Shown here piece after piece: positions 1-41,426 of a DNA stretch of 41,426 bases. How positions within the stretch are numbered: the stretch's first letter is position 1; every line of letters begins with the position of its first letter. Source of the DNA: Anaerolineales bacterium (lineage in GTDB: Bacteria > Chloroflexota > Anaerolineae > Anaerolineales > Villigracilaceae); the NCBI GenBank assembly GCA_030680795.1, contig JAUXUL010000034.1, positions 1 to 41,426 of the forward strand, written 5' to 3'. Under the pieces are notes generated by a model that saw only the letters and a list, made by a program, of their open reading frames with translations, was not told where the DNA came from and searched no databases. The position numbers and the translations under genes were made by a program.

Positions 1-1
1 C

Positions 2-478
2 AAAGAGCGGAGCATCCGTATTCCCGATGGCTATCTGGATAGAATGTCTGTTGTGGCGCAGATCGAAAAAGCAATGAACGTAAATCCGCTGCCGACAGTT
101 CCGTGTAACAATGACTTACTTGCGGAAAACTATATTGACGACGGCAGGCAATTATGGTTGATTGATTATGAATACAGCGGCAACAATGACCCGACCTTTG
201 AGTTGGGAAATACCTGCCAGGAAATGCAGTTTAATGACGAGCAGATAAACGAAGTCTGCGCAGCATATTTTGGTAAAGCGGCTCCCGACATGATCGCACG
301 TATGAAGTTGAACATGATCATGTCCGATGTGGGTTGGGGGTTGTGGGCCGCAATTCAGGCGAAGATATCCACAATTGAATTTGATTTTTGGGACTGGGCG
401 ATTGAACGCTGGGGCAGGGCGGTGGAGAAGATGGATTCGAAGGAGTTTGAGGGGTGGTTGGGGCAGGTAGAAACGTAA
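2..478 (+). CDS. Choline/aminoglycoside kinase-family phosphotransferase, C-terminal part (cut by window start)
   Basis: The reading frame is open from base 2, so the gene begins before the window; an internal ATG at 44 is not a likely start. About 158 residues are visible. The segment PCNNDLLAENYI followed by LWLIDYEYSGNNDPTFELGN matches the catalytic (Brenner) loop and the metal-binding D-x-E region of choline kinase/APH-fold phosphotransferases, which phosphorylate choline, ethanolamine or similar hydroxyl substrates with ATP. The loop normally reads H-N-D; here His is replaced by Asn while the catalytic Asp is kept. The next gene downstream is an amine-oxidising flavoprotein, which fits a choline/amine theme. 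The exact substrate cannot be told from this fragment. Confidence 0.8.
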   Translation, partial: KERSIRIPDGYLDRMSVVAQIEKAMNVNPLPTVPCNNDLLAENYIDDGRQLWLIDYEYSGNNDPTFELGNTCQEMQFNDEQINEVCAAYFGKAAPDMIARMKLNMIMSDVGWGLWAAIQAKISTIEFDFWDWAIERWGRAVEKMDSKEFEGWLGQVET

Positions 479-480
479 AC

Positions 481-538
481 AAGTAGACATGTAGACACGG
501 AAATATGTGTCACCTGTGTACCTGTGTATTTGTATACT
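481..538. repeat. Imperfect inverted repeat between kinase and flavoprotein genes
   Basis: The left arm AAGTAGACATGTAGACAC (481-498) is an imperfect reverse complement of the right arm at 514-538 (GTGTACCTG...GTATACTT). It fills the spacer between the two genes and resembles the other intergenic palindromes in this window in layout but not in sequence. It may form a hairpin in the transcript, but no T-run makes it a convincing terminator. Confidence 0.45.
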
Positions 539-559
539 TTTTTACTCGCGGAGAGAATA

Positions 560-2989
560 ATGAAAGATCAAGCAGAGATTGTCATCATCGGTGGTGGGAT
601 TTACGGCGCGCAGATTGCCTATCATCTTGCGAAATATGGTCGCAAGGATGTTGTGATTCTGGAGAAAGGCGAGATTGCCAGTGGAGAATCCTCTCACGCG
701 GCGGGACTTGTCACTCAGTTTGCCACCTCGCAAGCCATGCTCAAATTCCGCATGTATAGCATTGAGTTGTATTCTGAACTTGGTTTGTTCGATCATGTCG
801 GGAGTTTGAGAGTTGCTTCGAGCAGGGAGCAGCTCAAAGAGTTGGAAAGAAGCGTGAGTCGTGCAAAGGCGTTGGGACTCGAAGTGGATGTCATATCGCC
901 TGGTGAAGCGTTGAAGGTCATGCCGCAGATTTCCAAAAAAGATTTGTACGGCGGCATTTATCTTCCGCGTGACGGTCAGCTTGATCCGTACACAACCACA
1001 ACTTCGATGGCGAAGTTTGCCAAAGACCTGGGTGTAACAATTTATACAAATACGCGCCTGACGGGGATCAAAGTTTCGGCGCAGGGAGATATCGAGCGAG
1101 TAGTAACAGATAAGGGCGAGATACGATGCGAGATCGTCATCAACGCGGCTGGACTTTGGGCGCCGCGCATCGCCGCGATGGCGGGGCTTCATATTCCCAC
1201 GACTCCAGTGGATCATCAACACATTGCATTGAAGGCTGTGCCTGGTCATGAGTTCACGCATGAAACGCCTTGTTTGCGCGACCCTGATAATTTGGTTTAT
1301 ATGCGCCAGGAGCAAGGTGGACTTGTGATTGGTGGCTATGAGCCTTCGCCTCTTGCGCGCTGGATCGATGGGGTGCCGTGGGAGCACGGTGGTGCGACAC
1401 TGCCGTCGAACTTTGACCAATTCGAAATGCTGCTTGAAGGAGCGATCCGACGTTTGCCGTTTTTGGATAAAGCGGGAATCATCACGCTGGTTTGTCATCC
1501 TGGCGCGTATACGCCAGATTGCCAGCCTTTGCTCGGGCCGATGGCGGGCGTACGTGGATTTTGGATGGCGGCGGGCATATCTTTGAATGGATACGGCGGT
1601 GCGGGCGGCATTGGCAAGTTGATGGCGGAGTGGATCATCGAAGGCGAAGCGCCAATGGATGTCTATGCCTACCGCGCCACTCGTTTTGGAAATTATTATT
1701 CAGACCCTGTCTACGCGGCGGAGCGGACGCGTGAATGTGTGAAGTACTATTATCGTTTGAGATTTCCACACGATGAGCATGAGTGGGCGCGACCTCATCG
1801 CGTCAGCCCTGTGCATTATCGTTTACTGGAACATGGCGCAGTGTTCGGCGAAAAATTTGGCTGGGAGCGTGTGAATTATTTTGAGCCTGGTAAACCTTTC
1901 CGCCGAATGGGTGAAGACCAGCGTCAATTTGGTTGGAGCAAGCCGCCATTCTTTGAGCGTGTAGGCGAAGAACATAAAGCTACACGAGAAAGAGTTACGC
2001 TTTTTGATTTGACTTCGTTTGGAAAAATTGAAGTCAAAGGTAAAGGTGCATTGCCTTTGTTGCAGAGATTATCTGACAGCGACATCAATAAACCAGTTGG
2101 CAGCGCAATTTACACTCAATTCCTGAACACGCGCGGCGGAATTGAATCTGACTTGACCGTTACACGATTGGGCGAAGAATATTTTTGGGTGATTACTGGC
2201 TCTGGTTTTATTGGCAATAACTTTGCCAGAATTCAATTGTACGCGAATGAGAAAGGTGGCGAAGTATCCATTCGTGACATAACACAGGAATATGCCTGCC
2301 TCGCGTTGTGGGGACCAAAGGCGCGCATGGTCTTGCAAAAGGTCACGCAAGATGGTGTCTCCAATGAAACACACCCATATCTTGCAACGAAGCCGATCAA
2401 TATCAATGGCGCTCAGGTCTATGCTCAACGGGTAAGTTATGCTGGTGAACTTGGCTGGGAGCTTTATATTCCCAATAATCGTGCTACGATGGTTTGGGAT
2501 ATGCTCATCGAGGCAGGCAGGGAATTTGGCCTCGAACTTGGCGGTTACAAGGTGCTTGACTCTTTGCGCCTTGAAAAAGGATATCGTTATTTCACAACTG
2601 ATATTACGCCCTCTGAAACTCCATACGAAGCTGGGCTTGGCTTCTGTGTCCATCTCGATAAAGGTAATTTCATTGGGCGTGAAGCCCTGGTCAAACAAAA
2701 AGCCGAGGGGATCAAACGCAAACTTTGTACGCTTGTATTGACCGATGGCGATGACTTCACCCAAATCTACGGCGGCGAAGCGGTCTATCACGACGACAAG
2801 GTGTTGACCCGCGTAAGAAGCGGCGGATATGGTTTTACATTGAAGAAGAATATCCTGTATGCCTATCTGCCGGCTGAATTAGCCAAACGAGGCAACCGCT
2901 TCATTGTTGACCTGATCGAGGGTCGGCGCGCAGCGGAAGTGACCGCGCCCGTGTTATTTGACCCGAAAGGCGAGAGGGCGCGTGCTTAA
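560..2989 (+). CDS. Dimethylglycine/sarcosine dehydrogenase-like FAD oxidoreductase with GcvT domains
   Basis: The 809-residue protein starts at ATG 560, chosen because GGAGAG lies just upstream; an earlier ATG at 524 has no ribosome site. Residues 11-16 (GGGIYG) are the FAD-binding glycine motif of a DAO-fold oxidoreductase. His46 in SSHAAGL sits where dimethylglycine dehydrogenases attach FAD covalently. The second half is a GcvT-like folate-binding aminomethyltransferase module (for example YTQFLNTRGGIESD and SYAGELGWELY). This domain order is that of dimethylglycine and sarcosine dehydrogenases, which oxidise N-methyl groups and pass the one-carbon unit to tetrahydrofolate. It is followed by a PfkB-like gene and an MttB-family gene on the same strand, supporting a role in methylated amine catabolism. 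The precise substrate is inferred, not shown. Confidence 0.88.
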   Translation: MKDQAEIVIIGGGIYGAQIAYHLAKYGRKDVVILEKGEIASGESSHAAGLVTQFATSQAMLKFRMYSIELYSELGLFDHVGSLRVASSREQLKELERSVSRAKALGLEVDVISPGEALKVMPQISKKDLYGGIYLPRDGQLDPYTTTTSMAKFAKDLGVTIYTNTRLTGIKVSAQGDIERVVTDKGEIRCEIVINAAGLWAPRIAAMAGLHIPTTPVDHQHIALKAVPGHEFTHETPCLRDPDNLVYMRQEQGGLVIGGYEPSPLARWIDGVPWEHGGATLPSNFDQFEMLLEGAIRRLPFLDKAGIITLVCHPGAYTPDCQPLLGPMAGVRGFWMAAGISLNGYGGAGGIGKLMAEWIIEGEAPMDVYAYRATRFGNYYSDPVYAAERTRECVKYYYRLRFPHDEHEWARPHRVSPVHYRLLEHGAVFGEKFGWERVNYFEPGKPFRRMGEDQRQFGWSKPPFFERVGEEHKATRERVTLFDLTSFGKIEVKGKGALPLLQRLSDSDINKPVGSAIYTQFLNTRGGIESDLTVTRLGEEYFWVITGSGFIGNNFARIQLYANEKGGEVSIRDITQEYACLALWGPKARMVLQKVTQDGVSNETHPYLATKPININGAQVYAQRVSYAGELGWELYIPNNRATMVWDMLIEAGREFGLELGGYKVLDSLRLEKGYRYFTTDITPSETPYEAGLGFCVHLDKGNFIGREALVKQKAEGIKRKLCTLVLTDGDDFTQIYGGEAVYHDDKVLTRVRSGGYGFTLKKNILYAYLPAELAKRGNRFIVDLIEGRRAAEVTAPVLFDPKGERARA

Positions 2990-2994
2990 TTCTT

Positions 2995-3104
2995 TAAACA
3001 CAAAGGACTCAAAGGGCACGAAGTAAAATGCGAAGTGCAAAAAGGGTTTTCCCTTCGGCAAAGCTCAGGGCAAGCCTTTGTGTACTTCGTGTCCTTCGTG
3101 TTTA
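2995..3104. repeat. Dispersed inverted repeat, family A copy 1
   Basis: The left arm (2995-3023, AAACACAAAGGACTCAAAGG then GCACGAAG) and the right arm (3075-3104, ending CTTCGTGTCCTTCGTGTTTA) are imperfect reverse complements. The centre holds a degenerate form of the CTTCGACAGGCTCAGG motif. Similar arms occur at 4234-4350, 31054-31202, 32532-32661 and 40538-40614, always between genes. Confidence 0.75.
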
Positions 3105-3111
3105 ATTTTTT

Positions 3112-4224
3112 ATGGAAAAAATAACTCCTCCCGCCTACATAGGCTTCGGCATGTTGACCCCCGTCTATATTATGGCATTAGATCGCCTGCCCAAGCACAA
3201 CACAGGTGCGATCGTGCATCAGGTCAGCGAATTCGTTTATGACGATGCGGCCATCATTGCCTGCGTTTTGCGTCAGTGGGATGTGCCAACTGCCATGATC
3301 GGCACATCCGTTGGAGATGACCTGTTGGGTCATGAGGTTGCTCGCAAATTAAGAAATTGGGGTGTGTTGGGCAAGGTGCGTTTTACTAAAAAATATAAGA
3401 CACCCATCGAAGTGAATGTGTCTGATAAAAAAGGCGCGCGCACGTATTTCTGGCAGCGCTCGCCTGAAATATTAAGTACGCTTGATTCTGCCAATCTTTC
3501 GCTTATTAAAAAATCGAAGTTGCTTTACGTGGATTGGTACGACGGAGATCACATCATGCGCGCTATGGATGAAGCTAATCGTGCGAATGTGCCGGTGTTC
3601 CTCAATCTGGAGCATGGGCATAAAGACCCTGAGATATTGAAAAAGTATGCAAGTCGCGCAACGATCTGTCAGGCCGTGACAGATGCCGCGCAGATCGGTA
3701 AAAAACAAGCCATGCTTTCTGTGGCTAAAAAATTGTTCAAGGCCGGCATCAAGACCGCCATTATCACCATGGCGAGCCAGGGCTGTTTGGTGGTGCAAGG
3801 TGAGAGGATCGTCAGAGTCTACGCGCCCAAAGTGAAAGCAGTGGATGGCTCTGGCGCCGGGGCAACTTTTTCATCCGGGTTTATCTATGGTTATCTCAAA
3901 GGTTGGAGCCTGGAAGAATCCGTTTGTTTTGCGATTGCCGCCGCTTCACTAAAAGTTACACATTCGGGTTTGGAGATGTTCCCTGTGGAAGAGATCATCG
4001 CGCTGGCAAGCAAGTTACGTGTGCAGCACATGATCTACCGTGACGACCAGTTCTATACAATCAAGAAATTTCTGCGCCTGCCACAGAAAGACAGGTTTGC
4101 GGATAATCCACTCGTTAAAGAAGGCAGGAAGCTGGCCAAAGAAGGCAGAGAATTTGCAGAGAAACTTATGTCAAAAAAGAAACCCCAGCAAAGAAAAAAG
4201 ATCAAGAAATCACTGGTTGAGTAA
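3112..4224 (+). CDS. PfkB/ribokinase-fold protein with altered catalytic motif
   Basis: The 370-residue protein has the PfkB carbohydrate/nucleoside kinase layout: an N-terminal substrate region, then KVKAVDGSGAGATFSSGFIY near residues 241-260, which aligns with the family signature DTxGAGDxFxxGF. In active members the Asp of GAGD is the catalytic base; here it is Ala251 (codon GCA at 3862-3864). The two residues after the first Asp are also changed. The C-terminus (about residues 340-370) is Lys-rich. It lies between a dimethylglycine dehydrogenase-like gene and an MttB-family gene. It may be a sugar-binding regulatory protein or a kinase with an altered mechanism; if active, its substrate is unknown. 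Confidence 0.75.
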   Translation: MEKITPPAYIGFGMLTPVYIMALDRLPKHNTGAIVHQVSEFVYDDAAIIACVLRQWDVPTAMIGTSVGDDLLGHEVARKLRNWGVLGKVRFTKKYKTPIEVNVSDKKGARTYFWQRSPEILSTLDSANLSLIKKSKLLYVDWYDGDHIMRAMDEANRANVPVFLNLEHGHKDPEILKKYASRATICQAVTDAAQIGKKQAMLSVAKKLFKAGIKTAIITMASQGCLVVQGERIVRVYAPKVKAVDGSGAGATFSSGFIYGYLKGWSLEESVCFAIAAASLKVTHSGLEMFPVEEIIALASKLRVQHMIYRDDQFYTIKKFLRLPQKDRFADNPLVKEGRKLAKEGREFAEKLMSKKKPQQRKKIKKSLVE

Positions 4225-4233
4225 TGCCAAAAG

Positions 4234-4350
4234 AATTAAACACGAAGGGCACAACGCCTGCGCTGAGCTTGTCGAAGTATACACAAAGATTGGAAAGGGG
4301 TAATGTGGACTTGTCTTTTCCTTCGTGACCTTTGAGTACTTTGTGTTTAA
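4234..4350. repeat. Dispersed inverted repeat, family A copy 2
   Basis: The left arm ATTAAACACGAAGGGCACA begins at 4234 and the right arm CTTTGAGTACTTTGTGTTTA ends near 4349. Between them at 4262-4277 lies GCTGAGCTTGTCGAAG, the reverse complement of the CTTCGACAGGCTCAG motif seen elsewhere. It fills most of the gap between the PfkB-like and MttB-like genes. Confidence 0.7.
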
Positions 4351-4379
4351 TAAATCTTTTATTAATAAGGATGTGAACC

Positions 4380-5816
4380 ATGTCATTTGCAGAACTTCTT
4401 ACACAAGAGCAAGTACAAAGAATCCACGATGCCGCGCTTGAAATCCTTGAAGACGTCGGGTTGAAGGTCCGTTATGAACCCGCGCGTGATATTTTTGCAA
4501 AGCACGGTTGTCCTGTGGATGGCGAGCGTGTCAAACTGCCGCGCGCGGTGGTTGAAAAATATCGTCAGGTCTACCCATCCTCATTTACATTTTATGCGCG
4601 CGACCCGAAATTTGATAAAACGATTCCGCGGGATAGCCCGGTCATCGTAACAGCCAGTTCTGCACCGGATATCATTGACCCTGTAACAGGTCAGGAAAGA
4701 CGCGCTGAGTCTGGTGATATCGCGCGCATCGCGCATCTCATCAACGAACTACCCGGCTATGACGTATTCTCCATTTCCACTTTGGCGGACGACGCGCCGG
4801 CGGATCAATTCACAACCTCGAGGCTGTATCCTGCCCTCAAGTATTGTCTCAAACCGATCCGTGTCACCACTACCGATCGCAAAGATACAAACAGTATTAT
4901 GGATATGGCCTATATCGTTGCAGGCGGGAAGGAAGCTTACAAAGAACATCCCTTCCTTACGCATCATTATTGCCCTGTTGTTTCACCGCTGACAATGGAT
5001 AATCTGTCAACTGAAAATGTGATGTATTTTGCCAGCCAGGGCCTGCCAGTTTACCCGACCATCGTGCCAAATGCGGGACTTACTTCACCCATGTCCATGG
5101 CGGGGACGCTGGCGCAAGGCAACGCTGAATTTCTTGCCGCGGCAACGCTTATACAAATGGTGAAGGAAGGCACGCCGTTGATCTATGCGACGCTTGGTAC
5201 TGTGGCGGATATGCGTACGGGCGCTTATACCTCTGGGGGAATTGAATGTGGCATGTTACACATGGCTTTCGCACAGATAGCCCGCTTTTACAATGTGCCG
5301 TGCGGCGGGTACATTGGTTTGACCAATTCCAAATTGAATGACGCACAGGCAGGATACGAAACGGGCATGTCTGCCATGGGCGGGTTAGTAAGCGGCATGG
5401 ATATGTTCAACATTGGCGGTCTGATCGATGCGTTGAAGACTTTTGACTTTGCCAAAGCCGTGATTGATGATGAAATTTCGCAAATGATGAAACGTGTCAA
5501 ACGCGGCGTGTCGTTTAATGAAGAAGATCTGGGTGTGAATTTGATCAAAGAGATCGGGCCGGGAGGCTCGTATATTGTCGCCAAGCACACGATCAGCCGC
5601 ATGAAGACCGAAGCCGTTATGACGAAATTAGCGGACCGTGATCCGCGCTCGATTTGGGTAAAGAAGGGTTCGACCGATATTCAAACGCGGGCTCTGAAAC
5701 GAGTCAAAGAGATTATGGCGAGTAATACATCTCCCTTGATTTCTCCGGAGTTGGACGCGAAGCTCCACGCCGAATTTAAGGGTATGATAGCGGGTGAGTT
5801 GAAACCGATAGAGTAA
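4380..5816 (+). CDS. Trimethylamine methyltransferase (MttB)-family protein, non-pyrrolysine type
   Basis: The 478-residue protein starts at ATG 4380 behind AAGGATG. The whole sequence has the MttB family pattern (for example DAALEILEDVGLKV, VTASSAPDIIDPVTGQERRA and AGTLAQGNAEFLAAATLIQM). Archaeal MttB contains an in-frame UAG read as pyrrolysine; this frame has no internal stop, so it belongs to the larger group of non-pyrrolysine homologues, some of which demethylate quaternary amines such as glycine betaine and pass the methyl group to a corrinoid protein. No corrinoid protein or activase is visible in the window. With the upstream DMGDH-like flavoprotein it suggests stepwise demethylation of a quaternary amine. 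Substrate identity is inference. Confidence 0.88.
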   Translation: MSFAELLTQEQVQRIHDAALEILEDVGLKVRYEPARDIFAKHGCPVDGERVKLPRAVVEKYRQVYPSSFTFYARDPKFDKTIPRDSPVIVTASSAPDIIDPVTGQERRAESGDIARIAHLINELPGYDVFSISTLADDAPADQFTTSRLYPALKYCLKPIRVTTTDRKDTNSIMDMAYIVAGGKEAYKEHPFLTHHYCPVVSPLTMDNLSTENVMYFASQGLPVYPTIVPNAGLTSPMSMAGTLAQGNAEFLAAATLIQMVKEGTPLIYATLGTVADMRTGAYTSGGIECGMLHMAFAQIARFYNVPCGGYIGLTNSKLNDAQAGYETGMSAMGGLVSGMDMFNIGGLIDALKTFDFAKAVIDDEISQMMKRVKRGVSFNEEDLGVNLIKEIGPGGSYIVAKHTISRMKTEAVMTKLADRDPRSIWVKKGSTDIQTRALKRVKEIMASNTSPLISPELDAKLHAEFKGMIAGELKPIE

Positions 5817-5819
5817 TTA

Positions 5820-6008
5820 CATGTCATTGCGAGTATTGTCACATAGAAAATTCATGTCGTTGCGAGGGCATTCTTATTATTAGCCCGAAGCAATCCCCAA
5901 CACTGCGAGGAGATTGCTTCCCTTCGACAGCCCTTCGACAGGCTCAGGTTAACAGCTCAGGACAGGCGTCGAAAAGAGCAACTGCCCTCCTCGCAACTTC
6001 AAATCGCA
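5820..6008. repeat. Intergenic REP-like cluster (GTCATTGCGAG / GAAGCAATC type)
   Basis: The 217-base gap holds two related units, ATGTCATTGCGAG (5820) and ATGTCGTTGCGAGGG (about 5853), then AAGCAATCCCC and its inverted partner GATTGCTTCCC, then CCCTTCGACAGGCTCAGG and CCTCCTCGCAACT. These complementary blocks can fold into a long hairpin. A reverse copy of the TCGTTGCGAGGG unit lies near 12937-12953. No gene is seen here. Confidence 0.65.
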
Positions 6009-6033
6009 GTGGCATATCATTTTAGGAGATATT

Positions 6034-6654
6034 ATGTGGAAATTGTTTAAACGCAAGGAAGATATTTTTCAGAAATTGATCGAGCAGCAGGCTTCCATTA
6101 CGTATGAATCATTAAGACTGTTGGTCAGGTATTTTGAGACAGGCGATGCAGATGTCGCCGAACAGCTTTCGATAAAGGAAAAGGAGGCGGATGAGGTGCG
6201 CCGCATCCTGATTGATGAGTTGAATCACACCTTTGTCACGCCATTTGACCGCGAAGATATATTTTCCCTGTCCCGTTCCATTGATGATGTTGTGGATTAT
6301 GCAGACAGTACCGTGATGGAGATGGTCATTCTCAACGTGAAATCCACGCCATTTATGCTGCGGATGGCAAACTTGCTGAAAGATGCGGCGTATGAGATCT
6401 GGTATGCGGTTCAACGCCTTCCCAAGCATCCAAATGTGGCCACTGATCACGCGCAGCGTGCGAAGGCGTTGGAGAACCGTGTCGAAGCGGTGTACCGTGA
6501 AGCCGTCGCAGACCTGTTCAGCGGCCCCGAAGATATTCATCACGTGGTTGAGATGTTGAAGATGCGCGAAGTGTATCGTCATCTTTCCAATGCCGCGGAT
6601 CGCGGCGATGAAGCAGCAAACACCATTGCCGATATTGTGGTAAAGAAAACTTAA
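6034..6654 (+). CDS. DUF47 / PhoU-like phosphate transport accessory protein
   Basis: The 206-residue all-helical protein starts at ATG 6034 behind AGGAGATATT. The opening (KLFKRKEDIFQKLIEQQA) and the DREDIFSLSRSIDDVVDYAD segment are typical of the DUF47 family (COG1392), distant relatives of PhoU. Members are usually encoded next to PiT phosphate permeases and are thought to control their activity. Here the permease gene begins within a few bases of the stop codon, so the two are almost certainly co-transcribed and act together at the inner face of the membrane. Confidence 0.88.
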   Translation: MWKLFKRKEDIFQKLIEQQASITYESLRLLVRYFETGDADVAEQLSIKEKEADEVRRILIDELNHTFVTPFDREDIFSLSRSIDDVVDYADSTVMEMVILNVKSTPFMLRMANLLKDAAYEIWYAVQRLPKHPNVATDHAQRAKALENRVEAVYREAVADLFSGPEDIHHVVEMLKMREVYRHLSNAADRGDEAANTIADIVVKKT

Positions 6655-6662
6655 GGATGGCA

Positions 6663-7658
6663 ATGCCCCCTGAATTAATCCTCGCAATTGTTTTGGCAGT
6701 TCTGTTTGACTTTCTGAACGGCGTCCATGATTCCAGCAACATTGTAGCCACGATGATCGCCTCGCGTGCATTTCGCCCGCCGGCGGCGCTTGCGCTTACA
6801 GCGGGCGCTGAATTTTTAGGGCCATTTTTGTTTGGCGTAACCGTTGCCAAAACAATTGGAGATGAAGTTGCCCAGTCCTCTGCTCTTAATTTGGATGTGA
6901 TCATTGCCTGTCTGGCTGGGGCGATCGTGTGGAATATCCTCACATGGTTTTTGGGGATTCCCAGCAGTTCATCGCACGCATTGATCGGGGGTATGGTTGG
7001 CGCGGTTGTCGCGGGCGCGGGCTTTGGCGCCATCAAATTGCAGGGACTCGAGAAAGTGCTGATTGCCCTGTTTGCCTCGCCGCTGATCGGATTTGCTTTT
7101 GGATTTCTGATTACGCGCCTGATCTATTTTATTGTACGAAACGCGACGCCGGGAGTCAATTGGTTTTTCAAAAACGGACAATTCTTTACGGCTTTGGGTA
7201 TGGCGTTCAGTCACGGCACGAATGATGCTCAGAAAACCATGGGGATTATCACGCTCAGCCTTGTGATTAGCGGATATATCTCTGAGTTTAGCGTGCCTTT
7301 CTGGGTGATTGTGTTAAGCGCCGGGGCAATCGCACTTGGTACGGCGCTGGGAGGCTGGAAGCTGATCCGCACGCTAGGCGGAAAATTTTATAAGATCCGC
7401 CCGGTGCATAGTTTTTCAACGCAATTGACTTCCGGCATTGTGATTCTTACCGCGTCGGTGCTTGGGTTGCCAGTCAGCACATCGCAAGTGGTGAGTTCAG
7501 CGATCATCGGGGTGGGGTCTTCCGAGAGGCTTGGAAAGATCCGCTGGGGTGTGGCGCAGGATATCGTAACGGCGTGGTTTATTACGATTCCCGCCAGTGC
7601 ATTGTTTTCTGCAGGATTTTATTGGCTGCTCAAATTATATAATGCGTCCTTCTTTTAG
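6663..7658 (+). CDS. PiT-family inorganic phosphate permease
   Basis: The protein has about 331 residues with many hydrophobic helices. FDFLNGVHDSSNIVATMI near the N-terminus and SHGTNDAQKTMGIITL in the middle are the two repeated PiT signatures, marking the internal duplication of this low-affinity phosphate:cation symporter. The ATG at 6663 is preferred over 6657 because AAGG at 6653-6656, which overlaps the stop codon of the DUF47 gene, then has normal spacing; the difference is two residues. Sulfate transport is possible in related proteins, but the DUF47 partner favours phosphate. Confidence 0.9.
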   Translation: MPPELILAIVLAVLFDFLNGVHDSSNIVATMIASRAFRPPAALALTAGAEFLGPFLFGVTVAKTIGDEVAQSSALNLDVIIACLAGAIVWNILTWFLGIPSSSSHALIGGMVGAVVAGAGFGAIKLQGLEKVLIALFASPLIGFAFGFLITRLIYFIVRNATPGVNWFFKNGQFFTALGMAFSHGTNDAQKTMGIITLSLVISGYISEFSVPFWVIVLSAGAIALGTALGGWKLIRTLGGKFYKIRPVHSFSTQLTSGIVILTASVLGLPVSTSQVVSSAIIGVGSSERLGKIRWGVAQDIVTAWFITIPASALFSAGFYWLLKLYNASFF

Positions 7659-7682
7659 TCGTTAATTCAAAGTTGGGCATGT

Positions 7683-7711
7683 TTGACTTTGAATATTGAT
7701 GATGCTACAAT
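7683..7711 (+). promoter_or_regulatory. Sigma-70-type promoter of the ABC importer operon
   Basis: TTGACT (7683-7688) and TACAAT (7706-7711) are separated by exactly 17 bases, close to the housekeeping consensus. Transcription would start near 7718, giving a leader of about 90 bases before the lipoprotein gene. Confidence 0.75.
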
Positions 7712-7728
7712 AATCCAGTTTTTTAACC

Positions 7729-7779
7729 GATTGGAGGTGCCGGGAAGAGATTCATCGAAAGTATTCTATTTGTCCAATC
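7729..7779 (+). promoter_or_regulatory. Possible structured 5' leader of the ABC importer operon
   Basis: GATTGGA (7729-7735) and TCCAATC (7773-7779) are perfect complements enclosing about 37 bases in the leader between the promoter and the AAGGAG ribosome site at 7796. A long-range stem in the untranslated leader is possible. It matches no riboswitch consensus that I recognise, and chance pairing is not excluded. Confidence 0.3.
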
Positions 7780-7809
7780 AACCAAAAATCATAATAAGGA
7801 GATAGAAAA

Positions 7810-8973
7810 ATGTCATCAAGCAATCAGAAAATGATTTCACGTCGTGATTTCCTTAAATTGTCCGCTACCACTGTGGGCGCCATGGCATACTTGGCGGCGT
7901 GCGGTCCACAAGGCGGCGGGGTTGTGACTGGTCCCGATTTGACCAGCGGCAACTCCATTCCGATGGATGAACTGATCAAAGCCGCGCAAGCGGAAGGTCA
8001 ATTAACAACCATCGCTTTGCCACATGACTGGGCCAACTATGGTGAGATGCTCGAGGTCTTCAAATCGAAGTATGGGCTCACAGTCAACGAACTCGACCCG
8101 AATGCCGGGTCAGCTGATGAATTGGCGGCTATCGAAGCCAACAAGGATAGCAAAGGCCCGCAGGCGCCAGATGTGGTCGATGTTGGTGTAGGCCACACCG
8201 CGAATGCCATGACCAAGGGTTTGTTCGCGAAATATAAGGTTGCCGGTTGGGATTCGATTGAAATGAAAGATCCCGATGGCTATTGGTGGGCCGAGTATTA
8301 CGGCGCGCTGGCGTTTGAAATTTCCAAACCCGCGATTGAGAATTCCCCCCAGGACTGGGAAGACTTGCTCAAGCCGGAGTACAAAGGCAAGGTTGCCATG
8401 GCCGGCGATGTGCTTAAATCTAACCAGTCGGTTATGACTGTTCTTGCTTCCGGTCTCTCCCGCTCGGGAGGTGACTTATCCAAAGCTCCCGAAATGGGTC
8501 TGCAGTTCTGGAAAGAGATGAACGATGCCGGCAACTTCATCCCGGTCATTGCTGACCAGGGCACGATCGCTCAAGGTGAAACCCCGATCGTCATGGAATG
8601 GGACTATCTGGCGCTGGCAAACCGTGACTCTCTGGCGGGCAACCCGGATACCGAGATTATTGTCCCGAAGACGGGCGTGATCGCTGGTCCGTATGCTGGC
8701 GGTATCAGCGCCTACGCGCCGCACCCGTACGCGGCTCGTCTGTGGTGGGAGTTCGTCATGTCTGACGAAGGCCAGTTAATCTACCTGAAGGGTTATGCTC
8801 ACCCGATCCGCTTCAATGACATGGCCAAACGCGGCGTAATCCCTGCCGATCTGGCCGCCAAACTGCCGCCCGCTGAAGCGTACGAAAAGGCCGTCTTCCC
8901 CACCGTTGATGAGTTGACAACCACCAAGACCTACATCACCGACAATTGGCGCAAAGTCGTCTACGGTGAATAG
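7810..8973 (+). CDS. ABC transporter substrate-binding lipoprotein with Tat signal
   Basis: The 387-residue protein starts at ATG 7810 behind AAGGAG. Residues 10-15 (SRRDFL) form a twin-arginine signal and LAAC, with Cys31, is a lipobox, so the protein is probably exported folded and anchored by lipid. The body is of the type-2 periplasmic binding fold found in Fe3+-, polyamine- and thiamine-type importers (for example APDVVDVGVGHTANAM, and EISKPAIENSPQDWEDLLKP where such proteins have the domain hinge). It is the first gene of an operon with two permeases and an ATPase. The ligand cannot be read from sequence; a polyamine, amine or iron complex is possible, and the upstream amine genes make an amine attractive but unproven. 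Confidence 0.88.
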   Translation: MSSSNQKMISRRDFLKLSATTVGAMAYLAACGPQGGGVVTGPDLTSGNSIPMDELIKAAQAEGQLTTIALPHDWANYGEMLEVFKSKYGLTVNELDPNAGSADELAAIEANKDSKGPQAPDVVDVGVGHTANAMTKGLFAKYKVAGWDSIEMKDPDGYWWAEYYGALAFEISKPAIENSPQDWEDLLKPEYKGKVAMAGDVLKSNQSVMTVLASGLSRSGGDLSKAPEMGLQFWKEMNDAGNFIPVIADQGTIAQGETPIVMEWDYLALANRDSLAGNPDTEIIVPKTGVIAGPYAGGISAYAPHPYAARLWWEFVMSDEGQLIYLKGYAHPIRFNDMAKRGVIPADLAAKLPPAEAYEKAVFPTVDELTTTKTYITDNWRKVVYGE

Positions 8974-8985
8974 GAGTAGGATGCA

Positions 8986-9906
8986 GTGGGTATAACCAAC
9001 AAAACACTCACAGCCCAATCAAAGGGGGACGCGCCTACGGCGCGTCCCCCCTCCAAGGAGGCATCCGTTATCAACTGGCTGCCCCTTGTGCCTTTTTTTC
9101 TGTTCGCTACCATGTTCCTTTTTCTGCCGTCCATTTCCATCTTCATTCGCAGTTTTGAATCTGTTGATGGCGGTTTTACGTTTGACAACATCATTGCCCT
9201 CTTTACAGTCAGGGATTTTATCAACGCCTACAAAACCAGTTTATCGATTAGTGTGATAACCGCGCTGGGTGGGGCGGTATTTGGGTTCCTGCTGGCTTAT
9301 GCTGTCATTCTGGGAGGCTTGCCCAAAGGTCTGCGAACATTTATGACCACCTTTTCCGGTGTGGCCTCTAATTTCGCGGGTGTGCCGCTGGCTTTTGCTT
9401 TTATCGCCACGATGGGGAATGCGGGGCTGGTCACGCGTTGGCTTGAAAATGCTTTTGGATTTGATATTCACGCGGGGGGCTTTACCATCTACAGCATCAC
9501 CGGCTTGAGCATCGTTTATATGTATTTCCAGTTCCCGCTCATGGTGTTGATCATGGCGCCGGCCCTGGATGGTTTGCATCAGGAATGGAACGAGGCGTGT
9601 GCCAATCTGGGCGGTACAAATTGGCAATACTGGCGGTACATTGCCTTTCCGATCCTGCTGCCCTCCCTGCTTGGCACAGCCATTCTTTTGTTCGGCAATG
9701 CCTTTGGTGCCTATGCCACTGCCTACGCTTTCTCCGGCAGTTTCATTAACCTGGTGCCTATCCTGATTGGCGCCCAGATGCAGGGCGATGTGCTCTTTAA
9801 CCCCGGCCTGGGTAATGCCCTGGCTTTGGGAATGATCGTCATCATGAGCTTTAGTATGATCGGCTATATTTCCCTGCAGAGAAGAGCCGCGAGGTGGTTG
9901 CGATGA
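8986..9906 (+). CDS. ABC transporter permease, first subunit (PotB-like)
   Basis: The 306-residue protein starts at GTG 8986 behind GGAG at 8973-8976; the ATG at 8981 opens only a five-codon frame. After a soluble N-terminus of about 25 residues there are about six membrane helices. EWNEACANLGGTNWQYWRYI is the EAA loop that contacts the ATPase. The stop overlaps the start of the next permease gene. It forms half of the membrane channel of a heterodimeric importer of the polyamine/iron class. Confidence 0.87.
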   Translation: MGITNKTLTAQSKGDAPTARPPSKEASVINWLPLVPFFLFATMFLFLPSISIFIRSFESVDGGFTFDNIIALFTVRDFINAYKTSLSISVITALGGAVFGFLLAYAVILGGLPKGLRTFMTTFSGVASNFAGVPLAFAFIATMGNAGLVTRWLENAFGFDIHAGGFTIYSITGLSIVYMYFQFPLMVLIMAPALDGLHQEWNEACANLGGTNWQYWRYIAFPILLPSLLGTAILLFGNAFGAYATAYAFSGSFINLVPILIGAQMQGDVLFNPGLGNALALGMIVIMSFSMIGYISLQRRAARWLR

Positions 9907-10700
9907 AAACTAAAAACATCTGGGCCTGGATCATTTTGATGATCGGCCTTGCGTACTTCTTCCTGCCGCTCCTGGCCACCTTTGAGTTCAGCCTTAAGAT
10001 GATCAAAGACAGCTACACCTTTGAGGCCTATCGTGTGGCATTTACCGACCCACAGTTCTTCCGTAGTTTTGGGTATTCCTTCTTTTGGGCGCTTCTGACC
10101 ATTGTGTTCAGCCTGCTCCTGGTGGTACCCACCGCCTATTGGGTGCACTGGCGTATGCCCAAAATGCGCCCCTGGGTGGAGTTTGTCACTCTTATGCCTT
10201 TTGTGGTACCTGCTGTTGTGCTTGTCTTCGGTATGAGCCGCCTGTATGGAGGCGGGCTAAAGGTGTTTGGGACGCCCATCCTGGTTCTTACGGGCACGCC
10301 TATTCTCTTGGTTGCGGGCTATGTGGTGTTATCCCTGCCTTACATGTTCCGGGCGGTGGATACCGGATTGCGAGCCATTGACGTTCGCACTCTGACCGAA
10401 TGTGCCCTCAGCCTGGGAGCGGGCTGGCGTGTGATTATCACCCAGATCATATTCCCCAACCTGCGGACCGCCATTTTGAGCGGCGTGTTCCTGACCTTTG
10501 CCATTGTGATGGGTGAATTCACTTTTGCATCATTACTATACTGGCCGGCGTTTGGTCCATACATGGAAGAGATTGGTGCAATGCGCGCCTACACGCCTCA
10601 GGCTATGGCAGTGGTCAGTTTCCTGTTGACCTGGGGTTCCATCGGTCTGATGCAATGGATTGGACGCGGTTCAGTGCAAGAAGTCACCGCCGCCCACTAA
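9903..10700 (+). CDS. ABC transporter permease, second subunit (PotC-like)
   Basis: The 265-residue protein starts at ATG 9903, which overlaps the previous stop as ATGA and has GAGG at 9891-9894; a GTG at 9894 is less likely. There are six predicted membrane helices, and an EAA loop is visible in LTECALSLGAGWRVIITQII. It pairs with the preceding permease to make the channel. The overlap implies translational coupling and equal amounts of the two subunits. Confidence 0.87.
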   Translation: MKTKNIWAWIILMIGLAYFFLPLLATFEFSLKMIKDSYTFEAYRVAFTDPQFFRSFGYSFFWALLTIVFSLLLVVPTAYWVHWRMPKMRPWVEFVTLMPFVVPAVVLVFGMSRLYGGGLKVFGTPILVLTGTPILLVAGYVVLSLPYMFRAVDTGLRAIDVRTLTECALSLGAGWRVIITQIIFPNLRTAILSGVFLTFAIVMGEFTFASLLYWPAFGPYMEEIGAMRAYTPQAMAVVSFLLTWGSIGLMQWIGRGSVQEVTAAH

Positions 10701-10714
10701 CTGTGAGGAAAATT

Positions 10715-11776
10715 ATGGCATTTCTGCAAATAAACAACGTTAGCAAGAGTTTTGGTCGTGCCTGGGCAGTGCGTGATTTCAATTTGAACATTGAGAGTGG
10801 TGAATTGGTTTCCTTTTTGGGACCTAGCGGTTGTGGCAAGACTACCACATTGCGCATGGTAGCCGGATTCGAGACTCCCACCTCCGGCGGAATCACCATC
10901 AGCGGTGATGATATTACGAATAAGCCGCCCAACGAGCGTGACGTTGGCATGGTTTTTCAATCCTACGCTCTTTTCCCAAACATGACCGTGGCAGGCAATG
11001 TGGGTTTTGGGCTCAAAGTCGCCAAAAAACCGGCAGAAGAGATCAAAAAACGCGTGGGTGAAATGCTGGAACTGATCCACATGCCTGAATACAGCGAACG
11101 CTATCCTCATCAGTTGTCGGGCGGTCAACAGCAGCGTGTGGCATTGGCGCGTGCCTTAGCTCTTCGGCCTGAAGTGCTTTTGTTGGACGAACCGCTTTCT
11201 GCGCTGGATGCCAAGATCCGCGTTTCCCTGCGTTCCGAGATCCGCGCCATTCAAAAACAACTGGGCATTACAGCCATTTACGTCACGCACGACCAGGAAG
11301 AAGCGATGTCAATCTCGGACCGCATCGTTGTAATGCATGAAGGCAAGATAGAGCAGATCGGCACTCCTTTTGAGATCTACAACTTCCCAACAACAGTGTT
11401 TGTCGCTAATTTTGTAGGCACATTGAATACTGCCGATGGCGAAGTGGTAGATCCCGCCCTGGGATTACTAGCCGTGGATGGTGTGAAGTTTGAATCTGCC
11501 ACGGATTTGAAAGACAGGAAAAAAGGTGACAAAGTACGCGTTGCCATTCGCCCCGAGCGATTTAACTTTGTTTCGCAGGGAAAGAAAGCCAACGTGTTGG
11601 ATTGTAAGATCGAGAATATCAACTTCCTTGGTTCTATCGTTCGCATCCAGGTGATGGTCGCCAATACCAAATTCTATGTGGATACCTTTAACAATCCTGT
11701 CCTTGACCTGCCAAATATCGGCGATAGGGATCAGGTCACTTGTTCGCGTAAGGCGGTTTTGGTGCTGGAAAATTAA
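10715..11776 (+). CDS. ABC transporter ATPase (PotA/FbpC-like)
   Basis: The 353-residue protein starts at ATG 10715 behind GAGGAA; an upstream in-frame ATG at 10655 lies inside the permease gene and is rejected. It has Walker A GPSGCGKTT, signature LSGGQQQRVALARAL, Walker B VLLLDEPLSALDA and the switch His in YVTHDQEEA. The C-terminal third is a TOBE-like regulatory domain (region of VRVAIRPERFNF). It powers the importer formed by the three preceding genes. No terminator is obvious in the short gap before the convergent DJ-1 gene. Confidence 0.93.
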   Translation: MAFLQINNVSKSFGRAWAVRDFNLNIESGELVSFLGPSGCGKTTTLRMVAGFETPTSGGITISGDDITNKPPNERDVGMVFQSYALFPNMTVAGNVGFGLKVAKKPAEEIKKRVGEMLELIHMPEYSERYPHQLSGGQQQRVALARALALRPEVLLLDEPLSALDAKIRVSLRSEIRAIQKQLGITAIYVTHDQEEAMSISDRIVVMHEGKIEQIGTPFEIYNFPTTVFVANFVGTLNTADGEVVDPALGLLAVDGVKFESATDLKDRKKGDKVRVAIRPERFNFVSQGKKANVLDCKIENINFLGSIVRIQVMVANTKFYVDTFNNPVLDLPNIGDRDQVTCSRKAVLVLEN

Positions 11777-11838
11777 TGGCATTGTGAGACCAATCGCTGC
11801 GGAGTATGCAGATTTTTCAAGCGGACTTTATGGCGATT

Positions 11839-12360
11839 TTATTCGACTAACGCCGCAACCAGTTCGCGGCAAAAATCTGGAATATCCGCCACAACCCGCC
11901 CCCAAACCTGATTGCCCTCACGAAAAGCAGCTTCATCCGCCCAGACCGCACCCGCGTTGACGAGGTCATCCTTGATACCCAGTGACCCTGTTGCGCGCTG
12001 ACCCTTTTGGATGATGCCCGCAGACACGGCAATCGATCCGCCGTGACAAATGATGCCGATAATTTTTTTTGTCTCATCCATCTCGCGGACTAGATTTTTC
12101 ACAGCATCATATCTCCTTAATTTATCCGGCGCCCAACCGCCGGGAAGGATGAGCGCGAAGAGTTCATCCGCACTGAGCGCCTCGATCAATGTATCGGGAG
12201 TGATTGATAAACCATTTTTTCCTTTTATAGGTCTCAGATCAAGACCGGCGGATAGCACTTGTGCGCCCTCCTCCTGCAATCGCATCAAGGGCACATAATA
12301 TTCAAGGTCTTCCACGCCCTCAGCAATGAGGGTGGCAATTGTTTTATTTTGTAAGCGCAT
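11839..12360 (-). CDS. DJ-1/PfpI-family protein
   Basis: The 173-residue protein starts with ATG preceded by AGGAG. The nucleophile elbow IICHGG has Cys105 followed by His106, and the conserved acidic residue is Glu17 in EGVEDLE. These are the hallmarks of PfpI/YhbO-type proteins, variously assigned as intracellular proteases, glyoxalase III or deglycases. The gene follows yjbQ on the same strand with a strong hairpin between them. Function within the family cannot be fixed from sequence. Confidence 0.88.
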   Translation of the reverse strand: MRLQNKTIATLIAEGVEDLEYYVPLMRLQEEGAQVLSAGLDLRPIKGKNGLSITPDTLIEALSADELFALILPGGWAPDKLRRYDAVKNLVREMDETKKIIGIICHGGSIAVSAGIIQKGQRATGSLGIKDDLVNAGAVWADEAAFREGNQVWGRVVADIPDFCRELVAALVE

Positions 12361-12379
12361 GGTATGCTCCTTTTGGTAT

Positions 12380-12412
12380 AAGTGACAGTCACCTTCAAGG
12401 TGACCGTCACTT
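12380..12412. promoter_or_regulatory. Strong hairpin between the YjbQ and DJ-1 genes
   Basis: AAGTGACAGTCACCTT and AAGGTGACCGTCACTTT form a near-perfect 16-bp dyad with almost no loop and one mismatch. Neither strand carries a good T-run in the direction of these genes. It may be an operator, an mRNA-stabilising stem, or another dispersed palindrome. Confidence 0.55.
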
Positions 12413-12416
12413 TGCT

Positions 12417-12836
12417 TTATTCGCCGATAATTTTTACCAATACCCTTTTCTTTCTTTTCCCGTCGAACTCCCCATAGAAGATCTGTTCCCAGGTGCCGAA
12501 ATCCAATTCGCCGTTTGTCACAGCCACTACAACCTCACGCCCCATGATCTGGCGTTTCATATGCGCGTCGGCATTATCTTCACCGGTGTCGTTGTGGCGG
12601 TATTGACTGACAGGTTCATGCGGGGCAAGTTTCTCGAGCCATTTTTCATAATCATGATGAAGTCCGCTTTCATCATCGTTGATAAAAACTGACGCGGTAA
12701 TATGCCTGGCATTTACAAGACAAAACCCCTCACGAATACCGCTTTCTCGTAAACATTCCTCCACTTGTGAAGTAATGTTTACGAATCCGCGTCGCACAGG
12801 GAGATTAAACCAAAGTTCTTTACGGTAGGATTTCAT
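12417..12836 (-). CDS. YjbQ/UPF0047-family protein (secondary thiamine-phosphate synthase type)
   Basis: The 139-residue protein matches the UPF0047 family over its whole length. It has [17 protein letters not shown] near the middle, [20 protein letters not shown] with clustered His/Asp/Glu ligands, and [18 protein letters not shown] near the C-terminus. The E. coli member YjbQ has weak thiamine-phosphate synthase activity, but the true role of the family is unresolved. It is probably transcribed together with the DJ-1 gene. Confidence 0.9.
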
Positions 12837-13157
12837 AATCTTCTCTCACTCCAATTTTTTTTGCATCGATGTAATATTACTTGATTTTAATGTGTTAGGA
12901 GTGTCCAAATTCAAAAACATAAATCGGGGAGGCCACCCTCGCAACGACATGAGTGTGTTGGATTTTGGACACTTTCAATATCTTGAGGTATAAACGTTTC
13001 GGCAAGGTGAAACGCCGCCTCGCATGCTTGACGAACCAGGGTTATGAAGTGAGGTTGAATTGATCCTGTGAAATAGAGAGGATTTCAAGATGAATGTCAA
13101 TTGTCTTATTTCAACAAAAGGATTAGACTCCTTGGCTATACTGGCAGGAGGCTGATT
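12837..13157. other. Intergenic region before the radical SAM operon
   Basis: About 320 bases with no gene. GTGTCCAAA (12901-12909) and TTTGGACAC (12964-12972) are perfect inverted arms around a REP-like block with CCCTCGCAACGACATGAG (reverse of the unit near 5853). The right arm overlaps the -35 element of a candidate promoter. A second -10-like TATACT lies at 13136-13141, just before the ribosome site of the zinc-ribbon gene. Confidence 0.5.
12965..12994 (+). promoter_or_regulatory. Candidate promoter for the zinc-ribbon/DUF2207/radical SAM operon
   Basis: TTGGAC (12965-12970) and TATAAA (12989-12994) are spaced by 18 bases. They face the operon and would leave a leader of about 155 bases. 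The -35 box lies in the right arm of an inverted repeat. Confidence 0.4.
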
Positions 13158-13514
13158 ATGAAAACCATCGGGAATATTGCGGCTGCGATCCTGATCTTCT
13201 TCGGTGTATTGTTCATTTGGGGCGCAGGTGGAAATCAGGGCGGCGGTTGGACATGGGTATGCGGCGGATTACTCAGTGTGCTGTTCGGATTCGGCCTGAT
13301 CTGGTTCGCAAGCCGCAAACCACAGGTGGCAGGGGAAACAAATGTTACTCTCAAAGTTGATCTCCCCGCACAAACAAAGATCGAATCCATGAACTGCAAG
13401 AACTGCGGAGGCGCATTGAAAGCCGACAATATCAAAATGCTGGCTGGCGCACCCACCGTTGAATGTCCCTTTTGCGGCACAACTTATCAACTTACTGAAG
13501 AACCGAAATGGTAA
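13158..13514 (+). CDS. Small membrane protein with C-terminal zinc ribbon
   Basis: The 118-residue protein starts at ATG 13158 behind a strong AGGAGG at 13146-13151; an earlier ATG at 13101 is not needed. Two hydrophobic segments (about residues 5-25 and 35-53) are followed by a soluble tail with CKNCGG and CPFCGT, a two-CxxC zinc ribbon. I recognise no named family. It is separated by about 30 bases from the DUF2207-like gene on the same strand and is probably co-transcribed with it. It could help assemble or regulate the downstream membrane protein. Confidence 0.72.
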   Translation: MKTIGNIAAAILIFFGVLFIWGAGGNQGGGWTWVCGGLLSVLFGFGLIWFASRKPQVAGETNVTLKVDLPAQTKIESMNCKNCGGALKADNIKMLAGAPTVECPFCGTTYQLTEEPKW

Positions 13515-13543
13515 AGAACATTTGAACGAAGAAAGGTTATCTT

Positions 13544-15193
13544 ATGAAACGAAGAATAGCCCTGTTTCTCGCCTTGCTACTTGCCTTCAGTTTGACGATC
13601 AGCGTTTCTGCACAAGACTATTACTTTAGTCTCGATAAAGAGATCGTCAACGTTTACTGGAACTCAGATGGGACGATGGCCCTGGATTATCTGCTTACAT
13701 TCACGACACAACCCAGCGGGCATACCATTGAATTTGTGGATGTAGGTATGCCCAACGGTAATTTCGATTTCAACAGCATCCAGTCCAGCATCAATGGCAA
13801 TCCCCTCTCCATCTCTAAAGATTTTCAAGGTACGGGTGGAAACGGCTTTGCTGTCGAAATGGGTCCGTATGCGATTATGCCTGGGCAAACGGGGACAATA
13901 CACGTCTCCGTTGGTCGCATTTCGCAAGTTTTGTATAAGGATGATCAGGATGAAAATTATACCAGCGCGGTGTTTACCCCCCTGTATTTTCAAAGCAATG
14001 TGATCACCGGCAACACGGATATCACAGTTATCTATCATCTGCCGCCATTGGTAAACCCCGAAGAACCAAAGTGGCATTCCGCGCCAAGCGGTTTTCCATC
14101 TGAGCCGGAGACTGCGTTTGATTCGCAGGGACGTATAACATATACGTGGCGCAACCCCGGCGCAAACGGGAAAACACAATACAAATTTGGCGCCTCATTT
14201 CCGAAAAGCTATGTCCCCGCAGATAGCATTGTCACAGTGAGTGTTCCGAATACATACCGATCGTCGGATACCATCTTCTTCATCTTGTGTATTGGTTTCT
14301 TTGGCCTCATGTTCCTCGGCATTCCATTACTTACGATTATCGCGGGCAATCGCCGCAAACTTCAATACATGACGCCGCGAATTTCCATTGAAGGGCACGG
14401 CATTAAGCGCGGACTCACCGCGGTCGAAGCCGCAATTCTCATGGGAGAATCCCTGGATAAGGCAATGACCATGATCCTGTTCGGAGTGATCAAAAAAGAA
14501 GCCGCACAAGTGGTCTCGCGCGACCCGCTAAAAGTGGAAATATCCCCCTCGCTGCCTGATGGTTTGCATGAATATGAAGTGAATTTTCTGGTGGCTTTCA
14601 AAGAAGGTAATACGAAAAACCGTAAAGATTTATTACAAGAGATGACCGTTAAATTAGTTCGTTCCGTTTCTGAAAAAATGAAAGGCTTCAGCCGCCTTGA
14701 AACGATCAACTACTACAAGAACATCATGCAAAAGGCATGGCAGCAGGTAGAGCAGGCGGATACGCCCGATGTGCAGGGGCAATTTTTCGAGCAGAATCTC
14801 GAATGGACCATGCTGGACAGGGATTACGACGACCGCACGCGGCGTGTATTTCGAGGCCCGGTCTTTATTCCCACTTGGTGGGGACGCTACGATCCAACCT
14901 ACTCGAGGCCTGCTTCCGTTCCAGGAGGTTCATCCTCAACATCTTTACCTTCAGTCCCGCGTTTACCCGGCTCTGATTTCGCTGCCTCTGTCGCCGTTGG
15001 TGTACAAACCTTCTCGCAGAAAGTCATCGGTAACGTCACAGACTTTACCAGCCGTGTGACGAATGTGACCAATCCTGCTCCCAAGCGCTCCTCCAATGGT
15101 TCTCGTGGTGGTCGCAGTGGAGGTGGTCGTTCCTGTGCTTGTGCATGTGCTTGTGCCGGCTGCGCTTGTGCATGTGCGGGCGGAGGAAGATAG
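13544..15193 (+). CDS. DUF2207-like membrane protein with seven-cysteine Cys-Ala tail
   Basis: The 549-residue protein starts at ATG 13544 behind GAAAGG. A signal peptide (about residues 1-23, ending SVSA) leads to an extracytoplasmic beta-rich region (to about 240). A membrane helix follows at about 245-268 (FILCIGFFGLMFLGIPLLT), then a cytoplasmic domain and a Ser/Gly-rich linker. The last residues read CACACACAGCACACA then GGGR: seven cysteines alternating with alanine. The layout resembles DUF2207 proteins. With the N-terminus exported, the Cys tail should lie in the cytoplasm, within reach of the radical SAM enzyme encoded next. The codons of the terminal GGR contain the ribosome site of that enzyme, so the two are translationally coupled. 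I propose the tail is a modification substrate; this is inference. Confidence 0.75.
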   Translation: MKRRIALFLALLLAFSLTISVSAQDYYFSLDKEIVNVYWNSDGTMALDYLLTFTTQPSGHTIEFVDVGMPNGNFDFNSIQSSINGNPLSISKDFQGTGGNGFAVEMGPYAIMPGQTGTIHVSVGRISQVLYKDDQDENYTSAVFTPLYFQSNVITGNTDITVIYHLPPLVNPEEPKWHSAPSGFPSEPETAFDSQGRITYTWRNPGANGKTQYKFGASFPKSYVPADSIVTVSVPNTYRSSDTIFFILCIGFFGLMFLGIPLLTIIAGNRRKLQYMTPRISIEGHGIKRGLTAVEAAILMGESLDKAMTMILFGVIKKEAAQVVSRDPLKVEISPSLPDGLHEYEVNFLVAFKEGNTKNRKDLLQEMTVKLVRSVSEKMKGFSRLETINYYKNIMQKAWQQVEQADTPDVQGQFFEQNLEWTMLDRDYDDRTRRVFRGPVFIPTWWGRYDPTYSRPASVPGGSSSTSLPSVPRLPGSDFAASVAVGVQTFSQKVIGNVTDFTSRVTNVTNPAPKRSSNGSRGGRSGGGRSCACACACAGCACACAGGGR

Positions 15194-16563
15194 TGAAAAG
15201 TGTATTTCGATCCTCCTCCCTGGTGGGTGTTCCTTCAGCGGGACTCCATCATTACACACGGGAAACTGATTTTGAAAAGTCTCGCATCCATTTACGCATC
15301 GATGCTGATGGGCATGGCACGCTGATCGTCAATGCAAATCGTGTCATGCATTTGAATCCAACGGCGACATACATGGCGTGGTTGACCCTTGAAGGAAAGA
15401 CAGAAGGCGAAGGAATACGGGCTCTCACATCCCGCTATTCTGTTTCAAGGCTGCAGGCCCAGGAGGATCTTTCTTCTTTCATATTTCAATTTGAAGAATT
15501 GATCCGCCCGGATGGGGCCTGCCCTGTCCATGAAATCGAGCTTGAATCGCTCATGCCTTTCAGCGTGCGTCCCTCTGCCCCATATAGAATGGATCTGGCA
15601 GTCACCTATCGCTGTAACAATGATTGTGCACACTGCTACAACGCCCGGGAACGAAACTTCCCCGAACTCAGCACAGAACAATGGTTCAAGATCCTTGACA
15701 GGCTCTGGAGCCTGGGCATTCCGCATATTGTCTTCACAGGCGGCGAAGCCACACTTCGAAACGACCTGCCAGAGTTGATCAAACACGCAGAATTCAACGG
15801 ACAGATCACAGGACTGAACACGAACGCCCGACGACTGTCCGATGAAATGTATGTACAAAAACTCGTCGAAGCCGGACTTGATCATGTACAAATTACCGTT
15901 GAGTCTTATGATGAACAAATCCACGATGAGATGATGCAGGCCAAAGGCGCATTCAGGCAAACCATCGCCGGACTTCAGAATACATTACAAAGCCAACTGT
16001 ACGTCATGACGAACACCACCATGCTTCGCACCAATGTTCATACAATTCCTGATACATTGGATTTTCTTGCAAACATGGGCGTTTCCACCGTTGGACTGAA
16101 TGCGCTTATTTATTCCGGTCATGGGCTGACAGTGGGTACGGGGCTGCGCGAAAGCGAATTGCAATCTATCCTTGCCATCGCCACGCGTAAAACCAACGAG
16201 CGCGGGCAAAGACTCATCTGGTACACACCCACTCAATATTGTCAATTCGATCCCACCACGAACCAACTTGGCATAAAAGGCTGCACCGCCGCGCTTTACA
16301 GCATGTGCATTGAATCGAACGGGAACGTATTACCATGTCAGTCATACTACCATCCGCTTGGGAATATGCTTACCGATTCATGGGATTCGATCTGGAACCA
16401 CGAACTCTCTGTTCGTCTGCGCGAACGACGCGGTTTACCGAATATGTGCAATGACTGTTCGATCGTCGCCGAATGCGGGGGCGGATGCCCGCTTAATTTT
16501 GAAAGTCATCGCGAAAAATATGGCGTGAATCATGAAGTTGTTTCGTTATCGGTTCTGAACTGA
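15193..16563 (+). CDS. PqqD-radical SAM-SPASM peptide-modifying enzyme
   Basis: The 456-residue protein starts at GTG 15193, overlapping the previous TAG by one base, with GGAGG at 15182-15186. Residues about 33-105 resemble PqqD, the peptide-recognition element of RiPP enzymes (LIVNANRVMHLNPTATYMAW). Cys141, Cys145 and Cys148 form the CxxxCxxC site for the SAM-binding 4Fe-4S cluster, and GGEATLR is the SAM-binding GGE motif. The C-terminus is a SPASM domain with Cys364, 372, 382, 419, 422, 428 and 432, enough for auxiliary clusters. Such enzymes make thioether or other crosslinks in peptides. Its position directly after a protein with a poly-Cys-Ala tail suggests that tail as substrate. The reaction type cannot be predicted. 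Confidence 0.88.
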   Translation: MKSVFRSSSLVGVPSAGLHHYTRETDFEKSRIHLRIDADGHGTLIVNANRVMHLNPTATYMAWLTLEGKTEGEGIRALTSRYSVSRLQAQEDLSSFIFQFEELIRPDGACPVHEIELESLMPFSVRPSAPYRMDLAVTYRCNNDCAHCYNARERNFPELSTEQWFKILDRLWSLGIPHIVFTGGEATLRNDLPELIKHAEFNGQITGLNTNARRLSDEMYVQKLVEAGLDHVQITVESYDEQIHDEMMQAKGAFRQTIAGLQNTLQSQLYVMTNTTMLRTNVHTIPDTLDFLANMGVSTVGLNALIYSGHGLTVGTGLRESELQSILAIATRKTNERGQRLIWYTPTQYCQFDPTTNQLGIKGCTAALYSMCIESNGNVLPCQSYYHPLGNMLTDSWDSIWNHELSVRLRERRGLPNMCNDCSIVAECGGGCPLNFESHREKYGVNHEVVSLSVLN

Positions 16564-16604
16564 CCCGAGTATATGCGTATAGATGAAAAGTGTTTGGAGT
16601 AAAA

Positions 16605-17747
16605 ATGAATATTTTCAATCGGCTGGCCGACCGTTACTCAAAGATCGAAGCCCTGCCCTCTGGCACATACCATCTGCAAGCCATACAGGATAACAATCCG
16701 TTTCGTCTCCACCTGCGCCTGCAAAGTAATGGCGCAGGTGTGTTGATCGTGAACGCCTCCACAGTTTTGCAATTGAATCCTACCGCGGCTGAATACGCAT
16801 TCCATTTCATCAAGGACACCGAACCCGAAGAAGCAGCAAAACAGATCGCAGCACGCTATCGGGTCAGTAAAGGGATGGCGCTCGAAGACTACAACGATTT
16901 CGTGGATCGAATTCAAACCTTGATATCAACCCCGGACCTTGACCCCTTCTCTTTTTTTGACTTCACGCGGGTCGCCCCTCATTCAGCGGATCTCACCGCT
17001 CCGCTTCGCCTCGATTGCGCGCTGACCTATCGCCTGCCCGAAAATACTCAGGCAGAATATGCGCCCTCTAAACGTGTAGACCGCGAGTTGACCACCGATG
17101 AATGGAAAGCGATCATTGATAAAGCCTGGCAGGTCGGCATCCCTCACATCACATTCACGGGTGGGGAAGCCACTTTGCGAGAGGATCTCCCCATGCTGAT
17201 CGCTCAAGCGGAAAAGAACGGTCAGGTCTGCGGGCTTCTCACCGATGGATTGAAACTCGCCGATAGAAAATATCTCGATATCCTCTTACAAACCGGGCTC
17301 GATCACATTCTTTTTATTCTCCAACCCGATCTGGATGACTCGTGGAAGGCGCTGGAATTAATCATGCTAGAGGATATCTTCGTAACGGTTCACCTCACAA
17401 TAAGCCATGAGAATGTAATAAATTCAGAAGTAACCATGAAGCGACTTGCAAGTCTTGGAGTGAAAAGTTTCTCAATGACAGTCGTAGAAGATTCTTTGCG
17501 TGAAGCATATGACACGCTTCGTGAAAAAGCCGCTTCACTGGAGCTTACTCTCAAGTTTGACCTGCCGGTTCCCTACTCCGATCATAACCCGGTTGCTTAT
17601 GAAACGCAGGAAGATGATAACCCTGAAGGTGCTGGCAAAGCGTGGTTGTATGTCGAGCCGGATGGCGATGTCCTACCTGCGCAAGGGATGGCAAATAAGG
17701 TATTAGGTAATTTCCTTAAGGATGAATGGAAAACCATCTATTCATAA
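16605..17747 (+). CDS. Degenerate radical SAM paralogue lacking cluster cysteines
   Basis: The 380-residue protein starts at ATG 16605 behind GGAG (16596-16599); GTG 16590 is a weaker alternative. It is a clear paralogue of the preceding enzyme: PqqD-like N-terminus (LIVNASTVLQLNPTAAEYAF) and a shared core around GIPHITFTGGEATLREDLP. The CxxxCxxC site reads L144-xxx-T148-xx-E151, so all three cluster ligands are gone while GGE (186-188) is kept. The SPASM region survives only as VEPDGDVLPAQG, with Ala359 where the paralogue has Cys382, and the protein ends soon after. It cannot bind a radical SAM cluster in the usual way. It may be a peptide-binding or scaffolding partner, like other pseudoenzyme subunits in RiPP pathways. 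The frame is intact, so it is not an obvious pseudogene. Confidence 0.8.
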   Translation: MNIFNRLADRYSKIEALPSGTYHLQAIQDNNPFRLHLRLQSNGAGVLIVNASTVLQLNPTAAEYAFHFIKDTEPEEAAKQIAARYRVSKGMALEDYNDFVDRIQTLISTPDLDPFSFFDFTRVAPHSADLTAPLRLDCALTYRLPENTQAEYAPSKRVDRELTTDEWKAIIDKAWQVGIPHITFTGGEATLREDLPMLIAQAEKNGQVCGLLTDGLKLADRKYLDILLQTGLDHILFILQPDLDDSWKALELIMLEDIFVTVHLTISHENVINSEVTMKRLASLGVKSFSMTVVEDSLREAYDTLREKAASLELTLKFDLPVPYSDHNPVAYETQEDDNPEGAGKAWLYVEPDGDVLPAQGMANKVLGNFLKDEWKTIYS

Positions 17748-17759
17748 AGCAGTAAGGAA

Positions 17760-18521
17760 ATGAACTGGCACACACGCTACATACAACAAGCGAAATGGAC
17801 TCGCGACCTGCGGGCCTACCTCTTCCACAAAGCAGGGTTATATGAGGCACGACGCGTACTCGAAATTGGATGCGGCACAGGCGCCATCCTCTCCGAATTA
17901 CCTGACCATATCCCGCCTCAAGGCCTGGACATTGACCCTGCTGCGCTGGCCCAATGCAGAATCCATGTTCCGACCGCCTCCTTGATACAAGGGAACGCGT
18001 TACAACTCCCCTATCGCGACAATTCAGTTGAGATTGTGTACTGTCACTTCCTTCTGCTCTGGGTGCGTGACCCAATTCAAGCTTTACTTGAAATGAAACG
18101 CATAACGAGATCAGGCGGGCACATCCTTGCGTTCGCCGAGCCCGATTACACAGCACGCATTGACAAGCCTGATGAACTCATCCCGTTGGGAAAATGGCAA
18201 ACGGAATCATTAAAGAGACAAGGTGCAGACCCGGGAGCGGGAGCACGACTGGCAGCTCTATTCTTTGAGGCGGGGATAAATATAATTGAAACGGGAACAA
18301 TTCAATCTGTAGACATCGATCCGTCACCCGAAGAATGGTCCCTTGAATGGGAAATTATCGAATCCGATTTACAGGGAGTGATAGCAGATAAAAACATCCA
18401 AAAAATGAAACGCCTGGATCAACGTGCCTGGGCGCGCGGGGAACGAGTATTTCATGTGCCCACATATTTTGCATGGGGCAGCACAGGCCATGAAAGAGAT
18501 TCGGATCTATCTACGAGCTAA
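17760..18521 (+). CDS. Class I SAM-dependent methyltransferase
   Basis: The 253-residue protein starts at ATG 17760, 12 bases after the preceding stop, with AAGGA upstream. VLEIGCGTGAIL is motif I, DIDPAALAQC fits the acidic residue after strand 2, and YCHFLLLWVRDP matches the motif IV/post-I region of Methyltransf_11-type enzymes. It is the last gene of the operon with the two radical SAM paralogues, and could methylate the same product or be a general small-molecule enzyme. No terminator is evident before the convergent PNPOx gene. Confidence 0.85.
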   Translation: MNWHTRYIQQAKWTRDLRAYLFHKAGLYEARRVLEIGCGTGAILSELPDHIPPQGLDIDPAALAQCRIHVPTASLIQGNALQLPYRDNSVEIVYCHFLLLWVRDPIQALLEMKRITRSGGHILAFAEPDYTARIDKPDELIPLGKWQTESLKRQGADPGAGARLAALFFEAGINIIETGTIQSVDIDPSPEEWSLEWEIIESDLQGVIADKNIQKMKRLDQRAWARGERVFHVPTYFAWGSTGHERDSDLSTS

Positions 18522-18530
18522 GATGAGATT

Positions 18531-19103
18531 TCATGCAAACCACTTTCCGTCCAGCGGCGGCCATTCATCGCTTTGATCTGCGCGCGGCTTCCAGTTTTCT
18601 TTCCCGCTCCATGCTTCGATCTTGATTGCATAAATGGATGTGGCGCGTAATTCCTTATCTGTGATCTCGCGGTATTCTTTTCCCGCGGTCATGGCGGGGA
18701 AGTATTTGCCGATCAAGCCATATAACAATCGCCGCGCTTCAACAGGATCCGTCACAACCCTGGCTGTGCCAAAGACAATGACACTGCGATATTGGAGTGA
18801 GAATTCAAGCGCCACATTGGACGGGAGCATATTCCCCAACTCGCTCGCTTCCAAACTGACCTTTGGGTTGGTCTCAATGTTCGAGCGGATTCTCCCCGCA
18901 ATATTGGAGTGAAATACGATCTGGTGGTTTTCCTCGTCGTACCAGAAAGTGCTTGGGTTGAGGAACGGCTGATCGTCCACGGATGTGGCGATATGTCCTA
19001 CTTTGGCCTCCTTTAGGAAGGCTCTGATCCAATTGTCGTCTTTCGTGAGATGAGGTCTGCGTTGATAAGCGATTGGGATTTGGTTTTTATATGAACGGGG
19101 CAT
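18531..19103 (-). CDS. Pyridoxamine 5'-phosphate oxidase-like flavin-binding protein
   Basis: The 190-residue protein has the split-barrel PNPOx pattern: VGHIATSVDDQPFLNPSTFWYDEE near residues 35-58, then IVFHSNIAGRIRSNIETNPKVSLEA. Family members bind FMN or F420 and reduce or bind diverse small molecules; the closest pattern is the NimA/general-stress type rather than true PdxH. It is encoded just upstream of, and on the same strand as, nothing obviously related, and faces the methyltransferase gene tail to tail. Substrate unknown. Confidence 0.82.
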   Translation of the reverse strand: MPRSYKNQIPIAYQRRPHLTKDDNWIRAFLKEAKVGHIATSVDDQPFLNPSTFWYDEENHQIVFHSNIAGRIRSNIETNPKVSLEASELGNMLPSNVALEFSLQYRSVIVFGTARVVTDPVEARRLLYGLIGKYFPAMTAGKEYREITDKELRATSIYAIKIEAWSGKENWKPRADQSDEWPPLDGKWFA

Positions 19104-19120
19104 GAAATGACTCTCTTATT

Positions 19121-20383
19121 TTAAAGTTTAAACGCCCATTCGCCTTTGCGCATGACGGGTTCGCGCCTGCCATTTTTATAGAGGCCGTCAATATCCATCA
19201 TTGGAGAACCGATCATGAAATCCACATGGTTGAGGCTGATGTTGCCTCCAGCGGAGATAAACTCTTCGTCGTTCAACTCCTCTCCACCCGTAAGAGTGAA
19301 GCGGTAGGCGCGTCCTATTGCGATGTGGCAGGACGCGTTCTCATCGAATAATGTATTGTAGAAAAGATGTCCGCGCTGTCCGATCGGTGAACTGGCTGGC
19401 ACGAGCGCCACTTCGCCGAGGCGATGCGAACCTTCATCTGTATCCACCAGTTTTTGCAAAGCTGCTTCGCCTTTTTTGGCGTTGACTTTTGTGATGCGCC
19501 CATTTTCAAACGTGACCTGGAAGTCCTCGATCAGGGTGCCAGCATAGCTCAAGGGGAAAGTGGCCGTGATTACGCCGTCTCCGCGGTTGCGATCTGGCAG
19601 GGTAAAGACCTCTTCGGTGGGCATATTAGCGGTAAAGGCAATGCCGTTTTGCGCCATGGATTGTGCGCTAATCCAGCGGTGTCCATCCGACAGGCCGAGG
19701 GTGAAGTCTGTGTCCGGGGCTTTGTAATGTAAGCCTGTAAATTGTTTTGCCTGCAGATATTTTGCGCGTTCGCGCATGTTGGCAATGTGAGTTTCCCAGG
19801 CCGCGATCGGATCTGGTTGGTCAATGCGGGCGGCCTCAAAAATTGCATCCCATAATTTTTCCTGCGCTTTTTCTGGTTTGAGATCGGGGAATACTTTTTG
19901 AGCCCATGCTTCGCCGGCGGCGGCCACAACGCACCAGTTGATGGCGTTCGTTGTCACCTTCGCACTGACTGCACCCCAATTCTCTAAATGTATTCTTTGC
20001 ATTTTTCCGATGACTTCGGGGTCGAGGCTTCCGAGCAGGTCTGGGTTTGATCCGGTAATTGAAAGCAATGCATCGCCCTTTTCGATCATATTCATGATGG
20101 CATGAATTTGCCATTTGGGATATTCATCAAAGGAATCTTTGGGTGCATGCTGCGCGCGCAATCGCAGCATTTCTTCATCGCCCCAGAGCGCTTCCACGTA
20201 TTTTGCGCCGACAGCATATGCCGCTTTGGTGATTTCATGTACCAGCGGAGAGAATTGATGAGGTACGCCGCGTGTGGCTCCAAGTGTGATGATCAACCGC
20301 TGCCCGGCGCGAATGTTCAAGCCAACTTTTACAATTGTTTCTGCGTACTTTGCCAGCATTTCCTGGTGGGTTTTACCCGTCAT
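19121..20383 (-). CDS. M29-family aminopeptidase (thermophilic metalloaminopeptidase type)
   Basis: The 420-residue protein has the usual family length. NMPTEEVFTLPDRNRGDG, GEVALVPASSPI, LFYNTLFDENASCHIAIG and NHVDFMIGS carry the Glu, His, Tyr and Asp residues that bind the two metals in aminopeptidase T/AmpS. These cytosolic enzymes remove N-terminal residues from peptides. The start ATG has GAGG upstream and an extended -10 promoter lies about 28 bases further up. The downstream PNPOx gene on the same strand begins 17 bases after the stop, so the two may be co-transcribed. Confidence 0.9.
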   Translation of the reverse strand: MTGKTHQEMLAKYAETIVKVGLNIRAGQRLIITLGATRGVPHQFSPLVHEITKAAYAVGAKYVEALWGDEEMLRLRAQHAPKDSFDEYPKWQIHAIMNMIEKGDALLSITGSNPDLLGSLDPEVIGKMQRIHLENWGAVSAKVTTNAINWCVVAAAGEAWAQKVFPDLKPEKAQEKLWDAIFEAARIDQPDPIAAWETHIANMRERAKYLQAKQFTGLHYKAPDTDFTLGLSDGHRWISAQSMAQNGIAFTANMPTEEVFTLPDRNRGDGVITATFPLSYAGTLIEDFQVTFENGRITKVNAKKGEAALQKLVDTDEGSHRLGEVALVPASSPIGQRGHLFYNTLFDENASCHIAIGRAYRFTLTGGEELNDEEFISAGGNISLNHVDFMIGSPMMDIDGLYKNGRREPVMRKGEWAFKL

Positions 20384-20410
20384 ATAGCCTCGATTAGGGG
20401 GAATGTTCCA

Positions 20411-20440
20411 AGTATAGCATGGAAATAATTAATCGAAAAA
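20411..20440 (-). promoter_or_regulatory. Extended -10 promoter of the M29 aminopeptidase gene
   Basis: On the minus strand TGCTATACT (TATACT at 20416-20411) is an extended -10 element. A weak -35 TTTTCG lies 17 bases further up. The leader would be about 20 bases and contains the GAGG ribosome site. Confidence 0.5.
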
Positions 20441-20488
20441 CGACCCATCTCTTAGGGAGCACTCAAAGTTTGTTGGTGTTGCTCTTTT

Positions 20489-20568
20489 CCCTCACCCCGA
20501 ATGTAACGTTTTCTCGCGGCGACAGCTTCCCCCTCTCCCTTCGGGAGAGTGCAGGGTGAGGGCTTTTC
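20489..20568. repeat. Palindromic intergenic element CCCTCACCC...GGGTGAGGG
   Basis: CCCTCACCC near 20489 pairs with GGGTGAGGG near 20560, with an inner pair CCCTCTCCC/GGGAGAG around TTCG. It is a long imperfect hairpin of a type common between genes in many bacteria. A short T-run follows on the plus strand. Confidence 0.6.
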
Positions 20569-20635
20569 GCGGCCTTCCACCTATTGGCTGAAATTCATCT
20601 ACAAATTTATAGCGCACCCATCTCTTATGTGCATG

Positions 20636-20795
20636 CACACCTGCCCTCGCGGGCGGTGCCAGGGAAACATGTCAGGCAAATTGCGCCTTGCGCCGTCACT
20701 TCGACTGGCTCAGTACAAGCCTCGGCTCAAGGTTCACCCTGCAAACGCCGCCGTCCACAGGATGCTTCGCAAGGGACGGCGGCTGGAGCATCGGC
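20636..20795 (+). repeat. Composite dispersed repeat, family B copy 1 (rearranged)
   Basis: It contains CTGCCCTCGCGGGCGGTGCC, CTTCGACTGGCTCAGTACAA, ACCCTGCAAACGCCGCCG and GACGGCGGCTGGAGCAT, blocks that recur in another order at 30091-30268 and partly at 34168-34300. It fills the gap before the GNAT-like gene. An in-frame extension of that gene through this repeat is not real coding sequence. Confidence 0.65.
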
Positions 20796-20871
20796 TAAAA
20801 ACACCCCCAGCTTTTACCAGTTGTTATATACTTGGTGCAGGTTTCCCATTTCTCTCTCAGGAGGTCCCCGT

Positions 20872-22002
20872 ATGCTCACCATCGAAAAAGTGGGCACAGA
20901 AAATAAAAAGCAGGTCAGGCGTTTTGTGGAATTGCCATTTCGCATCTATGCGGGCTGTCCGCAGTGGGTTCCGCCGCTGAATGTGGATGCGTACAATCAA
21001 CTTAACCGTAAAAAGCACCCATTCCATGAACACTCGGACGTGGATTTTTTCATTGCCGTGCGTGACGGCCGCGATGCAGGGCGGATCGCCGCAATTGAGA
21101 ACAAGCCTTTCAATAAATATCACAACGAAAAAACCGCCGATTTTTATTTCTTTGAATGTGAAAATGACCTGGATGTGGCAACTGCTTTGTTCAACACAGT
21201 ATTCGACTGGTCAATAGCGCGCGGTTTGGATACGCTGATCGGTCCGAAAGGGATGGGACCACTGGACGGGTATGGTATTTTGGTCTTTGGGCATGAACAC
21301 CGTCAGACAATGACCATGCTCAATTACAACCACGCCTATTATCAGTCATTGGTGGAGGCGCAGGGTTTTGTCAAAGAGGTGGATTTTGTCTCGTGTTATC
21401 TGCCCGCCGATAAATTTCAACTTCCCGAGAGAGTAAAGAATATCGCCGAGCGTGTCATGCAGCGCGGGCATCTTGAGGTGAAAAAATTCAAGAGCAAGAA
21501 GGAATTATTGCAATGGGCGGATCGCATTGGGGCGGCTTATAACAATGCCTTTGTGCGTAACTGGGAATATTATCCCCTCACCCAGCGGGAGATTGATTTT
21601 GTTGTTGGAAATATTATGACGATCGCAGACCATCGCCTGATCAAGATCATCACGCATGACGATGATGTGGTCGGTTTCTTGTTTGCGTTCCATGATGTAT
21701 CCGCCGCGCTTCAACGCGCAAAGGGAAAGTTGTTTCCATTTGGGTTGATTGATATTCTGCTGGAAATGCGCCGCACGAATACAGTCTCTGGGAACGGCAT
21801 AGGCATCCTACCTGAGCATCAGGGACACGGCGGCAATGCCTTGTTATATTATGCGATGGGCAATACCTTGTTTGAGTTCGGTCAATTTGCGCATGTGGAA
21901 ATGACACAGGTTGCTGAAACCACCGAGAAAATGCGCGCGGACTTGAAGAATTTGAACGGGGTCGAATATAAAAATAATCGTGTGTATCGGAAGAAAATCT
22001 AA
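20872..22002 (+). CDS. GNAT-like acetyltransferase-family protein (YghO-like)
   Basis: The 376-residue protein starts at ATG 20872, directed by a strong AGGAGG at 20859-20865; the frame is open further upstream but runs through a repeat. The N-terminal half begins TIEKVGTENKKQVRRFVELPF and includes CPQWVPPL and AIENKPFNKYHNEKTADF. The C-terminal half contains GIGILPEHQGHGGNALLYY, the acetyl-CoA-binding Q/R-x-x-G-x-G/A pattern of GNAT proteins. I recognise the family as large GNAT-like proteins of unknown substrate, similar to YghO. It stands alone. Confidence 0.72.
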   Translation: MLTIEKVGTENKKQVRRFVELPFRIYAGCPQWVPPLNVDAYNQLNRKKHPFHEHSDVDFFIAVRDGRDAGRIAAIENKPFNKYHNEKTADFYFFECENDLDVATALFNTVFDWSIARGLDTLIGPKGMGPLDGYGILVFGHEHRQTMTMLNYNHAYYQSLVEAQGFVKEVDFVSCYLPADKFQLPERVKNIAERVMQRGHLEVKKFKSKKELLQWADRIGAAYNNAFVRNWEYYPLTQREIDFVVGNIMTIADHRLIKIITHDDDVVGFLFAFHDVSAALQRAKGKLFPFGLIDILLEMRRTNTVSGNGIGILPEHQGHGGNALLYYAMGNTLFEFGQFAHVEMTQVAETTEKMRADLKNLNGVEYKNNRVYRKKI

Positions 22003-22038
22003 CAAGTCAATGGTCGAATGTTGAAGGAGAACCGTCTG

Positions 22039-22069
22039 TTGTCGAAAGATTTCGCAAATCGGTTATGAT
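22039..22069 (+). promoter_or_regulatory. Candidate promoter of the GH13 gene
   Basis: TTGTCG (22039-22044) and TATGAT (22064-22069) are 19 bases apart. Transcription would start at about 22076, next to an in-frame ATG at 22077, which suggests a leaderless message; no ribosome site precedes either ATG. Confidence 0.35.
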
Positions 22070-22076
22070 TGTTGTC

Positions 22077-25055
22077 ATGCTCATTTCCCGTTTATCCCGT
22101 CTCAAATACATTTTTTCCTCGGATTTTTTCCGCCCGGACGGGCACGTCATTTTTTCGGATTTGGCATCCGCCCGGACATTTGCCGCCCACATGTCAGCGC
22201 TGCGCACGGAGCCCGTGCCTGCCACTGACCTATATGCGCTTTCCCTGCTTGATGAGGCCTATCATATCCTGCTCAAGCATTTTTTAAGCGGATACACCGG
22301 CGTGATGGGTCGCGCCATGGGCATGCTGCAATCCAACCCCGGTTCAAAATATAACCTAATCCTCAACAAATTCACTGAGGAATTTCCTCCCGTCGCTGTC
22401 TTTCGCGGGGAACTGACGGCGGGTGATTATCTTTCCACGAATATTCCAACCTTGGGGGATTTTGGCCGTGACCTGCGCGTTACCGCCATTGAAGATATGT
22501 TGTTGATCCATACCGCCAATAAAAATCCGTCCATAAACCGTTGCAAGGAATTGGTTGATGAGACAGCAATACGCGATTCCGCATACCTCGAAATCATGCA
22601 ATCTTTGCTGGAGTTCTTTGACCGCCAGCCCGGATTTGGCAATACCGATTCTTCACAAGGCGATTCCCTGACAGATATTCTCGTCGCGCCGATCAAAGCC
22701 TCTCCTGATTCATTGGAAGGGCAATTGCGTTTCATTGTCCAAAAATGGGGACATTTACTTGGCGAAGCCTTCTCTGTTCGCATCTTGCGCGGACTGGATT
22801 ATCTGTGCGAGGAAATTATTCGTCAGCAGGGAGCGCTAGACTCATCCAATGTTGAAACATATGCGCCTACTTTTACTGCCAGTGATCACGCGGAGTATGA
22901 GGGTTACAGTCAGGATAAAGACTGGATGCCGCGCCTGATTCTGCTTGCCAAGAATACCTACGTTTGGCTTGGTCAGCTTTCCAAAAAATATCAGCGTGAC
23001 ATAACGACCCTCGATCAAATCCCCGACGAAGAATTGGATCTGCTGGCCTCACGCGGATTCACTGGCTTGTGGCTGATCGGTCTATGGGAACGCAGCCGCG
23101 CCTCACAAATCATCAAACAGCGTATGGGGCAGGCAGACGCTGTCGCATCTGCATATTCCCTGCATTCGTACGACATTGCCAATGATCTCGGTGGTTGGGA
23201 GGCATTGAATAACCTGCGTTCGCGAGCGTGGGTGCGCGGCATTCGCCTATCGGCTGACATGGTCCCCAACCACATGGGCATTGACTCACAATGGGTCATC
23301 GAACATCCCGATTGGTTTATCTCGCTCAACCAGCCTCCCTATCCCTCCTATACCTTCAACAGCGAAAACCTGTCCGACGACCCACGCGTAAATATTGTCT
23401 TGGAAGATCATTACTATGATCATTCAGACGCATCTGTTGTCTTTCAACTAACAAACTATCAAACTAACAACCGCTTGCGCGAAACAAAATACGTCTATCA
23501 TGGCAATGACGGCACATCCTTCCCATGGAATGATACTGCTCAACTTGATTACACCAATCCTGAGGTGCGCGAAGCTGTCATTCAAGTCATCCTGCATGTG
23601 GCGCGCAATTTTCCAGTCATTCGTTTTGACGCGGCCATGACCCTCGCCAGGAAACATGTCCAGCGCTTGTGGTTTCCGGAGCCTGGCGCCGGCGGAGCGA
23701 TCCCATCCCGTTCGCAATACGGCCTGACCAAAGCCGAGTTTGATGAAAAGGTTCCCGAGGAATTCTGGCGTGAGGTGGTGGATCGGGTCGCCACGGAAGT
23801 TCCCGATACGCTCTTACTGGCCGAAGCCTTCTGGATGATGGAAGGTTATTTTGTGCGCACGCTGGGGATGCACCGCGTTTATAACTCCGCTTTCATGCAC
23901 ATGCTGCGCGATGAAGACAACGCCAAGTATCGCTTGGCCATCAAGAACACACTTGAGTTCGATCCGCAGATTCTCAAGCGATACGTCAACTTCATGAACA
24001 ATCCCGATGAAAAAACCGCCGTCGAGCAATTTGGCAATGGCGATAAATATTTCGGTGTTTGTACTTTGCTATCTACTTTGCCGGGCTTGCCCATGTTCGG
24101 CCATGGACAAGTGGAAGGCTATTCTGAAAAATATGGGATGGAATTCCGCCGCGCCAAATGGGATGAAACCCCCGATGACGGACTCATCCGTGGGCATGAA
24201 TGGCGCATCTTCCCGCTCCTTCACCGCCGATTCTTGTTCGCCGATGTGGAGCATTTCCTGCTCTTTGACTTTTATCTGCCAAACGGCGGCGTGGACGAAG
24301 AAGTCTTCGCATATTCCAACCGCTTTAACGACCCTTCGACAGGCTCAGGGCGAGATGAGCGCGGACTGGTCATCTATCACAATAAATTCGCCAACACGCG
24401 CGGCTGGATCAAAACCTCCGCCGCGTTCATTGATAAATCTTCAAGGAAGACGTTACGCAAAAACATCGCGGAGGGACTTGGCTTGCCGCGTGTGGGATAT
24501 GTCATTTTTAAAGATTATGTCGCCCAGCTTGAATATATCCGCTCCTGCGAAGAAATATGGGACAAAGGCATGTACATCGAATTGGGCGCATACCAATGCC
24601 ACGTCTTCATGGATTTTAGATTCGTAGAGAATGGAGATTGGAGATTAGTGTGTGAGGCGCAGAACGGCGCGGGTGTTCAGTCTATGCAAGCGAAGTGGAT
24701 GGAACTCTTCAGCACTATTGAAGAAACCAAAGTTGAGGAGAAAAGTCCTGTGAAGAAACGCGCTGTTCGCAAAGTTGCGACGAAGGCGAAGAAGGAAAGA
24801 GGAAGGAAGAAAGAAGCGGTTGCGGCAAAGATGAAAGCGCCGGTAAAAAAGGCTGTTGCTGAAAAAAAAGTCCAGCCCAAAGCAAAGAAACCTGTTGTGA
24901 AGGCTGATACTGTAAAACCTAAGCCAAAGAAGAAACCTGCTTCCAAGGCAAAGCCAATTATAAAAAAGACCGTGAAAAAAGATGGTGTACGAAAGAAAGT
25001 TATTGTAAAGAAATCTCTGGCGAAGAAGGCACACGTGACGATGAAGCCGAAGTAA
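22077..25055 (+). CDS. GH13-type alpha-amylase-family protein with histone H1-like lysine tail
   Basis: The frame opens at ATG 22065; ATG 22077 is preferred because the first lies inside a -10 box (numbering here is from 22065). About 330 residues of unknown domain precede a GH13 barrel: LSADMVPNHMGID (region I), VIRFDAAM with nucleophile Asp522, LLAEAFW with acid/base Glu587, and NPDEKT with Asp648, where GH13 enzymes usually have HD. The segment DPSTGSGRDE is encoded by a copy of the CTTCGACAGGCTCAGG repeat at 24332-24354. Residues 884-996 are Lys/Ala/Pro-rich and resemble the C-terminal domain of histone H1, unusual on a glycosidase. An internal GTG at 24750 with GAGGAG upstream could make this tail separately. 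It probably acts on alpha-glucans or trehalose-type sugars; specificity unknown. Confidence 0.82.
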   Translation: MLISRLSRLKYIFSSDFFRPDGHVIFSDLASARTFAAHMSALRTEPVPATDLYALSLLDEAYHILLKHFLSGYTGVMGRAMGMLQSNPGSKYNLILNKFTEEFPPVAVFRGELTAGDYLSTNIPTLGDFGRDLRVTAIEDMLLIHTANKNPSINRCKELVDETAIRDSAYLEIMQSLLEFFDRQPGFGNTDSSQGDSLTDILVAPIKASPDSLEGQLRFIVQKWGHLLGEAFSVRILRGLDYLCEEIIRQQGALDSSNVETYAPTFTASDHAEYEGYSQDKDWMPRLILLAKNTYVWLGQLSKKYQRDITTLDQIPDEELDLLASRGFTGLWLIGLWERSRASQIIKQRMGQADAVASAYSLHSYDIANDLGGWEALNNLRSRAWVRGIRLSADMVPNHMGIDSQWVIEHPDWFISLNQPPYPSYTFNSENLSDDPRVNIVLEDHYYDHSDASVVFQLTNYQTNNRLRETKYVYHGNDGTSFPWNDTAQLDYTNPEVREAVIQVILHVARNFPVIRFDAAMTLARKHVQRLWFPEPGAGGAIPSRSQYGLTKAEFDEKVPEEFWREVVDRVATEVPDTLLLAEAFWMMEGYFVRTLGMHRVYNSAFMHMLRDEDNAKYRLAIKNTLEFDPQILKRYVNFMNNPDEKTAVEQFGNGDKYFGVCTLLSTLPGLPMFGHGQVEGYSEKYGMEFRRAKWDETPDDGLIRGHEWRIFPLLHRRFLFADVEHFLLFDFYLPNGGVDEEVFAYSNRFNDPSTGSGRDERGLVIYHNKFANTRGWIKTSAAFIDKSSRKTLRKNIAEGLGLPRVGYVIFKDYVAQLEYIRSCEEIWDKGMYIELGAYQCHVFMDFRFVENGDWRLVCEAQNGAGVQSMQAKWMELFSTIEETKVEEKSPVKKRAVRKVATKAKKERGRKKEAVAAKMKAPVKKAVAEKKVQPKAKKPVVKADTVKPKPKKKPASKAKPIIKKTVKKDGVRKKVIVKKSLAKKAHVTMKPK
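24332..24354 (+). repeat. In-frame copy of the CTTCGACAGGCTCAGG repeat within the GH13 gene
   Basis: CCCTTCGACAGGCTCAGGGC here matches the intergenic motif at 5935-5952 and, less exactly, copies at 30234, 40610 and 4262 (reverse). It keeps the reading frame and encodes PSTGSG. Confidence 0.7.
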
Positions 25056-25229
25056 AACGTGAAGCCCCCGCGACTTAGCGATACCACTGTGACGTTGATC
25101 AGTGTTTGGGCGGGGAAGAGGTTCCTTAAGTAGAATCAGTTTTCAGATTAAGCGTGATGCGTGTAGGCGCTTTAGCTTGCCTTTGCCCTACAATACCCAT
25201 ACGAATTCATACCGAACCCATTTTTGTTA
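25056..25229. other. Intergenic stretch before the SWIM unit
   Basis: About 170 bases without a gene. TGTAGG and CCTACA around 25163-25192 could close a weak hairpin after the GH13 gene, but there is no T-run. Nothing else is recognised. Confidence 0.4.
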
Positions 25230-25258
25230 TTGACTAGCGCTTTGAAAAGGACTATACT
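25230..25258 (+). promoter_or_regulatory. Strong sigma-70-type promoter of the SWIM unit
   Basis: TTGACT (25230-25235) and TATACT (25253-25258) are spaced by exactly 17 bases. The start site would be near 25265, before a leader with its own terminator and the SWIM gene. Confidence 0.78.
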
Positions 25259-25264
25259 CAGCGC

Positions 25265-25353
25265 ATCGAGGTAATGCCATTATGCGCTTATTTCACGGAA
25301 ATACCCGGTATTGTTGAGACGGACACGCGAATATCCATGCGTGTCCTTTTTTT
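25265..25353 (+). ncRNA. Candidate short RNA or attenuator leader ending in an intrinsic terminator
   Basis: The region between the promoter and the SWIM gene begins with a hairpin (GCGCAT 25261-25266 with ATGCGC 25282-25287). It ends in a perfect 8-bp stem, GGACACGC (25321-25328) and GCGTGTCC (25339-25346), followed by seven T (25347-25353). Most transcripts should therefore stop after about 90 bases. It may be a stand-alone small RNA or a leader whose terminator is overridden to express the downstream gene. It fits no riboswitch family I know. Confidence 0.5.
25321..25353 (+). terminator. Intrinsic terminator upstream of the SWIM gene
   Basis: A perfect GC-rich 8-bp stem with a 10-base loop runs directly into TTTTTTT. 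It lies 30 bases before the SWIM start codon, inside that gene's only visible leader. Confidence 0.8.
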
Positions 25354-25383
25354 ATATTCTCTAATCAAAAGGAGACCTGTACC

Positions 25384-25626
25384 ATGGACTACGGACTGAT
25401 CGGCAAGCTCGAAAAAGCAAAACGATATGCAGAAGATCGAAAGCGATTCCGCTTCAACCAGTTTGACCTTACTTTTCATGGCGATAATAACGACCACCAC
25501 GTAACTTACGATAACGGTATATTTACATGCGATTGCGAATTCTACCTGACCCACAGACGCTGCGGCCATTCAATGGCGCTTGAGATTTTGTTCAAGGATA
25601 TGATCGTTGAAACGGTAGAAGCTTAA
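25384..25626 (+). CDS. SWIM zinc-finger microprotein
   Basis: The 80-residue protein starts at ATG 25384 with GGAG at 25371-25374. Cys49, Cys51, Cys60 and His62 form CxC-x8-CxH, the SWIM zinc-finger pattern, here in FTCDCEFYLTHRRCGHSMAL. SWIM domains bind DNA or proteins and usually sit inside large proteins; this one is nearly the whole protein, preceded by a short basic helix (KLEKAKRYAEDRKRFRF). It is flanked by its own promoter, an upstream terminator and a downstream terminator, so it forms an independent unit. Function unknown; a small regulator is plausible. Confidence 0.82.
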   Translation: MDYGLIGKLEKAKRYAEDRKRFRFNQFDLTFHGDNNDHHVTYDNGIFTCDCEFYLTHRRCGHSMALEILFKDMIVETVEA

Positions 25627-25641
25627 CTAAAACTGAATATA

Positions 25642-25681
25642 TAAACTGCCTTTCGCGAAGTGCGGAGGGCAGTTTTGTTTT
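25642..25681 (+). terminator. Intrinsic terminator after the SWIM gene
   Basis: AACTGCC and GGCAGTT pair around an inner stem of CGC-rich sequence (CTTTCGCGAAGTGCGGAG), followed by TTGTTTTT. It lies about 15 bases after the stop codon. Confidence 0.75.
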
Positions 25682-25764
25682 TATTGTCACCTCATTCCCC
25701 CCAAGCCGCACTTGATTTGGGGGAAATGCCCAAAGGGGAAAGGACGATGGGGGCCACATTCTCA

Positions 25765-25792
25765 TTAAATCTTAAACATTATGGTGTACAAT
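25765..25792 (+). promoter_or_regulatory. Candidate promoter of the L,D-transpeptidase gene
   Basis: TTAAAT (25765-25770) and TACAAT (25787-25792) are 16 bases apart. The start site would fall at or next to the ATG at 25800, giving a leaderless message; no ribosome site is seen. Confidence 0.4.
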
Positions 25793-25799
25793 TTTCTTT

Positions 25800-26882
25800 A
25801 TGAGATCACATTTTTCACGGCGCGACTTCTTAAAACTTGGTGGGCTTACTTTGGGCGGGCTGGCTTTTTCCCCTTTTCTGCCAGGCCTCACCAGTTTCGA
25901 CGATAGTCTTGTCGTGCGCATCGCCACGGGCGAGATGCCGGTTCGCAAGGAGCCGACGGACAAAAGCCGCATCGAGTTGACCAGGTACCGCGATGAACTT
26001 GTGCATATCTACGAGGAAGTGACCGCGCAAGAGCCGCCGCATAACCCGGTCTGGTATCGGGTGTGGGGAGGCTATCTTCATCGCGGACGTTTGCAGGGTG
26101 TGAAGACCATCTACCAGACACCGCCCATCGTCATCCCCGAAGGCAAAAGACTTTTAACGGAAGTCTCCGTCCCTTTTACAACTCCTTATCGTTTTTCTAA
26201 AACATTTGGCTGGCAGCCTTTGGCGCCTCCTTTGTATTACAGTTCCGTTCACTGGGTCGAAGCGCTGGAAGAAGGTCCCCCAATGGCGGAATACAAAGGC
26301 GCCTGGTATCGAATTTTTGACGAACTTGATTCCAATGTATCTTATTTTGTCCCTGCCATTCATCTACGAATTTTTTCATCTGCCGAAATGGATCCGATCA
26401 CAGCGGATGTGCCTTACGAACAAAAGAGGATCGAGGTCAATCTAACATCTCAAATGCTCTTTGCATATGAATATGGAAATCTTGTTTTCCAGACCAATAT
26501 CTCCTCCGGCGTCCCCGGTGACCCGACCGGCGGCACGGGCATCCCAACCACCACACCGGCTGGTAAATTTTCCATCCTGGAAAAAAATCCCGCGAAACAC
26601 ATGGGGTATAGTTATTTTGGCGAAACTTCAACCGGCAATTTGCTGGCTGATGTAGATAATTATGTTTTGCCCGGCGTCCCCTGGACATCCTTCTTTACTA
26701 ATTTGGGTCATGCCTTTCATGGCACATACTGGCACGAAAATTTTGGAACACCGATGAGCAGCGGCTGTATTAACATGCGGGTTAATGAGGCCAACTGGCT
26801 CTTCCGTTGGGCAAGACCCATTCACACCAATGATGCAGTGGCCACCCGCGGGCTTGGCACAGTGGTTGAGATCCATTATTAG
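25800..26882 (+). CDS. L,D-transpeptidase (YkuD domain) with Tat-type signal
   Basis: The 360-residue protein begins with FSRRDFLKLGGLTLGGLAF, a twin-arginine export signal. The C-terminal third is a YkuD domain: HGTYWHENFGTPMSSGCINM holds His307, His312 and catalytic Cys323 in the S-x-GC-I/V-N/R pattern. Such enzymes form 3-3 crosslinks in peptidoglycan or attach proteins to it. The middle (residues 40-180) may carry a substrate- or wall-binding domain that I cannot name. It is transcribed alone and ends near a bidirectional terminator. Confidence 0.9.
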   Translation: MRSHFSRRDFLKLGGLTLGGLAFSPFLPGLTSFDDSLVVRIATGEMPVRKEPTDKSRIELTRYRDELVHIYEEVTAQEPPHNPVWYRVWGGYLHRGRLQGVKTIYQTPPIVIPEGKRLLTEVSVPFTTPYRFSKTFGWQPLAPPLYYSSVHWVEALEEGPPMAEYKGAWYRIFDELDSNVSYFVPAIHLRIFSSAEMDPITADVPYEQKRIEVNLTSQMLFAYEYGNLVFQTNISSGVPGDPTGGTGIPTTTPAGKFSILEKNPAKHMGYSYFGETSTGNLLADVDNYVLPGVPWTSFFTNLGHAFHGTYWHENFGTPMSSGCINMRVNEANWLFRWARPIHTNDAVATRGLGTVVEIHY

Positions 26883-26961
26883 CATTTTTTGGGATTCCTC
26901 CTCCAAACCGACTCTCCACCCGAAAATTTGACAACTCAAATTCTAAAGGATACGCTTCGCT

Positions 26962-27063
26962 ATGCCAATACTCAACTGGAAGGGCAAGCAGCTCGCTCCG
27001 CCCGCGCCGGCTGCTCTTATTCAAGATTCAATTCTCTACCCGAATGGACGCGGTCTTAAATAA
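26962..27063 (+). pseudogene. 33-codon ORF, possible N-terminal remnant of a DNA methyltransferase-type gene
   Basis: The frame MPILNWKGKQLAPPAPAALI and a further 13 codons starts at ATG 26962 with AAAGG upstream and runs into a terminator. The opening MPxLNWxGK recalls the start of some DNA methyltransferase/restriction proteins, and a restriction-modification pair follows on the other strand. The resemblance is short and may be chance. Confidence 0.25.
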
Positions 27064-27098
27064 AAACTCTGCCCAACAAATAGCTGGGCACAGTTTTT
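27062..27098. terminator. Bidirectional terminator between L,D-transpeptidase and R-M genes
   Basis: AAAACTCTGCCCA and TGGGCACAGTTTTT form a two-part stem (one CT/AC mismatch) with an A-run on one side and a T-run on the other. It can serve both the plus-strand gene ending at 26882 and the minus-strand nuclease ending at 27100. Confidence 0.75.
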
Positions 27099-27099
27099 A

Positions 27100-27648
27100 T
27101 CACCTGTGACTTAAGCTTCGAAGTACCGAATAGGCTTCATCAAGACTTCCTCCGCATTCCGCTAACCATGGAGGAATATTTTTTGGATTTACTGTGAGCC
27201 AAGCTGTTTCTTGCCCTCCTGATCCTGTATGCTGTCCTAAATGTCCAATAACATGTTGCCTTAGAATAGACTTGCTTACTACCCAACAATGAGCTTCGTA
27301 TGGGGATACTCCAAGAAAAATGCCATATTCATACTTTTGATCACGAATTTGCTGAAATTTGTATATCCCAGCTTTCCATAGAGTTGAAAATTTTATTTCA
27401 ACTCTATGGTTATTGATTAGCATGTCAGCTTCAGAATCTGGGCTTCGATCAACCGCTAATTCATTTAAGGCACACCACTGTTTAACTAGACGTTTACCTA
27501 AGCTACCCTTAGAGCCAGTAGGTAAACTCAGAATCCACTCAAACGGGCTGTCTTTCCATGCTTCATTTTCTTTGACGAATTCTTTTTTGATAAACTTCGC
27601 AGCAGACGCTAGTAACTCGAAATCGGGGGTCATCTTTTGTTGTGTCAT
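27100..27648 (-). CDS. Putative PD-(D/E)xK restriction endonuclease, paralogue of the methyltransferase C-terminus
   Basis: The 182-residue protein aligns over almost its whole length with the last 170 residues of the neighbouring methyltransferase (shared SPFEW, KFSTLW and GxYKFQQIR blocks). Asp75, Glu84 and Lys86, in DMLINNHRVEIKFSTLW, fit the PD-(D/E)xK nuclease core. Its ATG overlaps the methyltransferase stop as ATGA, so the two are coupled. I propose it is the nuclease of a type II restriction-modification system. The gene is AT-rich compared with its neighbours, suggesting acquisition by transfer. The target sequence cannot be predicted. Confidence 0.65.
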   Translation of the reverse strand: MTQQKMTPDFELLASAAKFIKKEFVKENEAWKDSPFEWILSLPTGSKGSLGKRLVKQWCALNELAVDRSPDSEADMLINNHRVEIKFSTLWKAGIYKFQQIRDQKYEYGIFLGVSPYEAHCWVVSKSILRQHVIGHLGQHTGSGGQETAWLTVNPKNIPPWLAECGGSLDEAYSVLRSLSHR

Positions 27649-29159
27649 TTTTTGGATTTCTTTCTTAATATTTTATAGGCCTGACTTAGAGGTCCTCCAT
27701 GTTCCTTAGCCCATTCAGGAGGTCTTTTGGGGTCTATTGTTATCCAGTACTCAGATTTAGCACCACCTTTGTGTTGTTTCGTAGCATGTGCCAGTGCATA
27801 TTTTTTATCAAAAACCCAACAATGAATATCAAATGGAGAGAGTCCCACGCATAGCACCATATCATAGCCTGTATTTCTGATCTGTTGAAATTTGTAAAAG
27901 CCTTTTGTCCAAAGAGTTGAAAACTTAATTGCTATTTTGTGACCATTAATTACTATGGTTTCGCTAGAATCTTTTACTGCATCAACTTGCAATCCTTTGC
28001 TGGTTAGCCAAGATGCGACTAGTTTGCCACCAAGCTTCCCTTTTTTTCTTGGCGGTAATTTCAATACCCACTCAAAAGGGCTTTTATTCCATATATCACT
28101 AGATTCTTCTAAATCTTCTTTTAAGTAATTTGCGGTTGTAGCAAAAACAATGAACTCATCACTTAATCTAAGAGTTTTGTTATTGCTTTCTGTATTTGGT
28201 TTTATTTTGATTTCTGTCTGGAGTGGTTTTGGGTCAAAATTAATCCATTTAATATCTGAATACCCATTGAGTCTCTGAGCCATTACTTCAAGAGCGGATT
28301 TGTTTTTGTCGATTAAGATAAATTTTCTACCTAATTCTTCACAACTTTCGCCGACAGTTCCACTGCCAGCAAAGAAATCTAGCACAAAACTTCCTTCGTT
28401 TGAGGATGCCTTAATAATTCTGTCAATAAGTTTACGTGGTTTTTGTGTGGGATAGCCTAGCCGCTCTTTACTTCCAGTTGGGATTATTGTTTGCCACCAT
28501 GTATCATTCTGTTGTCCTTTTGCAAAGAAAAACCACCAAGTATCCGATGATGACCTTGGTTTATCTGTGCCAGTATACGAAGGCCACCAAGTATCTGTGG
28601 GTAATTTTCCCTTTTCTGCTTTTTCAGCTCCAACCAACCCAGGAGCCATATATGCTTCTTTGTCTATGTCATGAGCATTAAAAATATATCGTTTTGGATC
28701 TTTGGCGTAAAACAATATATTATCGTGTTTGGCTGGCCATTTTGTTTTTGGTCGCCCGCCATAATCATAAGCCCAAATTATCTCATTTATAAAGCTCTCT
28801 CTTCCGAAAATCTTATCCAATAATATTTTGCAATAATGAACTTCACGATAATCTATGTGAAAATATAAGCTTCCATGTGGTGTTAAAATACGGTGTGCTT
28901 CAATAAGTCTAGGTCTTAAAAACTCAATTAAAGAATCGAAAGTATCTTCATATTCTTTAGTTCCAAGTTCAATGGTTCGATAAGTGTTTCCTTGAAATCC
29001 TTTTCGGTCTCCATTTTCGTCTCTAATCGTTTTAACAGTTGTTCGTTTTTGTGTTTTCTTTGTATTAAATGGAGGATCGATATAAATTAAATCCACAGAT
29101 TCACTTTCCATCCTCTTTAAAATAGGGAGGTTATCTCCAAAATATATTTTATTAGTCAT
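27645..29159 (-). CDS. Site-specific DNA methyltransferase (beta class) fused to a dead nuclease-like domain
   Basis: The 504-residue protein starts at ATG behind AAAGG. Residues 28-31 (DPPF) are the catalytic motif and 263-267 (FAGSG) the SAM-binding motif; catalytic before SAM motif is the beta-class N6/N4 order. KERLGYPTQKP is also typical. DTWW occurs three times (residues about 189-222), an internal repetition in the target-recognition region. From about residue 335 the protein copies the separate nuclease encoded downstream, but the catalytic Asp and Glu are Thr401 and Ala410, with only Lys412 kept. The fused domain probably binds DNA or the nuclease rather than cutting. AT-rich composition suggests horizontal transfer. 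Confidence 0.85.
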   Translation of the reverse strand: MTNKIYFGDNLPILKRMESESVDLIYIDPPFNTKKTQKRTTVKTIRDENGDRKGFQGNTYRTIELGTKEYEDTFDSLIEFLRPRLIEAHRILTPHGSLYFHIDYREVHYCKILLDKIFGRESFINEIIWAYDYGGRPKTKWPAKHDNILFYAKDPKRYIFNAHDIDKEAYMAPGLVGAEKAEKGKLPTDTWWPSYTGTDKPRSSSDTWWFFFAKGQQNDTWWQTIIPTGSKERLGYPTQKPRKLIDRIIKASSNEGSFVLDFFAGSGTVGESCEELGRKFILIDKNKSALEVMAQRLNGYSDIKWINFDPKPLQTEIKIKPNTESNNKTLRLSDEFIVFATTANYLKEDLEESSDIWNKSPFEWVLKLPPRKKGKLGGKLVASWLTSKGLQVDAVKDSSETIVINGHKIAIKFSTLWTKGFYKFQQIRNTGYDMVLCVGLSPFDIHCWVFDKKYALAHATKQHKGGAKSEYWITIDPKRPPEWAKEHGGPLSQAYKILRKKSKK

Positions 29160-29189
29160 AGCCTTTGTATTTATTCCATATGGATTTTT

Positions 29190-29203
29190 AGAACTAAAGT
29201 TCT
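29190..29203. promoter_or_regulatory. Palindromic operator-like site at the R-M promoter
   Basis: AGAACTAAAGTTCT is a perfect dyad (6 bp, AA centre) lying between the -10 box and the methyltransferase start codon, about where transcription would begin. It could bind a repressor controlling the R-M genes. Confidence 0.45.
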
Positions 29204-29206
29204 GCT

Positions 29207-29212
29207 ATTATA
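29207..29212 (-). promoter_or_regulatory. -10 box of the R-M operon
   Basis: TATAAT on the minus strand, about 48 bases before the methyltransferase start. No convincing -35 is seen, so this is a partial call. Confidence 0.4.
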
Positions 29213-29227
29213 ACAACAAATTAAATG

Positions 29228-29251
29228 AAAAGGCGAACCAATTGGCTCGCC
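29228..29251 (-). terminator. Intrinsic terminator of the response regulator gene
   Basis: Read on the minus strand, GGCGAGCC-AATT-GGTTCGCC forms an 8-bp stem with one mismatch and is followed by TTTTCATTT. It abuts the stop codon at 29252. Confidence 0.72.
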
Positions 29252-29908
29252 CTATATGTCTAGGCGGTAGCCAACACCGCGGATGGTCTTGAGGAATTTG
29301 GGGTTATTGGGGTCAAGCTCTATTGCGCGGCGAAGCCAGGAGATATGGACGTCAAGTGTGCGTGTATCCCCGGTGTAATTTGTCTCCCAGGCTTTTTTGA
29401 AGAGCGGTTCGCGTTCCACCACTTCACCATGTTTATCCATTAAAAGATTCAGCAAAGTAACGAGACGGGGGGTGAGTTTTGTGCTTTTGCCGAGGCAGCG
29501 TACGCGGCGTTTTTCAAGGTCAAGCCGAATGGGGCCGACGTGCAAAACATTTTTTCCATCACCGGGCAGCAGCGGTTTGATGCGGTTGACAAGTTTTTGC
29601 ACTGTAAAAGGCAATGCCAGGACTGCGTCTGCGGCATCCTTGCTTACTTCTTTATCATCATCAAGAATAAGAATGAGGGGAAGTTTTGCGTCTTTTTCAC
29701 GAATGGACTGACAGATACGCAGGCCTGTGCTTCTTAATGAAGCCGCATTGATAACAACCAGGCTTGGGCTTACTTCCTTAAGTACTGCCACCGCTTTGCT
29801 GCCGTTTTGAGCGATGTGTACATCAAATCCCTTCTTCTGCAAATCGGAGGCAAAAGAAGGGATCTCTGCGTGTTTAACTTCAATAACCAGAAGCGTTGTG
29901 GTTTTCAT
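29252..29908 (-). CDS. OmpR-type winged-helix regulator with atypical receiver
   Basis: The 218-residue protein has a receiver-like domain (residues 1-112) and an OmpR/PhoB winged-helix DNA-binding domain (about 120-218; RTLDVHISWLRRAIE and TIRGVGYRLD are typical). The receiver lacks the phosphorylation machinery: the acceptor Asp is Asn54 (VVINAAS), the conserved Lys before Pro-Phe is Leu99, and the N-terminal acidic pair is reduced to one Glu. It therefore probably works without phosphorylation, perhaps by ligand binding or dimer equilibrium. No histidine kinase is encoded nearby. Targets unknown. Confidence 0.87.
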   Translation of the reverse strand: MKTTTLLVIEVKHAEIPSFASDLQKKGFDVHIAQNGSKAVAVLKEVSPSLVVINAASLRSTGLRICQSIREKDAKLPLILILDDDKEVSKDAADAVLALPFTVQKLVNRIKPLLPGDGKNVLHVGPIRLDLEKRRVRCLGKSTKLTPRLVTLLNLLMDKHGEVVEREPLFKKAWETNYTGDTRTLDVHISWLRRAIELDPNNPKFLKTIRGVGYRLDI

Positions 29909-30090
29909 TATAAGGATTGGATAATGCCTGTCTTAATTAAGTGACCTGACACACCTAATCGTGATTCCCTGCAAACTAAGTAGCGTTTCAATTTAAGTTT
30001 GTTAAGCTGTTTTCATTATACACTAAATCTTAACAATTGTTCTTAATCCTTGGTACTATTTTATTATGGTGGGGACATCTTCGGGCTGAC
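29909..30090. other. Upstream region of the response regulator gene
   Basis: AT-rich leader. On the minus strand TATAAT (about 30021-30016) is a likely -10, with no clear -35. AACAATTGTT near 30033-30042 is a perfect 10-bp palindrome close to that promoter and could be an autoregulatory site. Confidence 0.35.
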
Positions 30091-30268
30091 CGTAAGTTGC
30101 TCCTAGCCCCGTCCTGCCCTGGCACCGCCCGCCAGGGCAGGTGTGCGAAACATCCTGTGGACGGGGCGCAAGATTTACCCTGCAAACGCCGCCGGGGGGG
30201 GACGGCGGCTGGAGCATAAGATACTGACAAGGCTTCGACAGGCTCAGTCCAAGGCTCTGCGTGCACAC
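30091..30268 (+). repeat. Composite dispersed repeat, family B copy 2
   Basis: It begins CGTAAGTTGCTCCT and ends CTGCGTGCACAC. Internal blocks are a CCCTGGCACCGCCCGCCAGG hairpin, ACCCTGCAAACGCCGCCG, GACGGCGGCTGGAGCATAAG, and CTTCGACAGGCTCAG. The copy at 34168-34300 (reverse) has the same ends and order without the central insert. Confidence 0.72.
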
Positions 30269-30334
30269 TGGTACTACTTTATTAAGGTTGATCTCTTCGC
30301 GCCGACCTTCTCATCATCCATTTATCAACATTGC

Positions 30335-30363
30335 TTGACTTTTTTATGTTTACTTGGTAATAT
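30335..30363 (+). promoter_or_regulatory. Promoter of the initiator tRNA gene
   Basis: TTGACT (30335-30340) and TAATAT (30358-30363) with a 17-base spacer, placing the start about 14 bases before the tRNA. Confidence 0.7.
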
Positions 30364-30383
30364 CGGCGGGCTAAACTAAACGA

Positions 30384-30455
30384 TGCGGGGTGGAGCAGTG
30401 GCAGCTCGTCGGGCTCATAACCCGAAGGTCGCAGGTTCAAGTCCTGCCCCCGCTA
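30384..30455 (+). tRNA. Initiator tRNA-Met (CAT)
   Basis: A full cloverleaf folds: acceptor GCGGGG/CCCCGC (30385-30390 with 30448-30453), D stem GAGC/GCTC, anticodon stem TCGGG/CCCGA with loop CTCATAA (anticodon CAT at 30416-30418), and T arm GCAGG-TTCAAGT-CCTGC. Three consecutive G-C pairs (GGG/CCC) in the anticodon stem and an unpaired first base (T30384 opposite T30454) mark it as the initiator rather than elongator tRNA. CCA is not encoded. Confidence 0.93.
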
Positions 30456-30459
30456 CTAA

Positions 30460-30492
30460 CAGAGACCATGTGAATACATGGTCTCTGTATTT
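30460..30492 (+). terminator. Hairpin after the initiator tRNA
   Basis: CAGAGACCATGT and ACATGGTCTCTG form a perfect 12-bp stem with a GAAT loop, followed by TATTT. The weak T-run makes termination efficiency uncertain. Confidence 0.65.
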
Positions 30493-30493
30493 A

Positions 30494-30535
30494 AGGTCTG
30501 CAAGCTTCGCAGCAAGTCCTGCCACCGTTGCTAAA
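30494..30535 (+). repeat. Degenerate copy of the tRNA 3' end
   Basis: GCAAGTCCTGCCACCGTTGC followed by TAA resembles the tRNA 3' segment CAAGTCCTGCCCCCGCTACTAA (30438-30459). A duplicated tRNA tail can be left by an integrating element, but no integrase is nearby. Confidence 0.35.
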
Positions 30536-30561
30536 AATAAGAGACTTCATGGATAACTGAA

Positions 30562-31023
30562 CTACCTAACCCTTGCGGCTCTTTCATTACTTCGCGCTTC
30601 ATCCCGTTTGGCAATGGTAGCGCGCTTGTCATAGGCTTTTTTACCTTTGGCGAGGGCGATCTCAAGTTTGGCCCGCCCGTCTTTAAGATATAAGCGCGTT
30701 GGTACGACCGTCATACCTTTGATGCGGACATTGTTCCACAGTTCGCGAATCTGCTTTTTGTGCAGGAGCAGGCGGCGTTTTCGTTTGGGTTCGTGGTTGA
30801 AGAATTTTCCCGCTTGTTCGTATGGCGCGATGTGTGCTTCCACTAGCCAGGCCGCCTCTCCGTTTTGCACGTCCACATAGGCTTCCTTTATGCTGACCTG
30901 GCCGGCACGGATGGATTTGATCTCCGAGCCATGCAGGACAAGTCCAGCCTCGAATTTTTCCATGAGGAAGTATTCGAAGCTGGCTTTGCGATTGGTTGCG
31001 ATTACTTTGATGTTTTCAGTCAC
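30562..31023 (-). CDS. smpB: SsrA (tmRNA)-binding protein SmpB
   Basis: The 153-residue protein starts with GTG. ATNRKASFEYFLMEKFEAGL, VLHGSEIKSIRAGQVSIKEA and the KGKKAYDKRATIAKRDE segment near the C-terminus are SmpB signatures. It binds tmRNA and delivers it to stalled ribosomes for trans-translation. A TAAAAT box lies six bases before the GTG, so the message may be leaderless. The tmRNA gene itself is not in the window. Confidence 0.96.
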   Translation of the reverse strand: MTENIKVIATNRKASFEYFLMEKFEAGLVLHGSEIKSIRAGQVSIKEAYVDVQNGEAAWLVEAHIAPYEQAGKFFNHEPKRKRRLLLHKKQIRELWNNVRIKGMTVVPTRLYLKDGRAKLEIALAKGKKAYDKRATIAKRDEARSNERAARVR

Positions 31024-31053
31024 GAGATGATTTTAGCATGAATTATAAAAATG

Positions 31054-31202
31054 CTTAAACACGAAGGACACAAAAGGCACGAAGGTTTAATGTGTGGCGC
31101 AACATGATGATTTTTTCTCGACCATCATTCGTGATGATCTAAAACGAAGAACCACAACCATCACTCAACCCACCTTGGTGTACTTCGTGCCCTTTGTGTT
31201 TG
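31054..31202. repeat. Dispersed inverted repeat, family A copy 3
   Basis: The left arm CTTAAACACGAAGGACACAA (from 31054) and the right arm TGTACTTCGTGCCCTTTGTG (ending near 31202) frame a non-coding centre between smpB and the MFS gene. Confidence 0.7.
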
Positions 31203-31213
31203 AAAAGTTTTTT

Positions 31214-32482
31214 CTATCCCCATTTGAGCAGGACGATACCTGCGACGATGCGGAGTATGCCAAAGATGATCAGCGCGAGAGCCAGCCCGATCACATCCGC
31301 GATGAGCGGGCCGGCGATGGAACTGGCGAGGACGGCCAGGTTGAAGATGATGATGTACCAGGCCAGGTGCGCGGGGCGGTCATCTGCTGGGATGTTTTCG
31401 AGCATATAGTTGGCATATGCGCCGTTGACCAATGCGAATAAAAACCCGCCCAGGAAGGAAAGCGCGTAGAAGTGCCAGACGTTTTGGGAAAACGCCAGCA
31501 TGATCGGGTATGTGGCCATGCCGGCCACGCCCCAGCCCGTCACTTTTTTGTGACCATATTTCTTTACAATGTGCCTGAGTTGTGTGGACGCGATCAATAC
31601 TGTCAGATAATAAAAGGCTGTCCCATTGCCGAGCTGGCCGTCATTGAGGTTTAGGACGCGTACATTGTAGAGCGGGTAAAGCGGTGATGACAGATAATGT
31701 ACAAGGTGGAAGAGGAAAAGCGCGAGCAGCACGTTCTTGAAATGTGTCTTCCAAATGTCGAGGCGCAGGATGGAGGCCATGCCGCGTGGAGTCCCTGCTT
31801 TTTGCCCCAGCGGGGATGAGGCAGATCGAGGCGGACGTGAAGCGAGCGGCGCGGCGCTTTTATCCTGCAGTGGTTTGACGTGGTAGATATGGTAACTGCT
31901 CATCGCCGCGCCGAATGCCCCGATCGCAAAAATGATTTGATAGCCCTGGGGGAAGGAGACATTTTTTAGGATGAAACCCGCAATTAGCGATGTGAGCATA
32001 AATGCGATTGCGAATGTGATGTTGCGTGTGCCGGCCACCTGCGCTCTGAAGCGCTCTGGGACTGCTTCGGCAAAGAGCGCATTGAAGCCGACCCCGAGCG
32101 GCGTGAGCGGAATTGCCATAAGGAAGGTCAGGACGATCAGCGCCCAGATTTGTCCTTGTGGATTAAAGAACCAGGGCAGGGGAATCCAGAACAGGTAGCC
32201 GATGCGAAAGACGATGGAAGACCAGAAGACTGCGTGACCTGTGTGCCGTTTGCTGATCCAGTGACCTGCGGGGATGGCCAGGAAAAGATTGACGGCGGCA
32301 GACATGGCAGTTAGTAAGCCGATCTGCAAGCCTGTTGCGCCCAGGCGCGTGGCGTAGACATTAAGAAAGTTTATGGCAGTGCCGCTCAGCACGCCGAACC
32401 AGGCAATGTCAAGATACAGGTTTGTGAAGTTGGAGCGATATTTTTTGGGAATATCGGATTGTCGAAATAGGTTGAAACGCAT
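31214..32482 (-). CDS. Major facilitator superfamily transporter
   Basis: The 422-residue protein has about 12 hydrophobic segments in two halves, with a hydrophilic loop around residues 210-235 (SRPPRSASSPLGQKAGT). AIPAGHWISKRHTGHAVFW fits the MFS loop 2-3 motif. The substrate cannot be inferred. TATAAT lies six bases before the ATG, suggesting a leaderless message. It is separated from purB by a family A repeat. Confidence 0.88.
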   Translation of the reverse strand: MRFNLFRQSDIPKKYRSNFTNLYLDIAWFGVLSGTAINFLNVYATRLGATGLQIGLLTAMSAAVNLFLAIPAGHWISKRHTGHAVFWSSIVFRIGYLFWIPLPWFFNPQGQIWALIVLTFLMAIPLTPLGVGFNALFAEAVPERFRAQVAGTRNITFAIAFMLTSLIAGFILKNVSFPQGYQIIFAIGAFGAAMSSYHIYHVKPLQDKSAAPLASRPPRSASSPLGQKAGTPRGMASILRLDIWKTHFKNVLLALFLFHLVHYLSSPLYPLYNVRVLNLNDGQLGNGTAFYYLTVLIASTQLRHIVKKYGHKKVTGWGVAGMATYPIMLAFSQNVWHFYALSFLGGFLFALVNGAYANYMLENIPADDRPAHLAWYIIIFNLAVLASSIAGPLIADVIGLALALIIFGILRIVAGIVLLKWG

Positions 32483-32488
32483 TGGGAG

Positions 32489-32515
32489 ATTATAACAATT
32501 TTGATGATTCCATTA
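32489..32515 (-). promoter_or_regulatory. Candidate promoter of the MFS gene
   Basis: On the minus strand TATAAT (32494-32489) with TTAATG about 16 bases further up. Only six bases separate the -10 box from the start codon. Confidence 0.45.
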
Positions 32516-32531
32516 AGAACCCATCCGAAAA

Positions 32532-32661
32532 CTCTTTAACGCAAAGTCGCAGGGACGCCAATATTTTTAGTAAATCCCGAAAAAATTCTAATCAGCGAAC
32601 CAGTTATTCCTTGTCTTCGCACCTTTTTCAAAAAGTCCTTTGCGTCTTTGCGTTAAGGCTT
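32532..32661. repeat. Dispersed inverted repeat, family A-like copy 4
   Basis: The left arm CTCTTTAACGCAAAGTCGCA (from 32532) and the right arm CCTTTGCGTCTTTGCGTTAA (ending near 32656) are imperfect complements. The arms differ from the other family A copies (GCAAAG in place of CACGAAG) but have the same length and layout. Confidence 0.55.
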
Positions 32662-32679
32662 TGATTTTTCGGATAGACT

Positions 32680-34047
32680 CTAACTGCTTTCACCAGTTAC
32701 ACGGTCAGTCAATTGGATGGCGAGCCCGATATAGGATTCTGGTGAGAGACTCTGCAGTCGCTTGCGCATTTCATCCTCGACCTCAATCGCTTCAACCCAT
32801 GACCTATAATCTGTTTCCGTTACGACGCGGCCTCTCGTCTGATGTTTTAGCAATTCGTATGCGTCACTGCGACCTGCCGCACGGAGGATGGTCTGTGCGC
32901 CCTCGGCGACAACTTCCCAATGAGAATTCAAATCGGTGTGAATTTTTTCTTCGTCAGGAGCGATGCGCTGCATGCCTCGCTCAAGGTTGATCCACGCCAG
33001 TAGAGTGTGACCTAGCGCCGAGCCAAACGAACGGCGGACAGTTGAATCGGACAAATCACGCTGTAAACGTGAGATGGTCAGCTTTTGAGCATAATGCGAG
33101 AAAAGCGAATTCGCAACACCGAGATTGCCTTCTGCGTTTTCAAAATCAATCGGGTTGACTTTTTGCGGCATGGTCGAAGAGCCGACTTCGCCTTCTACAA
33201 CGGATTGTTTGAGATAGCCGTCACTGATGTAACGCCAGATATCTTGCGAGAAATCAATAAAAATTGAATTCGCCATTCGTAAAGAATCAAAATAACGCAG
33301 CCAGTTGTCATAAGGCAGGATTTGAGTAGTGGCCAAATTGGGAACGAGATCATAGCTTTGAATGAAATCCGCGCTGAAAGAAAGCCAATCCACTTGTCGG
33401 GCGGCAGTTTGTAGGGCATTGAAATTGCCAACAGCGCCGGTCAGCTTGGCTTCAAAGCGATGCGACGAGATTTCGTCACGCGTTTTTTTCAGGCGTGAAT
33501 AATAAACAGCAAATTCCTTGCCAAGCGTGGTGGGGACGGCGGGCTGTCCATGCGTGCGCGCGAGCATCGGCAAGGCGCGATAGGTTTTGGCAAATTCCAA
33601 AATATGTTGAAGCAAAGTATCGAACGCGGGGAGTAAAACGGCGTCACGCGAATCTCGTAACGAGATGGCTTGCGCGATGTTATTCACATCTTCGGAGGTT
33701 AATCCAAAGTGGAGCCAGGGGAGCAAATCATTTAGTGAAGTATCTTTTAATTTGTCGCGCAAAAAGTATTCGATGGCTTTGACGTCATGGCGTGTCTCAC
33801 GCTCGAAGGTGCGGATGGATTCTGCCTCGGCGGTGGAGAAATTGGCATGGATGGATTCCAGTTGAACAGTTTCGGAAACCGTCAAAAGGCGGAAAATGCC
33901 GGTTTTGGAAAGAGCAGATAAAAAGTCCAACTCGACGCGGACTCTATCACGCAGAAAAGCGAACTCGGAGAAGTGCTTGCGCAGAGGCGAAGTCGCGTCA
34001 GCGTAGCGTCCATCCAATAGCGAAAGAAGGTGAAGGGGCTCTGTCAT
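32680..34047 (-). CDS. purB: Adenylosuccinate lyase
   Basis: The 455-residue protein is of normal length. LLSLLDGRYADATSPLRKHF at the N-terminus and the fumarase-superfamily signature GSSTMPQKVNPIDFENAEGN identify the E. coli-type PurB branch. It catalyses two fumarate-releasing steps, forming AICAR in purine synthesis and AMP from adenylosuccinate. Other conserved pieces are LARTHGQPAVPTTLGKEFA (active-site His) and TSEDVNN. It is not clustered with other pur genes. Confidence 0.95.
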   Translation of the reverse strand: MTEPLHLLSLLDGRYADATSPLRKHFSEFAFLRDRVRVELDFLSALSKTGIFRLLTVSETVQLESIHANFSTAEAESIRTFERETRHDVKAIEYFLRDKLKDTSLNDLLPWLHFGLTSEDVNNIAQAISLRDSRDAVLLPAFDTLLQHILEFAKTYRALPMLARTHGQPAVPTTLGKEFAVYYSRLKKTRDEISSHRFEAKLTGAVGNFNALQTAARQVDWLSFSADFIQSYDLVPNLATTQILPYDNWLRYFDSLRMANSIFIDFSQDIWRYISDGYLKQSVVEGEVGSSTMPQKVNPIDFENAEGNLGVANSLFSHYAQKLTISRLQRDLSDSTVRRSFGSALGHTLLAWINLERGMQRIAPDEEKIHTDLNSHWEVVAEGAQTILRAAGRSDAYELLKHQTRGRVVTETDYRSWVEAIEVEDEMRKRLQSLSPESYIGLAIQLTDRVTGESS

Positions 34048-34167
34048 TTAGTCACTCGAAATTTTCGAGATAAGCGTATCATAGTTTGCATTGGATTTGA
34101 AGCCTTTGGCCGCAAGTTTATTTCTCGGATTTCTCTACCGTACATGATCTCCTTGTTGGCGAGTTGG

Positions 34168-34300
34168 GTGCACGCAAAGGCTTGGACTGACGGTTCGTCT
34201 CTCGCTCACCGTGTCGAAGCCTTGTCAGATACTTATGCTCCAGCTGCCGTCCTTCCCTGGCGGGGGTGCCAGGGAAGGACGACGCAAGGAGCAACTTGCG
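34168..34300 (-). repeat. Composite dispersed repeat, family B copy 3
   Basis: On the minus strand it runs CGCAAGTTGCTCCTTGCG, a CCCTGGCACCCCCGCCAGGG hairpin, GACGGCAGCTGGAGCATAAG, CTGACAAGGCTTCGACA, and ends TTTGCGTGCAC, collinear with 30091-30268. It occupies the gap between purB and the GGDEF gene. Confidence 0.72.
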
Positions 34301-34540
34301 TTGGGGAGGCCTGCGATGAGTGTGGCCATGGATTTTGGTTAGGTTGAATTTGAAAAAAATGGTTATACTTTGAGTAAGGAATATCAGGCAGTATTCAGGG
34401 GCTTGGCAGCCTGCTTTTCTCATATATGCCAATCAACGAAACCGGGCATTTTGGTCGAGACGTGCACAGAGCAATATGATCCCCGCACACTAGCACTACC
34501 CTGGTATAGCTCGATACAGTTTACCAACCTGGAAAATAAA

Positions 34541-37162
34541 ATGGCCCTAAGAAAGAAACCCATCGTCAAGCCAGGGGACACGAAGAAGAAAAAGCTGACA
34601 GTGCATGTTGACAGCCGACATTCAGGTGATCCTATCGTCAGTTCGGATGCAGCGGCAGGCGAACTGGAGGCGTTGCGCGAATCTGAAGACCGTTATCGTT
34701 TATTCCAAGGGATTCTGCAATCTTCTTCGGACGGCATTCTGGCGGTCAATCGGGAAAACGAGGTGCTTTTTGCCAATCAGCGTTTTGTCGAGATGTGGAT
34801 GATTCCGAAGACGACGATGGCGAAGAAGGATGACACTCTCCTTCTTCAATATGTTCTCGATCAATTATCTGACCCGCAAGGTTTTCTTGATAAAGTCCAG
34901 GAACTTTACAACTCGGCTGAAGAAAGTATCGATACACTGAATTTCAAAGATGGAAGAGCGTTTGAGCGCCTGTCACGGCCCCTGCAGCAAGGGACAGAAC
35001 TTCATGGCCGGGTCTGGTCATTTCGCGACATCACTGAGGGTAAGCGGGCGGAGGAAGCCCTGCGCGAATCTGAGGAACGGTACCGCTCCCTGTTCGACCG
35101 CATGATGGATGGTGTCTACCGCAGCACGCACGAGGGCAGATTTGTGGATGTCAACCCGGCCATGGTGAAGATGTTTGGATATTCAAGCAGGGAGGAAATG
35201 CTGAAAGTGGACATAAGGAAAGAATTCTACTTCGCGCCGGAAGAAAGAGGCAGTCATGTCCTGGACACCGGGCAGGAAGAGATGGAGGTCTACCGGATGC
35301 GTCGCAAGGACGGATCTGTAATATGGGTTGAAGACCACGGTTCCTATGTACATGACCAGCAGGGCAGGGTTATTTATCATGAGGGCATGTTGCGCGACAT
35401 CACCGACCGCAAGCAGATCGAAGACGCGCTTTTGGCTTCTGAAGCGGAACTACGCACCCTGTTCGCCTCCATGCACGATGTGGTGCTGGTCATTGACCGG
35501 GAGGGAGTTTACCGAAAGATCGCCCCTACCAATCCCGGGCTGCTGGTCAAACCGCCCGAGGAACTGCTCGGTAAGAATCTAAAGGATGTCTTCCCTGTCG
35601 AAGAGGCCGAGGTTTTTCGCATTGCGATGCAACAGGTCCTGGACACAAAACAAAACTCACAGATCGAATATGAACTTGTCATCAATGGTCAAACCATGTG
35701 GTTCCAAACGTCCATCTCTCCGCTGGATGAAGACAGCACCTTGTGGGTGGCGCACGATATTACCGAGCGCAAGCAGGTGGAAGAAGCCCTTGGGATCGCC
35801 GAAGCAAACTACCGTTCCATTTTCGAAAATGCGACCGTCGGCATTTATCAATCCACGCCGCAGGGACGCTTCCTGAGCGTCAACCCGGTTATGGCGCATA
35901 TCTTCGGATACGTTTCGCCGGAACAGATGCTTAGCAATATTACCAGTATTGAGAATCAGTTTTACGTTGACCCAGCCGACCGTCACGAATTTCAGCGCCT
36001 GATGATGGAACAAGGGCAAGTGAAAAAATTTTTCAACCAGTTTAGGCATAAAGATGGCAGTCATATTTGGGTACAGGAAAATGCCCGTGCAGTAAAAGAT
36101 GTGAATGGGAGCATCCTGCATTACGAAGGCTTTATCACCGACATCACAGAACGCAAGCAGGCGGAAGAAGCGTTAAACATCAGCGAAGCGCGCTACCGCA
36201 CATTGGTCGAGCAGATTCCCGCCGTCGTCTATATTGATAAAGCCACGGGTGATCCTAGTCACTCGCTGTACGTCAGCCCCCGGATCGAAACGCTGCTGGG
36301 CATCACTCCGCATGGATGGTTACAGGAGGATGTCAATCAATGGGCCGATCACATCCATCCGGATGACCGCCAGCGCACCAAGGCTGAGTACCTGCGTAGT
36401 ATCCAGAACGGCGAGGAAATTGACTCCGAATACCGGATGATTGCCACCGATGGCAGACTTGTATGGATTCACGATCAAACAATGATAATCCGCAAAGAAG
36501 ATGGCAGTCCAAGCTTGATAAATGGTGTGATGTACGACATCACGGATCGCAAGCAGGTGGAAGATGAATTGCGCCGCGCCAAAGAGGGGCTCGAAACCGT
36601 CAACCTCGAACTCCAGCAGTCTCTCGAGCGTGAAAAATTGCTGGCCTCTACCGACGGCTTGACCGGCTTATGCAACCACCGCCACCTTTTCGAACTCGCC
36701 GCCCGCGAATTCCAGTCCGCCGTACGTTATCGTCGCCCGCTCACTTTTCTCATGTTCGACATGGATGACTTTAAACAGGTTAACGATACCCTTGGGCATG
36801 CCGCCGGCGACCAACTGCTGGTGAAGGTGGCACAGACTGCCGTCGCACAGGTGCGCGTACCCGATGTGGTCGCGCGCTACGACGGGGACGAATTCATTGT
36901 CCTCTTGCCTAATGCCAGCGCGCAACAGGCGCTTCCCGTCGCCGATCGCATCCGCGCGCAAGTCGCGGCCCTGCGCATCGGGACTGATAATATACCGTTC
37001 ACAATCACGCTCAGCATTGGCATAGCCGAAATGCGGCATGAGCCATTGGACGAGAACGTCGAGCGCATCATCCAGCGCGCCGACGAAGCCTTGTATCAAG
37101 CCAAAGAAAGCGGACGCAACCGAACTGTGATCTTTGGCCAAGATGAAGCAGGAACAAACTGA
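34541..37162 (+). CDS. Multi-PAS diguanylate cyclase-type protein (five PAS, GGDEF)
   Basis: The 873-residue protein is taken from ATG 34541; the frame is open to a TTG at 34370, but that lies beside a -10-like box (TATACT 34364-34369). After a Lys-rich start come five PAS domains near residues 49-165, 177-290, 301-410, 421-540 and 547-660, several with PAC motifs (for example DITERKQ). A short coiled coil follows, then a GGDEF domain (about 705-870). The active-site motif reads DGDEF (781-785), keeping the Asp-Glu needed for metal and GTP, and RVPD upstream fits the inhibitory I-site. It has no membrane helices, so it is a soluble sensor probably making c-di-GMP. The first Gly-to-Asp change leaves activity uncertain. 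Confidence 0.87.
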   Translation: MALRKKPIVKPGDTKKKKLTVHVDSRHSGDPIVSSDAAAGELEALRESEDRYRLFQGILQSSSDGILAVNRENEVLFANQRFVEMWMIPKTTMAKKDDTLLLQYVLDQLSDPQGFLDKVQELYNSAEESIDTLNFKDGRAFERLSRPLQQGTELHGRVWSFRDITEGKRAEEALRESEERYRSLFDRMMDGVYRSTHEGRFVDVNPAMVKMFGYSSREEMLKVDIRKEFYFAPEERGSHVLDTGQEEMEVYRMRRKDGSVIWVEDHGSYVHDQQGRVIYHEGMLRDITDRKQIEDALLASEAELRTLFASMHDVVLVIDREGVYRKIAPTNPGLLVKPPEELLGKNLKDVFPVEEAEVFRIAMQQVLDTKQNSQIEYELVINGQTMWFQTSISPLDEDSTLWVAHDITERKQVEEALGIAEANYRSIFENATVGIYQSTPQGRFLSVNPVMAHIFGYVSPEQMLSNITSIENQFYVDPADRHEFQRLMMEQGQVKKFFNQFRHKDGSHIWVQENARAVKDVNGSILHYEGFITDITERKQAEEALNISEARYRTLVEQIPAVVYIDKATGDPSHSLYVSPRIETLLGITPHGWLQEDVNQWADHIHPDDRQRTKAEYLRSIQNGEEIDSEYRMIATDGRLVWIHDQTMIIRKEDGSPSLINGVMYDITDRKQVEDELRRAKEGLETVNLELQQSLEREKLLASTDGLTGLCNHRHLFELAAREFQSAVRYRRPLTFLMFDMDDFKQVNDTLGHAAGDQLLVKVAQTAVAQVRVPDVVARYDGDEFIVLLPNASAQQALPVADRIRAQVAALRIGTDNIPFTITLSIGIAEMRHEPLDENVERIIQRADEALYQAKESGRNRTVIFGQDEAGTN

Positions 37163-37288
37163 TGACCTTTCCAATACCTATGGTGGGAAACAAAGTGGAC
37201 TTTCGCTTGTCCTACAAGAATCATTCCATCTCCATGTGAATTTCCGGCTTGGGGGTCGTCGGCTTTCCTGGTAGTCAATGACATCCTC

Positions 37289-38431
37289 ATGTTCAATCTC
37301 AAACAATACTTTCTGCTTGACCCGTCTGTCACCTATCTAAATCACGGCTCCTTCGGCGCGACTCCCAAACCTGTTTTCAAGGCATACCAACGCTGGCAGC
37401 GTGAACTTGAAAATCAGCCCGTTGAATTTTTGGGCAGGCAGCACGATGACCTGATGCGCAGCTCGCGCGAAGCTCTGGCAAAATATCTCGGCACAAGCGC
37501 GGAGAATTTGGTCTATGCTCAAAATGTGACGATTGCCTTGAATATCGTGGCGCGTTCGTTGGAGTTGGGCGCGGGTGACGAGGTACTGTCCACGGATCAT
37601 GAATATGGCGCACTGGACCGCACCTGGCGTTTTCTTGCGAAAGAGCGCGGCTTTGTTTACATCAATCAGCCTGTTGACCTGGCTTCGCAGGCTGCTTTGG
37701 TTGAATCGTTTTGGGGGGCTGTCACAACCCGCACCCGTGTGGTTTTTCTAAGCCATATCACTTCACCGACGGCGACGATTTTTCCCGTTGAAGAGATCAT
37801 TCAGCGCGCGCGCGCGAAAGGCATCATCACCATCATTGACGGGGCGCATGTGCCGGGTCAATTGCCGCTTCAACTCGATGCGCTGGGCGCGGATTTTTAC
37901 GGCGGCAATTTGCATAAATGGCTGTGTGCGCCGAAGGGCGTGGGATTTTTATATGCGCGCCCTGAAGTGCAGCATTTGCTCAAACCCTTGGTTGTTTCGT
38001 GGGGCTATGAATCCGAAACGCCGAGCGGTTCCACTTTCATTGACCAGCACGAATGGTGGGGCACGCGCGACCTTGCCGCTTTTTTATCCGTCCCTGCGGC
38101 GATTGAATTTCAAGAGCAGCATGATTGGGTTAAAGTGCGCAGCGACTGCCATCAATTGGCAATTGAGACCTGGGGCAGGATCAACGCATTAACAGGACTA
38201 ACTCCGCTTCATCGCTCCGCCGAGGGCTGGTTCGCCCAAATGACAGTATCTCCGCTCCCAGCCCAGACTGACATGCTCGCGTTCAAGAAAAGACTGTATG
38301 ATGAATACCGCATCGAAATTCCGCTGATTGACTGGCATGGCCACAAATTAATTCGCCTGTCCGTCCAGGGATATAATACAAGGCGCGATATGAACGGTTT
38401 GCTGAATGCCTTGAAGAAATTACTTGCCTGA
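37289..38431 (+). CDS. Class V aminotransferase-fold PLP enzyme (isopenicillin N epimerase-like)
   Basis: The 380-residue protein has YLNHGSFGATPKPVFKAYQR at the N-terminus, ITIIDGAHVPGQL with the Asp that contacts the PLP ring, and GGNLHKWLCAPKG with the PLP-binding Lys210. This is the pattern of isopenicillin N epimerase-like members of fold type I class V, which include racemases, lyases and desulfurases. The substrate is unknown. It has no cysteine at a desulfurase position that I can identify. Confidence 0.87.
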   Translation: MFNLKQYFLLDPSVTYLNHGSFGATPKPVFKAYQRWQRELENQPVEFLGRQHDDLMRSSREALAKYLGTSAENLVYAQNVTIALNIVARSLELGAGDEVLSTDHEYGALDRTWRFLAKERGFVYINQPVDLASQAALVESFWGAVTTRTRVVFLSHITSPTATIFPVEEIIQRARAKGIITIIDGAHVPGQLPLQLDALGADFYGGNLHKWLCAPKGVGFLYARPEVQHLLKPLVVSWGYESETPSGSTFIDQHEWWGTRDLAAFLSVPAAIEFQEQHDWVKVRSDCHQLAIETWGRINALTGLTPLHRSAEGWFAQMTVSPLPAQTDMLAFKKRLYDEYRIEIPLIDWHGHKLIRLSVQGYNTRRDMNGLLNALKKLLA

Positions 38432-38452
38432 AATTAAAAGCCAGACGTATTT

Positions 38453-39556
38453 ATGAAAAAGCCAATTAACTTAACTATTTTCCTTGCGCTTCTTTTGCTG
38501 ACACTTCCCCCTTCGGGGACGATGCGACACGGCTCACATAGTCCAGATGCACTTTCGGGAGTGCAAGCCTTTAGACTGTCGCCGCCAAGAGAGGTCGCTG
38601 CGCGCCCCAAGCCACAAAGCCAGATCGCTTCGCCCAGTCAGTTAATTGAAGCAGTCAATTATTTACGCATCTCCTATGGATTGCCGCAATTGACCTGGCA
38701 TTCCATTTTGATGCAGTCAGCCCAATCGCAGGCCGATTACATGGCGGCCACTGGGCAGGTGACACATTCCAGGCCGGGCGGGATGAGTTACACCCAGCAA
38801 TTGCTATCGCTTGGATTCCCGCTTGCAGGTGATCTTTCTCTCGGCGGTTTTCGTTCGGAAAATATTTTGAGCACTGGCAGCCCATTAATTTGGGATGGCG
38901 TCCCGCCGGGTTGGCAGGACGATGTTCACATGAATACAATGCTTTCACAAAATTTTACACATATCGGTGCAGGAATTTCACAGGGATCGCAAGCCTATTA
39001 CTATGCAGTTGATACAGCCGCCGTAACTGGCAGCGGTCAAATGCAGGAAAGCGCCTCCACTATTCTTGGCAGCGCCCCCGGCGGATCCGGGGCAGCGGCT
39101 GGTGTCAGTCAATATATGGTACCTGTGAGTATAAGCACCTCCCGCCCGGATGGAGATGTCTTCCATAAAGTGCAATACGGACAATCTTTATGGAGTATTG
39201 CCATTGCTTATGGCACAACCATAAAAAATATTCAGGCATTGAACAACCTCGGCCAGGATCTCATCGTATATCAGGAACAGGAATTGCTGGTGCAAAAAGC
39301 CGCCACACAGCCGGCCCCTTCGATACCCTCAGCAACTCCGTCGCCGCAGTTTACAACAACAGCAGTTCCCTCAACAGCCGCAATTCCTGAAGTGGTTGTC
39401 CCAACAGGCTCGGATGCAACTGCCACTCAAGAGATGGTGGATTTTGTCGAACCAGATTCAAAATCAGTCTCATCACAATTTTTAGTTGTTCTATTGATCA
39501 TCGCATCCTTTGTTGGCGCAGGCGTGGCAGTTTGGCTGATCCGCGATCCGAATTAA
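38453..39556 (+). CDS. Exported CAP-domain protein with LysM and C-terminal membrane helix
   Basis: The 367-residue protein has an N-terminal signal (INLTIFLALLLLTLPP) and a CAP/SCP domain (about 65-200; LIEAVNYLRISYGLPQLTWH, and SENI and HMNTMLSQNFTHIGAGI motifs). A LysM module (about 240-285, HKVQYGQSLWSIAIAYGTTI) is followed by a Pro/Thr-rich linker and a membrane helix near the C-terminus (LVVLLIIASFVGAGVAVWLI). LysM binds peptidoglycan or chitin-type glycans, so it is probably a cell-surface protein tied to both wall and membrane. The role of bacterial CAP domains is not settled. Confidence 0.87.
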   Translation: MKKPINLTIFLALLLLTLPPSGTMRHGSHSPDALSGVQAFRLSPPREVAARPKPQSQIASPSQLIEAVNYLRISYGLPQLTWHSILMQSAQSQADYMAATGQVTHSRPGGMSYTQQLLSLGFPLAGDLSLGGFRSENILSTGSPLIWDGVPPGWQDDVHMNTMLSQNFTHIGAGISQGSQAYYYAVDTAAVTGSGQMQESASTILGSAPGGSGAAAGVSQYMVPVSISTSRPDGDVFHKVQYGQSLWSIAIAYGTTIKNIQALNNLGQDLIVYQEQELLVQKAATQPAPSIPSATPSPQFTTTAVPSTAAIPEVVVPTGSDATATQEMVDFVEPDSKSVSSQFLVVLLIIASFVGAGVAVWLIRDPN

Positions 39557-39637
39557 TATTAATATTCGAAAAAGTATGATCCTTTTCGGACGACATGTCT
39601 GATACAACGGCACAAAGAAAGGACTTCCCAGGATAAC

Positions 39638-40525
39638 ATGGATATTACATTGGCGTTAGGCGGGGGCGGAGCCAAGGGAAATTCTCATATTGGCGTACTT
39701 CGCCGACTCGAAAAAGAGGGATATAGAATCCGCTCGGTTGCAGGGACAAGCTTTGGCGGCCTCGTCGCCATTTTTTATGCATTGGGATATTCACCATCTA
39801 AATTGATGGATATTTTTGAAGCCGTTGACCAAAGCCGCTTATATGGGCGAAGCGCTGAAGATGGTCCATCCTTACTTGGGCTTTCAGGCGTTCGAAAGTG
39901 GCTGGATCAAACCGTAGGCAGGAAAACTTTTGATGATTTGTCCATTCCATGCGCAGTCACAGCAGTAGATGCTAAAACAGGCGGCGAGGTGATCATCACA
40001 AAAGGCTGGTTGAAGGACGCTATTCTGGCTACGATTGCATTGCCTGGAATTTTTCCGACACATCACTTGAATGAATGGGAGCTGATGGATGGAGGGGTTT
40101 TGAACCCGGTGCCTGTCTCGGTGGCGCGCATTTTATCCCCAGATCTTCCCATTGTTGCCGTTGTACTTAATGATCCGATGGATAAACCAGTACGTACCTA
40201 TAGAATTCCCCTGCCGAGCATGTTTCCACGTGTGTTTACGAACCACATCACTCGCTTGAATATCGCCCGATCATTTGATATATTCATGCGTGGGGTTGAA
40301 GTCGGGAGCCGTGCTGTGGCGAAATATCGATTGGAATTGGATAAACCAGACGTCATCATCCGCCCGAAAGTGCAAGGGATCGACTTGCTTGATATTGTGG
40401 TTGTTCGTGATGTAGCACAACTTGGCGAGGATGCGGTCAAAGAAGTATTACCGCAGCTCAAACGCGCAGTTTCATGGCAAAGGCGTGTCGGAAAAAAACT
40501 ATTTGGATCAAATTATTTAGTGTAA
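39638..40525 (+). CDS. Patatin-like phospholipase (RssA/NTE type)
   Basis: The 295-residue protein has the oxyanion loop GGGGAKG (residues 8-14), nucleophile Ser38 in GTSFG, and Asp151 in DGGVLNP, giving the complete Ser-Asp dyad of bacterial patatins. It probably hydrolyses acyl esters of lipids at the inner membrane face. No signal peptide is present. The gene stands alone; a family A repeat follows it. Confidence 0.92.
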   Translation: MDITLALGGGGAKGNSHIGVLRRLEKEGYRIRSVAGTSFGGLVAIFYALGYSPSKLMDIFEAVDQSRLYGRSAEDGPSLLGLSGVRKWLDQTVGRKTFDDLSIPCAVTAVDAKTGGEVIITKGWLKDAILATIALPGIFPTHHLNEWELMDGGVLNPVPVSVARILSPDLPIVAVVLNDPMDKPVRTYRIPLPSMFPRVFTNHITRLNIARSFDIFMRGVEVGSRAVAKYRLELDKPDVIIRPKVQGIDLLDIVVVRDVAQLGEDAVKEVLPQLKRAVSWQRRVGKKLFGSNYLV

Positions 40526-40537
40526 ATAAAAAACAAA

Positions 40538-40614
40538 TTAAACACGAAGGTCACTAAGGAACACGAAGGAAGAGCCTGTCATTTATTAACCTTTGCGTAC
40601 TTCGTGTCACTTCG
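40538..40614. repeat. Dispersed inverted repeat, family A copy 5 with adjoining CTTCGACAGG motif
   Basis: The left arm ATTAAACACGAAGGTCACTA (from 40538) and the right arm CTTTGCGTACTTCGTGTCAC (ending near 40614) are followed by CTTCGACAGGGTTTCGACAA and GCTCAACC up to about 40640. Confidence 0.7.
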
Positions 40615-40719
40615 ACAGGGTTTCGACAAGCTCAACCTACCAGCTCAGTACAAGCCTTTGTGTTCACCTGCACTGGCGTGCGGCGCAAGTGTGAAAACCT
40701 TTTTGCAGTGGAGTCATTA

Positions 40720-40947
40720 ATGAGTCGTGATTTACGCAAATACACGAAAGATACAAACACGCGCATTTTGATCGGCGCGTTTGTTTTGTTGTTTGTCCTC
40801 GGCCTTGCTTTGATCTGGGCCATCTATGGTTTCAGCGCAGCAGTTTCGGGATTTCTTTGCCTGCTTGGCGCGACCGTCCCCATTGCTTTAATTTTCCTGG
40901 CCTTGTTTGGGCTGGACTGGATCGTAAAACGTGCAAACCGCGATTAA
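40720..40947 (+). CDS. Small membrane protein, two helices
   Basis: The 75-residue protein starts at ATG 40720 with TGGAG upstream (40709-40713). A charged N-terminus (RDLRKYTKDTNTR) is followed by two membrane helices (about 16-38 and 42-64) and a short basic tail (KRANRD). No named family is recognised. Its end overlaps the start of the hydrolase gene, so the two are coupled. Confidence 0.65.
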   Translation: MSRDLRKYTKDTNTRILIGAFVLLFVLGLALIWAIYGFSAAVSGFLCLLGATVPIALIFLALFGLDWIVKRANRD

Positions 40948-41398
40948 CACCGAACTCATTCAATTTAACAACTGGACCTTGCGTATTCGCCCGTCACAAT
41001 CCTCGAACCCGCGTTTGCTCCTGCTCATTCACGGTTGGACGGGCGACGAAAATTCCATGTGGGTCTTCACCCGCGGACTTTCACCCGATTATTGGATGAT
41101 GGCTCCGCGCGCGCCTCATGCCGCTCAGTCCAGTGGATTCTCCTGGCGCCCGCCTCAACCTGGAACATTTGGCGTGCCCAGCCTCGAAGCACTTTTGCCC
41201 TCCGCCGCGGCGCTGATCCGCCTCATCGACGAGTACACAGACTCGGTTAAGTTGGATGCGAAGCAATTCGATTTAATGGGTTTCAGCCAGGGTGCGGCAA
41301 TGGTTAATTTAATTGGAATGTTATACCCGCATAGGGTCCGCAAGATGGGTGTGCTGGCGGGCTTTCTGCCGCCTGGCGTGGAGGATTTGATTTTGTGA
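40931..41398 (+). CDS. Alpha/beta hydrolase (phospholipase/carboxylesterase type), C-terminally short
   Basis: The 155-residue protein starts at GTG 40931 inside the previous gene. LLLLIHGWTGDENSM carries the oxyanion HG motif and LMGFSQGAAM the nucleophile Ser of the family. Members normally have about 200-220 residues with an Asp and a His after the point where this frame stops (TGA 41396-41398). The missing part may have been lost, or a frameshift may link it to sequence past the window end; only 28 bases remain, so this cannot be resolved. Confidence 0.72.
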   Translation: MQTAINTELIQFNNWTLRIRPSQSSNPRLLLLIHGWTGDENSMWVFTRGLSPDYWMMAPRAPHAAQSSGFSWRPPQPGTFGVPSLEALLPSAAALIRLIDEYTDSVKLDAKQFDLMGFSQGAAMVNLIGMLYPHRVRKMGVLAGFLPPGVEDLIL

Positions 41399-41426
41399 AT
41401 TCAACTGGTAAGTGCAACAGATGAAT

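Follow-up and report, generated by a model that had tools for sequence, protein, structure and literature searches.

The membrane protein P0002 ends in an alternating Cys-Ala tail which, judging from sequence comparisons, is probably modified by P0003, the PqqD-radical SAM-SPASM enzyme encoded next to it. The genes for the two proteins are paired, the tail is conserved to an extreme degree, and the clade to which the enzyme belongs tracks the type of tail. An earlier note, made from the DNA letters alone, had proposed a modification cassette acting on this tail, and the comparisons described below support that reading.

A five-gene cassette and its membrane protein

The window analysed here is a 41,426-nucleotide stretch of an Anaerolineales genome (GCA_030680795.1, contig JAUXUL010000034.1). 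Positions 13158-18521 hold five tandem genes, P0001 to P0005 (Table 1), which lie as tightly on one strand as the earlier note had described, with a widest intergenic gap of 41 bases and with the GTG start of P0003 (15193) overlapping the P0002 stop by one base. The zinc-ribbon membrane protein and the methyltransferase expected as first and fifth genes were both found. P0001 recurs as the first gene of the cassette: in 19 of the 20 loci L063-L082 the tail protein is preceded by a P0001 homologue, and the exception, L082, is cut there.

Table 1. Coordinates of the cassette genes and of the Cys-Ala tail within the window.
Feature	Position	Strand	Basis
P0001, 118-aa membrane protein with C-terminal Zn-ribbon (two CxxC)	13158..13514	+	sub-threshold Zn-ribbon matches only (Pfam)
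P0002, 549-aa membrane protein, proposed substrate	13544..15193	+	hhalign to DUF2207, AlphaFold2 model
Cys-Ala tail CACACACAGCACACAGGGR, residues 531-549 of P0002, proposed modification site	15134..15190	+	DNA, homologue conservation, pattern scan
P0003, PqqD-radical SAM-SPASM enzyme, GTG start	15193..16563	+	three Pfam domains over cut-off
P0004, degenerate radical SAM paralogue	16605..17747	+	motif inspection, tree
P0005, class I SAM-dependent methyltransferase	17760..18521	+	Methyltransf_11, 1.6e-18

The topology of P0002 was predicted with AlphaFold2 (mean pLDDT 79.7, pTM 0.46). The model has a signal-peptide-like helix, a beta ectodomain (residues 28-220), one transmembrane helix (241-273), a cytoplasmic helical region and a disordered tail. 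The tail is thus predicted to be cytoplasmic, and a periplasmic location, as predicted for TIGR04222 proteins, was rejected on the basis of the modelled signal-peptide-like helix and single transmembrane helix. A crude hydropathy count over 82 sequences agrees weakly with this topology: past the signal, 55 sequences have one transmembrane helix, 16 have two, 6 have none, 4 have three and 1 has four, where the counts of none and two are partly due to cut N-termini and an amphipathic helix.

The description of P0002 as DUF2207-like stood at the profile-profile level, where hhalign matched it to four DUF2207 proteins with a probability of 97.1% (E 5e-11, 305 columns), and alignment and model topology together give the same domain order as in DUF2207 (PF09972) proteins; it did not stand at the level of the Pfam family, as PF09972 had no match to P0002 at E 0.1 and found nothing in the source genome at 1e-5. 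DUF2207 proteins have a large extracellular N-terminal domain, a transmembrane segment and a large intracellular C-terminal part with a Gly/Ser-rich stretch (PMC10457818). The four full-length DUF2207 proteins that we read in genomes of the source organism's family end in Gly/Ser with no Cys, unlike P0002. Pfam and NCBIfam scans of other tail proteins returned nothing over a cut-off, and a PDB sequence search with the membrane-protein profile gave no match. Foldseek matches to P0002 were partial (M1-peptidase N-domains and oligosaccharyltransferase subunits, TM-score about 0.25) and were discarded.

All three domains assigned to P0003 in the earlier note score over their Pfam cut-offs (PqqD 29.3 bits against 23.4, Radical_SAM 93.8 against 29.5, SPASM 40.4 against 21.5). 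The protein has the CX3CX2C motif and SPASM cysteines, of which the last is missing, and all three CX3CX2C cysteines are invariant across 28 enzyme rows. The nearest solved sequences are SkfB (E 4e-32) and PqqE, and CteB (5wgg) was also matched. P0003 reached no equivalog score in the NCBIfam scan, and its assignment to a known enzyme family was rejected on this ground. The crosslinker models are matched in score by the PqqE- and heme-type models, and the reaction may therefore be C-C bond formation, decarboxylation or a different one.

P0004 had been called a cysteine-free paralogue of P0003. It does lack the CX3CX2C motif and the SPASM cysteines, but it contains two Cys residues. It keeps a PqqD-like N-terminus (20.4 bits, below the cut-off of 23.4) and scores 38.9 bits against the TIGR04347 pseudo-SAM/SPASM model, whose cut-off is 525. 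Eight sampled degenerate paralogues form one clade with support of 100/100, and P0004 is probably a non-catalytic partner. The intact enzyme occurs with no visible degenerate partner in 15 of 68 scored loci (those of 75 rows with more than 1.2 kb of downstream room or with a partner seen, phylogeny being ignored), and thus the proposal of tail modification does not depend on the pair. In Asgard genomes where enzyme and tail protein lie apart, a P0005 homologue is still found next to the enzyme.

Conservation of the tail and its pairing with the enzyme

The C-terminus of P0002 reads (CA)4-G-(CA)3-GGGR, with the first Cys-Ala at residue 531. The seven alternating pairs noted earlier are real and are encoded by mixed synonymous codons, which rules out a DNA microsatellite or chance as their origin. 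Among homologues, 44 distinct DNA tails, whose codons vary freely, encode nearly one amino acid sequence. In an alignment of P0002 with 42 homologues (L040 and rows shorter than 480 aa were left out), residues 533-549 have a mean identity of 99.6%, compared to 61% for the ectodomain and 69% for the cytoplasmic domain. The tail is therefore the most conserved part of P0002, though predicted to be disordered. These homologues were retrieved with the whole of P0002 as query, and a tail-free profile recovers the same tails. In Chloroflexota this profile found 20 loci (L202-L221), all with a CA tail, together with 2 that have a CHSA tail and 2 that have no Cys tail; in Asgard archaea 30 loci were fetched, of which 23 carry a CA tail and 1 a CHSA tail, 4 run off the end of a contig and 2 are broken fragments.

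A scan for the tail pattern returned 119 stretches, 118 of which are real tails, from Chloroflexota to Asgard archaea, and the many phyla represented exclude the tail as a marker of a single clade. Named carriers include Bellilinea caldifistulae, Ornatilinea apprima, Levilinea saccharolytica, Leptolinea sp. HRD-7 and Hungatella hathewayi. The unbroken open reading frames that we read are 326 to about 800 residues long.

The position of the tail bears on whether it might be a releasable precursor, in which case the enzyme would make a small cofactor or signal from it (as for PQQ and mycofactocin), the methyltransferase would finish the product and a protease would cut it free, with the membrane protein as scaffold. 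PqqE is the best-scoring NCBIfam model for P0003, and some of 20 loci have peptidase-like neighbours (HExxH in 9, M28-like in 3 and signal peptidase I-like in 7, as assigned by eye). TglA is a known case of synthesis on a scaffold (PMC9016710). We nevertheless consider release unlikely: the five-gene cassette at this locus has no protease gene, the tail is the very end of the protein in 115 of the 119 stretches, and its whole length is nearly invariant, which would be needless for one released residue.

Of 150 family genomes, 118 have both genes, 3 have the enzyme only, none has the membrane protein only and 29 have neither. The enzyme was counted from any match at 1e-30 (for one positive, the match is to the degenerate paralogue alone), and the genome searches scored a limited number of first-look candidates. 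The 118 include fragments, 115 of them with alignments that reach the last residue (all but G107, G022 and G062). G107 looks like a chimeric join. Two of the enzyme-only genomes have a degenerate paralogue alone (G027) or an enzyme cut by the contig end (G140); the third, G112, has an N-terminally shortened enzyme gene with no adjacent tail protein and counts against the pairing. The Chloroflexota survey suggested in the earlier note found 21 and 22 carriers of the two genes among 301 genomes, with 21 shared. That note had also named, as evidence that would speak against modification of the tail, a radical SAM gene kept beside a tail-less homologue; few unexplained exceptions apart, we did not find this arrangement. 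For L225 and L223, two relatives of the membrane protein with no Cys tail, the surrounding 3.6 kb that were fetched contain no radical SAM gene, and their genomes carry the cassette elsewhere.

Among 148 genomes of the Asgard phylum, 49 have both genes, 3 the protein only, 6 the enzyme only and 90 neither. The membrane protein was not found in four genomes that have the enzyme and methyltransferase (G674, G681, G693 and G699) nor in two that have a CHSA-clade enzyme (G712 and G751), and Loki and Sigyn genomes carry the two genes at separate loci; all of these count against the pairing. In 20/20 family loci, and for 20 of the 22 Asgard tails caught by the pattern, the closest intact enzyme gene has the same orientation as the tail gene and follows its stop codon; the Asgard count excludes L268 (variant tail, enzyme on another contig).

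Starting from the 118 real tails, a full-type enzyme is present in the stretch or genome for 107, only a cut, fragmentary or degenerate-looking match for 10, and the paralogue only for 1. An enzyme-family match occurs within 102 tail stretches, as a CX3CX2C enzyme in 91 and as partial or degenerate matches only in 11, of which L086, L106 and L138 were traced genome-wide and L110, L111, L145, L147, L156, L163, L165 and L191 were scored from the fetched stretch alone. The genome with the one chance match to the pattern has no enzyme.

CHSA tails and the enzyme tree

A second type of tail, made of CHSA repeats, is known from both Chloroflexota and Asgard archaea and is accompanied by a separate clade of enzymes. 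In the enzyme tree this clade unites the two groups with support of 100/98, two of its eight rows (L303 and L304) being labelled by enzyme similarity, with no tail protein in the stretch. L253, labelled as outgroup, groups with the CA-type enzymes and inflates the change count of the CA label, and two pairs of rows are identical, probably one genome reached by two routes. G733 and G772 count against the correspondence, as they have a CHSA tail and only distant radical SAM matches (best 3.1e-23 and 4.0e-43). The G772 genome is near-complete, and the contig that carries its tail spans 2.58 Mb of a total of 2.6 Mb, so the CHSA-clade enzyme is probably truly absent there.

G772 is a point in favour of a reading in which the tail stays unmodified and serves as a cysteine ladder with metal or redox activity. 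The enzyme and methyltransferase would then produce a small molecule of their own or act on a different protein, and both modules would simply serve one pathway. Alternating cysteines would share one face of a strand, CHSA repeats add His, and the Zn-ribbon partner fits metal biology. A Streptococcus mutans DUF2207 mutant is less tolerant of oxidative stress (PMC10457818). Against an unmodified ladder, the enzyme clade tracks the tail type across bacteria and archaea, L225 and L223 have no enzyme gene nearby (though their genomes do hold the cassette), and the RRE domain of SkfB-type enzymes binds peptides (PMC6231123). On balance this reading appears improbable.

Candidate chemistry and relation to known systems

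We propose that P0003 is dedicated to maturing the tail of P0002. Through its N-terminal PqqD-type domain it would dock the C-terminal region of P0002 on the cytoplasmic side, and 5'-deoxyadenosyl radical chemistry would then alter the Cys-Ala stretch. The most likely products would be thioether links from Cys sulfur to a backbone carbon of Ala (-2 Da each), possibly forming a cross-strand ladder with the central Gly at a turn; we give thioethers a little under an even chance. P0004 may assist docking or cluster completion, P0005 may methylate the product or the free C-terminal GGGR, and an envelope protein would thereby acquire a stiff tail with redox or metal activity.

Modification by other means than crosslinking (epimerisation, C-methylation, desaturation or C-terminal decarboxylation) would be compatible with the tail as substrate and would replace only the thioether part of the proposal. 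Radical SAM-SPASM enzymes perform varied chemistry. A methyltransferase is near 63 of 103 long loci with a free GGGR end, 0/3 Bacillota loci with an internal tail and 0/6 CHSA loci. This tally includes overlapping loci and is limited to genes within the stretch that was fetched. Cys chemistry is, however, the simplest explanation for a Cys that is both invariant and repeated, and the nearest solved relative is a sactisynthase. Non-crosslink chemistry is a serious possibility, with roughly one chance in three.

Sactisynthases (SkfB, AlbA) and CteB resemble P0003 in having an RRE or PqqD-type N-terminal domain, a radical SAM core and a SPASM or Twitch cluster domain. Their substrates are short leader-core peptides, whereas the candidate substrate here is the C-terminus of membrane proteins some 330-800 residues long; in P0002 the tail ends a 549-aa membrane protein, which is not the short leader-core precursor of RiPP systems. 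ACGX-repeat systems pair short peptides, with repeated motifs unlike CA, with radical SAM/SPASM enzymes. His-Xaa-Ser systems likewise combine short repeated motifs with radical SAM/SPASM enzymes, a likeness drawn from NCBIfam model names only. A radical SAM enzyme that acts within a full protein is QhpD, which forms thioether bridges inside the QhpC subunit of quinohemoprotein amine dehydrogenase (PMC8172795). QhpC is a small enzyme subunit with defined bridges, in contrast to a membrane protein whose tail is disordered and of low complexity.

TIGR04222 membrane proteins have a Gly/Ser-rich, Cys-bearing C-terminal tail that is a predicted substrate of MNIO (DUF692) enzymes, and 490 of 1372 TIGR04222 genomes have no MNIO (PMC12452194). 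Those tails are diverse, predicted to be periplasmic and loosely associated with an MNIO, whereas the tail described here is near-invariant, predicted to be cytoplasmic and associated with a radical SAM enzyme. The TIGR04222 model had no match to P0002 (E 0.1) or to the L107, L086, L144 and L159 tail proteins (E 0.5), and no MNIO was present among eight proteins scanned around the cassette.

RiPP enzymology centres on short peptides that are modified and then released. The tail described here belongs to a resident membrane protein and is nearly frozen across many bacterial phyla and Asgard archaea, which suggests a housekeeping role rather than an antibiotic. We found no published description of the tail-enzyme system in the literature; if the enzyme rewrites the tail, this is apparently a widespread, undescribed protein modification. 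More tentatively, and with clearly less than an even chance, the tails may represent a widespread class of cysteine ladder built on proteins by dedicated radical SAM enzymes, which in bacteria as well as in Asgard archaea would crosslink the Cys repeats that end full-length membrane proteins of the DUF2207 type. There would be at least two tail codes (CA and CHSA), each with its own enzyme clade, and the product would be a new membrane-anchored redox or metal cofactor. If the enzyme does rewrite the tail, DUF2207-type proteins would gain a testable function, radical SAM crosslinking would gain a simple repetitive substrate, and a widespread protein modification would have gone unrecognised.

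Organisation of the cassette and predicted topology of the tail protein

The earlier note had described five tightly spaced genes on one strand and an intact PqqD-radical SAM-SPASM enzyme. Both descriptions were confirmed, with gaps of 41 bases or less between the genes and with the PqqD, Radical_SAM and SPASM domains of P0003 all exceeding the Pfam cut-offs. The paralogue P0004 had been called cysteine-free; it lacks the cluster cysteines but two others remain, therefore the term is not literally true. Similarly, the DUF2207-like character of P0002 was not supported by Pfam and NCBIfam scans of this protein, which gave no match, but a profile of 28 P0002 homologues aligned with four DUF2207 proteins at 97.1% probability (profile-profile alignment).

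Features of the cassette and of related loci
Feature	Location	Strand	Description
Inverted repeat	window 12900-12973		20-nt arms, 85% complementary, 34 nt apart, in gap upstream of cassette; putative terminator or regulatory site
Cassette	window 13158-18521	+	five genes, P0001-P0005
P0001			118-aa membrane protein with zinc ribbon
P0002			549-aa membrane protein, C-terminal end CACACACAGCACACAGGGR
P0003			PqqD/radical SAM/SPASM protein; GTG start, 1-base overlap with P0002 stop
P0004			paralogue of P0003 without cluster cysteines
P0005			class I methyltransferase
Tandem membrane proteins	L076 3767-7736		two copies, each with full Cys-Ala tail, ahead of single enzyme gene
Bathyarchaeota tail protein	L124 72-1655		long, irregular Cys-Ala tail, CACACASCACACACVSCACACAGGGVGR
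Second related radical SAM enzyme	L100 2065-3744; L109 2807-4429; L237 1294-3024		own C-terminus with GGGCSGCSGSCGTGG; followed by shorter DUF2207-like protein without Cys tail
Kinase-ectodomain fusion	L223 682-3315	-	Ser/Thr protein kinase fused to same beta ectodomain; no Cys tail; apparent formylglycine-generating-enzyme domain (by eye)
CHSA tail protein	L314 3853-6195	-	near-complete Asgard genome G772; slightly irregular tail, one CHAA among CHSA units
Degenerate radical SAM paralogue	G027:C35:2598-3743 (L311)		kept; membrane protein and intact enzyme absent

An AlphaFold2 model of P0002 (25-row alignment, mean pLDDT 79.7, pTM 0.46) begins with a signal-peptide-like helix and a beta ectodomain (residues 28-220), continues through a single transmembrane helix (241-273) into a helical region on the cytoplasmic side, and is disordered at the C-terminus (pLDDT below 50 for residues 515-549). 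This predicted topology would place the Cys-Ala tail in the cytoplasm, the side on which P0003 is expected. The same topology is described for DUF2207 proteins, including an intracellular, Gly/Ser-rich C-terminal end (PMC10457818).

Conservation and spread of the Cys-Ala tail

When P0002 was aligned with 42 homologues found using the whole protein as query (43 proteins), identity to the window protein was 99.6% over residues 533-549, whereas the ectodomain reached 61%, the cytoplasmic domain 69% and the neighbouring Gly/Ser stretch 52%. Most synonymous codons are in use among 44 distinct DNA tails, and the tail is under extreme selection. The strict tail was present in 48 of the 50 loci (44 genomes) recovered with the whole-protein query; among the 50, the tail of L058 is a variant and L040 is an apparent assembly chimera. 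A profile built without the tail also recovered tails, therefore their detection is independent of the tail being in the query. Across 301 Chloroflexota genomes it returned 20 loci with the Cys-Ala tail (L202-L221), two with a second tail type of CHSA repeats (L222 and L226) and two without a Cys tail (L223 and L225). Of 30 loci fetched from Asgard genomes, 23 had the Cys-Ala tail, one had the CHSA tail, four were cut by a contig end and two were broken fragments.

A scan with a DNA pattern for (CA)3-x-(CA)3 across one genome per species in GTDB r220 yielded at least 119 stretches. Among the 119 listed, 118 are real tails and one is a chance match (L089, a 37-aa ORF). The protein ends 17 residues from the start of the match in 98 and 19 residues from it in 16. 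A GGGR end is present in 114, though outside the scan pattern, and 114 encode a DUF2207-like protein; the remaining five comprise three contig edges, L159 (a cut ORF, 326 aa in full) and L089. By record title, bacterial carriers among the matches listed belong to Chloroflexota, Planctomycetes, Armatimonadetes, Acidobacteriota, Aminicenantes, Fermentibacteria, Zixibacteria, Coatesbacteria, Edwardsbacteria, Hydrogenedentota and Bacillota, and archaeal carriers to Hodar-, Heimdall-, Loki-, Sigyn-, Hermod- and Bathyarchaeota. Most are MAGs, and five are strain-named (Bellilinea caldifistulae, Ornatilinea apprima, Levilinea saccharolytica, Leptolinea sp. HRD-7 and Hungatella hathewayi). Carriage is sparse in Bacillota (2/196 genomes of the Hungatella order, Hungatella included), where the tail runs on into AGCSxKDFY or a close variant, with the enzyme directly upstream.

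Pairing of tail protein and enzyme

The co-occurrence survey of Chloroflexota proposed in the earlier note bore out the pairing. Among 150 genomes of the host family, 118 have both genes, three the enzyme only, none the membrane protein only and 29 neither; among the 301 genomes of the phylum, the membrane protein occurs in 21 and the enzyme in 22, with 21 in common. The corresponding figures for 148 genomes of the Asgard phylum that includes the Loki genome G434 are 49 with both, three with the membrane protein only, six with the enzyme only and 90 with neither. The nearest intact enzyme is downstream on the same strand at 20/20 family loci and for 20 of the 22 Asgard tails matching the tail expression. 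The exceptions are L285, where the enzyme adjoins the protein but lies mostly outside the fetched stretch, and L266, from a Loki genome that keeps its enzyme and methyltransferase together at a different locus, an arrangement shared with a Sigyn genome; the methyltransferase remains beside the enzyme in Asgard genomes with the tail protein elsewhere.

An enzyme-family match was present in 102 of the scan stretches listed, 91 with CX3CX2C and 11 partial or degenerate only. For three of these 11 (L086, L106 and L138), the rest of the genome contains full-length matches below 1e-168; the other eight were judged on the fetched stretch. For each of the 16 real tails without an enzyme match in the stretch, the genome as a whole gave one of 1e-30 or better. 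Of these, 13 are full-type, reaching at least 1e-112, two are fragments (L167 and L184 genomes) and one is degenerate only (L151, whose contig ends 180 bases past the tail). Among the matches listed, a full-type enzyme thus accompanies 107/118 real tails, in the stretch or the genome. No enzyme was found genome-wide for the chance match L089.

Loss of the tail with the enzyme kept beside a DUF2207-like protein would have spoken against the idea that the cassette modifies the tail. The tailless loci L225 (a paralogue of the zinc-ribbon/membrane pair) and L223 have no enzyme gene in the 3.6 kb fetched, and both genomes carry a full cassette elsewhere. Four full-length DUF2207 proteins from the family have C-terminal ends without Cys. 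Against this model, G112 (Chloroflexota) retains an enzyme gene that is shortened and lacks an adjoining tail protein, and the membrane protein was not found in four Asgard genomes with enzyme and methyltransferase or in two with a CHSA-clade enzyme. Conversely, the CHSA-clade enzyme was not found in two genomes with CHSA tails, G733 (L313) and G772, where the best radical SAM matches are distant. Most of these exceptions could be due to incomplete assemblies, but not obviously G772: its tail lies within a contig of 2.58 Mb, so the enzyme is probably really absent, and the tail is possibly decaying after enzyme loss. The degenerate paralogue of G027 might have its own function.

ACHS/CHSA repeat ends occur in distant homologues from two Chloroflexota genomes (L315 and L316) and in Asgard genomes (L290, L305-L308, L313 and L314). 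L315 and L316 have an adjacent enzyme gene. In L305, L306 and L308 this gene is divergent at a distance of less than 1 kb; the distance is ~6 kb in L307 and ~2 kb on the L290 contig. In a maximum-likelihood tree of 63 enzyme rows, the eight CHSA-type enzymes (six adjoining an observed CHSA tail, two assigned by similarity) formed a single clade (100/98) that unites bacterial and archaeal members and is separate from the CA-type enzymes of either domain. Enzyme type tracks tail type, not organism.

Partner genes and possible enzyme chemistry

The sampled degenerate paralogues formed one clade in the same tree (100/100). In raw counts that ignore kinship, a partner paralogue is present in 50/52 rows where the intact enzyme lacks the last SPASM Cys and missing from 13/16 where it is kept; the partner may contribute a ligand or a second docking domain. 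Among long loci, a methyltransferase is near 63/103 tails with a free GGGR end, 0/3 internal tails and 0/6 CHSA tails, a lead towards C-terminal methylation. In L100, L109 and L237 the enzyme itself seems to have acquired the Cys-rich segment. The L063-L082 loci also carry recurrent additional genes that separate or follow the enzyme genes; judged by eye, they encode a protein of ~337 aa with its TM helix at the C-terminus (12/20 loci) and phosphatase-like (11/20), HExxH-protease-like (9/20), PAS-like ~115-aa (7/20), signal-peptidase-like (7/20) and C-GCAxxG-C-C-like (3/20) proteins.

No account of a radical SAM-paired DUF2207-type tail was found among the titles and abstract openings listed from the open-access literature, subscription papers lying mostly outside the search. 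The nearest published idea is that of MNIO enzymes acting on TIGR04222 proteins, where a membrane-protein tail is likewise the predicted substrate of a RiPP-type enzyme (PMC12452194). Among solved sequences, the enzyme profile comes closest to the sactisynthase SkfB (4e-32), PqqE (2.6e-27), 5v1q (SuiB) and 5wgg. The last is CteB, and an N-terminal RRE domain binds the peptide in SkfB and CteB (PMC6231123). Sactisynthases link the sulfur of Cys to an alpha-carbon (PMC6231123, PMC8172795); streptosactin acceptors are Ser and Gly, whereas AlbA refuses Ala at its own acceptor sites (PMC8172795). By analogy, Ala would be a plausible but not a given thioether acceptor in the Cys-Ala tail. Alanine serves as an acceptor in thuricin CD. 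For a full-size substrate such as P0002, the precedent is QhpD, a radical SAM enzyme able to build thioethers within a whole protein (PMC8172795). Taken with the SkfB, CteB and sactisynthase precedents, this makes it quite likely that P0003 modifies the Cys-Ala tail of P0002; the product could be a thioether, a more tentative reading.
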